From the NCBI GenBank assembly GCA_009783295.1, contig WRHK01000039.1, forward strand, positions 1 to 36,877: a stretch of DNA of 36,877 nt. The letters run 5' to 3'. Shown here piece by piece: positions 1 through 36,877 of this stretch. This DNA is from Promicromonosporaceae bacterium. GTDB taxonomy: Bacteria > Actinomycetota > Actinomycetes > Actinomycetales > Cellulomonadaceae. The notes beneath the pieces are model-generated. The model had not been told where the DNA came from and searched no databases. It saw only the letters and a list, made by a program, of their open reading frames with translations. Both the position numbers and the translations under genes were made by a program. The first letter of the stretch is position 1. The number at the start of each line of letters is the position of its first letter.

Positions 1-1410
<1,410 letters not shown>

Positions 1411-1516
1411 CTACCCCCAACTCGCCATTAAGGCAACGGTGTTTTGCGTAAATCAGCCCGCGACAGGCCACTGTGACCAGCCCCTGCCGCCCCGACGGTG
1501 CCCGCGCCCGGCAACC

Positions 1517-1532
1517 TAAACTGCGCCACATG
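1517..1532 (+). promoter_or_regulatory. Leaderless -10 box for the P-type ATPase
   Basis: TAAACT at 1517-1522 fits the actinobacterial -10 pattern TANNNT. Exactly seven bases separate it from the ATG at 1530, so transcription probably begins at the start codon. There is no Shine-Dalgarno sequence. This supports 1530 over the in-frame upstream start at 1473. Confidence 0.55.
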
Positions 1533-3410
1533 TTCCCGGTATTCGCCTTTGCGCGCCGTTATCCATTTGTGCTGGCCACCCTGCTGGTGGCCCTGATCGG
1601 TGGCGTGTTGACCCCAACCACCACAGGGGTGGCTCGCTGGGTGATCGGTGGCTACTGCGCCCTGGTGGCCGCCCGCTCCCTGTACCAGATGATCCGCGAG
1701 CTGCTGGGGGGCAAGCTGGGCCTGGACATCCTCGCCATCACCGCCATCGCGGCCACGCTGGCGGTCGGCCAGTATTGGGCGTCCATCGTAATCGTCCTGA
1801 TGCTCACGGGTGGTGAGGCCCTCGAGGAGTACGCCGCCAATCGCGCCAAGCGCGACCTCACCTCCCTGGTCTCCAACGCCCCCCGCGAGGCCTACGTCCT
1901 GGCGCTGCCCGACGGATCCCCGGTGGGCCAGGACATGCCGGTCGAGGACGTGCCCATCGGCTCGCGAGTGCTGGTCCGAGCCTCGGAGGTTGTGCCCCTC
2001 GACGGCACCCTCGTCTCGGCGGCGGGCATGTTCGACGACTCTTCCCTGACGGGGGAGTCACTGCCGGTCGAGCGCGTGGCCGGGGACGAGATCTACTCCG
2101 GCTCGATCAATGGCGCCTCGGCGGTGGAGCTCGTCTCCATCCACTCGTCGGCCGACTCGCAGTACCAGCAGATCGTCGCCCTCGTCGAATCGGCCGCCAA
2201 CTCCCGCGCCCCCATGGTGCGCATGGCCGACCGCTATGCGGTGCCGTTTACCCTCGTCTCCCTGGCGATTGCCGGCCTGGCCTGGTGGCTGACGGGTGAC
2301 CCCTACCGGTTCGCCCAGGTGCTGGTGGTGGCCACGCCCTGCCCGCTGATCATCGCCGCCCCGGTGTCGTTCATGGCGGGCACCTCCCGCGCCGCCCGCC
2401 GGGGCGTCATCATCCGCTCCTCAGGCTCGCTGGAGCAGCTGCACAAGGCGAGTTCCTTTGCCTTTGACAAGACCGGCACGCTCACCCGGGGCACCCCGGA
2501 ACTGGTGGCCGCCCACGGAATCGACGCCCTCACCGATGACGAGCTGCTGCGCCTATCGGCCAGCGCCGAGCAGGGATCGGCCCACATCCTGGCCAAGGCC
2601 ATCCAGGCGGGCGCCGCCGCCCGCGGTCTCACCCTGACCCCGCCCTGCGAGGTCACCGAGGAGACCGGTGGCGGCGTGCAGGCGCAGGTCGAGGGACGTC
2701 GCATCGTCGTCGGCAAGGAAAGCTACGTCGCCGCCGCCGTCGGCGCCTTTGCCGCCCCGGCCCTCGAACCGGGCGAGCTGGCGGTGCATGTGGGAGTGGA
2801 CGGCGCCTACGCGGGCTCGCTGGTGCTGCGAGACCAGTTGCGAGAAGAGGCCGCCGCGACCATTGCCTCCCTGCGGACGCAGGGCATCGAGACCCTGGCG
2901 ATGTTCACCGGCGACGCCGAACCGACGGCCCGGCACATCGCCGAACAGATCGGCATCACGGAGGTGCACGCCGGCTGCCTGCCCGCCGACAAGGTGCGCG
3001 GCGTCCAGGAACTGCCCAACCGACCGGTGGTGATGGTGGGCGACGGCGTCAACGACGCCCCAGTGCTGGCCGCCGCCGATGTCGGCATCGCCATGGCGGC
3101 CCGCGGCTCGACGGCGGCGAGCGAGACCGCCGACATTGTGATCCTGCCCGACTCCTTTGAGCGCGTCGCCGAGACCCTGGCGATCGGCCGGCGAACGGTC
3201 ACTGTGGCCCGCCAGTCGATCTGGATCGGCATTGGCCTGTCGCTTGCCCTGATGCTGTTCGCCACCACGGGCGTCATGCCCGCCGTGATCGGGGCGTGGG
3301 TGCAGGAGGCGGTCGATGTGGTCTGCATCCTCTGGGCGCTGCGGGCCGGCTCCGGCGCCCTCAAGGGGTTCGTCGCCAGCAGCCGCAAACCGGTCCCCGC
3401 GCGTGCCTAG
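1530..3410 (+). CDS. Heavy-metal P1B-type ATPase, TPC variant
   Basis: Integral membrane pump of 626 residues that would export a transition metal using ATP. In order: N-terminal transmembrane helices (about residues 10-100), actuator loop with TGES at 174-177, metal-site helix with Thr269-Pro270-Cys271-Pro, phosphorylation motif DKTGTLT with Asp313, hinge GDGVND at 504-509, and two C-terminal helices. There is no N-terminal HMA metal-binding domain. The metal motif is TPC, not the CPC of Cu/Zn/Cd pumps or the SPC of Co pumps, so the substrate is not predictable. The conserved HP dipeptide of the nucleotide domain is His-Ile here (GSAHILAKA). The 3' end overlaps the next gene's GTG start, so the two are probably co-transcribed. 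The ATG at 1530 was chosen because of the -10 box seven bases before it. Confidence 0.9.
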   Translation: MFPVFAFARRYPFVLATLLVALIGGVLTPTTTGVARWVIGGYCALVAARSLYQMIRELLGGKLGLDILAITAIAATLAVGQYWASIVIVLMLTGGEALEEYAANRAKRDLTSLVSNAPREAYVLALPDGSPVGQDMPVEDVPIGSRVLVRASEVVPLDGTLVSAAGMFDDSSLTGESLPVERVAGDEIYSGSINGASAVELVSIHSSADSQYQQIVALVESAANSRAPMVRMADRYAVPFTLVSLAIAGLAWWLTGDPYRFAQVLVVATPCPLIIAAPVSFMAGTSRAARRGVIIRSSGSLEQLHKASSFAFDKTGTLTRGTPELVAAHGIDALTDDELLRLSASAEQGSAHILAKAIQAGAAARGLTLTPPCEVTEETGGGVQAQVEGRRIVVGKESYVAAAVGAFAAPALEPGELAVHVGVDGAYAGSLVLRDQLREEAAATIASLRTQGIETLAMFTGDAEPTARHIAEQIGITEVHAGCLPADKVRGVQELPNRPVVMVGDGVNDAPVLAAADVGIAMAARGSTAASETADIVILPDSFERVAETLAIGRRTVTVARQSIWIGIGLSLALMLFATTGVMPAVIGAWVQEAVDVVCILWALRAGSGALKGFVASSRKPVPARA

Positions 3411-4182
3411 GGCCGAGCCGACCGGCGTTCCGACCGGCGCTCAGAGCGCGGTGAGGGCGCGATCCCTGCGGGTGCGACGCGGCGGATCGCCGATCATCGC
3501 TGGCCTGGACCTGGACATCCAGGCGGGGGCGGTGACCGGCCTGCTCGGGCCTTCGGGGGCGGGCAAGACCACGCTCATGCGGGCGATTGTTGGGGTGCAG
3601 GAGCAGGTCACCGGCGAACTGACGGTGCTGGGTGAGCCCGCCGGCAGCCCCGGCCTGCGACACCGGGTGGGGTATGCCACCCAGGCGGCCTCGGTGTACG
3701 GAGACCTCACGGTGGCGCAGAACCTCCACCACTTTGCCACCCTGGCCGGGCTGGGCAGGCCTGCGGCCCGCCTCGCGGTGGGCGAGGTGATCGAGGCGGT
3801 CGGCCTGGGCGACAACACCCGGCAGGTGGTGTCCACCCTCTCGGGCGGCGAGCGATCGCGAGTCTCCCTGGCGGCGGCGCTGGTGGGGCGTCCCAGCCTG
3901 TTGGTGCTTGACGAGCCGACCGTGGGCCTAGATCCGGTGCTGCGCCGTGACCTGTGGAGCCTCTTTCACCGCCTGGTGGCCGACGGCCACACCCTGCTCG
4001 TTTCCAGCCATGTGATGGACGAGGCCACCCGCTGCGACCGCCTGCTGCTCATGCGGGCCGGCGGCCTGGTCGCCGACACCACCCCCGACGACCTGCTCGC
4101 GCAGACCGGCGCCCCCGACGCCGAGCGCGCCTTCCTCACACTGATCGACCGGGCGCGCAGCGCCGAAGGGGGTGCCCGATGA
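3403..4182 (+). CDS. ABC exporter ATP-binding protein
   Basis: Cytoplasmic ATPase subunit (259 residues) of an ABC-2 type exporter, powering the permease encoded next. Walker A is GPSGAGKTT at residues 49-57, followed by the signature LSGGERSR, Walker B LLVLDEPTVGLD and the switch His in VSSHVMDEA, all in the order of the DrrA/NodI-like family. The start is uncertain. GTG at 3403 overlaps the stop of the preceding ATPase gene, suggesting coupling; GTG at 3451 would give a protein 16 residues shorter and still complete. Neither has a clear ribosome site. The stop overlaps the permease ATG (ATGA). The substrate is unknown. Base composition changes near the 3' end of this gene. Confidence 0.88.
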   Translation: MPRAEPTGVPTGAQSAVRARSLRVRRGGSPIIAGLDLDIQAGAVTGLLGPSGAGKTTLMRAIVGVQEQVTGELTVLGEPAGSPGLRHRVGYATQAASVYGDLTVAQNLHHFATLAGLGRPAARLAVGEVIEAVGLGDNTRQVVSTLSGGERSRVSLAAALVGRPSLLVLDEPTVGLDPVLRRDLWSLFHRLVADGHTLLVSSHVMDEATRCDRLLLMRAGGLVADTTPDDLLAQTGAPDAERAFLTLIDRARSAEGGAR

Positions 4183-4901
4183 GCCTCACCCTCGCGACCG
4201 CGCGCCGCGTGCTCGCCCAGCTGCGCCACGACCACCGCACCGTGGCCCTCATCCTCATCCTGCCGTGCGCCCTGCTCGGACTGGTCGCGTGGATGTTCCA
4301 CGGCACGCCCGTGCTCGACCAGTTCGGGCCCGTGCTGGTCGGGTTCTTCCCCCTGTTCGTGATGTTCCTGGTCACCAGCGTGGCCACGCAGCGCGAACGG
4401 TCGTCCGGCACGCTCGAACGGCTCATGACCACCCCGCTGCGCAAGGGCGACCTCGTGGCCGGGTACGCCCTCGCGTTCGGCGGGCTCGCCGTGGTGCAGG
4501 CGTTCGTCGTCGTCGGGTTCGCGCTCGCCGTCGGCATGGACGTCAAGGGGTCGCTCGGCCTCGTGGTGGCCGTCGCGCTGCTCGACGCCGTGCTCGGCTG
4601 CACCCTGGGGCTCGCGGCGTCGGCCGTGGCGCGCACGGAGTTCCAGGCCGTGCAGATGATGCCGCTGGTGATCATCCCGCAGCTCATCACCTGCGGCGTG
4701 CTCATGCCCCGCGACCAGATGCCGCAGGTGCTGGAGTGGATCAGCCGCGTCATGCCGCTCACTTACGCCGTCGAGAGCCTCCAGCAGCTCGCCGGCGGCG
4801 CCGGCTGGGCCGACGTGCGCGGCGCCATCGGCGTCATCGTGCTGTGGATCGTCGGCGCGGCCGTGCTGGGGGTGGCGACGCTGCGGCGTCGCACCGAGTA
4901 G
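4179..4901 (+). CDS. ABC-2 type exporter permease
   Basis: Membrane subunit (240 residues) partnering the ATPase just upstream, with which it shares an ATGA overlap. About six hydrophobic segments are visible: around residues 20-40, 50-70, 100-125, 130-155, 165-180 and 218-236. The cytoplasmic stretch RERSSGTLERL between helices two and three is typical of ABC-2 permeases (DrrB/YadH type). Together the pair probably exports a drug or lipid-like molecule, but nothing in the sequence names the substrate. Third codon positions are almost all G or C here, in contrast with the first 4 kb, so the two halves of this operon look compositionally different. Confidence 0.9.
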   Translation: MSLTLATARRVLAQLRHDHRTVALILILPCALLGLVAWMFHGTPVLDQFGPVLVGFFPLFVMFLVTSVATQRERSSGTLERLMTTPLRKGDLVAGYALAFGGLAVVQAFVVVGFALAVGMDVKGSLGLVVAVALLDAVLGCTLGLAASAVARTEFQAVQMMPLVIIPQLITCGVLMPRDQMPQVLEWISRVMPLTYAVESLQQLAGGAGWADVRGAIGVIVLWIVGAAVLGVATLRRRTE

Positions 4902-4915
4902 CGCATCGTGGAGGC

Positions 4916-5323
4916 ATGGCCACCGTCAGCGTGCGGTACATCGTCGACGACGTCGACGCCGCGATCGCCTTCTACCGCGACCACCTCGGGTTCACCGAGG
5001 TGATGCACCCGGCCCCCGCCTTCGCGATGCTCGACCGCGCCGACCTGCGGCTGCTGCTCAGCGCCCCCGCCGGCGGCCCCGGTGGCGGCGCCGCGATGCC
5101 CGACGGCACGCTCCCCGCCCCCGGCGGCTGGAACCGCTTCACGCTCCAGGTCGACGACGTCGAGGCGCTCGCCGACCGGCTGCGGCAGGCCGGGGTGCGG
5201 TTCCGCAACGACGTGATCACGGGTGTGGGCGGCAAGCAGGTGCTGGTCGAGGACCCGTCGGGCAACCCGGTCGAGCTGTTCGAGCCCACCCGCGACGAGG
5301 CCCGCCTCACCCCCGCGAGCTAG
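4916..5323 (+). CDS. VOC family protein (glyoxalase/bleomycin-resistance fold)
   Basis: Small cytoplasmic protein of 135 residues with the two paired beta-alpha-beta-beta-beta modules of the vicinal oxygen chelate fold. Module one starts at VRYIVDDVDAAIAFY and module two at FTLQVDDVEALADRL. The C-terminal strand DPSGNPVELFEP carries the usual metal-ligand Glu. The first-module ligand position is not a clear His, so metal binding is uncertain. Members act as dioxygenases, glyoxalases, isomerases or resistance proteins; no specific reaction can be assigned. The ATG is 14 bases after the permease stop, with GTGGAGG just upstream. The TAG stop (5321-5323) lies inside the first unit of a 20-bp-period repeat array. 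Confidence 0.85.
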   Translation: MATVSVRYIVDDVDAAIAFYRDHLGFTEVMHPAPAFAMLDRADLRLLLSAPAGGPGGGAAMPDGTLPAPGGWNRFTLQVDDVEALADRLRQAGVRFRNDVITGVGGKQVLVEDPSGNPVELFEPTRDEARLTPAS

Positions 5324-5366
5324 AGCGGGGCGCCGCGAGTTAGAGCGGGGCGCCGCGAGATACCGC
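5314..5366. repeat. Three-unit array of the CGCGAGATAGAGC repeat, 20-bp period
   Basis: Related 13-nt cores begin at 5314 (CGCGAGCTAGAGC), 5334 (CGCGAGTTAGAGC) and 5354 (CGCGAGATACCGC), exactly 20 bp apart with 7-nt spacers. The array covers the last codons and stop of the VOC gene and ends six bases before the SNF2 stop codon, so it fills a convergent gene junction. The same repeat in the same period forms the larger array at 8715-8916 on the other side of the SNF2 gene. Function unknown. Confidence 0.85.
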
Positions 5367-5371
5367 GCGCG

Positions 5372-8300
5372 TCACTCGAACAGGGCCCGCACGTCCGCGG
5401 CGTCGATCGCCCCCGCGAACCGCTCGGCGTCGTCGTCCAGCACGGCGTCGACCAGGCGGGCCTTGCGGTCCTTGAGGGCCATGACCTTCTCCTCGATGGT
5501 GCCGCTCGCCACCAGGCGCACCACCATGACGGGCTTGTCCTGGCCGATGCGATGCGTGCGGTCCACGGCCTGCGCCTCCGTGGCGGGGTTCCACCACGGG
5601 TCGAGCAGGTACACGTAGTCGGCCTCGGTGAGGTTGAGGCCGAACCCGCCCGCCTTGAGCGAGATGAGGAACAGCGGGGCCTCGCCCTCCTTGAAGCCCT
5701 CGATCACCGCCGGGCGGTTGCGCGTGGACCCGTCGAGGTACGCGTACTCGATGCCTGCCTCCCGGCAGCGCTGCGCCACAAGGTCCAGATAGCTGGTGAA
5801 CTGCGAGAACACCAGCGCCCGGTGCCCCTCGGCGACGACCTCGGGCAGCTGCTCGAACAGGGCGTCCAGCTTGCTCGACGGCACGCGGGCGTACGCCACC
5901 GGGTCCACCAGGGACGCGTCCAGGGCCATGCGCCGCAGCGTGGTCAGGGCCCGGAACACGGCCACCCGGTTCGCCTCGAAGTCCTCCAGCAGCCCCAGCA
6001 CGCGCTTGCGCTCGCGCTGCAGGTGGGTGTCGTAGACGGTGCGGTGCCGCTGTGCCAGGTCGACGGCGACCACCTGCTCCTGCCGCTCGGGCAGCTCGGG
6101 GGCCACCTGCTCCTTGGTACGCCGCAGCATCAGGGGCCGCACCCGCCGCTGGAGCCGGGCGAGCGTGTCGCGGGAGTGCTGGCGCATGCGGGCGTCGGCG
6201 TCGGGGCGGTGCGCCGCCTCGATGGGCCGCACGTAGTCCTCGCGGTAGTGCTGCAGGGACCCGAACAGCCCCGGCGCCACCACGGCGAGCAGCGCCCACA
6301 GCTCGGTCACGTTGTTCTCGAGCGGCGTGCCCGTGATCGCGAGCTTGAAGGGGGCCCGCAGCGCGCGGGCGTGCTGGTTGGCGCGCGTGGCGTGGTTCTT
6401 GACGAACTGCGCCTCGTCGAGCACCAGCCCCGACCAGCCGAGCGCCGCGAACTCCGCGTTCTCCAGCCGGAACACGGCGTACGACGTCAGGACGACGTCG
6501 GCCCCCGCGGCCGCATCGGCCAGCCGCGTGCCCGCCCGCGCCGACGTCGCGGGGCGGACCGCCACGCGCAGGTGCGGCGTGAACCGGGCCGCCTCGGCCG
6601 CCCAGTTGCCCACCACCGACGCGGGCGCCACCACGAGGAACGGGGGAGCGTCCGGATCCCGCTCGCGGGCGTGCGCGAACAGCGCGAGCGCCTGGAGCGT
6701 CTTGCCGAGCCCCATGTCGTCGGCCAGGATCCCGCCCAGCCGGTGCTCCCAGCAGAACGCGAGCCACTCGAAGCCGTGCTGCTGGTAGGGGCGCAGCGTG
6801 GCCGTCACGGACGCGGGCACCTTCACCGCGGCGGGGGCCTGCTCGCCCGTGGTCAGCGCGAGCAGGCCGCCCACGGACTCGCGCCAGGCGTCGGCCTGCT
6901 CGACGACGTCGGCCACCTCGGCGAGCTCGTCCCACAGGGCGGCCTGGTGCCGGGTCACCTGCAGGCGGCCTCGGCGGTCGCTGAGGCGGTCGGCCTCGTC
7001 GAGCAGCACGCGCAGGCGCTCGAGCGACGGGTGGTTGAGCCGCAGCCACGACCCGTCCGCCAGCAGGAGGCGCTTCTTGCCGCGGGAGAGCGCCTCCAGG
7101 ATGTTGCCGAGCGGCACGTCGTGCCCGTCGACAGTGACCGTCACGGCGAGGTCGAACCAGTCGGCGTCCTCGGCGTCACGCGCGGCGAGCGCGATCTGCG
7201 GCGTCGCCGTGAGCTCGGCGTAGTCGGGCCGGCCGAGCACACGCACCTCGACGCCTTCAAGCCCGTCGAGCGCCGGGAGGATCTCGAGCGCCAGGTCGAG
7301 AGCGCCCAGGCCCGTGACCTCCAGCCGCTCGACGAGCGTCGCCTCCGCCAGCCCGGCCGCCCGGTAGGCAGCCTCGACCCGTTCGACGATCTCCCGCTCC
7401 ACCGGCAGGTCGCGTGCCACGGCGTCGGCCGCCGACGGCGCGAACGGGTGGTGGCGGGCGTCGGCCACGCCGTCGGGCGTCGAGTACATCCACCCGGCGA
7501 GCACGGTCGCCTTGGCGGCGCCCTCGAACGCAGCGGTCAGCACCAGCGTGGGCGTGGCCGGCTCGGGGAACGTGACCGAGGCGTCGCTGCTGGTCAGGGT
7601 GACCTGCTGGCGCAGGGTGGGCAGGTACTCGCGCATGAGCCGCGGCTCGTCCGGCTCCGGGACGGAGAGGTCGCCGTCGACGGCGAGCAGCGTGGCCGCC
7701 GCGGGGGACAGCGGGCCCGGTGCGGGACCGAGCGTCACGACCCAGCCGTTCGACTCGCCCGGGCGCACCGTGAACAGCCCGTGGTCGCCGGCCGCGCCGC
7801 GCAGGGCTGCGGCGTCGAGCACGCCGTCGACCAGCAGCTGCGGAGTCAGGCGCAGCTCGCCGGCCGACCGCGTCGCGTCGACCACCAGCTCGGTGCCGCC
7901 CGCGAGCACGACGACGTCGCGCGCCGCGGTGCCGACGAACGGGACGCCGAGCCCGCGACCGCGCTCCAGGTGCGGCCACAGCAGCCGGCCCGGGAACTCG
8001 CCCAGGGGCGTCCAGTCCGACGAGCCCCAGAAGCCCTGGCCGCGCAGGGCGCCGAGCTCCGACAGCCATTCGCGGGAGCGCGGCTCCCAGCGGTCGGCGT
8101 AGTACTCGCGGCGCAGCGCGTCCCAGCTGACGTCCCAGCCGGCCGACCAGGTGCCCTTGGCCCCGCGGCGGACCGGGCGGATCGAGATGGTCAGGGCGCG
8201 CTCTCCGGCGGCGCGGCGCCTGGCGGCGTCGCGCACCAGGCCGTCGACGCGCACCTGGAGGCCCAGCGGCGTCGTCTCGGCGGGCGCCACCGGCGTGGAG

Positions 8301-8683
8301 GCCGCGGCCGCCATCACCTGGTCGAGGGACCGCTGCCAGGCGGGGGCCGCGGCCGCCTTGGTGGGCGGCGTGGGGCGGGTGCCGGGCGTCCCGAGCGCAG
8401 CGAGGAAGACGGCGACGACGTGCTTGCAGTCGACGCCGACGGGGCAGCTGCAGGCGCCGGCCTCGGGCATCGGGCCGTGCGGGCCTGCGGTGAGGTAGGC
8501 CCGCGTCGTGTAGGTGCGCGCCCCGGTGCCGCGGACCCGCGCGGAGAGCACCAGGTCGTCCGGGTCCCAGCCCAGCCGCGTGACGCGCCCCTGCTGCCAG
8601 TAGGCGGTGCCGCGGGTGTACGTCGGGGCGTCGACGAGCCGGGCGACGTCGGAGGGAGAGAACCCGGTCAGCCGAACAGACAC
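5372..8683 (-). CDS. SWIM zinc-finger SNF2-family helicase
   Basis: Large DNA-dependent ATPase of 1103 residues, SWI2/SNF2 type. Near the N-terminus is a SWIM zinc finger: Cys78-x-Cys80 and Cys86-x-His88. A long middle region of about 500 residues has no motif I recognise. The ATPase core follows: DDMGLGKT (Lys661), the DEAQ box (Asp756), TGTPLENN, then the second RecA-like lobe with LVFSQFTSYLD, SLKAGGFGLNL and the end motif DRTHRIGQ. Such proteins translocate on duplex DNA and remodel protein-DNA complexes; bacterial members act in transcription recycling, repair or defence. The GTG start at 8683 is supported by a GGGAGG ribosome site eight bases upstream. It is bracketed by two arrays of one repeat family. 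Its promoter must lie in the upstream array or be shared with ktrBA. Confidence 0.95.
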   Translation of the reverse strand: MSVRLTGFSPSDVARLVDAPTYTRGTAYWQQGRVTRLGWDPDDLVLSARVRGTGARTYTTRAYLTAGPHGPMPEAGACSCPVGVDCKHVVAVFLAALGTPGTRPTPPTKAAAAPAWQRSLDQVMAAAASTPVAPAETTPLGLQVRVDGLVRDAARRRAAGERALTISIRPVRRGAKGTWSAGWDVSWDALRREYYADRWEPRSREWLSELGALRGQGFWGSSDWTPLGEFPGRLLWPHLERGRGLGVPFVGTAARDVVVLAGGTELVVDATRSAGELRLTPQLLVDGVLDAAALRGAAGDHGLFTVRPGESNGWVVTLGPAPGPLSPAAATLLAVDGDLSVPEPDEPRLMREYLPTLRQQVTLTSSDASVTFPEPATPTLVLTAAFEGAAKATVLAGWMYSTPDGVADARHHPFAPSAADAVARDLPVEREIVERVEAAYRAAGLAEATLVERLEVTGLGALDLALEILPALDGLEGVEVRVLGRPDYAELTATPQIALAARDAEDADWFDLAVTVTVDGHDVPLGNILEALSRGKKRLLLADGSWLRLNHPSLERLRVLLDEADRLSDRRGRLQVTRHQAALWDELAEVADVVEQADAWRESVGGLLALTTGEQAPAAVKVPASVTATLRPYQQHGFEWLAFCWEHRLGGILADDMGLGKTLQALALFAHARERDPDAPPFLVVAPASVVGNWAAEAARFTPHLRVAVRPATSARAGTRLADAAAGADVVLTSYAVFRLENAEFAALGWSGLVLDEAQFVKNHATRANQHARALRAPFKLAITGTPLENNVTELWALLAVVAPGLFGSLQHYREDYVRPIEAAHRPDADARMRQHSRDTLARLQRRVRPLMLRRTKEQVAPELPERQEQVVAVDLAQRHRTVYDTHLQRERKRVLGLLEDFEANRVAVFRALTTLRRMALDASLVDPVAYARVPSSKLDALFEQLPEVVAEGHRALVFSQFTSYLDLVAQRCREAGIEYAYLDGSTRNRPAVIEGFKEGEAPLFLISLKAGGFGLNLTEADYVYLLDPWWNPATEAQAVDRTHRIGQDKPVMVVRLVASGTIEEKVMALKDRKARLVDAVLDDDAERFAGAIDAADVRALFE

Positions 8684-8714
8684 CGATGGAGCCTCCCACG
8701 CCCCGCCGACAAGG

Positions 8715-8916
8715 GCTCTGTCTGGCGTGGCGGCGTGCTATCTCGCGATCGCGGGCTCTATCTCCCGAACCGAAGCTCTATCTCGCGCCCACCCGTGCTA
8801 TCTCGCGAGATAGAGCGGGTCCCCGCGAGATAGCACGTGGCCCTGCGAGATAGAGCGGGCCCATGCGAGATAGAGCGGGCACATGCGAGATAGAGCCCGC
8901 GCGCGCGAGACAGAGC
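8715..8916. repeat. Mirror-symmetric 20-bp-period repeat array upstream of the SNF2 gene
   Basis: Five 13-nt cores point left, starting at 8715, 8735, 8755, 8775 and 8795 (GCTCTATCTCGCG or close variants). Six point right, starting at 8804, 8824, 8844, 8864, 8884 and 8904 (CGCGAGATAGAGC or variants). Every start is exactly 20 bp from the next, and the 7-nt spacers differ. Orientation flips at the palindrome TATCTCGCGAGATA (8799-8812), so each left unit mirrors a right unit about 8805/8806 and the whole 200 bp could fold as a cruciform. The outermost units (8715, 8904) are the most degenerate. The array occupies nearly the whole gap between ktrA and the SNF2 start. Confidence 0.92.
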
Positions 8917-8921
8917 GCCCC

Positions 8922-9614
8922 TCACGGGCGGGCCGCGAAGCGTTCCAGGACGTCCGCGTGGCCGCCGCACACGATGAGGTCCGTCGCCATCACACGCGTC
9001 TGCGGGGTCGCGTACTGGAACTCGTGGCCCGGCGACTTCACGCCGATCACCGTGACCCCGTACCGGCGGCGCACCGCGGACTGCTCGATCGTGAACCCCT
9101 GCATCTCCAGCGGGGGGCGCATCTTGACGATCGTGAAGTCGTCCTCGACCTCGATGTAGTCGAGCATCTTGCCGCTGACCAGGTGCGCAACCCGTGCCCC
9201 GGCGTCGGACTCGGGGTAGACGACGTGGTGCGCGCCGATGCGCTGGAGGATGCGCCCGTGCTCGGCCGTGACGGCCTTGGCCCAGATCTGCGGCGTGCCC
9301 AGGTCGACCAGGTTGGCGGTGACCAGCACCGACGCCTCCAGCGAGGTGCCCATGCCGACGACGGCGACCCGGAAGTCCCGCGCGCCGAGCTGTTCGAGCG
9401 CCTCGGGGTTGGTGGCGTCGGCCTGCACGAGCGGCAGCCGTCCGGACCACTGCGCCACGCGCGTCTCGTCCTTCTCGACGGCGAGCACGTCCTGCCCCAG
9501 CCGGTCGAGGGCGGCGGCGATCGCCGACCCGAACCGTCCCAGGCCCACCACGAGCACGCCGGCGTCGCGGTCGCGCGGTCGTCGCTCCTTCGCGGGTGTG
9601 CTGGTCTCCGGCAT
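8922..9614 (-). CDS. ktrA: KtrA/TrkA-type potassium uptake regulatory subunit
   Basis: Cytoplasmic RCK protein (230 residues) that gates the KtrB potassium channel in response to bound nucleotides. The N-terminal Rossmann domain begins VLVVGLGRFGSAIA (GxGxxG) and an acidic residue follows the second strand (VEKDE). The C-terminal TrkA-C domain covers about residues 140-225. Two starts are possible: ATG at 9614 has a GAGAGGGG ribosome site five bases upstream; ATG at 9629 overlaps the ktrB stop (ATGA). I chose 9614 for its ribosome site; 9629 adds five residues. It is co-transcribed with ktrB. Its stop codon is five bases from the repeat array. Confidence 0.93.
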   Translation of the reverse strand: MPETSTPAKERRPRDRDAGVLVVGLGRFGSAIAAALDRLGQDVLAVEKDETRVAQWSGRLPLVQADATNPEALEQLGARDFRVAVVGMGTSLEASVLVTANLVDLGTPQIWAKAVTAEHGRILQRIGAHHVVYPESDAGARVAHLVSGKMLDYIEVEDDFTIVKMRPPLEMQGFTIEQSAVRRRYGVTVIGVKSPGHEFQYATPQTRVMATDLIVCGGHADVLERFAARP

Positions 9615-9625
9615 GGGGGCCCCTC

Positions 9626-11014
9626 TCATCCGATGATCGGGCGTTCCTCGGGGAACCTAATGATGCGGCGCCTGTCGCGCAGCGCGAGCGCGGCGGCGAA
9701 GGTCATGGACCCGGTGCGCCCCACGAACATGAGCCCGCAGAGCACGTACTTGGCGGCGTCGGGCAGGTGCGGGGTGATGCCGGTGGACAGCCCGCAGGTG
9801 GCGAACGCCGAGATCACCTCGAACAGCACCTTGTCGAGCGACAGGCCGGTGAGCTCGAGCAGCGCCATCGACCCGGCCAGCACCGCCGTCGCGCCGAGGA
9901 ACACGACGGCGATGGCGACGCGCAGCGTGTCGCGGGGGATGCGGCGCCCGTACGCCTCGATGTCCTTGTCGCCGCGGGCCTCGGCGACGATGGCGAGCAG
10001 CATGACGGCCAGCGTCGTCACCTTGATGCCGCCACCGGTCGACGCCGAGCCGCCGCCCACGAACATGAGCGCGTCGGTCACCAGCAGGGTCGGTTCGTTC
10101 ATGGACCCGACGTCGACGGTGCTGAACCCTGCGGAGCGGGGCATCACCCCGGCGAACAGCGAGGCCAGCACCTTGGACCCGGCGGGCAGCGGCCCGAACG
10201 TCGCCGGGTTGTGCCACTCGAGCGCCCCGACGAGCAGGGTCCCGACGGCCACGAGGGCGGCGCTCGTCACGAGGGTCAGCTTGGTGTGCAGCGACCAGTG
10301 CACCCAGGCGCGGCGGCCCCGGCGCCGGGTGGACAGGATGTTGAGGATCACGGGGAAGCCGAGCGCGCCCACGAACACACCGAGGATCAGCGGCAGCCCC
10401 AGCCACCAGTCGCCCACGTGGGGCCGCAGCCCCTCCTCGGTGGGCACGAACCCGGCGTTGTTGAACGCCGAGACCCCGTAGAAGATGGCGTGCCAGACGG
10501 CCTTGCCCACCGACTCGTGGAGGGTCAGGAACCGTGGGAACAGCAGGAGCGCCACGACGGCCTCGAGCGACGTCGAGGTCACGATGACCACGCGCACCAG
10601 CGAGCCGACCTCGCCGAGCCGGTCCGTCCGCGTCTCCGACGCCGTGAGCATGCGCTGCGTCAGGCCGATGCGCCGGGACACGGCCAGGCCCAGGATCGAG
10701 GCGAGCGTCATGACGCCGAACCCGCCCACCTTGATCGCGACGAGGATCACCACCTGCCCGCCGACCGACCAGTAGGTGGCGGTGTCGACCACGGTGAGAC
10801 CTGTCACGCAGACGGCGGACACGGCGGTGAACAGCGCGTCGACGAACGGCGCCCCCGCCTTGCCCGCCGCCGTGGCCCACGGCATGAGCAGCAGCACGGT
10901 GAACAGCGCGCACACCCCGAGGAACACGGTGACGGCGAGGCGGGCGGGCGACTGACGGGCGGCCCGGTCCACGATCTCGCGCAGGCCCAGGACGCTGCCC
11001 GTTCCTCGCGCCAT
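9626..11014 (-). CDS. ktrB: KtrB/TrkH-type potassium transporter
   Basis: Membrane potassium (or sodium-coupled potassium) transporter of 462 residues, built from four repeated M1-P-M2 units. All four selectivity-filter loops are visible, each with the key Gly: CVTGLTV, SAFNNAGF, PRSAGFSTV and FATCGLSTG. The gating loop region GSASTGGGIKV sits in the third unit, as in KtrB/TrkH. The ATG at 11014 has GAGGAGG six bases upstream; longer in-frame extensions to 11176 run into the divergent acuC gene and are not credible. It forms the KtrAB system with the overlapping downstream ktrA. Confidence 0.94.
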   Translation of the reverse strand: MARGTGSVLGLREIVDRAARQSPARLAVTVFLGVCALFTVLLLMPWATAAGKAGAPFVDALFTAVSAVCVTGLTVVDTATYWSVGGQVVILVAIKVGGFGVMTLASILGLAVSRRIGLTQRMLTASETRTDRLGEVGSLVRVVIVTSTSLEAVVALLLFPRFLTLHESVGKAVWHAIFYGVSAFNNAGFVPTEEGLRPHVGDWWLGLPLILGVFVGALGFPVILNILSTRRRGRRAWVHWSLHTKLTLVTSAALVAVGTLLVGALEWHNPATFGPLPAGSKVLASLFAGVMPRSAGFSTVDVGSMNEPTLLVTDALMFVGGGSASTGGGIKVTTLAVMLLAIVAEARGDKDIEAYGRRIPRDTLRVAIAVVFLGATAVLAGSMALLELTGLSLDKVLFEVISAFATCGLSTGITPHLPDAAKYVLCGLMFVGRTGSMTFAAALALRDRRRIIRFPEERPIIG

Positions 11015-11071
11015 GCATGACCTCCTCGTCACCGCGGCCGGACGCCGGACCCACTCTGCCACGGGGTCGGA

Positions 11072-11087
11072 TACCGTGACGGGCATG
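11072..11087 (+). promoter_or_regulatory. Leaderless -10 box for acuC
   Basis: TACCGT at 11072-11077, then seven bases, then the ATG at 11085, with no ribosome site. This decides the start of acuC against the upstream in-frame ATG at 11013, which would overlap ktrB. Confidence 0.5.
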
Positions 11088-12257
11088 TCCCTGGCCCGCC
11101 TCGTCTGGAGCCCCGAGCTCCTGCAGTACGACTTCGGCCGCGGCCATCCCATGTCGCCCGCGCGCCTCGACCTCACGATGCGCCTGGTCGAGGACCTGGG
11201 CCTGCTCGCCTCGCCGGAGCTCGAGGTGGTCGCGGTGCCCCCGGCGTCGGACGCACTGATCGAGACGGTCCACGACCCCGCCTACGTCGCCGCGGTGCGC
11301 CGGGCCTCGGAAGGGATCCCCGACCCGGAGCGCGGTCTCGGCACGGAGGACGACCCGATGTTCCCCGGCATGCACGACGCCGCGGCGCGCCTGGTGGCGG
11401 GCTCGGTCGAGGTGGCACAGGCCGTGTGGGAGCGCCGGGTGCTGCACGGGCTCAACATCGCCGGCGGCATGCACCACGCCCACCGCGACGCCGCGTCGGG
11501 CTTCTGCATCTACAACGACGCCGCGGTCGCGATCCAGAGCCTGCTCGACGCCGGCGCGCAGCGCGTCGCCTACGTGGACCTCGACGCCCACCACGGCGAC
11601 GGCGTCGAGCACACGTTCTGGGACGACGACCGGGTGCTCACCATCTCGGTGCACCAGGACGGCCACACGCTCTTCCCGGGCACGGGCAGCGCGGCCGACG
11701 TCGGCGGCCCGAAGGCCCCGGGGTACGCCGCGAACGTGGCCCTGCCGCCGCGCACGACGTCGGGCCCGTGGCTGCGCGCCGTCGAGGCCGTGGTGCCGGC
11801 GGTGCTGCGCGAGTTCCGGCCCGACGTGATCGTGTCGCAGCACGGCGCGGACTCCCACGCCCGCGACCCGCTGAGCGACCTGCGCGTGGGCGTCGACGCC
11901 CAGCGGCACGCCGCCCGCCTGGTGCACGACCTGGCGCACGAGCTCGCCGACGGCCGCTGGGTGGCGCTCGGCGGCGGCGGGTACGCGGTGGTCGACGTGG
12001 TGCCGCTGGTCTGGTCCTCGTTGATCGCCGAGGCGCTGCACGAGCCCCTGGACCTGCAGCAGCCCTTGCCGCAGCGCTGGCGCGACCACGTCGCGGCGAC
12101 GTCGGGCCTGAGCGCGGCCCGGTTCCTGGGCGTGGAGATGGTGGACTGGACGCCGTGGTCGGCGGGCTACGACCCGGCCGACGACGTCGACCGGGCCGTG
12201 CTGGCCACGCGCAAGCACGTGTTCCCGCTGTGGGGCCTGGACCCCTACCAGGACTGA
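11085..12257 (+). CDS. acuC: AcuC-type class I histone deacetylase family protein
   Basis: Zinc-dependent deacetylase of 390 residues, the usual AcuC length. AcuC removes acetyl groups from lysines, classically to activate acetyl-CoA synthetase. The arginase/deacetylase active site is complete: the His pair 130-131 in GGMHHAH, zinc ligands Asp167 and His169 in DLDAHHGDG, the third zinc ligand Asp256 in SQHGADSH, and the transition-state Tyr300 in GGGGY. No acuA, acuB or acetyl-CoA synthetase gene is nearby, so the substrate is open. The gene is divergent from ktrB and ends 12 bases before the convergent SsuD-like gene. The start follows a leaderless -10 box. Confidence 0.92.
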   Translation: MSLARLVWSPELLQYDFGRGHPMSPARLDLTMRLVEDLGLLASPELEVVAVPPASDALIETVHDPAYVAAVRRASEGIPDPERGLGTEDDPMFPGMHDAAARLVAGSVEVAQAVWERRVLHGLNIAGGMHHAHRDAASGFCIYNDAAVAIQSLLDAGAQRVAYVDLDAHHGDGVEHTFWDDDRVLTISVHQDGHTLFPGTGSAADVGGPKAPGYAANVALPPRTTSGPWLRAVEAVVPAVLREFRPDVIVSQHGADSHARDPLSDLRVGVDAQRHAARLVHDLAHELADGRWVALGGGGYAVVDVVPLVWSSLIAEALHEPLDLQQPLPQRWRDHVAATSGLSAARFLGVEMVDWTPWSAGYDPADDVDRAVLATRKHVFPLWGLDPYQD

Positions 12258-12269
12258 CCCGGGCGCACC

Positions 12270-13310
12270 TCAGTCCCGCAGCAGCGGCACCAGGTCGCGT
12301 CCCTGCCGCGCGATCTCGGGCAGGTAGGGCGTGTCCGAGAGCACGAAGTGGCTCACGCCCAGGTCGGCGTACCGCCGCAGCGACTTGGCGACGTCCTGCG
12401 CGGAGCCCACGAGCCACGTGGTGGCCGCCCCGCCCGCACCGAGCGTGCCGGGCGTGGTGAACAGGTTGTCGTCGAGCACCTCGCCGCGTGCCGCGAGGTC
12501 CAGCAGCCGCTGCTGCCCGACGGCGGCCGGCCGGCGCCGCTCGACCCCGGCCGCTCCCGCGAGCTGCGCGACCTTCTCCTCGGCCGCCGCCCACGCCTCG
12601 TCGGTGGTGTCGCGCACCACCGTGGTGATGCGCAGCCCGAACTCCAGCGGTGCGTGCTCGCGGCCCAGCTGCTGCTCCAGGTCGCGCAGCCGGGAGATGC
12701 GCTCCGCGACGCCGTCGAGCGGCTCGCCCCAGAACAGCTGCACGTCGGCCTCGGCGGCCGCGACGCGCTGGGCGGCGTCGGACGCGCCACCGAAGTACAG
12801 CCGCGGCGGCGTGACCGGCGGCAGGCCCAGCCGGGACCCGCGCACCTGCCAGTGCTCGCCCTCGAACGTGACCTCCTCCCCGGCCCACAGGCGGCGCACG
12901 ATCTGCAGGAACTCCCGGGTGCGCCCGTAGCGGTGCGCCTGGTCGCCCTCGGCGTCGCCGTAGGCGGCCAGGTCGTCCTGGCCCGACACGATGTTCACCA
13001 GCAGGCGCCCGCCCGACAGGTGGTCGAGCGTCGCCGCCGACGACGCGAAGTGCGCCGGGCGCCAGTAGCCCGGCCGGATCGCCACGAGCGGCCGGAACGT
13101 GGTGGTGCGCGCCGCGAGCGCCGTCGCCACCGTGAACGTGTCGGGCCGCCCCCAGCTGGTGCCGAGCAGGGCGCCGTCCCAGCCAGTCGCCTCGAGGGCG
13201 TGGGCGTGCTCGGTGAGGTGGTCGAGGCTGTTGTGCCCGTCGACGACGTCGTCGCCGCGGTGGCCCGGGCGGGACTGGTTGGGGATGTACCAGAGCAGCG
13301 TGTTCGCCAC
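12270..13310 (-). CDS. SsuD-like FMNH2-dependent alkanesulfonate monooxygenase
   Basis: Luciferase-like (LLM class) flavin monooxygenase of 346 residues, last gene of the organosulfur operon. The family splits C-S bonds of sulfonates with reduced FMN and oxygen, releasing sulfite and an aldehyde. Typical SsuD features are visible: RPLVAIRPGYWRPAHFA, the DHLSGGRLLVNIVSGQD strand, the YGRTREFL helix and PRLYFGGASDAA. It is slightly shorter than E. coli SsuD (about 380). GTG at 13310 has a GGGGAGGAG ribosome site a few bases upstream. It follows the aldo/keto reductase by 11 bases. No flavin reductase (SsuE) gene is in the window, so reduced FMN must come from elsewhere. The exact substrate is inferred. 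Confidence 0.88.
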   Translation of the reverse strand: MANTLLWYIPNQSRPGHRGDDVVDGHNSLDHLTEHAHALEATGWDGALLGTSWGRPDTFTVATALAARTTTFRPLVAIRPGYWRPAHFASSAATLDHLSGGRLLVNIVSGQDDLAAYGDAEGDQAHRYGRTREFLQIVRRLWAGEEVTFEGEHWQVRGSRLGLPPVTPPRLYFGGASDAAQRVAAAEADVQLFWGEPLDGVAERISRLRDLEQQLGREHAPLEFGLRITTVVRDTTDEAWAAAEEKVAQLAGAAGVERRRPAAVGQQRLLDLAARGEVLDDNLFTTPGTLGAGGAATTWLVGSAQDVAKSLRRYADLGVSHFVLSDTPYLPEIARQGRDLVPLLRD

Positions 13311-13321
13311 GGCTCCTCCCC

Positions 13322-14347
13322 TCAGCGGGCCGAGCGCCGGCGGGCGGCGTCGGTCAGGGACGGGGGCTGGTAGCCGGCGTCGGCCGGGTTGAGCGTGACG
13401 CCTGGCGGCACGATGCGGTCGATCTCGTCGAGCACGTCCTCCGGCAGCCGCACGTCGAGCGCCGCGAGCGCCGCCTCCAGGTGGGCGGGGGTGCGCGGCC
13501 CGACGATCGCCGAGGACACCGCGGGGTGCTCGAGCACGAACGCGAGCGCGAGCTGGACCAGCGTGATCCCGGCGTCAGCGGCCAGCTTGGACAGCCGCTC
13601 GACGGCGGCCGCCTTGAGCACGTTCTCCGGCAGGCGCGGGTCGTGCCGCTCGGGGCGGCGGGCCCGGCGCGGGCTGTCGGCCGCCTCGGTGGCCGAGCGG
13701 CCCGAGAGCCACCCGCCGGCGAGCGGGCTCCACGGCAGCACGCCCAGCCCGTGCTTCTGCGCGAGCGGGAGCACCTCGGTCTCGGCCCCGCGGGCCAGGA
13801 TCGAGTACGGCGGCTGCTCGGTGACGGGGCGCTCGCGGCCACGCTTCTCGGCCACCCACTGGGCCTCGACCAGCTGCCCGGGCAGGAACGTCGAGGTGCC
13901 GAAGTAGCGGATCTTGCCCTGGTGCACCAGGTCGGTGAGGGCGCCGAGGGTCTCGTCGATGTCCGTGCCCTCCTCGGGCCGGTGCACCTGGTAGAGGTCG
14001 ATGTGGTCGGTCTGGAGGCGGGTGAGGGATGCCTCGACCTCGCGGATGATCCAACGGCGGGAGTTGCCGAAGTGGTTCGGGTCGTCGCCGAGGCGGCCGT
14101 GGAACTTGGTCGCGAGGATCACGTCGTCGCGGCGCCCGGCGAGGGCCTTGCCGACGATCTCCTCCGACCGGCCGCGGGTGTAGACGTCGGCGGTGTCGAC
14201 CACGTTGATGCCGGCGTCGAGCGCGGCGTGGACGATCTCGGTCGACTCGGCCTCGCCGGTGGCGCCCGGCGCCCCGAAGTTCATGGCGCCGAGGGTGAGC
14301 GGGGAGACGAGGACGCCGGTGCGTCCGAGGGGGCGGTACGTAGACAT
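13322..14347 (-). CDS. Aldo/keto reductase
   Basis: NADPH-dependent oxidoreductase of 341 residues with a TIM-barrel fold. The catalytic set is recognisable: Asp in NVVDTADVY with the Tyr four residues on, Lys in LATKFHG, and His in YQVHRPEEG. The C-terminal cofactor loop SSAIVGPRT also fits the family. It sits between two FMN monooxygenases in one operon, starting two bases after the end of the first. A plausible role, inferred from this context, is reducing the aldehyde released by desulfonation; aldo/keto reductases are broad, so this is not proven. Confidence 0.9.
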   Translation of the reverse strand: MSTYRPLGRTGVLVSPLTLGAMNFGAPGATGEAESTEIVHAALDAGINVVDTADVYTRGRSEEIVGKALAGRRDDVILATKFHGRLGDDPNHFGNSRRWIIREVEASLTRLQTDHIDLYQVHRPEEGTDIDETLGALTDLVHQGKIRYFGTSTFLPGQLVEAQWVAEKRGRERPVTEQPPYSILARGAETEVLPLAQKHGLGVLPWSPLAGGWLSGRSATEAADSPRRARRPERHDPRLPENVLKAAAVERLSKLAADAGITLVQLALAFVLEHPAVSSAIVGPRTPAHLEAALAALDVRLPEDVLDEIDRIVPPGVTLNPADAGYQPPSLTDAARRRSAR

Positions 14348-14349
14348 GG

Positions 14350-15711
14350 TCAGGCTCCAGCGACGGTGGTGAGGGAACGGGCGGCGGTCCAGCGGTTGGC
14401 GGGCACCTCGAGGCCGTAGTGCTCGCGCAGGGTGGTGCCCTCGTACTCGTGGCGGAACAGGCCGCGCTCCCGGAGGACCGGCACGACGTGGGCGACGAAC
14501 GTCTCCAGCCCGGACGGCAGCACGGGGGCCATGATGTTGAACCCGTCGGCGGCGCCGTCGTCGTACCAGGCCTGGAGGGTGTCGGCGACCTGCTCGGGCG
14601 TGCCGGCGAACGTGCGGTGGCCGCGGCCGCCGCCCAGGCGGCCGATGAGCTCGCGGACGGTGAGGTTCTCGCGGCGGGCCAGGTTCACGATGAGGGTGTA
14701 CCGGCTCTTGGCACCCTCGATCTCGTCCTCGTCGGGCAGGTCGGCGGGCAGGCGCCCGTCGAGCGTGAGGTCCGACGGTTCGACGCGCAGGGTGCGGGCG
14801 AGCTGGCGCAGGCCGTGCTCGGGGACGATGTGCTCGTCGAGCTCCTGCTCGATGGCCCGCGCCTCGGCCTCGGTGGACCCGATGGCCGGCACGATGCCCG
14901 GCAGGATCTTCACGCCCTGCGGGTCGCGCCCGGCGGCGGCCGTGCGGGCCTTGAGGTCCGCGTAGAACCCCTGGGCGTCGCCGAGCGTCTGGTGCGCCGT
15001 GAACACGGCCTCCGCATAGCGCGCGGCGAGGTCCTTGCCGTCGTCGGACGACCCGGCCTGCACGATCACCGGGCGCCCCTGCGGCGAGCGGTGCGTGGTG
15101 AGCGGCCCCGCGACGGAGAAGTGGGTCCCGACGTGGTCGATGGCGTGCAGCCTCGAGGAGTCGCCCCACACGCCGGCGGCCTTGTCGCCGACGACGGCGT
15201 CCTCCTCCCACGAGTCCCACAGCCCGAACGCGACCTCGAGGAACTCCGCGGCCCGCTCGTAGCGGGTGGCGTGCAGCGGGTTGCCGTCGAGGCCGAAGTT
15301 GCGGGCGGCGGCCTCGTTCGCCGTCGTGACCACGTTCCACCCCGCGCGGCCGTTCGACACGTGGTCGATCGACGCGAACCGCCGGGCCAGGTTGTACGGC
15401 GAGTTGTAGGTGGTGGACGCCGTCGCGATGAGGCCGATGCGGCTGGTCACGGCTGCGATCGCGGTGAGCACGATGAGCGGGTCGAGCGTGCCGGCCGGGC
15501 GGCGGCCGATGTCGCCCCACAGGCCGGGAGAGTCGGCGAAGAAGATCGAGTCGAGCCTGCCCGACTCCGCGACGAGCGCCAGGTTCTGGAAGTGGCCGAC
15601 CGACAGGCTCTCGACCCCTCCCGGCGACTCGGGCAGCCGCCACGACGCCTCGTGGTGGCCGGTGCTCATGAGGAACGCGTTGAGGATCAGGTGTCCGGGA
15701 CGGTGCGTCAT
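14350..15711 (-). CDS. NtaA/DmoA-family FMN-dependent monooxygenase
   Basis: LLM-class flavin monooxygenase of 453 residues. Length and the opening LILNAFLMSTGHHEASWRLP match the NtaA/SnaA/DszA/DmoA family, not SsuD. Other hallmarks are FFADSPGLWGD, RTGL-like SRIGLIATASTTYNSPYNLARRF, GRAGWNVVTT and PVIVQAGSS. Known members oxidise nitrilotriacetate, dibenzothiophene sulfone or dimethyl sulfide. In an ssu operon a sulfur compound is the likely substrate, but which one cannot be read from the sequence. The ATG overlaps the ssuB stop (ATGA), indicating coupled translation. It needs reduced FMN from an unlinked reductase. Confidence 0.9.
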   Translation of the reverse strand: MTHRPGHLILNAFLMSTGHHEASWRLPESPGGVESLSVGHFQNLALVAESGRLDSIFFADSPGLWGDIGRRPAGTLDPLIVLTAIAAVTSRIGLIATASTTYNSPYNLARRFASIDHVSNGRAGWNVVTTANEAAARNFGLDGNPLHATRYERAAEFLEVAFGLWDSWEEDAVVGDKAAGVWGDSSRLHAIDHVGTHFSVAGPLTTHRSPQGRPVIVQAGSSDDGKDLAARYAEAVFTAHQTLGDAQGFYADLKARTAAAGRDPQGVKILPGIVPAIGSTEAEARAIEQELDEHIVPEHGLRQLARTLRVEPSDLTLDGRLPADLPDEDEIEGAKSRYTLIVNLARRENLTVRELIGRLGGGRGHRTFAGTPEQVADTLQAWYDDGAADGFNIMAPVLPSGLETFVAHVVPVLRERGLFRHEYEGTTLREHYGLEVPANRWTAARSLTTVAGA

Positions 15712-16472
15712 GCGGGGATCTCCTTCGGTGCGGCGTCCGCGGCGGGCACGCCGAGGGCTTCGAGCAGGTCGGCGCGCAGCGCGCCGTACGCGGCGTCTGC
15801 GGGGGTGAGTCCGGGGTCGGGCCGGCGCTGGGCGGCGATCCGCCCGGAGTCGAGCACCACGACCCGGTCGGCCAGCACGATCGCCTCGTCGACGTCGTGC
15901 GTGACCATGAGGACGGCCGGGCCGTGCCGCTCGAGCAGCTCGCGCAGCAGGCCGTGCATGCGGGTGCGGGTGAGGGCGTCGAGTGCGCCGAACGGCTCGT
16001 CGGCCAGCAGCAGCTCGGGGCGGCGCACCAGCGAGCGGGCCAGCGACACGCGCTGCTGCTCGCCGCCCGAGAGCTCTCCGGGCCAGGCGCGCTCGCGGCC
16101 CGCGAGCCCGACCTCGGCCAGCGCCGCGGTGCCGGCGGCGCGCGCCTCGGCGCGGCTGAGCCCGGTCGAGGCCTCCAGGCCCAGCACCACGTTGTCCAGC
16201 ACGCGCGCCCACGGCAGCAGCCGCGAGTCCTGGAACACGACGGAGACGGAGCCGGGCACGCGCACCTCGCCCGAGCCCGCGACGTCGGGGTCCAGCCCGG
16301 CGAGCGCGCGCAGCAGCGTGCTCTTGCCGGAGCCGGAGCGTCCCAGGATCGCCATGAACTCGCCGGGCGCGATGTCGAGGTCCAGGCTCTCCAGCACCGG
16401 GGCCCCGTCGTAGGACCGGACCAGGTCCCGGACCCGCACCCCGGTGCTCAGCCCGCCAGCGTGCGTCGCCAT
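15708..16472 (-). CDS. ssuB: Aliphatic sulfonate ABC transporter, ATP-binding protein SsuB
   Basis: ATPase subunit (254 residues) of a nitrate/sulfonate/taurine-type importer. Motifs in order: Walker A GRSGSGKST (residues 44-52), Q-loop VVFQDSRLLPW, signature LSGGEQQR, Walker B LLLADEPFGALD and the switch His in VTHDVDEA. The SRLLPW Q-loop and DEPFGALD are characteristic of the SsuB/TauB/NrtD group. It overlaps ssuC by 25 bases upstream and the monooxygenase by four downstream. Confidence 0.93.
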   Translation of the reverse strand: MATHAGGLSTGVRVRDLVRSYDGAPVLESLDLDIAPGEFMAILGRSGSGKSTLLRALAGLDPDVAGSGEVRVPGSVSVVFQDSRLLPWARVLDNVVLGLEASTGLSRAEARAAGTAALAEVGLAGRERAWPGELSGGEQQRVSLARSLVRRPELLLADEPFGALDALTRTRMHGLLRELLERHGPAVLMVTHDVDEAIVLADRVVVLDSGRIAAQRRPDPGLTPADAAYGALRADLLEALGVPAADAAPKEIPA

Positions 16473-17314
16473 GTCAGCGCCCTCCTCTGCAGCAGCCGGA
16501 CTGCGGTGTCGGCCAGGTAGCCGAGCAGCCCGTAGACGACCAGGCCGACGACGATCACGTCCGTCTGCCCGTAGGAGCGCGCGAGCTCCATCATGTAGCC
16601 GATGCCGGCCGTGGAGTTGACCTGCTCGACGACCACCAGCGCGAGCAGCGACCCGGTGACCCCGAACCGCAGGCCCAGCAGGAACCCGGGCAGCGCGCCG
16701 GGCAGCACGACCGTCCGGACGAACTGCCACCGCCGCAGCGCGAGCGTCTCGGCGAGCTCCACGAACCGGGCGTCGATCGACCGCAGCCCGTTGTGCGTGT
16801 GCACGTAGACGGGCAGCAGCACGCCGATCGCGATGGTGATGACCTTCATCTCCTCGCCGATGCCGAACCACAGGATCAGCAGCGGCACCAGGGCGAGGCT
16901 CGGGATGGCCCGCTTCACCTGGATGGGGCCGTCGAGCAGGGCGTCGCCCACCCGGCTCAGCCCCGCCACCAGCGCGAGCACCACCCCGGCGACGACGCCG
17001 AACAGCAGGCCCAGCGCGGAGCGCGTGAGCGACACCTCGAGGTTCTGCTGCAGCCGCCCGTCGGCGATCAGCCCGCCGGCGGTGGTCACGACGGTCCACG
17101 GCGCGGACAGCACGCGCGGGTCGATGAACCCGGTCGCCGAGCCGGCCACCCACACGGCGGCGAGCGCGCCGACGCCGATCAGCCCGGAGCCCTTGATGGG
17201 GCGCCCCAGCCGCAGCCGGGTGCGGGCCGCGGGCCGCACGTCGACGGCGGGCGCCGCCGTCGTGGCGCGTCGGGCCGGTGCCGCGGCGCCCGGGATCGTG
17301 ACCGCGGCGCTCAC
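16448..17314 (-). CDS. ssuC: Aliphatic sulfonate ABC transporter permease SsuC
   Basis: Inner-membrane permease of 288 residues. A Pro/Ala-rich cytoplasmic N-terminus of about 45 residues precedes six predicted helices. The EAA-type loop that contacts the ATPase is visible around VELAETLALRRWQFVRTVVL, followed by GALPGFLLGLR, both typical of the SsuC/TauC family. The GTG at 17314 overlaps the ssuA stop (GTGA). Longer in-frame readings upstream are only the opposite-frame shadow of ssuA. Confidence 0.93.
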   Translation of the reverse strand: MSAAVTIPGAAAPARRATTAAPAVDVRPAARTRLRLGRPIKGSGLIGVGALAAVWVAGSATGFIDPRVLSAPWTVVTTAGGLIADGRLQQNLEVSLTRSALGLLFGVVAGVVLALVAGLSRVGDALLDGPIQVKRAIPSLALVPLLILWFGIGEEMKVITIAIGVLLPVYVHTHNGLRSIDARFVELAETLALRRWQFVRTVVLPGALPGFLLGLRFGVTGSLLALVVVEQVNSTAGIGYMMELARSYGQTDVIVVGLVVYGLLGYLADTAVRLLQRRALTWRRTLAG

Positions 17315-18426
17315 TTCGCGCTCCCGTCGGCCTCGCGCTGCTCCTGGGCCGCCTGGTAGGCGACCGCGGCGAAGCGCTGGTCGAACAGCCCGGCGACGTC
17401 GATGTGGGGGCGGCCCTGCTCCTTCGACAGCAGGTCGGCGGTCGCCTGGGTGCGCTGGATTCCGGCGGCCCAGCTCTGCGGGATGTCGGGCACGGGGGCG
17501 TGGTCGATGAGGTACTGCGCGTCGGCCTCGCTGAGCCCCTGGTTCTCGACGTCGTACTTCTGCTTCCACAGGTCGGGGTGGTCGTAGATCCACACCTTGG
17601 CCTTGGCCCACGCCACCACGTACTCGCGCAGCGCCGCGAGCTTGGCCGGGTCGTCGAGCACGGCGTCCGGGGCGTAGAGGTGGCCGGCGTCGTCGCGCAG
17701 GTGGTGGTCGATCGCCGTGGCGCCGTCCTTGCCGTACTGCGCGAGGTAGTGCTCGAGCGTGGTGCCGCCGATGGGGGCGACGTCGACCTGCTTGGACGCG
17801 AGCGTCGTGGCGTACACGTCGCCCGTGGACGGCAGCTCGACGAGCGTGACGTCCTTCTGGGTCAGGTGCGCCGCGGCGAGCGACTTGAGGACCAGCGCGC
17901 CCTGGGCCTGCCCGGGGCTGTACGCGATCTTCTTGCCCTTGAGGTCGGCGAGCGTGGCGAGCTTCACGCCCGGGGCGGCGGCAAGCTCGTAGATCGGTGC
18001 CGTGTCCCAGTTCTGCCGGTAGAGCGCCGCGATGTTGCGCACGGGCAAGCCGGTCCAGGTGGCCTGGAGCGACGGGATCTCCGCGACCGCGCTGACGTCG
18101 AGCGACCGGGCACGGAACGCCTCGAGCGACTGCGGGCCGCCGGAGATGTTGGCCCAGGTGACCTTGAAGTCGAACGGGGCGTCGATGTCCTTGCCGGCCA
18201 GCTGGAGGGCGAACTGCGTGGTCGGGTCGCCGACGGTGAGCGTGGTGCCGGCGGGCACGGTCGTGGGCAGGGCGGCGGTGGGCGCCTGGGACGGCGCCGT
18301 GCTCGCGGACTCGGCCTGTGCGAGTCCGGAGCAGCCGCCGAGCAGCCCGGCGAGGCCGACGACGGCGGTGGTGCCGACGAGCGCGGAGACGGTGCGGCGG
18401 GGACGCGTGGGGGCGTGCGAGGGCAT
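17311..18426 (-). CDS. ssuA: Sulfonate ABC transporter substrate-binding lipoprotein SsuA
   Basis: Exported binding protein of 371 residues that captures the sulfonate for SsuBC. A twin-basic start and hydrophobic stretch lead to the lipobox LLGGC, with lipidated Cys32. The mature part has the two-domain NMT1/SsuA-like fold: TTLTVGD, DVSAVAEIPSLQA, LKGKKIAYSPGQAQG and LVELPSTGDVYATTLASKQVDVAPI. It is the first gene of the six-gene operon and is preceded by the Cys-rich leader peptide. No strong Shine-Dalgarno is seen at the ATG (18426), which suits a start whose access depends on the folding of the leader RNA. Confidence 0.93.
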   Translation of the reverse strand: MPSHAPTRPRRTVSALVGTTAVVGLAGLLGGCSGLAQAESASTAPSQAPTAALPTTVPAGTTLTVGDPTTQFALQLAGKDIDAPFDFKVTWANISGGPQSLEAFRARSLDVSAVAEIPSLQATWTGLPVRNIAALYRQNWDTAPIYELAAAPGVKLATLADLKGKKIAYSPGQAQGALVLKSLAAAHLTQKDVTLVELPSTGDVYATTLASKQVDVAPIGGTTLEHYLAQYGKDGATAIDHHLRDDAGHLYAPDAVLDDPAKLAALREYVVAWAKAKVWIYDHPDLWKQKYDVENQGLSEADAQYLIDHAPVPDIPQSWAAGIQRTQATADLLSKEQGRPHIDVAGLFDQRFAAVAYQAAQEQREADGSAK

Positions 18427-18562
18427 GGCAAGGGGACCCTTCGTGGTGGGGGAGAACGGGGACCGGGCCTCCCGCGGCAGGCGGGTGCGGTCAGCGGCGC
18501 CGTCGTGGTCGGCGCGGGGAGAGGTCTGCCGAGCGCGGTCGCGGGCTCAGCGCGCTGAGAGG
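18427..18562 (-). promoter_or_regulatory. Putative attenuation region between the leader peptide and ssuA
   Basis: These 136 bases lie between the leader stop codon and the ssuA start. They hold no gene. Immediately after the leader stop is the 14-nt perfect palindrome CTCAGCGCGCTGAG (18546-18559), followed by further GC-rich segments that could pair. This is the expected layout of an attenuator: a ribosome pausing on the leader's Cys codons would cover the palindrome and change the downstream fold. The mechanism is inferred. Confidence 0.5.
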
Positions 18563-18622
18563 TCAGCGACAGCGACAGCGACAGCAGCGGACCGGGCGGG
18601 CCGGCATTCGGTGCGTGTGCAT
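18563..18622 (-). CDS. Cys-rich regulatory leader peptide of the ssu operon
   Basis: A 19-residue open frame beginning MHTHRMPARP and ending CCRCRCR, so four of the last seven residues are cysteine. It lies 136 bases upstream of ssuA on the same strand. A TACGGT box (18635-18630) is seven bases before the ATG, so it is probably translated from a leaderless mRNA. Short upstream frames with Cys codons are known in mycobacteria and other actinobacteria as cysteine-sensing leaders in front of sulfur genes. By analogy, scarce Cys-tRNA would stall the ribosome here and allow expression of the operon. It is too short for most gene callers. Position and composition make it convincing; the mechanism is inferred. 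Confidence 0.75.
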   Translation of the reverse strand: MHTHRMPARPVRCCRCRCR

Positions 18623-18735
18623 GTCGGTGACCGTAGAGCCTTCTTGAGCAAAACACACCAGAAAGAGCCAACTGTTCACGATGTGGGATGGCGCGGTCGG
18701 TCGGTCCGGCTTCCGGGCCACTTCCCGGCATCGGG

Positions 18736-18741
18736 TAGGCT
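18736..18741 (+). promoter_or_regulatory. -10 box for the bS22 gene
   Basis: TAGGCT fits TANNNT and lies 82 bases before the bS22 ATG, predicting a 5' leader of about 75 nt. No good -35 match is seen. The interval from the ssu leader promoter (about 18636) to here holds no gene I can support. Confidence 0.4.
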
Positions 18742-18823
18742 GTGGCACGGACTTTTCATCGTGTTGGCCGCCGACTGTGGACCACACGTGGTTCCATCGA
18801 CCGACCCGCACCAGGAGGACCTC

Positions 18824-18922
18824 ATGGGCTCCGTCATCAAGAAGCGCCGCAAGCGCATGGCGAAGAAGAAGCACCGCAAGCTGCTTCGCAAGACGCGTCA
18901 CCAGCGTCGCAACAAGAAGTGA
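18824..18922 (+). CDS. Small ribosomal protein bS22 (AURKAIP1/COX24 domain)
   Basis: A 32-residue, extremely basic protein (MGSVIKKRRKRMAKKKH at the start; Lys and Arg make up over half of it). It matches the actinobacterial AURKAIP1/COX24-domain protein found in mycobacterial small ribosomal subunits and named bS22. It is too short for routine gene callers. Support is strong: AGGAGG (18813-18818) five bases before the ATG, an upstream -10 box, and a perfect terminator seven bases after the stop. It forms a single-gene unit, convergent with the HAD phosphatase. Confidence 0.93.
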   Translation: MGSVIKKRRKRMAKKKHRKLLRKTRHQRRNKK

Positions 18923-18928
18923 CCTACC

Positions 18929-18961
18929 GAGGCCCGGTTCCCGCTCAGGGAACCGGGCCTC
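18929..18961 (+). terminator. Rho-independent-type terminator after bS22
   Basis: Perfect 14-bp stem GAGGCCCGGTTCCC with loop GCTCA, followed by a T-containing tail (GTGGTTTGTTCC). It starts seven bases after the bS22 stop and ends 12 bases before the stop of the convergent HAD gene, so it may serve both. Confidence 0.88.
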
Positions 18962-18973
18962 GTGGTTTGTTCC

Positions 18974-19786
18974 TTACCGCAGCTCGAGCCGCTTGCGCAC
19001 CTGGCGGCGGATCGCCCGCACCACCAGCCCGGCCGCCCACGCGGCCCCGGCCCACGACGCCGTCTTGACGCTGCGCCGCGCCACGCGGACGGGCCGCCCA
19101 CGGAACTCGCGGATGGGCCAGCCCACCTCGCGCGCGTGCCGGCGCAGGCGGCCGTCGGGGTTGATGGGGCACGGGTGGCCGACGGCGGTCATCATCGGCA
19201 GGTCGTTCAGGGAGTCGCCGTACGCGTACGACGCCTCGAGGTCGAGGTTCTCGCGCTCGGCCAGCTCGCGGACGGCGTCGGCCTTGACCGCGCCGTGCAT
19301 GAGGTCGCCCAGCAGGCGGCCCGTGTAGTAGCCGTCCTTGTGCTCGGCGATGGTGCCGAGGCAGCCCGTGGCGCCCAGGCGGCGCGCGATGAGCCGCCCG
19401 ATCTCGGCCGGCGTCGCCGTGACGAGCCACACCTGGTCGCCCGCGGCGATGTGCGCGTCCAGCAGCTTCTTGGTGCCGGGGAAGATCCGCAGCTCGAGGA
19501 CGGTGTCGTAGACCTCCTCGCCCACGGCCGTCACCTCGGCCACCGAGCGCCCCGCGATGAGCGACAGCGCGCGCTCGCGCACCGCGTCGATCTGCTCCTT
19601 GGACTCCCCGAACAGCAGGTAGCGGGCCTGGATGAAGGCGAAGCGCACCAGGTCGGCCGTGCCGAAGAACTTGCGCTGGTACAGCGCCCGCGCCAGGTGG
19701 TAGGCGCTGGCCCCGCGGATCACGGTGTTGTCGACGTCGAAGAACGCGGCGGCCTGGCGTGGAGGCGTTGCGCTGGCGTCGGACAT
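18974..19786 (-). CDS. HAD-IB family phosphatase (SerB-like)
   Basis: Hydrolase of 270 residues in the haloacid dehalogenase subfamily IB, the group of phosphoserine phosphatase. Motif I is FFDVDNT with nucleophile Asp17 and acid/base Asp19, motif II is VTATP, and motif III is YGDSLNDLPMM. The C-terminal 40 residues contain a short hydrophobic stretch (WAGAAWAAGLVV) with many Arg/Lys, suggesting membrane association. The ATG at 19786 follows AAGGTGGG. Longer in-frame starts would enter the divergent glutaredoxin gene. The substrate is not predictable; a small phosphate ester is likely. Confidence 0.88.
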   Translation of the reverse strand: MSDASATPPRQAAAFFDVDNTVIRGASAYHLARALYQRKFFGTADLVRFAFIQARYLLFGESKEQIDAVRERALSLIAGRSVAEVTAVGEEVYDTVLELRIFPGTKKLLDAHIAAGDQVWLVTATPAEIGRLIARRLGATGCLGTIAEHKDGYYTGRLLGDLMHGAVKADAVRELAERENLDLEASYAYGDSLNDLPMMTAVGHPCPINPDGRLRRHAREVGWPIREFRGRPVRVARRSVKTASWAGAAWAAGLVVRAIRRQVRKRLELR

Positions 19787-19809
19787 GCCGCCCACCTTAG
19801 CGGCGCGCG

Positions 19810-19824
19810 TAGGCTGTGGCCGTG
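19810..19824 (+). promoter_or_regulatory. Leaderless -10 box for the glutaredoxin-like gene
   Basis: TAGGCT at 19810-19815, then six bases, then GTG at 19822. This favours 19822 as the start over GTG at 19816, which would abut the -10 box directly. Confidence 0.5.
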
Positions 19825-20094
19825 GACAGGCCCCCCGGATCAGACCCCCGTGTGGTCCTGTTCTCCCGGGCCGGTTGTCACCTGTGCGACGACGCACGGG
19901 CGGTGGTGGCCCGTGTCTGCGACGCCGCTGGTGAGACGTGGCGCGAGGTGGACATCGACGCCGGCCCCGACTCCGCTACTCTCCGAGACCGGTACGGCGA
20001 CTACGTGCCCGTCGTCGAGGTCGACGGCGTGCAGCAGGGCTTCTGGCAGGTCGACGGGGACAGGCTCGCACGACGGCTCGCGGGGCGCCGGTGA
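19822..20094 (+). CDS. Glutaredoxin-like (DUF836) thiol protein
   Basis: Small thioredoxin-fold protein of 90 residues. The opening strand VVLFSRAGCHLCDDA carries a CxxC redox pair, followed by a helix, the strand EVDID, and the cis-Pro region YVPVVEVDG. This matches the DUF836 glutaredoxin group found next to rex in actinobacteria. It probably works as a cytoplasmic dithiol oxidoreductase; the partner is unknown. The gene precedes rex by 40 bases in the same direction, so the two are probably co-transcribed, linking thiol and NADH redox functions. Confidence 0.85.
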   Translation: MDRPPGSDPRVVLFSRAGCHLCDDARAVVARVCDAAGETWREVDIDAGPDSATLRDRYGDYVPVVEVDGVQQGFWQVDGDRLARRLAGRR

Positions 20095-20134
20095 CGGCGT
20101 CGCTGCGGGACGCGGCGGTGGACAGGAGGATGCG

Positions 20135-20797
20135 GTGATCGAGACCGGCGACGTGGCGGTCCCGGCGGCGACGGTGGCTCGCCTGCCCTACTACCTGCGC
20201 GCCCTGCGCGACCTCGAGGCGGCGGGCGTCCGCACGACGTCGTCGACGGAGCTCGCCGAGGCGTCCGGGGTCGGCTCCGCGCAGCTGCGCAAGGACCTGT
20301 CCTACCTGGGCTCGTTCGGCACGCGCGGCGTGGGGTACGACGTCGGGTCGCTGGGCGGCGTGATCTCGGGCGCGCTGGGGCTCGGGTCCGTGCACCGGCT
20401 CGCCATCATCGGCATCGGCAACCTGGGCCAGGCGCTGGCCAACTACTCGGGCTACACGCAGCGCGGGTTCCAGGTAGTGGCGCTGCTGGACGTGTCGCCG
20501 GCCGTCGTGGGCACGCGGCCGTCGGGCGGGCTCGCCGTCGAGCCGCTGGACGCGCTGGAGCACGTGATCGCCCGCGAGGGCGTCACCATGGTGGTCATCG
20601 CGACGCCCGGGCCGGCCGCGCAGGCCGTCGCCGAGCGCGTCGTCGGCGCCGGGGTGCGGGAGATCCTGTCGTTCGCGCCGGTGGCCCTCCAGCTGCCCGA
20701 CGACGTCGTGGTGCGCAGCGTCGACGTCGCCGGCGAGCTGCAGATCCTGGCCTTCCACGCAGCGGCCCGGGCCGCGACTGCGACCCGGGCCGGCTGA
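20135..20797 (+). CDS. rex: Redox-sensing transcriptional repressor Rex
   Basis: NADH/NAD+-sensing repressor of 220 residues. The N-terminal winged helix spans about residues 15-70, with the recognition part SGVGSAQLRKDLSYLG and the conserved FGTRGVGYDV wing. The Rossmann domain begins IIGIGNLGQALANY with GxGxxG at 93-98, and the C-terminal helix ends LQILAFHA. Rex binds TTGTGA-type palindromes when NADH is low and releases them when NADH rises. The GTG at 20135 has GGAGG (20125-20129) five bases upstream. A perfect candidate operator is present at 31946-31965 next to menB. Confidence 0.97.
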   Translation: MIETGDVAVPAATVARLPYYLRALRDLEAAGVRTTSSTELAEASGVGSAQLRKDLSYLGSFGTRGVGYDVGSLGGVISGALGLGSVHRLAIIGIGNLGQALANYSGYTQRGFQVVALLDVSPAVVGTRPSGGLAVEPLDALEHVIAREGVTMVVIATPGPAAQAVAERVVGAGVREILSFAPVALQLPDDVVVRSVDVAGELQILAFHAAARAATATRAG

Positions 20798-20805
20798 ACG
20801 TCCCC

Positions 20806-20840
20806 GGTGGTCGAGCCCGTCGACGACAGGCTCAACCGCC
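20806..20840. terminator. Imperfect hairpin of the GGTGGTCGAGCC family after rex
   Basis: GGTGGTCGAGCCCGTCG pairs with the downstream CGACAGGCTCAACCGCC at 14 of 17 positions. It starts eight bases after the rex stop and ends 11 bases before the convergent yceI stop. It is probably a bidirectional terminator. Its arms share the core of the 22-nt element found inside resA, resB, ccsB and menD. Confidence 0.65.
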
Positions 20841-20851
20841 GATCAGTTGGC

Positions 20852-21403
20852 TCAGTTCTTGACGATCGTCGAGATGTCGAGGGCGATCTTGACCTTGTCG
20901 CCCACCAGGAAGCCGCCGGTCTCGAGGGCCGCGTTCCAGGTCAGGCCGAAGTCGGCGCGCGAGATCTCGAGCTCGGTCTCGAAGCCGGCGCGGTTGTTGC
21001 CGAACGGGTCGGTGGCGGTGCCGGTGAACTCGGTCTCGAGCTCGACCTGCTTGGTGACGCCGTTGATCTGCAGGTCGCCCACGACGACGAGGTCGTTGCC
21101 GTCGGCCTTGACGGACGTCGACGTGAACGTCCACGTCGGGCGCTCCTCGGCGTGCCAGAAGTCGGCGCTCTTGAGGTGGTTGTCGCGGTTCTCGTCGCCC
21201 GTGCTCACCTGGGCGGCGTCGAGCTCGGCGACGACGGCCGACGACTCGACGTCGTCGCCGACGGTGATGGTGCCAGACGCGATGCCGATGGTCCCGCGGA
21301 CCTTCGCGATGCCGGCGTGCCGGACGGAGAAGGACGCGGTGGAGTGCGCGGCGTCGATGACGTAGGTACCGGCGGTGAGGCCGGTGGGCAGCGGCGTGGC
21401 CAT
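20852..21403 (-). CDS. YceI family lipid-binding protein
   Basis: Eight-stranded lipocalin-like protein of 183 residues that binds polyisoprenoid or similar lipids. Family signs: YVIDAAHSTASFSVRHAGIAKVRG at the start (continuous), HLKSADFWHAEERPTW in the middle, DLQINGVTKQVEL, and ISRADFGLTWNAALETGG near the end. No signal peptide is seen, so it is probably cytoplasmic, as is common in actinobacteria. The ATG at 21403 has GAGGAG seven bases upstream. It is divergent from a MarR regulator, with a palindromic operator between them. Confidence 0.92.
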   Translation of the reverse strand: MATPLPTGLTAGTYVIDAAHSTASFSVRHAGIAKVRGTIGIASGTITVGDDVESSAVVAELDAAQVSTGDENRDNHLKSADFWHAEERPTWTFTSTSVKADGNDLVVVGDLQINGVTKQVELETEFTGTATDPFGNNRAGFETELEISRADFGLTWNAALETGGFLVGDKVKIALDISTIVKN

Positions 21404-21457
21404 GGTGGAGCTCCTCGTGATCGTCCAGCTGAAGGGGTGGTCGCTTGCTCGTGGCGA

Positions 21458-21475
21458 TAGTTGAAAACGCAACTA
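21458..21475. promoter_or_regulatory. Candidate MarR operator in the yceI-marR gap
   Basis: Perfect inverted repeat TAGTTG-N6-CAACTA, 55 bases upstream of the yceI start and 36 bases before the marR -10 box. The arm sequence and size suit a MarR dimer. The simplest reading is that the adjacent MarR protein controls yceI, and perhaps itself, through this site. Confidence 0.7.
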
Positions 21476-21523
21476 GCAGGTCGTACGGCGTTGCTAACCA
21501 GACGCTCGCGTAGGTTATTCCCC

Positions 21524-21988
21524 ATGGCTGAGCCCCGGTGGTTGACCGACGAGCAGCAGCGTTCCTGGCGCGCGTACGTCACGGGCACCGCGCGGTTCGT
21601 CGAGGCGCTCGACCGCGCCCACGACCAGGGCATCCCCCTCGCCCTGGGCGAGTACCACCTGCTCGTCCAGCTCTCCGACCGCGCCGACCGGACCGTGCGC
21701 ATGTCCGACCTCGCGGAGGGCCTGGTGCTGTCCCGCAGCAGGCTCACCCACACCGTCGACCGCATGGAGAAGCGCGGGCTCGTGGTGCGCGAACCCGTGC
21801 CCGGCGACCGCCGCGGGGTCAACTGCGTGATGACCGACGCCGGGTGGGAGGCCCTGGTCGAGTCCGCCCCGCTCCACGTGGCCGCCGTCCGCCGCCTCAT
21901 GGTCGACGTGCTCGACGACGACGAGCTCACCATGCTCGGCCACGCCATGGCCAAGGTGGCCCAGGAGGCCAAGACCCCCGCCGAGTGA
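21524..21988 (+). CDS. MarR family transcriptional regulator
   Basis: Dimeric winged-helix regulator of 154 residues. The dimerisation helices flank a central DNA-binding domain (about residues 45-115): the helix-turn-helix lies in VRMSDLAEGLVLSRSRLTHT and the wing in KRGLVVREPVPGDRRG, followed by the family's VMTDAGWEAL. The ATG at 21524 is seven bases after a TAGGTT box (21511-21516), implying a leaderless transcript; a TTG at 21461 would lie in the operator and is unlikely. Its divergent neighbour yceI is the obvious target. The ligand is unknown. Confidence 0.93.
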   Translation: MAEPRWLTDEQQRSWRAYVTGTARFVEALDRAHDQGIPLALGEYHLLVQLSDRADRTVRMSDLAEGLVLSRSRLTHTVDRMEKRGLVVREPVPGDRRGVNCVMTDAGWEALVESAPLHVAAVRRLMVDVLDDDELTMLGHAMAKVAQEAKTPAE

Positions 21989-22013
21989 CACTGCTCTCAC
22001 AGCGACTGGCGCT

Positions 22014-22029
22014 CACTGAGCGCTCAGTG
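22014..22029. promoter_or_regulatory. 16-bp perfect palindrome before the histidine phosphatase gene
   Basis: CACTGAGCGCTCAGTG, 20 bases upstream of the ATG at 22050. Its form is like operators of TetR-type dimers, and its position would overlap the promoter. It could instead be a weak terminator for marR, which ends at 21988. No TetR gene is in the window. Confidence 0.45.
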
Positions 22030-22049
22030 GCGCGTGGGACACTGACGCC

Positions 22050-22700
22050 ATGGTGACCACGACCGTCCACCTCCTGCGGCATGGCGAGGTGTACAACCCC
22101 GGCCGCGTGCTCTACGGGCGGCTCCCGGGCTACCACCTGTCCGAGCGCGGGCACGAGATGGCCCGTGTCGTCGCCGCCGCGCTCACCGAGCAGAAGCGCG
22201 ACGTCGTCGCCGTGACCGCCTCCCCGCTGCAGCGCGCGCAGGAGACCGCGGCGCCCCTCTCGGCCGCGTTCGGCCTGGAGACGGGCGCCGACGAGCGGCT
22301 GATCGAGGCCGGCAACCGGTTCGAGGGCACCACCATCGGCGCCCGCCCGTGGCAGCTGGCCAACCCGCGCTGGTGGGGCCTGCTGCGCAATCCGCTGCGG
22401 CCGTCGTGGGGCGAGCCGTACCGCGAGCAGGCGACGCGCATGCAGGCCGCCGTCGCCGCCGCGCGCGACGCCCACCCCGGGCACGAGGTGGTGCTGGTCA
22501 GCCACCAGCTGCCGATCTGGGTCACCCGGCTCGCCTACGAGGGCAAGCACCTGTGGCACGACCCCCGCAAGCGCCAGTGCACGCTCGCCTCGCTGACGAG
22601 CCTGCACTTCGAGGACGACGACCTGGCCGGCATCGAGTACTCCGAGCCCGCCCGGCACCTGGCCACGTCGCTGAGCAAGGGGGCGTGGTCCGTCAAGTGA
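22050..22700 (+). CDS. Histidine phosphatase family protein
   Basis: Phosphoglycerate-mutase-like phosphatase of 216 residues. The catalytic motif LLRHGE is at the start (Arg10, His11), a second arginine lies in ASPLQRAQET, and the second catalytic His is His152 in LVSHQLPIW. The reaction passes through a phospho-His; the substrate of such proteins cannot be told from sequence. In actinobacteria a gene of this type often starts the cytochrome c maturation operon, as here: its stop overlaps the resA GTG (GTGA). The insert around NPRWWGLLRNPLRPSWGEP is a notable lineage feature. Confidence 0.9.
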   Translation: MVTTTVHLLRHGEVYNPGRVLYGRLPGYHLSERGHEMARVVAAALTEQKRDVVAVTASPLQRAQETAAPLSAAFGLETGADERLIEAGNRFEGTTIGARPWQLANPRWWGLLRNPLRPSWGEPYREQATRMQAAVAAARDAHPGHEVVLVSHQLPIWVTRLAYEGKHLWHDPRKRQCTLASLTSLHFEDDDLAGIEYSEPARHLATSLSKGAWSVK

Positions 22701-23320
22701 GGGTCTCGACACGCTCGACTGCCGGGAACGGCAAGCACGCCGGGAAGGCGACCGCTCGGAAGGCGGCCGCCTTCCTGGTCGCCGCCCTCGTGCTGCTCGC
22801 CGGCTGCTCGCAGAGCTCCGGCGCGGGGAACGTCGTCGGCCAGGGGTTCGTCTCCGGAGACGGCTCCGTGCAGCAGTGGGACGCCGGCAACCGCAAGGAC
22901 CCCGTGGTCATCGCGGGCAAGGACTTCGCCGGCAAGGCGGTCAGCACCGCGGACTGGTCGGGCGACGTCGTCGTCGTCAACACCTGGTACGCCGGGTGCG
23001 CGCCCTGCCGCGCCGAGGCACCCGACCTGGTGAAGATGGCCAACGCCCGCGCCGCCGACGGCGTCAAGGTGCTCGGCATCAACACGCAGGACGACGCCGG
23101 CGCCGCGCAGGCCTTCGAGCGGACGTTCTCCACCCCCTACCCGTCGATCCAGGACACCTCCGGCGCGGTGATCGCGAAGCTGTCGGGCGTGGTCCCGCTG
23201 CAGGCCGTGCCCACCACGGTGGTGCTCGACAAGGACCACCGCGTGGCCGCCCGCATCATCGGCCAGCTCGTCCCCGGGACCCTCGACGCGATCCTCGACG
23301 ACGTGCTTGCGGGGAAGTAG
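22697..23320 (+). CDS. resA: ResA/TlpA-like thiol-disulfide lipoprotein
   Basis: Extracytoplasmic thioredoxin-like lipoprotein of 207 residues that reduces the haem-binding cysteines of apocytochrome c. The export signal ends in the lipobox LLAGC (Cys37). The active site is Cys101-Ala-Pro-Cys104 in WYAGCAPCRAE, and the cis-Pro loop is VPTTVVLD. It receives electrons from CcdA, encoded next. The GTG at 22697 overlaps the previous stop. The first codons (VRVSTRSTAG) are made by a 22-nt element, GGTCTCGACACGCTCGACTG plus CC at 22702-22723, so the N-terminus may have been altered by its insertion. Confidence 0.92.
   Translation: MRVSTRSTAGNGKHAGKATARKAAAFLVAALVLLAGCSQSSGAGNVVGQGFVSGDGSVQQWDAGNRKDPVVIAGKDFAGKAVSTADWSGDVVVVNTWYAGCAPCRAEAPDLVKMANARAADGVKVLGINTQDDAGAAQAFERTFSTPYPSIQDTSGAVIAKLSGVVPLQAVPTTVVLDKDHRVAARIIGQLVPGTLDAILDDVLAGK
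22702..22723. repeat. 22-nt GGTCTCGAC-type element in the resA start
   Basis: GGTCTCGAC-AC-GCTCGACTGCC. It matches the elements at 24156, 25997 (reverse) and 33919 in the pattern GGTSTCGAC-N2-GCTCGACCRCC. It encodes the unusual N-terminal residues RVSTRSTA of ResA. Confidence 0.7.
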
Positions 23321-24085
23321 ATGGGGGAGACCTTCGCCACCACCGCCTACTCCGGGTCGCTGCTTCTCGCCGTCCCGGTCGCGATCCTCGCGGGGCTGGT
23401 CTCGTTCGCGTCGCCGTGCGTGCTGCCGCTGGTGCCCGGGTACGTCGGGTACGTGAGCGGCATGGCGGCGACGTCGACGTCGGCCGGCGGCACGCGCGGG
23501 GCGACGGGGCGCGGGCGCGTGCTCAGCGGGGTCGCGCTCTTCGTGGCCGGGTTCACCGTCGTGTTCGTGGCGCTCATGGCGGCCGCGGGCGCCATCGGGT
23601 CGCACCTGGTGCGCTGGGAGGACGGCATCAGCCGGGTGCTCGGCGTCGTCGTCATCCTGCTCGGGCTGGCGTTCCTGGGCGGCATCCCGTTCCTCCAGCG
23701 CGAGCGGCGCTTCCACGTGAGCCCGCGCGCGGGGCTGTGGGGGGCGCCCCTGCTGGGCATCGTGTTCGGCCTCGGGTGGACGCCCTGCATCGGCCCGACC
23801 CTGACCGCCATCACGGCCCTCTCCCTCGACCAGGCGTCCGTCGCGCGCGGCGTGGCGCTCGGCATCGCGTACTGCCTCGGGCTGGGCGTGCCGTTCCTGC
23901 TCGTGGCGCTGGGGCTGCAGTCGTCGCAGCGCATGCTCGGGTTCCTGCGCCGGCACCGGCTGGCGATGCTGCGCCTGGGCGGCGGGCTGCTGGTGCTGAT
24001 CGGGCTCGCGCTCGTGACGGGCCTGTGGGGGGCGGTCATCCGGGGGATCCAGGGCTGGATCGGCGGCTGGGAGACGGTGGTCTGA
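23321..24085 (+). CDS. ccdA: Cytochrome c biogenesis protein CcdA
   Basis: Integral membrane electron carrier of 254 residues with six predicted helices. It passes electrons from cytoplasmic thioredoxin to ResA outside the membrane. The two redox cysteines are in FASPCVLPLVPGY (helix 1) and GWTPCIGPTL (helix 4), the family's signature pair. The ATG follows the resA stop directly (TAGATG), and the stop overlaps the resB ATG (TGATG). System II maturation is confirmed by the neighbouring resB and ccsB genes. Confidence 0.95.
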   Translation: MGETFATTAYSGSLLLAVPVAILAGLVSFASPCVLPLVPGYVGYVSGMAATSTSAGGTRGATGRGRVLSGVALFVAGFTVVFVALMAAAGAIGSHLVRWEDGISRVLGVVVILLGLAFLGGIPFLQRERRFHVSPRAGLWGAPLLGIVFGLGWTPCIGPTLTAITALSLDQASVARGVALGIAYCLGLGVPFLLVALGLQSSQRMLGFLRRHRLAMLRLGGGLLVLIGLALVTGLWGAVIRGIQGWIGGWETVV

Positions 24086-25809
24086 TGAGCGAGCGCACGC
24101 AGTACAAGCCTGAGGGGATCGCGGACGAGTTCGTCACGACGTCCGCGTCGGAGGGGGTGTCGACCGGCTCGACCGCCGGGGGCGGCGACGGCCCGCGCCT
24201 GCCCGTGCTCGGCGTCGTCGGATGGCTGCGCTGGACGTGGCGGCAGCTCACCTCCATGCGCGTGGCCCTGCTGCTGCTCATGCTGCTGGCCGTGGCCGCC
24301 GTGCCCGGGTCGGTGCTGCCGCAGCGCGGGCCCAACCCCGACAAGGTGCTCGAGTACCTCGGCGGGCACACCACCCTGGGGCCGTGGCTGGACCGGCTCG
24401 GGTTCTTCAGCGTGTACACGTCGCCGTGGTTCAGCGCGATCTACCTGCTGCTCTTCGTCTCGCTGATCGGGTGCATCCTGCCGCGCGTCGCGGCGCACGC
24501 CCGCAACCTGCGCGGCCGCCCGCCGCACACCCCGGCCCGGTTCGGCCGGTTCCCAGCGAAGGCCTCGGCCTTCTCGACCGCGTCGCCCGACGACGTCGTC
24601 GCCGCCGTCGGTGCCCACCTGCGGCGCGGGCGCGTGTTCCGGGTGGACCTCGGCGCCGAGGACGCGCGCGGGGAGCGACCCGCGACCCGCACCGTCGCTG
24701 CCGAGCGCGGCTACTTCCGCGAGACCGGCAACCTGGTGTTCCACATCGCGCTGCTGGGCCTGCTCGTGTCCATCGCCACCGGCCAGCTGCTGCACTACCG
24801 AGGCCAGGCGATCATCACCGAGGGGCGCGGGTTCGCGAACGCCGTCGTCGACTACGACACGTTCGACAAGGGCGCGTGGTTCCGGCCGCAGGAGCTCAGC
24901 CCGTTCTCGCTGACGCTCGACGACTTCTCGTCGAGGTTCGCCTCGGACACCGTCGCGTTCGCCCAGGCCCGCGACTTCACCGCCTACGTCACCGTCACCG
25001 ACGCCGACGGCAGCGCGAGCAAGCAGACCATCAAGGTCAACCACCCGCTCACCATCGCGGGCGCCAAGGTGTACCTCCAGGGCAACGGGTTCGCGCCCGA
25101 GGTCACCGTGCGGGACGCCAAGGGCGAGGTCGCGTTCTCGGGCCGGGTGCCGTTCATCCCGCAGGACAACGTCTACACGTCGCGCGGCGTCATCAAGGTG
25201 CCCGACGTCAGCAAGGGCCTCGAGCAGATCGGCCTCACCGGGTACTTCCTGCCCACCGCCGTCATCAACGCCGACGGCACCGCCCGCTCCGCGTTCCCGC
25301 AGCCCGAGAACCCGATGCTCGTGCTGCAGGTGTGGTCGGGCGACCTGGGCCTCGACGCCGGCGTGCCCCAGAACGTCTACAAGCTCGACACCGCCACGAT
25401 GACCGCCGCGACCGGCTCCGACGGCAAGCGCGCCCAGGTGCTGGTCGCCCCCGGCCAGACCGTCAAGCTGCCGGACGGCCTGGGCACCATCACGATGAGC
25501 AAGGACATCCCGCGCTACGTCGCGCTCGACCTGCGCTACGACCCGTCGCTCGCCTGGGTGCTCACGTTCGCGCTGCTGGCCCTCGCCGGCCTGGGCGTCT
25601 CGCTGTTCACGCCGCGCCGCCGCGTCTGGGTCCGCGCCTGGGCGCTGCCGTCCGGCGACACGCAGGTCGAGCTCGCCGGGCTCGCCCGCGGCGACGACGC
25701 CGGCCTCCAGGGCGAGGTCGACCGGGCGCTCGCCGCGGTGCCCGGCGCCGACCCACCCACGAACTCCGCCACGCACTCCGCCACGCACGACCAGGAGGAA
25801 CCCCGATGA
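24085..25809 (+). CDS. resB: Cytochrome c biogenesis protein ResB (CcsB/Ccs1 family)
   Basis: Membrane scaffold of 574 residues in the System II haem ligation complex, partner of the CcsA-type protein encoded next. A variable N-terminus of about 55 residues precedes four helices: around MRVALLLLMLLAVAAV, FSAIYLLLFVSLIGCIL, LVFHIALLGLLVSIATG and the C-terminal LAWVLTFALLALAGLGV. The large external domain between helices three and four holds the TIKVNHPL and AKVYLQGNGFAP motifs of the family. The N-terminal linker residues GVSTGSTAGG come from a 22-nt repeat element. The Ser/Thr/His tail (TNSATHSATH) is unusual. Confidence 0.93.
   Translation: MSERTQYKPEGIADEFVTTSASEGVSTGSTAGGGDGPRLPVLGVVGWLRWTWRQLTSMRVALLLLMLLAVAAVPGSVLPQRGPNPDKVLEYLGGHTTLGPWLDRLGFFSVYTSPWFSAIYLLLFVSLIGCILPRVAAHARNLRGRPPHTPARFGRFPAKASAFSTASPDDVVAAVGAHLRRGRVFRVDLGAEDARGERPATRTVAAERGYFRETGNLVFHIALLGLLVSIATGQLLHYRGQAIITEGRGFANAVVDYDTFDKGAWFRPQELSPFSLTLDDFSSRFASDTVAFAQARDFTAYVTVTDADGSASKQTIKVNHPLTIAGAKVYLQGNGFAPEVTVRDAKGEVAFSGRVPFIPQDNVYTSRGVIKVPDVSKGLEQIGLTGYFLPTAVINADGTARSAFPQPENPMLVLQVWSGDLGLDAGVPQNVYKLDTATMTAATGSDGKRAQVLVAPGQTVKLPDGLGTITMSKDIPRYVALDLRYDPSLAWVLTFALLALAGLGVSLFTPRRRVWVRAWALPSGDTQVELAGLARGDDAGLQGEVDRALAAVPGADPPTNSATHSATHDQEEPR
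24156..24177. repeat. 22-nt GGTGTCGAC-type element in resB
   Basis: GGTGTCGAC-CG-GCTCGACCGCC, encoding VSTGSTA in the unconserved N-terminal linker of ResB. Same pattern and length as the copies in resA and menD. Confidence 0.75.
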
Positions 25810-26783
25810 CCTCGGAGCAGATCGGCAACCTGAGCGAGGTGCTCGTCTGGGCCACGCTCGTGTGCTTCACGATCGCGCTCGTCGCGTTCGCCGTCGACCT
25901 GGCGCGGCGCACCGACGCGCGGACGACGTCGCGCGCGGCCGAGAAGGAGCTGGTGGGCGCGGGTGGCCCTGCGCCTTCGACGGGCTCGGCCGCCGCGGTG
26001 GTCGAGCCCGTCGAGACCCCGACCCGCCGTCGTGCCGCCGGCATCGCGATGTCCACCACCGTGCTGGGCGACCTGCTGCTGCTCGCCGGCATCGTGAGCC
26101 GCGGCATCGCCGCCGGGCGCACCCCGTGGGCCAACATGTACGAGTTCACGCTGGTCGGGTCCTTCGTGGCCGTCACCGTGTTCCTGGTGGTGGGCACGCG
26201 CCGCGACGTGCGGTTCCTCGGCGCGTTCGTCACCGGCATCGCCGCCGTGTTCCTCACGCTGGGCCTCAACGTGTTCTACATCGCCGCGATGGGCGTGCAG
26301 CCGGCGCTGCAGTCGTACTGGCTGGTGCTGCACGTCGGCGTCGCGATCTCCGCCACGGGCGTGTTCACCGTGGCGTTCGCCGCCTCGGTGCTGCAGCTGT
26401 TGCGCACCGCGCGCGACGGCGGCGCCGCGCTCATGTCCGGCTGGCGCTGGCTCGACCGCATCCCCACGCCGCAGTCCCTCGAGGCGCTCTCGTTCCGCCT
26501 CAACGCCGTCGGGTTCGTGCTGTGGACGTTCACGATCATCGGCGGCGCCATCTGGGCCGAGCACGCCTGGGGCCGCTACTGGGGCTGGGACCCCAAGGAG
26601 ACCTGGTCGTTCGTGATCTGGACCGTGTACGCCGCCTACCTGCACGCGCGCACCACGCGCGGCTGGGCGGGCACGCGAGCCGCCTGGTTCGTGGTGGTCG
26701 GCTACGTGTGCGTGCTGTTCAACTTCACGGTGGTCAACCTGGTGATCAACGGCCTGCACAGCTACTCGGGCCTGACGAGCTGA
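25806..26783 (+). CDS. ccsB: Cytochrome c biogenesis protein CcsB (CcsA-type haem handler)
   Basis: Membrane protein of 325 residues that presents haem for attachment to apocytochrome c. The diagnostic tryptophan-rich WWD segment is HAWGRYWGWDPKETWSF, with conserved His residues in WLVLHVGVAIS and near the C-terminus in NGLHSYSGL. About eight helices are predicted. The ATG overlaps the resB stop (ATGA). Between helices one and two an Ala/Pro-rich linker, PSTGSAAAVVEPVETP, is encoded by two opposed copies of the 22-nt repeat, a sign of insertion into a tolerant site. The operon ends here, followed by a 62-nt hairpin. Confidence 0.95.
   Translation: MTSEQIGNLSEVLVWATLVCFTIALVAFAVDLARRTDARTTSRAAEKELVGAGGPAPSTGSAAAVVEPVETPTRRRAAGIAMSTTVLGDLLLLAGIVSRGIAAGRTPWANMYEFTLVGSFVAVTVFLVVGTRRDVRFLGAFVTGIAAVFLTLGLNVFYIAAMGVQPALQSYWLVLHVGVAISATGVFTVAFAASVLQLLRTARDGGAALMSGWRWLDRIPTPQSLEALSFRLNAVGFVLWTFTIIGGAIWAEHAWGRYWGWDPKETWSFVIWTVYAAYLHARTTRGWAGTRAAWFVVVGYVCVLFNFTVVNLVINGLHSYSGLTS
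25974..26018. repeat. Two opposed copies of the 22-nt element in ccsB
   Basis: The right copy is GGTGGTCGAGCCCGTCGAGA plus CC (25997-26018). The left copy, CCTTCGACGGGCTCGGCCGC plus C (25974-25994), is close to its reverse complement. Together they form an inverted repeat inside the coding sequence, translated as PSTGSAAAVVEPVET. Confidence 0.8.
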
Positions 26784-26799
26784 GCTTCTTCCTGCTGTA

Positions 26800-26861
26800 G
26801 TTGTGGGTCCCTGGGACTCCGGTTATCCGGGTGGATAAGCGGAGCCCCAGGGACCCACAAC
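26800..26861. terminator. 62-nt near-perfect hairpin between ccsB and the PLDc_N gene
   Basis: The outer arms GTTGTGGGTCCCTGGG (26800-26815) and CCCAGGGACCCACAAC (26846-26861) are perfect complements. The inner arms CTCCG-G-TTATCC and GGATAA-G-CGGAG pair except at two single-base positions, around the loop GGGT. The stem is about 29 bp, far longer than a normal terminator. It lies between two convergent genes (ccsB stop 26783, PLDc_N stop 26869) and probably ends both transcripts. It could also be a relic of a small mobile element. Confidence 0.85.
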
Positions 26862-26868
26862 GACCTCG

Positions 26869-27183
26869 TCAGGGCGTCGGCGGTTGCGGCGGGTCGTTGC
26901 GGTGGCGGTTCTCGTCCAGGTGGCGCAGGAAGTCCGGGTCGTCGTCGGGCGCCATCGGGCGCGTGCGGCGGGACGCGCTGCTGCGACCGCGGTCCGGCGT
27001 CGTGCCGTTCGAGCGACGGAACAGGATCCACGCGAGGCCGCCCACCACGGGCACGAACACGATGACCAGCGCCCACAACCACTTGGGCAGCCCGCCCGCC
27101 TCCTCCTTGCGCGCCCCTGCGAGGTCCGCGAGAGCGTAGACGGCAAGGCCGATCACCAGCAGCGTGAGCACGAAGCGGGCCAT
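26869..27183 (-). CDS. PLDc_N domain membrane protein
   Basis: Small membrane protein of 104 residues with two helices (FVLTLLVIGLAVYALADLA and WLWALVIVFVPVVGGLAWILF), the second followed by RR, as in the phospholipase D N-terminal (PLDc_N) domain. The C-terminal 45 residues are hydrophilic and rich in Asp, Arg and Pro. No phospholipase catalytic HKD motif is present. Proteins of this type are common in actinobacteria and have no known function. A TACTCT box (27195-27190) six bases before the ATG indicates a leaderless start. Divergent from the DUF4229 gene. Confidence 0.85.
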   Translation of the reverse strand: MARFVLTLLVIGLAVYALADLAGARKEEAGGLPKWLWALVIVFVPVVGGLAWILFRRSNGTTPDRGRSSASRRTRPMAPDDDPDFLRHLDENRHRNDPPQPPTP

Positions 27184-27189
27184 GCACTC

Positions 27190-27231
27190 AGAGTAAGCCG
27201 GTCCCGAGGCACCGCGGCGGGCGCTTACCCT
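27190..27231. promoter_or_regulatory. Divergent leaderless promoters, PLDc_N and DUF4229 genes
   Basis: Minus-strand TACTCT (27195-27190) is six bases from the ATG at 27183. Plus-strand TACCCT (27226-27231) is five bases from the GTG at 27237. The two boxes sit back to back in a 53-base gap, and neither gene has a ribosome site. Confidence 0.5.
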
Positions 27232-27236
27232 GGAGC

Positions 27237-27536
27237 GTGCCTCTTGTCCTGTACTCGCTCTGGCGGGTGGTCGTGCTCCTCGCGGCCTTCGGTCTGCTGA
27301 TCCTCGTCGGCGCGCACCCGCTGCTCGCGGGCGTGATCGCCATCGTCATCGCGTCCGCGGTGTCGTACCTGTTCCTGCGCAAGCAGCGCGACGCCTCGAC
27401 GGCGTGGCTCGCCGCCCGTGCGGACGCCCGCAGGGCCCGCCGCGCCGCGGGCGAGAAGACCCGGTTCGAGCGCCAGCTCGCCGAGGACGACGCCGTCGAG
27501 GACGCGGAGGCGGCGCAGGAGCTGGAGGGCCGCTAG
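27237..27536 (+). CDS. DUF4229 family membrane protein
   Basis: Protein of 99 residues: two hydrophobic helices (YSLWRVVVLLAAFGLLILVG and LLAGVIAIVIASAVSYLFL) then a charged helical tail rich in Ala, Arg and Glu (ARADARRARRAAGEK), which may form a coiled coil. This is the DUF4229 layout, a family regularly found beside menA in actinobacteria. A membrane role in the quinone or cytochrome region is suggested only by position. The start GTG follows a TACCCT box. The stop lies just before the GATCGGAACGTGC repeat array. Confidence 0.85.
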   Translation: MPLVLYSLWRVVVLLAAFGLLILVGAHPLLAGVIAIVIASAVSYLFLRKQRDASTAWLAARADARRARRAAGEKTRFERQLAEDDAVEDAEAAQELEGR

Positions 27537-27556
27537 CGGGGCGGGCCCGCCCGCGC

Positions 27557-27628
27557 GATCGGAACGTGCGCAGGGGATCGGAACGTGCAGCAGGCCGCAC
27601 GTTCCGATCCCCTTCCCACGTTCCGATC
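27557..27628. repeat. Mirror array of GATCGGAACGTGC repeats, 19-bp period
   Basis: Two forward copies of the 13-nt core GATCGGAACGTGC start at 27557 and 27576. Two reverse copies start at 27597 (GCACGTTCCGATC) and 27616 (CCACGTTCCGATC). Each pair is spaced exactly 19 bp. The inner copies form a perfect 16-bp stem with an 8-nt loop (27573-27612), which could end transcription of both the DUF4229 gene and the convergent menA. The design (13-nt cores, fixed period, inversion at the centre) is like the 8715-8916 array, but the sequence is unrelated. Confidence 0.85.
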
Positions 27629-27654
27629 AGCTCGTCGCGACGTGACGAGCCGCG

Positions 27655-28530
27655 TCAGGCCGAGAGCGCCAGCCCCAGCGCCAGCAGCACCCCGAACCCG
27701 AGCTCGAACATGCCCGTCCCCGCCAGCACCGGCACCAGGAGCTTGCCGCGCGCCCCCGCCATCACGGGCAGCGTGAGCAGCAGCGCCGGGGCGGCCAGCA
27801 GCACCACCAGCAGCGACCACGGCGCCCAGAAGGCGCACGCGGCGCCGAGCAGCAGCGGCAGCCAGATCCCCGCGACGTAGGCGCGGCGCGCGCGGTCGTC
27901 GCCCAGCCGCACCGCGAGGGTGCGCTTGCCGGCGACGACGTCGGTGGGGATGTCGCGCAGGTTGTTGACCATGAGCAGCGCACAGGCGATGAGCCCCACG
28001 CCCACGGCGCCCAGCACCGACGGCCACGTGAGCCTGCCGGCCTGTGTATAGGTGGTGCCGAGCGTGGCCACCAGCCCGAAGAACACGAACACGCCGACCT
28101 CGCCCAGCCCGGCGTACCCGTACGGCCGCTTGCCGCCGGTGTAGAACCAGGCGGCCGCGACGCACGCGGCGCCCACGGCGAGCAGCCACCAGTGCCCGGA
28201 CAGCCAGGTGAGCCACAGGCCCAGCAGGCCGGCGACGCCGAACGCCGCGAACGCCGCCGCCCTCACGTGCCCGGGCCGGGCCACGCCCGACGCCGTCAGC
28301 CGCAGCGGGCCGACGCGGTCGAGGTCGGTGCCGCGCACGCCGTCGGAGTAGTCGTTGGCGTAGTTGACGCCCACCTGGAGCGCGAGCGCGACGCCGAGGG
28401 CCAGCAGCGCCCGGCCGAACGCGAACGCCCCGGCCTGCCCGGCCGCGGCCGACCCGATGAGCACGGGCGCGGTGGCGGCGGGAAGGGTGCGGGGGCGGGC
28501 CCCGGCGATCCACTCGGCGGGCGTGGCCAT
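27655..28530 (-). CDS. menA: 1,4-dihydroxy-2-naphthoate polyprenyltransferase MenA
   Basis: Membrane prenyltransferase of 291 residues that joins the isoprenoid chain to dihydroxynaphthoate, forming demethylmenaquinone. Both Asp-rich motifs are visible: NYANDYSDGVRGTD (binds the diphosphate through Mg2+) and NNLRDIPTDVVAGKRTLAVRLGD. About eight or nine helices are predicted. The ATG at 28530 has AGGAG a few bases upstream. It follows menE by 28 bases on the same strand, so the two are probably one operon. Confidence 0.96.
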   Translation of the reverse strand: MATPAEWIAGARPRTLPAATAPVLIGSAAAGQAGAFAFGRALLALGVALALQVGVNYANDYSDGVRGTDLDRVGPLRLTASGVARPGHVRAAAFAAFGVAGLLGLWLTWLSGHWWLLAVGAACVAAAWFYTGGKRPYGYAGLGEVGVFVFFGLVATLGTTYTQAGRLTWPSVLGAVGVGLIACALLMVNNLRDIPTDVVAGKRTLAVRLGDDRARRAYVAGIWLPLLLGAACAFWAPWSLLVVLLAAPALLLTLPVMAGARGKLLVPVLAGTGMFELGFGVLLALGLALSA

Positions 28531-28558
28531 GCGGTGGTGCTCCTGTCAGGCGGGTGAC

Positions 28559-29803
28559 TCAGATGGCGAGCGCTGCTGCGGCGTCGGCCACGGCCCGGCG
28601 GTCCACCTTGCCCGGTCCGCGCAGCGGCAGCGTCCCGGTGAGGTAGACCCGTCGCGGGGCCGACGGCGCTCCCAGCCTATCGGCGACCTGGGCGCGGACC
28701 CGCGCGAGGGCCTCCGCGGGGGCGGGCGCCAGGCCGTCGGCGCCGTCGGGCACCGCGACGACGGCGACCACCGCCTCCCCCCACTCCTCGTCGGGCACGC
28801 CGACCACGCAGGGCTCCGCGGCGCGCACCCCGAGGGCGGCGGGCAGCAGCTCGGCGAGCGCCGCCTCGACCGGCGCGGGGGCCACGTTGACGCCGCCCGT
28901 GACGATCACGTCGTCGGCCCGCCCCAGCACGGACAGCACGCCGGACGGGGAGAGCGACCCGAGGTCGGACGTGCGGAACCAGGCGACGCCGTCGGGGTCG
29001 GTCCGGAAGGCGCGCGAGGGATCGTCGCCGAGATACCCGGAGGCAAGGGTGGCCCCGGAGATCTCCACGACCCCCACCGCGTTGTCTCTCTCACCGTGGG
29101 CCTGACCGCGCGCTGGCCCGGACCCGTCGGGCGGGGCGAGGCGGACTGTCACGCCGCGCAGCGGGACGCCGTCGTAGGCGCAGCCGCCCGCCGTCTCCGA
29201 CATGCCGTAGGTGCGCACCACGCGCACTCCCGCGGCCTGTGCCCGCGCCAGCAGCGGGGGCGGGGTCGCGGCGCCGCCCAGCAGCACCGTGGCGCAGCGG
29301 GCCAGGGCGTCCAGGCCCGACGGCGCGCCGTCGTCGGCCGCCGCCAGCACGCGGTGCAGCTGCGTCGGGACCAGGCTGACGTGCACGGGGGCGCCGTCGG
29401 CGAGGGCCGGGGCGAGCAGGTCGGCGAGGCCGTCGGGCGTGAAGTGGGCGGCCGGGTCGGCGGCGACGAGCGGGGCCGGCACGCCGGCGTCGGCCGCGAG
29501 CAGCGAGCGGACCACCACCTGCAGCCCGGCGATGTGCGTGGCGGGCAGGGTCAGCACCCAGCGGCCGGGGCCGCCGAGCCGCTCGTGCGTCGCCTCGGCG
29601 GAGGCGCGCAGGGCCGCCGCGCTGAGCGCGACCTCCCGCGGGGTGCCCGTCGACCCGGAGGTGCGGACCACCAGCGCGGTGCCCGCGGGGGGCTCGCCGG
29701 GGTGGATGCGCGGGAGCGGCGCGACGGCCGGGCCGCCGTCCAGCGCGGCGCGCACGCGGCGCGCAAGGTCCGTGGTCAGGTCGGGGAGAGCGGTGTGACG
29801 CAC
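28559..29803 (-). CDS. menE: o-Succinylbenzoate-CoA ligase MenE
   Basis: Adenylate-forming enzyme of 414 residues that activates o-succinylbenzoate with CoA for MenB. The AMP-binding signature VRTSGSTGTPREV is at about residues 46-58, with Arg where Lys is most common. TYGMSETAGG and FRTSDLG follow, and the catalytic C-terminal Lys is in GPGKVDRRA. It is shorter than E. coli MenE (about 450), mainly at the N-terminus, as is usual in actinobacteria. GTG at 29803 is six bases after a TAGGGT box (29815-29810), so it is probably leaderless. Divergent from the DUF3048 lipoprotein. Confidence 0.94.
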   Translation of the reverse strand: MRHTALPDLTTDLARRVRAALDGGPAVAPLPRIHPGEPPAGTALVVRTSGSTGTPREVALSAAALRASAEATHERLGGPGRWVLTLPATHIAGLQVVVRSLLAADAGVPAPLVAADPAAHFTPDGLADLLAPALADGAPVHVSLVPTQLHRVLAAADDGAPSGLDALARCATVLLGGAATPPPLLARAQAAGVRVVRTYGMSETAGGCAYDGVPLRGVTVRLAPPDGSGPARGQAHGERDNAVGVVEISGATLASGYLGDDPSRAFRTDPDGVAWFRTSDLGSLSPSGVLSVLGRADDVIVTGGVNVAPAPVEAALAELLPAALGVRAAEPCVVGVPDEEWGEAVVAVVAVPDGADGLAPAPAEALARVRAQVADRLGAPSAPRRVYLTGTLPLRGPGKVDRRAVADAAAALAI

Positions 29804-29882
29804 ACGTTCACCCTAAGTGCCCGCCTGTCGCGCAACTCCCGGCGGCCCCGCCCCTAGGCTGGCGTCGACCGAGGAGGACGTG

Positions 29883-30944
29883 ATGATGCGCCGAACCCGC
29901 GCAGGTGTCGTCGCCGCTCTGGCGCTGGCGCTGGCCCTGGCCGCCTGCAGCGCCAAGCAGCCCGAGGCCGTGACGGTGACCGCGAGCCCCGACACCTCGG
30001 TGTCCAAGGTGGCCCCGCCCGCGCCGGTGATCCCCGCGAAGCCGATCGTGTGGCCGCTCACCGGCGTCAGGACGGACGCTGTCGCCCACCGCCCCGCACT
30101 CGCGATCAAGGTGGAGAACGCCCGCGAGGCGCGGCCGCAGACGGGCCTCGAGTTCGCCGACGTCGTGTGGGAGCAGACGGTCGAGGGCGGCATCACGCGG
30201 TTCGTGGCCGTCTACCAGTCGCAGATCCCCGCTGCGGTGGAACCCGTGCGCTCGGTGCGCCCGATGGACGCCGGGATCGTCGCCCCGCTCGGGGGGATCC
30301 TCGCGTTCTCCGGCGGTCAGGCCGGGTTCGTCAGCGATGTGAAGGCGGCCGGTGTGCAGGTGGTCTCGATGGACGCCGGCAACGCCGGGTTCCGGCGCGA
30401 CCGCGCGCGGCGCGCCCCGCACAACGTGATCGGCACCCCGCAGACCTTCCTCGACCAGGCCCACGCGGACCGCAAGTCGCCGCCGCCGGCGCAGTTCGCC
30501 TTCGCCGACCCGGGCAAGTCCACGGCCGAGACCACGGGGACGCCGGCAGCACACCTCACCGTGACGTTCTCGCGCGTGCAGCAGACCGTGTGGGACTGGG
30601 ACGGCGGCACGGGCACGTACCTGCGCAGCGACGGCACGGTCCCGTCGGTCTCGAGCGCGGGCACCCGCCTCAAGGCCCGCAACGTGGTGCTGCTCAAGGT
30701 GCGGCTCCAGAACACCGGCACGGTCGACCCGGCGGGCAACCCGGTGCCGGAGACCGTCATGGTCGACTCCGGCGAGGGCGTGGTCGCAGCGGCCGGCAAG
30801 TCGGTCCCGGTGCACTGGTCGAAGGCCTCCACCGCCGCGCCGCTGGTGCTCACGACGGCGGACGGCAAGCCCGTCGAGCTCGAGCCCGGCAACACGTGGG
30901 TCGAGCTCGTGCCCAACACGACCGGGTCCTGGGCGATCTCCTAG
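29883..30944 (+). CDS. DUF3048 (YerB-like) lipoprotein
   Basis: Exported lipoprotein of 353 residues. A short signal peptide ends in the lipobox ALAAC (Cys22). The mature protein has the two DUF3048 domains, with WPLTGV, PALAIKVENAREARPQTGLEFADVVWEQTVEGG (one continuous conserved stretch at about residues 72-105), RSVRPMD and, near the end, GNTWVELVP. The function is unknown; Bacillus YerB is the named relative. ATG at 29883 is five bases after GAGGAGG (29871-29877), and a TAGGCT -10 box lies at 29855-29860. Its stop shares the tetranucleotide CTAG with the stop of the convergent menB. Confidence 0.9.
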   Translation: MMRRTRAGVVAALALALALAACSAKQPEAVTVTASPDTSVSKVAPPAPVIPAKPIVWPLTGVRTDAVAHRPALAIKVENAREARPQTGLEFADVVWEQTVEGGITRFVAVYQSQIPAAVEPVRSVRPMDAGIVAPLGGILAFSGGQAGFVSDVKAAGVQVVSMDAGNAGFRRDRARRAPHNVIGTPQTFLDQAHADRKSPPPAQFAFADPGKSTAETTGTPAAHLTVTFSRVQQTVWDWDGGTGTYLRSDGTVPSVSSAGTRLKARNVVLLKVRLQNTGTVDPAGNPVPETVMVDSGEGVVAAAGKSVPVHWSKASTAAPLVLTTADGKPVELEPGNTWVELVPNTTGSWAIS

Positions 30945-31909
30945 AAGTGGTGCGGGAAGCGGGACCAGTCCGGGTCCCGCTTCTCCAGGAACGCGTCACG
31001 CCCCTCGACGGCCTCGTCGGTCATGTACGCCAGGCGGGTCGCCTCGCCGGCGAAGACCTGCTGGCCCATGAGGCCGTCGTCGGCCAGGTTGAAGGCGAAC
31101 TTGAGCATGCGGATCGCCTGCGGCGACTTGGTCGCGATGGTGCGTGCGTACTCGAGGGCCAGGTCTTCGACGTCCTCGTGGGCGGCGACCTCGTTGACGG
31201 CGCCCCAGCGCTCGGCGTCGTCGGCGGAGTACTCGCGGGCGAGGAAGAAGATCTCGCGAGCGCGCTTCTGCCCCACCTGGCGGGCGAGGTACGCGGAGCC
31301 GTAGCCGCCGTCGAACGACCCGACGTTGGCGTCGGTCTGCTTGAAGCGGGCGTGCTCGCGGCACGCGATCGACAGGTCGGCGACGACGTGCAGCGAGTGC
31401 CCGCCCCCGGCGGCCCACCCGTCGACGACGGCGATGACCACCTTGGGCATGGTGCGGATGAGGCGCTGCACCTCGAGGATGTGCAGCCGGCCCGCGCGGG
31501 CGGGGTCCACGGCGTCGACCGTCTCGACGTCGCCGCCGCCGTCGGGCGCGGTCGTGTACTGGTAGCCGGAGCGGCCGCGGATGCGCTGGTCGCCGCCGGA
31601 GCAGAACGCCCAGCCGCCGTCCTTCGCGGACGGTCCGTTGCCGGTGAGCAGCACGGTGCCGACGTCGGAGGTCATGCGCGCGTGGTCGAGCACGCGGTAG
31701 AGCTCGTCCACCGTGTGGGGGCGGAACGCGTTGCGTACCTCGGGGCGGTCGAACGCGATGCGGACGACGGGCAGGTCGCGGGTGCCCTCCGGTCCGCGCG
31801 CGACGCCGCGGTGGTAGGTGAGGTCGGTGAGGCCCTCGAAGCCTGCGACGGTGCGCCACCGGGAAGGGTCGAAGGTCTCCGAGACACGGGCGGGAAGGTC
31901 GCTGCTCAC
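30941..31909 (-). CDS. menB: 1,4-dihydroxy-2-naphthoyl-CoA synthase MenB
   Basis: Crotonase-fold enzyme of 322 residues that closes the second ring of the naphthoquinone. Diagnostic MenB motifs are CSGGDQRIRGRSGYQY, VDGWAAGGGHSLHVVADLSIA and TDANVGSFDGGYGSAYLAR, the last containing the catalytic Asp. A Gly/Asp-rich insert (TTAPDGGGDVETVDAVDPARAG; about 22 residues) follows the first motif. The GTG at 31909 is seven bases after a TAGGCT box (31922-31917) and is probably leaderless; the in-frame extension to 31993 would cross the promoter and operator. A Rex-type palindrome begins 24 bases upstream of that -10 box. Confidence 0.96.
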   Translation of the reverse strand: MSSDLPARVSETFDPSRWRTVAGFEGLTDLTYHRGVARGPEGTRDLPVVRIAFDRPEVRNAFRPHTVDELYRVLDHARMTSDVGTVLLTGNGPSAKDGGWAFCSGGDQRIRGRSGYQYTTAPDGGGDVETVDAVDPARAGRLHILEVQRLIRTMPKVVIAVVDGWAAGGGHSLHVVADLSIACREHARFKQTDANVGSFDGGYGSAYLARQVGQKRAREIFFLAREYSADDAERWGAVNEVAAHEDVEDLALEYARTIATKSPQAIRMLKFAFNLADDGLMGQQVFAGEATRLAYMTDEAVEGRDAFLEKRDPDWSRFPHHF

Positions 31910-31945
31910 GGGCCTCAGCCTACGTGCGGGAGTGGTCAGGCCACG

Positions 31946-31965
31946 CTTGTGACGACATTCACAAG
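31946..31965. promoter_or_regulatory. Perfect Rex-type operator between menB and the 58-residue gene
   Basis: CTTGTGACGACATTCACAAG: arms CTTGTGA and TCACAAG around six bases. It matches the Rex consensus TTGTGA-N6-TCACAA in full. It lies immediately upstream of the expected menB -35 region. On the other strand its left half (TTGTGA, 31947-31952) is placed as a -35 element for the 58-residue gene, 18 bases before TAGGCG. Rex itself is encoded at 20135. Control of either gene is inferred. Confidence 0.82.
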
Positions 31966-32019
31966 ACTGATAGGCGCCAGTGCCCAAGATCACCGACGCC
32001 AGGGGGCCACGATTGATCC

Positions 32020-32196
32020 ATGAGCAACCTGCTGACGCGCGAGGTGCTCGATCCGGCCGTCATCGATCGGGACGTCTCGCAGACCATCTACGCCTATGAC
32101 GCCGCCGTGCGTGAGGACCTCACGGACGACGACAGCTACACGCCGTGCCCTGGTGTGCTCGAGTTCCACGGGTACCTCACGGAGTTCGTCGACTGA
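32020..32196 (+). CDS. Uncharacterised 58-residue protein in the men cluster
   Basis: Open frame of 58 residues, MSNLLTREVLDPAVIDRD at the start and LEFHGYLTEFVD at the end. It is acidic (many Asp and Glu, few Lys/Arg), has one Cys in YTPCPG, and no signal peptide or membrane helix. I do not recognise a family. Third positions are mostly G/C, which supports coding, although GAT, TAT, CGT, CCT and GGT codons make it slightly less biased than menC. It is preceded by the Rex-type operator, a possible promoter (TTGTGA, 18 bases, TAGGCG) and a weakly placed AGGGGG, 13 bases from the ATG. It ends 65 bases before menC, on the same strand. It could be a Rex-controlled small protein; otherwise a chance frame in a 352-bp menB-menC gap. 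Confidence 0.6.
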   Translation: MSNLLTREVLDPAVIDRDVSQTIYAYDAAVREDLTDDDSYTPCPGVLEFHGYLTEFVD

Positions 32197-32261
32197 TCCC
32201 TGACGCCGGGGCGCGAGCGCCTCGGTGCAGGACGGCCCTGGGCCGTGGTTAGGCTGACCAC

Positions 32262-33329
32262 GTGCCCGGAGCCGTGACCTCGCCCGTCGTCTGGGCCACC
32301 CCCCTGCGCACCCGGTTCCGCGGCCTCGACGCCCGCGACGGGGTGCTGCTGCAAGGCGACGCCGGCTGGGGCGAGCTGAGCCCGTTCTGGGACTACGACG
32401 ACGCCGAGTCGTCCACCTGGCTGCGCTGCGCGCGCGAGGCCGCCTCCGTGGGCTGGCCCGCTCCCGTCCGCACCTCCGTCCCCGTGAACGTCACCGTGCC
32501 CGCCGTCGGGCCGGAGAAGGCGCGCGAGATCGTGCTCGCCTCGAGCGGCTGCCGCACCGCCAAGATCAAGGTCGCCCAGCGCTCCCTGCCCGGCGGGGCC
32601 TCCGTCCACGCCGTCGACGGGTCGCGCGCCGGGCAGCTCGAGCCGGTCGCCGCCGAGGTCGAGCGCGTCGCGGCCGTGCGCGAGGCCTTCGGCGAGCTCT
32701 ACGGCCCCGGCGTGGGCCGCATCCGCGTCGACGCCAACGGCGGCTGGACCGTGCCCGAGGCGCTGGAGCACCTGCGCGAGATCGACGCCGCCGCCGGCGG
32801 GCTCGAGTACGCCGAGCAGCCCTGCGCCGACGTCGAGGAGCTCGCCGCCCTGCGCCGTGCCCTGCTGCGCGCCGGGGTGGACGTGCCCGTCGCCGCCGAC
32901 GAGTCGATCCGCCGCGCCGCCGACCCCCTGCGCGTCGTGGCGCTCGACGCCGCCGACGTGGTGGTGCTCAAGGTGCAGCCGCTGGGCGGCGTGCGCGCGT
33001 GCCTCGAGCTCGCCGAGCGGGTGGGGCTGCCCGTCGTCGTCTCGTCCGCGCTCGAGTCGTCCGTGGGGCTCGCGGCGGGTGTCGCGCTCGCGGCGGCCCT
33101 GCCCGAGCTGCCGTACGCGTGCGGGCTGGCGACGTCGCAGCTCTTCGCGCACGACATCGTCGCCGCTCCGCTGCTGCCCGTCGACGGGTCGCTCCCGGTG
33201 CTGGCCGCCGGCGACCCGCGCCTGGAGCCGGACGCGGCCGCGCTCGCGGCGGCGACGCCCTCGCCCGAGGTCCGGGCGCGGTGGCTGGAGAGGCTGGGAC
33301 GTCTGGAGGACCTGGTGGGGGAGCGATGA
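32262..33329 (+). CDS. menC: o-Succinylbenzoate synthase MenC
   Basis: Enolase-superfamily dehydratase of 355 residues that makes o-succinylbenzoate. Catalytic lysines are Lys101 and Lys103 in TAKIKVA and Lys237 in VLKVQPLGG. Metal ligands are Asp157 (RVDANGG), Glu185 (YAEQP) and Asp213 (AADES). About 25 extra residues (roughly 108-132, RSLPGGAS to QLEPVAAE) lie between the KxK pair and the next helix. GTG at 32262 is six bases after a TAGGCT box (32250-32255), so the start is probably leaderless. The stop overlaps the menD ATG (ATGA). Confidence 0.95.
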   Translation: MPGAVTSPVVWATPLRTRFRGLDARDGVLLQGDAGWGELSPFWDYDDAESSTWLRCAREAASVGWPAPVRTSVPVNVTVPAVGPEKAREIVLASSGCRTAKIKVAQRSLPGGASVHAVDGSRAGQLEPVAAEVERVAAVREAFGELYGPGVGRIRVDANGGWTVPEALEHLREIDAAAGGLEYAEQPCADVEELAALRRALLRAGVDVPVAADESIRRAADPLRVVALDAADVVVLKVQPLGGVRACLELAERVGLPVVVSSALESSVGLAAGVALAAALPELPYACGLATSQLFAHDIVAAPLLPVDGSLPVLAAGDPRLEPDAAALAAATPSPEVRARWLERLGRLEDLVGER

Positions 33330-35110
33330 GCCACGCCGTGGCGGCCGCGCGGGCGCTGGTCGCGGAGCTGAGCGCGCAGGGGGTGCGTGACGTCGTGCTC
33401 GCGCCCGGGTCGCGGTCCGCGCCGCTGGCCTACGCGCTGGCCGACGCCGACGCGACCGGGCTGGTCCGCCTGCACGTGCGCGTCGACGAGCGCGCCGCCG
33501 GGTTCCTCGCGCTGGGCCTGGCCAAGGGCGACCCCGCCGGGCCGCGTCCGGTCGCCGTCGTCACGACGTCGGGCACCGCCGTCGCCAACCTGCACCCCGC
33601 GGTGCTGGAGGCGCACCACACGGGCGTGCCGCTGGTGCTGCTCACCGCCGACCGCCCGCACGAGCTGCGCGGCACCGGCGCCTCGCAGACGACCGACCAG
33701 GTGGGCGTGTTCGGCACCGCGGTGCGCTTCGCCGCCGACGTGCCCGCTCCAGACGGGCGGGACGGGGAGGTGCGCGACCTGCTCTCCACGACCGGGCGGG
33801 CGCTGGCCGCCGCGCTGGGGCTGCGCGACCGGAACCCCGGGCCCGTGCACCTCAACCTTGCCTACCGGGACCCGCTGCAGCCTGAGGTGGCACACGGCGA
33901 GACACCCGCGGACGGCGTGGTCTCGACGAGCTCGACCACCACGGGCCACCGCACCGTCGTCGTGCCGCCCGTCCCGGGACCCGGCGCCGACCCCGTCATC
34001 CTCGGCGACGCGGCCCGCACGCTCGTCGTCGCCGGCGACGGTGCCGGGCCGCAGGCGCGGGCGCTCGCCGAGGTGCAGGGGTGGCCGCTGCTGGCCGAGC
34101 CGTCGTCCGGGGCCTGCGGCGGACCCGTCGCGATCCGCGCGTACCGGTCGCTGCTCGGCGTCGAGGAGCTCGCGCGCGACGTCGAGAACGTCGTCGTGCT
34201 GGGGCACCCCACGCTCTCGCGGCCCGTGCAGCGGCTGCTCGGGCGGCCCGACGTCGCCGTCACCGTCGTCGCGCCGGGGGGAGGGCCCTGGCCCGACGCA
34301 GCGCGCAACGCCATGGCCGTCGTCGACGCCCTGCACGACCGGTGGTTCGCCGAGCGCGCCCACGGCGACAGCTCTTTCCTGGAGCGCTGGCTCACCGTGT
34401 CCCGCGCGGCGGAGCGCGTGCTCGACCGCGTGACCACCGCGGAGGGCGCCCTCGCCGAGGCGTCGTTCGCCGCCCTCGCCGTCGCCCGTGCGGTCGCCGC
34501 GGCCTCCGCTCCCGGCGACGTCCTGGTGGTCGGGTCGTCCAACCCCGTCCGCGACCTCGACCTGGTGCTGGGTATGGACGCCGCCCCCGCGCGCGTGATC
34601 GCCAACCGCGGCCTCGCCGGCATCGACGGCACCGTGTCCACCGCGGCTGGCATCGCCCTCGCCGCCGCCCCCGCCCGCACGCGCGCGCTGCTCGGCGACC
34701 TCACCTTTCTGCACGACATCGGCGGCCTGCTGCGCGGCCCCCTCGAGCCCGCCGCCCCGCTCCAGCTCGTGGTCGTGAACGACGACGGCGGCTCGATCTT
34801 CGCGACGCTCGAGCACGGGGCGCTCGCGGCGCAGTCGGCCGAGCGTGCCCGCACCTTCGAGCGCGTCTTCGGCACGCCCCACGGCGCCGACCTCGCCGCG
34901 CTGTGCGCCGGCTACGGCGTCGCGCACCGGGAGGCGACCACGCTGGCCGCCCTGCGGGCCGCCCTCGCCGACCCGGCGCCGGGCGTCGAGGTGGTGGAGG
35001 TGCGCGTGGCGCGGGATGAGCGGCTCGCGGAGTCCCGTGCGCTGCACGCCGAGATCGTCTCGGCGGCCCGCTCAGCAGGGAAGATGGGGCACTTCGCACC
35101 CGAACGTTGA
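33326..35110 (+). CDS. menD: SEPHCHC synthase MenD
   Basis: Thiamine-diphosphate enzyme of 594 residues that joins 2-oxoglutarate to isochorismate, the first committed menaquinone step. The substrate loop APGSRSAPLA, catalytic Glu55 (RVDERAAGF), TTSGTAVANLHPAV and HELRGTGASQTTDQ belong to the N-terminal domain. The cofactor motif GDLTFLHDIGG and NDDGGSIF are in the C-terminal domain. No MenF or isochorismate synthase gene is in the window. A 22-nt repeat element encodes VVSTSSTT in the linker after the first domain. It overlaps menC by four bases. Confidence 0.96.
   Translation: MSHAVAAARALVAELSAQGVRDVVLAPGSRSAPLAYALADADATGLVRLHVRVDERAAGFLALGLAKGDPAGPRPVAVVTTSGTAVANLHPAVLEAHHTGVPLVLLTADRPHELRGTGASQTTDQVGVFGTAVRFAADVPAPDGRDGEVRDLLSTTGRALAAALGLRDRNPGPVHLNLAYRDPLQPEVAHGETPADGVVSTSSTTTGHRTVVVPPVPGPGADPVILGDAARTLVVAGDGAGPQARALAEVQGWPLLAEPSSGACGGPVAIRAYRSLLGVEELARDVENVVVLGHPTLSRPVQRLLGRPDVAVTVVAPGGGPWPDAARNAMAVVDALHDRWFAERAHGDSSFLERWLTVSRAAERVLDRVTTAEGALAEASFAALAVARAVAAASAPGDVLVVGSSNPVRDLDLVLGMDAAPARVIANRGLAGIDGTVSTAAGIALAAAPARTRALLGDLTFLHDIGGLLRGPLEPAAPLQLVVVNDDGGSIFATLEHGALAAQSAERARTFERVFGTPHGADLAALCAGYGVAHREATTLAALRAALADPAPGVEVVEVRVARDERLAESRALHAEIVSAARSAGKMGHFAPER
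33919..33940. repeat. 22-nt GGTCTCGAC-type element in menD
   Basis: GGTCTCGAC-GA-GCTCGACCACC, with nearly complementary ends. It encodes VSTSSTT in the unconserved linker between the first and second MenD domains. It is the best match to the consensus in this window. Confidence 0.8.
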
Positions 35111-35201
35111 GGCAACGCAGAGAACTCTCAGGAACGACCCAGAGCCGCGTCAGACTGGTGGTGTTATCTCGGGTCAGGAGATCGAGGAGGCCAGGATCAC
35201 A

Positions 35202-36877
35202 ATGAGCACCGAGAACCACGACCAGCAGCCCGCCGCGCCGGAGGGCTCGACGCCCGTCACGCCCGAGCCGCCCGTGCAGCCGGAGCCCGCCCCGCCCGCC
35301 CAGACCGGGCCCGAGCCGACCCAGCAGCACGCGACCCCGCCGGCGCCCCCTGCCCCGGTCGAGGCCACGGCGCCCCAGCAGCCCGCGCTGCCGCACCCCG
35401 TCCAGCAGGTGCCTGCGCCGCAGCCGCAGCACCCGCAGGGCCAGCCCACGCAGGAGCTGCACCCGCAGCAGCACCCGACGGCCCCGTACCCCACGCAGCC
35501 GCCGGCCCCGCAGCCGCAGTACGGCCAGTACGCCCAGTCGCACTACGGCCACTCGCCGTACGGGCACCCGGCCCCGCAGCAGCGTCCGCCGTACCCGACG
35601 CAGCAGGGCCCGCAGGCCCCGGGGCAGCACCAGCCTGGCGCCGCGTTCCACAACCCGTACGCGGCGCAGGACGCGGAGCGACCGGCCGAGCAGCGCAAGC
35701 CGCGCTCCTGGGCCCCGGTCGCGATCGCGGCCGTCGTCGCCGCAGCCCTGGCCAGCGGCGGCACGGCCCTGGCCGTGGACGCGTTCGGCAACCACGGCAC
35801 GCCGACGTCGATCGCCTCGATCGGCGACCCGGGACGTGTCGACTCGGCGCCGGTCACGGACTCGTCTGCCGCGAACCCCGACTGGCAGGCCGTCATCGCC
35901 GCGGTGTCGCAGTCCGTGGTGTCCATCCAGGTCACCAGCCAGAACGGTGGCGCGGAGGGCTCCGGCTTCATCCTCGACGCCAAGGGCCACGTGCTCACCA
36001 ACAACCACGTCGTCTCGGGCGCCCAGAACAACACTGTCCAGGTGACGCTGTCGGACGGCCGCCTGTTCGACGCCAAGATCGTGGGCACCGACCCCACCAC
36101 CGACATGGCCGTGGTCGAGCTCCAGAACGCGCCGTCGGACCTCAAGCCGGTGGCGCTCGGCAACTCCGCCGACGTCAAGGTGGGCGACCCCGTGCTCGCC
36201 GTCGGCAACCCGCTCGGCCTGGCCAACACGGCCACGACCGGCATCGTGTCCGCGCTCGACCGCCCCGTCACGGCGTCCGGCGAGGACCAGCAGACCCCCA
36301 CCACCACCAACGCGATCCAGATCGACGCGGCCATCAACCCCGGCAACTCGGGCGGCCCGCTGTTCGACGCGACGGGCCGCGTCATCGGCATCACATCGTC
36401 GATCGCCAGCCTGTCCAGCAGCTCCTCGGGCGGGCAGTCCGGGTCGATCGGCCTCGGGTTCGCCATCCCGATCAACCTGGCCAAGAACATCAGCAACCAG
36501 CTGATCGAGCACGGCACCGCGCAGCACGCGTTCCTCGGCGTCACCATGCAGGACGGCACTGCCACCGCCGACGGCGTCACCCGTCGCGGCGCGCAGGTCA
36601 TCTCGGTGTCGAGCGGGTCGCCCGCGGCAGCCGCCGGGATCCAGGCCGGCGACGTCATCGTGGCGATCGGCGACCAGCCGGTCAGCGGCGCCGACTCGCT
36701 CACGGCGTTCGTCCGCGAGCACCAGGCCGGCGACAAGATCAGCCTGACGGTGGTGCGCGGCGGCAAGGCCTCGCAGATCGGCGTCACGCTCGCGGTGCGC
36801 GACGAGTCGAGCCAGAGCGGCTCGGGCTCCGGCTCGGGGGGGTCCGGCGGCTCCGGCCCGGGGGGCCCGGGCCCGGG
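35202..36877 (+). CDS. HtrA/DegP-like membrane-anchored serine protease (3' end cut)
   Basis: Trypsin-like S1C protease with its active site outside the membrane; 558 codons are visible. Residues 1-165 are a cytoplasmic Pro/Gln-rich, low-complexity region (PQPQHPQGQPTQ, repeated YPTQ and YGQY/YGH). One helix follows (about 170-191). The protease has the full triad: His269 in TNNHVVSG, Asp301 in TTDMAVVEL and Ser383 in NPGNSGGPL. A PDZ domain (about 445-530) contains GVTMQDG and SPAAAAGIQAGDVIVAIG. A Gly/Ser/Pro tail then runs off the window. The ATG has AGGA five bases upstream and GAGGAGG 11 bases upstream. Such proteases handle envelope stress and misfolded proteins. The 91-base gap after menD shows no clear terminator. 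Confidence 0.95.
   Translation, partial: MSTENHDQQPAAPEGSTPVTPEPPVQPEPAPPAQTGPEPTQQHATPPAPPAPVEATAPQQPALPHPVQQVPAPQPQHPQGQPTQELHPQQHPTAPYPTQPPAPQPQYGQYAQSHYGHSPYGHPAPQQRPPYPTQQGPQAPGQHQPGAAFHNPYAAQDAERPAEQRKPRSWAPVAIAAVVAAALASGGTALAVDAFGNHGTPTSIASIGDPGRVDSAPVTDSSAANPDWQAVIAAVSQSVVSIQVTSQNGGAEGSGFILDAKGHVLTNNHVVSGAQNNTVQVTLSDGRLFDAKIVGTDPTTDMAVVELQNAPSDLKPVALGNSADVKVGDPVLAVGNPLGLANTATTGIVSALDRPVTASGEDQQTPTTTNAIQIDAAINPGNSGGPLFDATGRVIGITSSIASLSSSSSGGQSGSIGLGFAIPINLAKNISNQLIEHGTAQHAFLGVTMQDGTATADGVTRRGAQVISVSSGSPAAAAGIQAGDVIVAIGDQPVSGADSLTAFVREHQAGDKISLTVVRGGKASQIGVTLAVRDESSQSGSGSGSGGSGGSGPGGPGP

Follow-up and report, generated by a model that had tools for sequence, protein, structure and literature searches.

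A dispersed, multi-genus family of inverted repeat arrays with a near-constant step at bacterial gene 3′ ends

Introduction

What produces, and what retains, a mirror-symmetric row of eleven short repeats in exact 20-bp register between two genes of an actinobacterial genome? Such a row lies in the window analysed here, that is, the whole 36,877-nt stretch of DNA, which belongs to a 3.98-Mb assembly of 119 contigs (G000). A first-pass annotation, made from the letters of the window, had suggested either selection for spacing, as in iterons or protein sites on one face of DNA, or a repeat-copying process, and knew of no named element of this form. Small palindromic repeats are common at bacterial gene 3′ ends, so the way in which they spread matters; in the portion of PMC2817692 drawn on here, a mechanism of spread is proposed mainly for the RAYT-linked class.

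Results

The array occupies positions 8715 to 8916 and consists of eleven 13-nt units, five on the minus and six on the plus strand, separated by 7-nt spacers, with every tandem step at 20 bp. The left arm (8715–8807), in which the core CGCGAGATAGAGC is read on the minus strand, has 13-mers starting at 8715, 8735, 8755, 8775 and 8795, and the right arm (8804–8916, plus strand) has 13-mers starting at 8804, 8824, 8844, 8864, 8884 and 8904; the array inverts at its centre, TATCTCGCGAGATA (8799–8812). The unit starts, the 20-bp step, the 7-nt spacers and the inversion had been claimed in the first-pass annotation and proved correct. The longest same-strand chain with a 20-bp step in the window comprised six units; 60 length-matched first-order Markov sequences gave chains of one unit at most. 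Decay toward the ktrA end, also claimed, is seen in the right end unit (CGCGAGACAGAGC), but the left outer end decays too (CGCCAGACAGAGC). Mirror-paired units do differ at few bases, as had been noticed, but the better register leaves the innermost right unit as a hairpin loop: partners then share 13, 12, 11, 10 and 12 of 13 bases, whereas the register originally proposed gives somewhat worse values of 11, 11, 11, 10 and 10.

The array fills the gap between two minus-strand genes, one encoding a TrkA_N (KtrA-like) protein (8922–9629), with its stop codon 5 nt away, and one encoding an SNF2-family helicase (5372–8683), with its called start 31 nt away. Read in the direction of the TrkA mRNA, positions 8690–8925 (minus strand) are predicted to form a hairpin of −147.2 kcal/mol, with a z of −7.8 relative to 200 dinucleotide shuffles. 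At its stop codon, the SNF2 gene borders a second, smaller array (5315–5366, plus strand), which has three units in one orientation at a 20-bp step and lies between convergent genes; the glyoxalase-family gene on its other side (4916–5323, plus strand) uses the TAG of the first unit (5321–5323) as its stop codon. Searching Rfam over the window gave zero matches at the gathering score. Separately, short tandem repeats (15–24 bp; tandem repeat finder) occur at 35251–35629 within the last predicted gene of the window.

Across G000, the exact sequence GCGAGATAGAGC occurs 190 times (94 + 96). We examined 55 stretches and the window, 263 kb in all, chosen around sites found, which hold 164 of the 190 exact cores and leave 26 outside. 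Script detection in these stretches returned 63 rows, and 56 arrays with at least two units; seven single-unit rows and the duplicate locus L116 were left out before counting. Of the 164 examined cores, 157 lie within arrays and seven are single, two of the latter inside predicted genes. Tandem steps measured exactly 20 bp in 215/231 cases overall and in 215/225 outside genes (21 bp in 4/225), so that the search for similarly phased copies, here and in the relatives described below, removes the concern that the window array is a local accident. Of 12 minus-then-plus junctions, 11 had a step of 10 bp, and plus-then-minus junctions varied from 10 to 43, with 20 the commonest (11/39). By layout, 35 of the 56 arrays were +n−m, nine −n+m, nine of a single orientation and three complex. 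The core of the family is that of the window array, and the spacers carry little information apart from C/G-rich edges.

The unit itself is no palindrome: the core has a minimum free energy of −0.2 kcal/mol and the 20-nt unit a median of −2.3, and stems of at least 7 bp were found in 9 of 332 20-nt units. As regards the terminal GTAG or CGTC tag of REP repeats, the core contains GATAG in G000 and GGTAG in Cellulosimicrobium, with no stem-loop for either to flank. Neighbouring spacers on one arm were alike at 4.24 of 8 positions versus 3.69 between arrays, and 9/121 were identical, which, judged from the sequences, is a sign of recent unit duplication; one array locus carries an 81-bp internal duplication. 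Contig ends come within 60 nt of six arrays and within about 200 nt of six further array remnants, and the repeat arrays may break assemblies, as if by long palindromes. The contigs of G000 that carry an array or a single unit at an end or close to it are C2, C16, C19, C32, C37, C38, C66, C79, C86, C103 and C115.

We then mapped the arrays relative to gene ends, as the first-pass annotation had proposed. Gene calls came from a small codon-usage script rather than a standard gene finder; at 16 loci it overlooked rnz twice and called one neighbouring gene wrongly. The 56 arrays comprised 30 between convergent genes, 14 co-directional, one divergent, eight that border a contig edge or whose neighbours are unknown, and three in predicted genes; leaving out the last two groups gives 45 classifiable arrays. 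The convergent share, 30/45, compares with an expected 20% (p = 1.5e-11), the expectation being taken from 7/35 pairs in the window and 23/128 in stretches of the same-genus genome G008. Arrays occupy almost all of the convergent intergenic gap. Of 74 array ends that face a stop codon, 65 fall between −9 and +30 nt relative to it.

At 76 gene 3′ ends adjoining arrays, the stop lay 2–29 nt ahead of the array in 52, coincided with the TAG of the first unit in 19, of the second in two and of the third in none (p = 2e-7 against equal shares), and fell elsewhere within the array in three. TAG accounted for 22 of the 24 stops within arrays, 5/52 of those outside arrays and 52/228 over all predicted genes. 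The unit next to the gene end was in sense orientation in 56/73 cases, and in 36/52 of those with a stop outside the array (p = 0.008). Insertion at random into gene ends does not fit this stop-codon use of 19, 2 and 0 at units one, two and three.

Subsequently, we folded the arrays that have at least four units in both orientations and lie away from contig edges. All 40 folded better than their shuffles (40 each), with z from −2.5 to −17.1 and a median of −8.8. Over all levels, mirror spacers matched the complement of their partner at 4.29 of 8 positions versus 3.40 between arrays (n = 69), and non-mirror pairing registers gave 3.43 to 4.00. The signal is clearest at the innermost level, where mirror spacers were complementary at 5.03 of 8 positions (n = 34; 0 of 5000 permutations), while complementarity at the outer levels in G000 was not significant (n = 17, 9 and 8). 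Contrary to the earlier description, spacers are not always unrelated: at the innermost level the two arms tend to complement each other. Mirroring among unit variants is modest, with 25/107 left-arm variants recurring at the mirror position versus 14/88 and 8/83 at one-unit shifts. For the nine single-orientation arrays, an arm-to-arm hairpin is impossible. With regard to Rho-independent terminators, a stable hairpin behind the stop is present and a T-rich tail is not: a stretch of 12 nt with at least five T followed in 0 of 63 cases, and a classic intrinsic terminator is disfavoured because this tail is missing.

The layout also recalls uptake sequences. A DNA-uptake-signal-like motif of the USS/DUS type, accumulated in terminator hairpins, would be consistent with the convergent enrichment, with the excess of +n−m over −n+m arrays and with the patchy species distribution; in the sections of PMC1852404 used here, USS pairs are over-represented in tail-to-tail arrangement, show a +− bias, carry T-tails and rarely have same-orientation neighbours. 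We nevertheless regard this origin as very improbable, since tandem copies are the rule here, the hairpins bear no T-tails, and only 2 of 164 exact cores stand single inside genes.

The three arrays within predicted coding sequence (3/56) differ in their step. At L125, whose protein has an FHA domain, the array falls in a proline-rich stretch ahead of that domain; at L142, in a protein of the ThiF family, it follows the ThiF domain; and at L147, in an L-aspartate-oxidase-like protein, it occupies residues 413–427, after the FAD-binding domain, which ends at residue 377, and ahead of the C-terminal domain, which starts at residue 431. All six in-gene tandem steps are 21 bp, against the 4/225 outside genes (Fisher 1e-9). 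Copies in predicted genes thereby preserve the reading frame, and the process that generates or retains the repeat does not depend on a 20-bp step.

Beyond G000, a two-unit GAGATAGAGC pattern was found in 9 of 221 genomes of the same family and a degenerate tandem pattern, CGAGDTAGNG, in 56 of 221, spread over 15 of the 25 genera; outside G000, no genome gave more than four hits in the backwards controls. The backwards control is not independent because GAGATAGAG reads identically backwards, and it was in this way that extra array-bearing genomes came to light. At least five hits of the degenerate pattern occurred in 39 genomes from 8 genera, and genomes with one or two hits may reflect chance. 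Within the source genus, G000 alone of 11 genomes gave matches, four of the other ten being less than 80% complete; in an order-wide sample searched for exact cores only, the exact CGAGATAGAG pair was found in 1 of 396 genomes, G000 itself. A flexible-gap contig scan gave, among the matches listed, mostly unrelated records, and the hits in Cellulosimicrobium, Krasilnikoviella and Microbacterium were used.

The period varies among these relatives: most Cellulosimicrobium listings show 21 bp, G164 19–20 bp, genus g20 19 bp, and G187, G192, G193 and G194 22 bp (some 21), and one Microbacterium locus with three copies (L010) has a 25-bp step. Convergent placement recurs in 18 of 33 rows from relatives, in which overlapping loci repeat some arrays, and a unit TAG serves as stop codon in genera g4, g8 and g21 as well. 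Sampled stretches of G030, a genome that scored zero with the pattern used, show other cores at convergent gene ends, in array-like repeats at L249:1905–1992 (ACTCGGCA-type) and L251:3990–4050 (GCGAGGTAGTGC with a TAG stop). Because G030 has such repeats with zero pattern matches, the repeat family is probably undercounted.

These periods bear on the possibility, which we consider improbable, that the arrays are binding sites for a DNA- or double-stranded-RNA-binding protein placed about two helical turns apart, such as nucleoid or topoisomerase sites between convergent genes. The conservation of the core across genera while spacers vary, the very strict step within one genome, and the closeness of all periods except the 25 bp of Microbacterium to two helical turns would agree with it. 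However, the exact helical phase is not conserved, because the period differs between genomes and inside genes, and plus-minus junctions of 10 to 43 shift one arm off any face. The suggestion of iteron-like sites on one DNA face is accordingly weakened.

Spacers were most informative in G193, where 10 of 12 listed two-arm loci have identical spacers on both arms and the spacers differ between loci; this count covers all 12 listed two-arm loci, not six picked for visible mirroring. Folded whole, three of them gave −112 to −119 kcal/mol for 112–128 nt. In G192, zero-shift mirror identity over six equal-length pairs (0.42 versus 0.47 between loci) was not above background, and three of four loci fold strongly across both arms. 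The look of repeats and spacers, and the constant spacer length, could also suggest a CRISPR- or TIGR-like guide array. That reading was set aside on the strength of the mirrored spacers and the dispersal, and we hold it to be extremely improbable: there are nearly sixty dispersed arrays, most of the two-arm loci in G193 have spacers, 7–12 nt long, that are complementary from one arm to the other, and no effector family was detected in the six window proteins scanned, with TrkA, SNF2 and TrkH as neighbours.

Furthermore, orthologous sites with and without units could be compared. The same-genus genomes G001 and G005 keep the SNF2-TrkA-TrkH order and have no units between TrkA and SNF2. The TrkA C-terminus reads ERFAARP in G000 and G005 and ERFAGRP in G001, and the TrkA/SNF2 gap measures 238 nt in G000 and 100 nt in G005, while the called genes overlap in G001; G010, G008 and G004 have different neighbours at this TrkA-site gene, and G009 yielded no gene calls. 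The convergent gap behind SNF2 measures 48 nt in G000, 9 in G005 and 11 in G001, a comparison that is not strict since the facing gene differs. In Cellulosimicrobium, a comparison at ChaB/rnz searched 17 genomes and yielded 16 rnz-like loci, 14 of them readable. The convergent ChaB-rnz pair is kept in seven, of which five carry 2+3, 3+4, 3+4, 2+2 and 6+1 units, one a single unit and one none. As judged by comparison of genomes, an array is present at a site where two relatives have none, and units have turned over at one site. Of the two processes originally proposed, repeat copying is thus well supported, by some identical neighbouring units, the 81-bp duplication and unit numbers that change at one orthologous site. 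Beyond TrkA, G005 (L254:5689–5881) and G001 (L255:5696–5812) share a further repeated stretch (CCGCTTCGGGCGGGTGCCTCG...), which is absent there in G000 (gap of 11 nt).

The window also contains an array with an unrelated core, GATCGGAACGTGC, at 27557–27628, in the gap 27537–27654 between convergent genes at 27237–27536 (plus) and 27655–28530 (minus). This core has 24 exact copies in G000, and the layout + 19 + 21 − 19 − was found at 12 of the 12 loci examined, one with its outer minus unit too diverged to score. At ten of the 12 a gene 3′ end is no more than 30 nt away, six of these loci being convergent, and one is divergent by script calls. Mirror spacers of this second family agreed at 4.46 of 6 positions versus 2.46 between loci (0 of 20000 permutations), over 13 loci that include one copy from G008 (L234). 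Other convergent gaps of the window hold different structures: those at 26783–26869 and 18922–18974 contain ordinary single long GC-rich hairpins without array units, which make a ready point of comparison, and that at 20797–20852 carries GTCGAGCCCGTCGACGACAGGCTCAACC, which we take to resemble an TTGAGCCTGTCGA-type dispersed actinobacterial repeat.

Together, position and folding raise the question of whether the arrays are purely functional, as bidirectional terminators or mRNA 3′ stabilisers whose hairpins were selected and multiplied because longer stems work better. We think this unlikely, even though such a role would suit arrays that take up nearly the whole convergent gap, their strong folding, spacers that match between arms yet differ between loci, and the prevalence of a sense-oriented unit next to the gene end even where the stop is outside. 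Against it, no U-tract follows the arrays, three arrays sit in coding genes, and the two-unit core is absent from ten same-genus genomes (four less than 80% complete). In such genomes, at one site in G001 and G005 and over 160 kb in G008, gene ends are instead marked by a short gap, an ordinary hairpin or a member of the second family. Moreover, pairing alone does not explain a conserved core sequence.

Discussion

The arrays form a real genome-wide, multi-genus family and are a differently built relative of the known small palindromic repeats of bacteria. On balance, though by a narrow preference, we read them as a dispersed, proliferating REP/RPE-like palindromic-array repeat that is tolerated at gene ends and there becomes the 3′ hairpin of convergent transcripts. 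As far as genome sequences can tell, this reading builds on demonstrated features: the family, its position, its use as stop codon, its hairpin potential, the frame-keeping period inside genes, the empty site and the turnover of units.

In the mechanism that we propose, a core of about 12 nt (CGAGRTAGNGC) would be multiplied, in tandem and in inverse, at steps of about 20 bp by a core-dependent process. Purifying selection would then clear copies from promoters and out-of-frame positions and leave those at gene ends, so that copies would be retained where they do least harm, mostly just behind the stops of convergent gene pairs and in rare cases in frame within proteins. Transcripts entering from either side may fold both arms into one long hairpin that would form the 3′ end structure of both mRNAs, and this hairpin could act as a barrier to read-through, to 3′ exonucleases or to both, as a terminator or stabiliser would.

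Simple copy-paste of one element fails to explain the spread, because spacers differ between loci. A mobilising enzyme was sought as Y1_Tnp (PF01797), the Pfam family that presumably covers RAYTs, and there was no match in 29 array-bearing and array-free genomes; of 14 control genomes, five gave a match in the same search, E. coli among them. We see some chance, well short of even, that the arrays instead represent an undescribed class of repeat, in which a fixed core with fixed-length filler would be added in mirror pairs at new sites rather than copied as a whole element. Its marks would be the conserved 12-nt core, the lineage-specific step of 19–22 bp, the locus-specific, arm-complementary spacers and the two unrelated cores in one genome. 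If true, such a class would call for a new enzyme that recognises the core, or for a repair tract templated by the hairpin.

In Cellulosimicrobium, Krasilnikoviella and their relatives, the family displays the genomic behaviour of REP with another architecture and no detectable Y1 enzyme. Filled and empty orthologous sites, frame-keeping copies and two cores in one genome make both the multiplication and the roles at transcript ends directly testable.

Our literature search, whose coverage excludes most subscription journals, returned no published report of such arrays. Matches to the literal core in papers were dismissed as primer-type text, the titles of those listed being on unrelated subjects. 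The first-pass annotation's view that no named element has this form agrees with that result, but the behaviour fits that published for REP and RPE. Comparable in position are the MIRU of mycobacteria, actinobacterial intergenic repeats that overlap stop or start codons; MIRU are longer direct repeats, in contrast to inverted arrays with a 20-bp step. Three Actinomycetota are named in the part of PMC12306157 available for comparison, and none belongs to the array-bearing genera.

In the passages of PMC1852404 and PMC5217627 that we drew on, USS/DUS terminators of Haemophilus and Neisseria likewise combine a fixed motif of about 10 nt, inverted pairs, convergent gaps and a +− bias; unlike them, the present arrays have no T-tail, commonly contain tandem copies and have almost no isolated copies within genes. 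Rickettsia palindromic elements (RPE), which the excerpt of PMC10969869 describes as insertions of about 150 bp, in frame, in unrelated protein genes, share with 3/56 of our arrays the in-frame placement of hairpin-forming repeats in predicted protein genes, and differ from multi-unit arrays of ~20–21-bp units that are mostly extragenic. REP are reported, in the portion of PMC3733652 consulted, to lie between convergent genes at most 20 bp from both 3′ ends, to supply TAG stops and to occur at times within genes. The present arrays resemble REP/BIME, as these are portrayed there and in part of PMC2817692, in being dispersed and species-specific, in occupying convergent or co-directional gaps near stops, in supplying TAG and in having some copies in genes; opposite-orientation neighbours may, in both, fold together. 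They lack two features of the REP-RAYT class, a stem-loop unit of 20–40 bp and a cognate Y1-type transposase, and they differ further in units that are not palindromes, tandem runs of strict period and locus-specific spacers, with no Y1_Tnp match in the 29 genomes. In behaviour, by contrast, they act as REP/BIME do: they are extragenic, lie at 3′ ends and favour convergent over co-directional and divergent gaps (30, 14 and 1 of 45).
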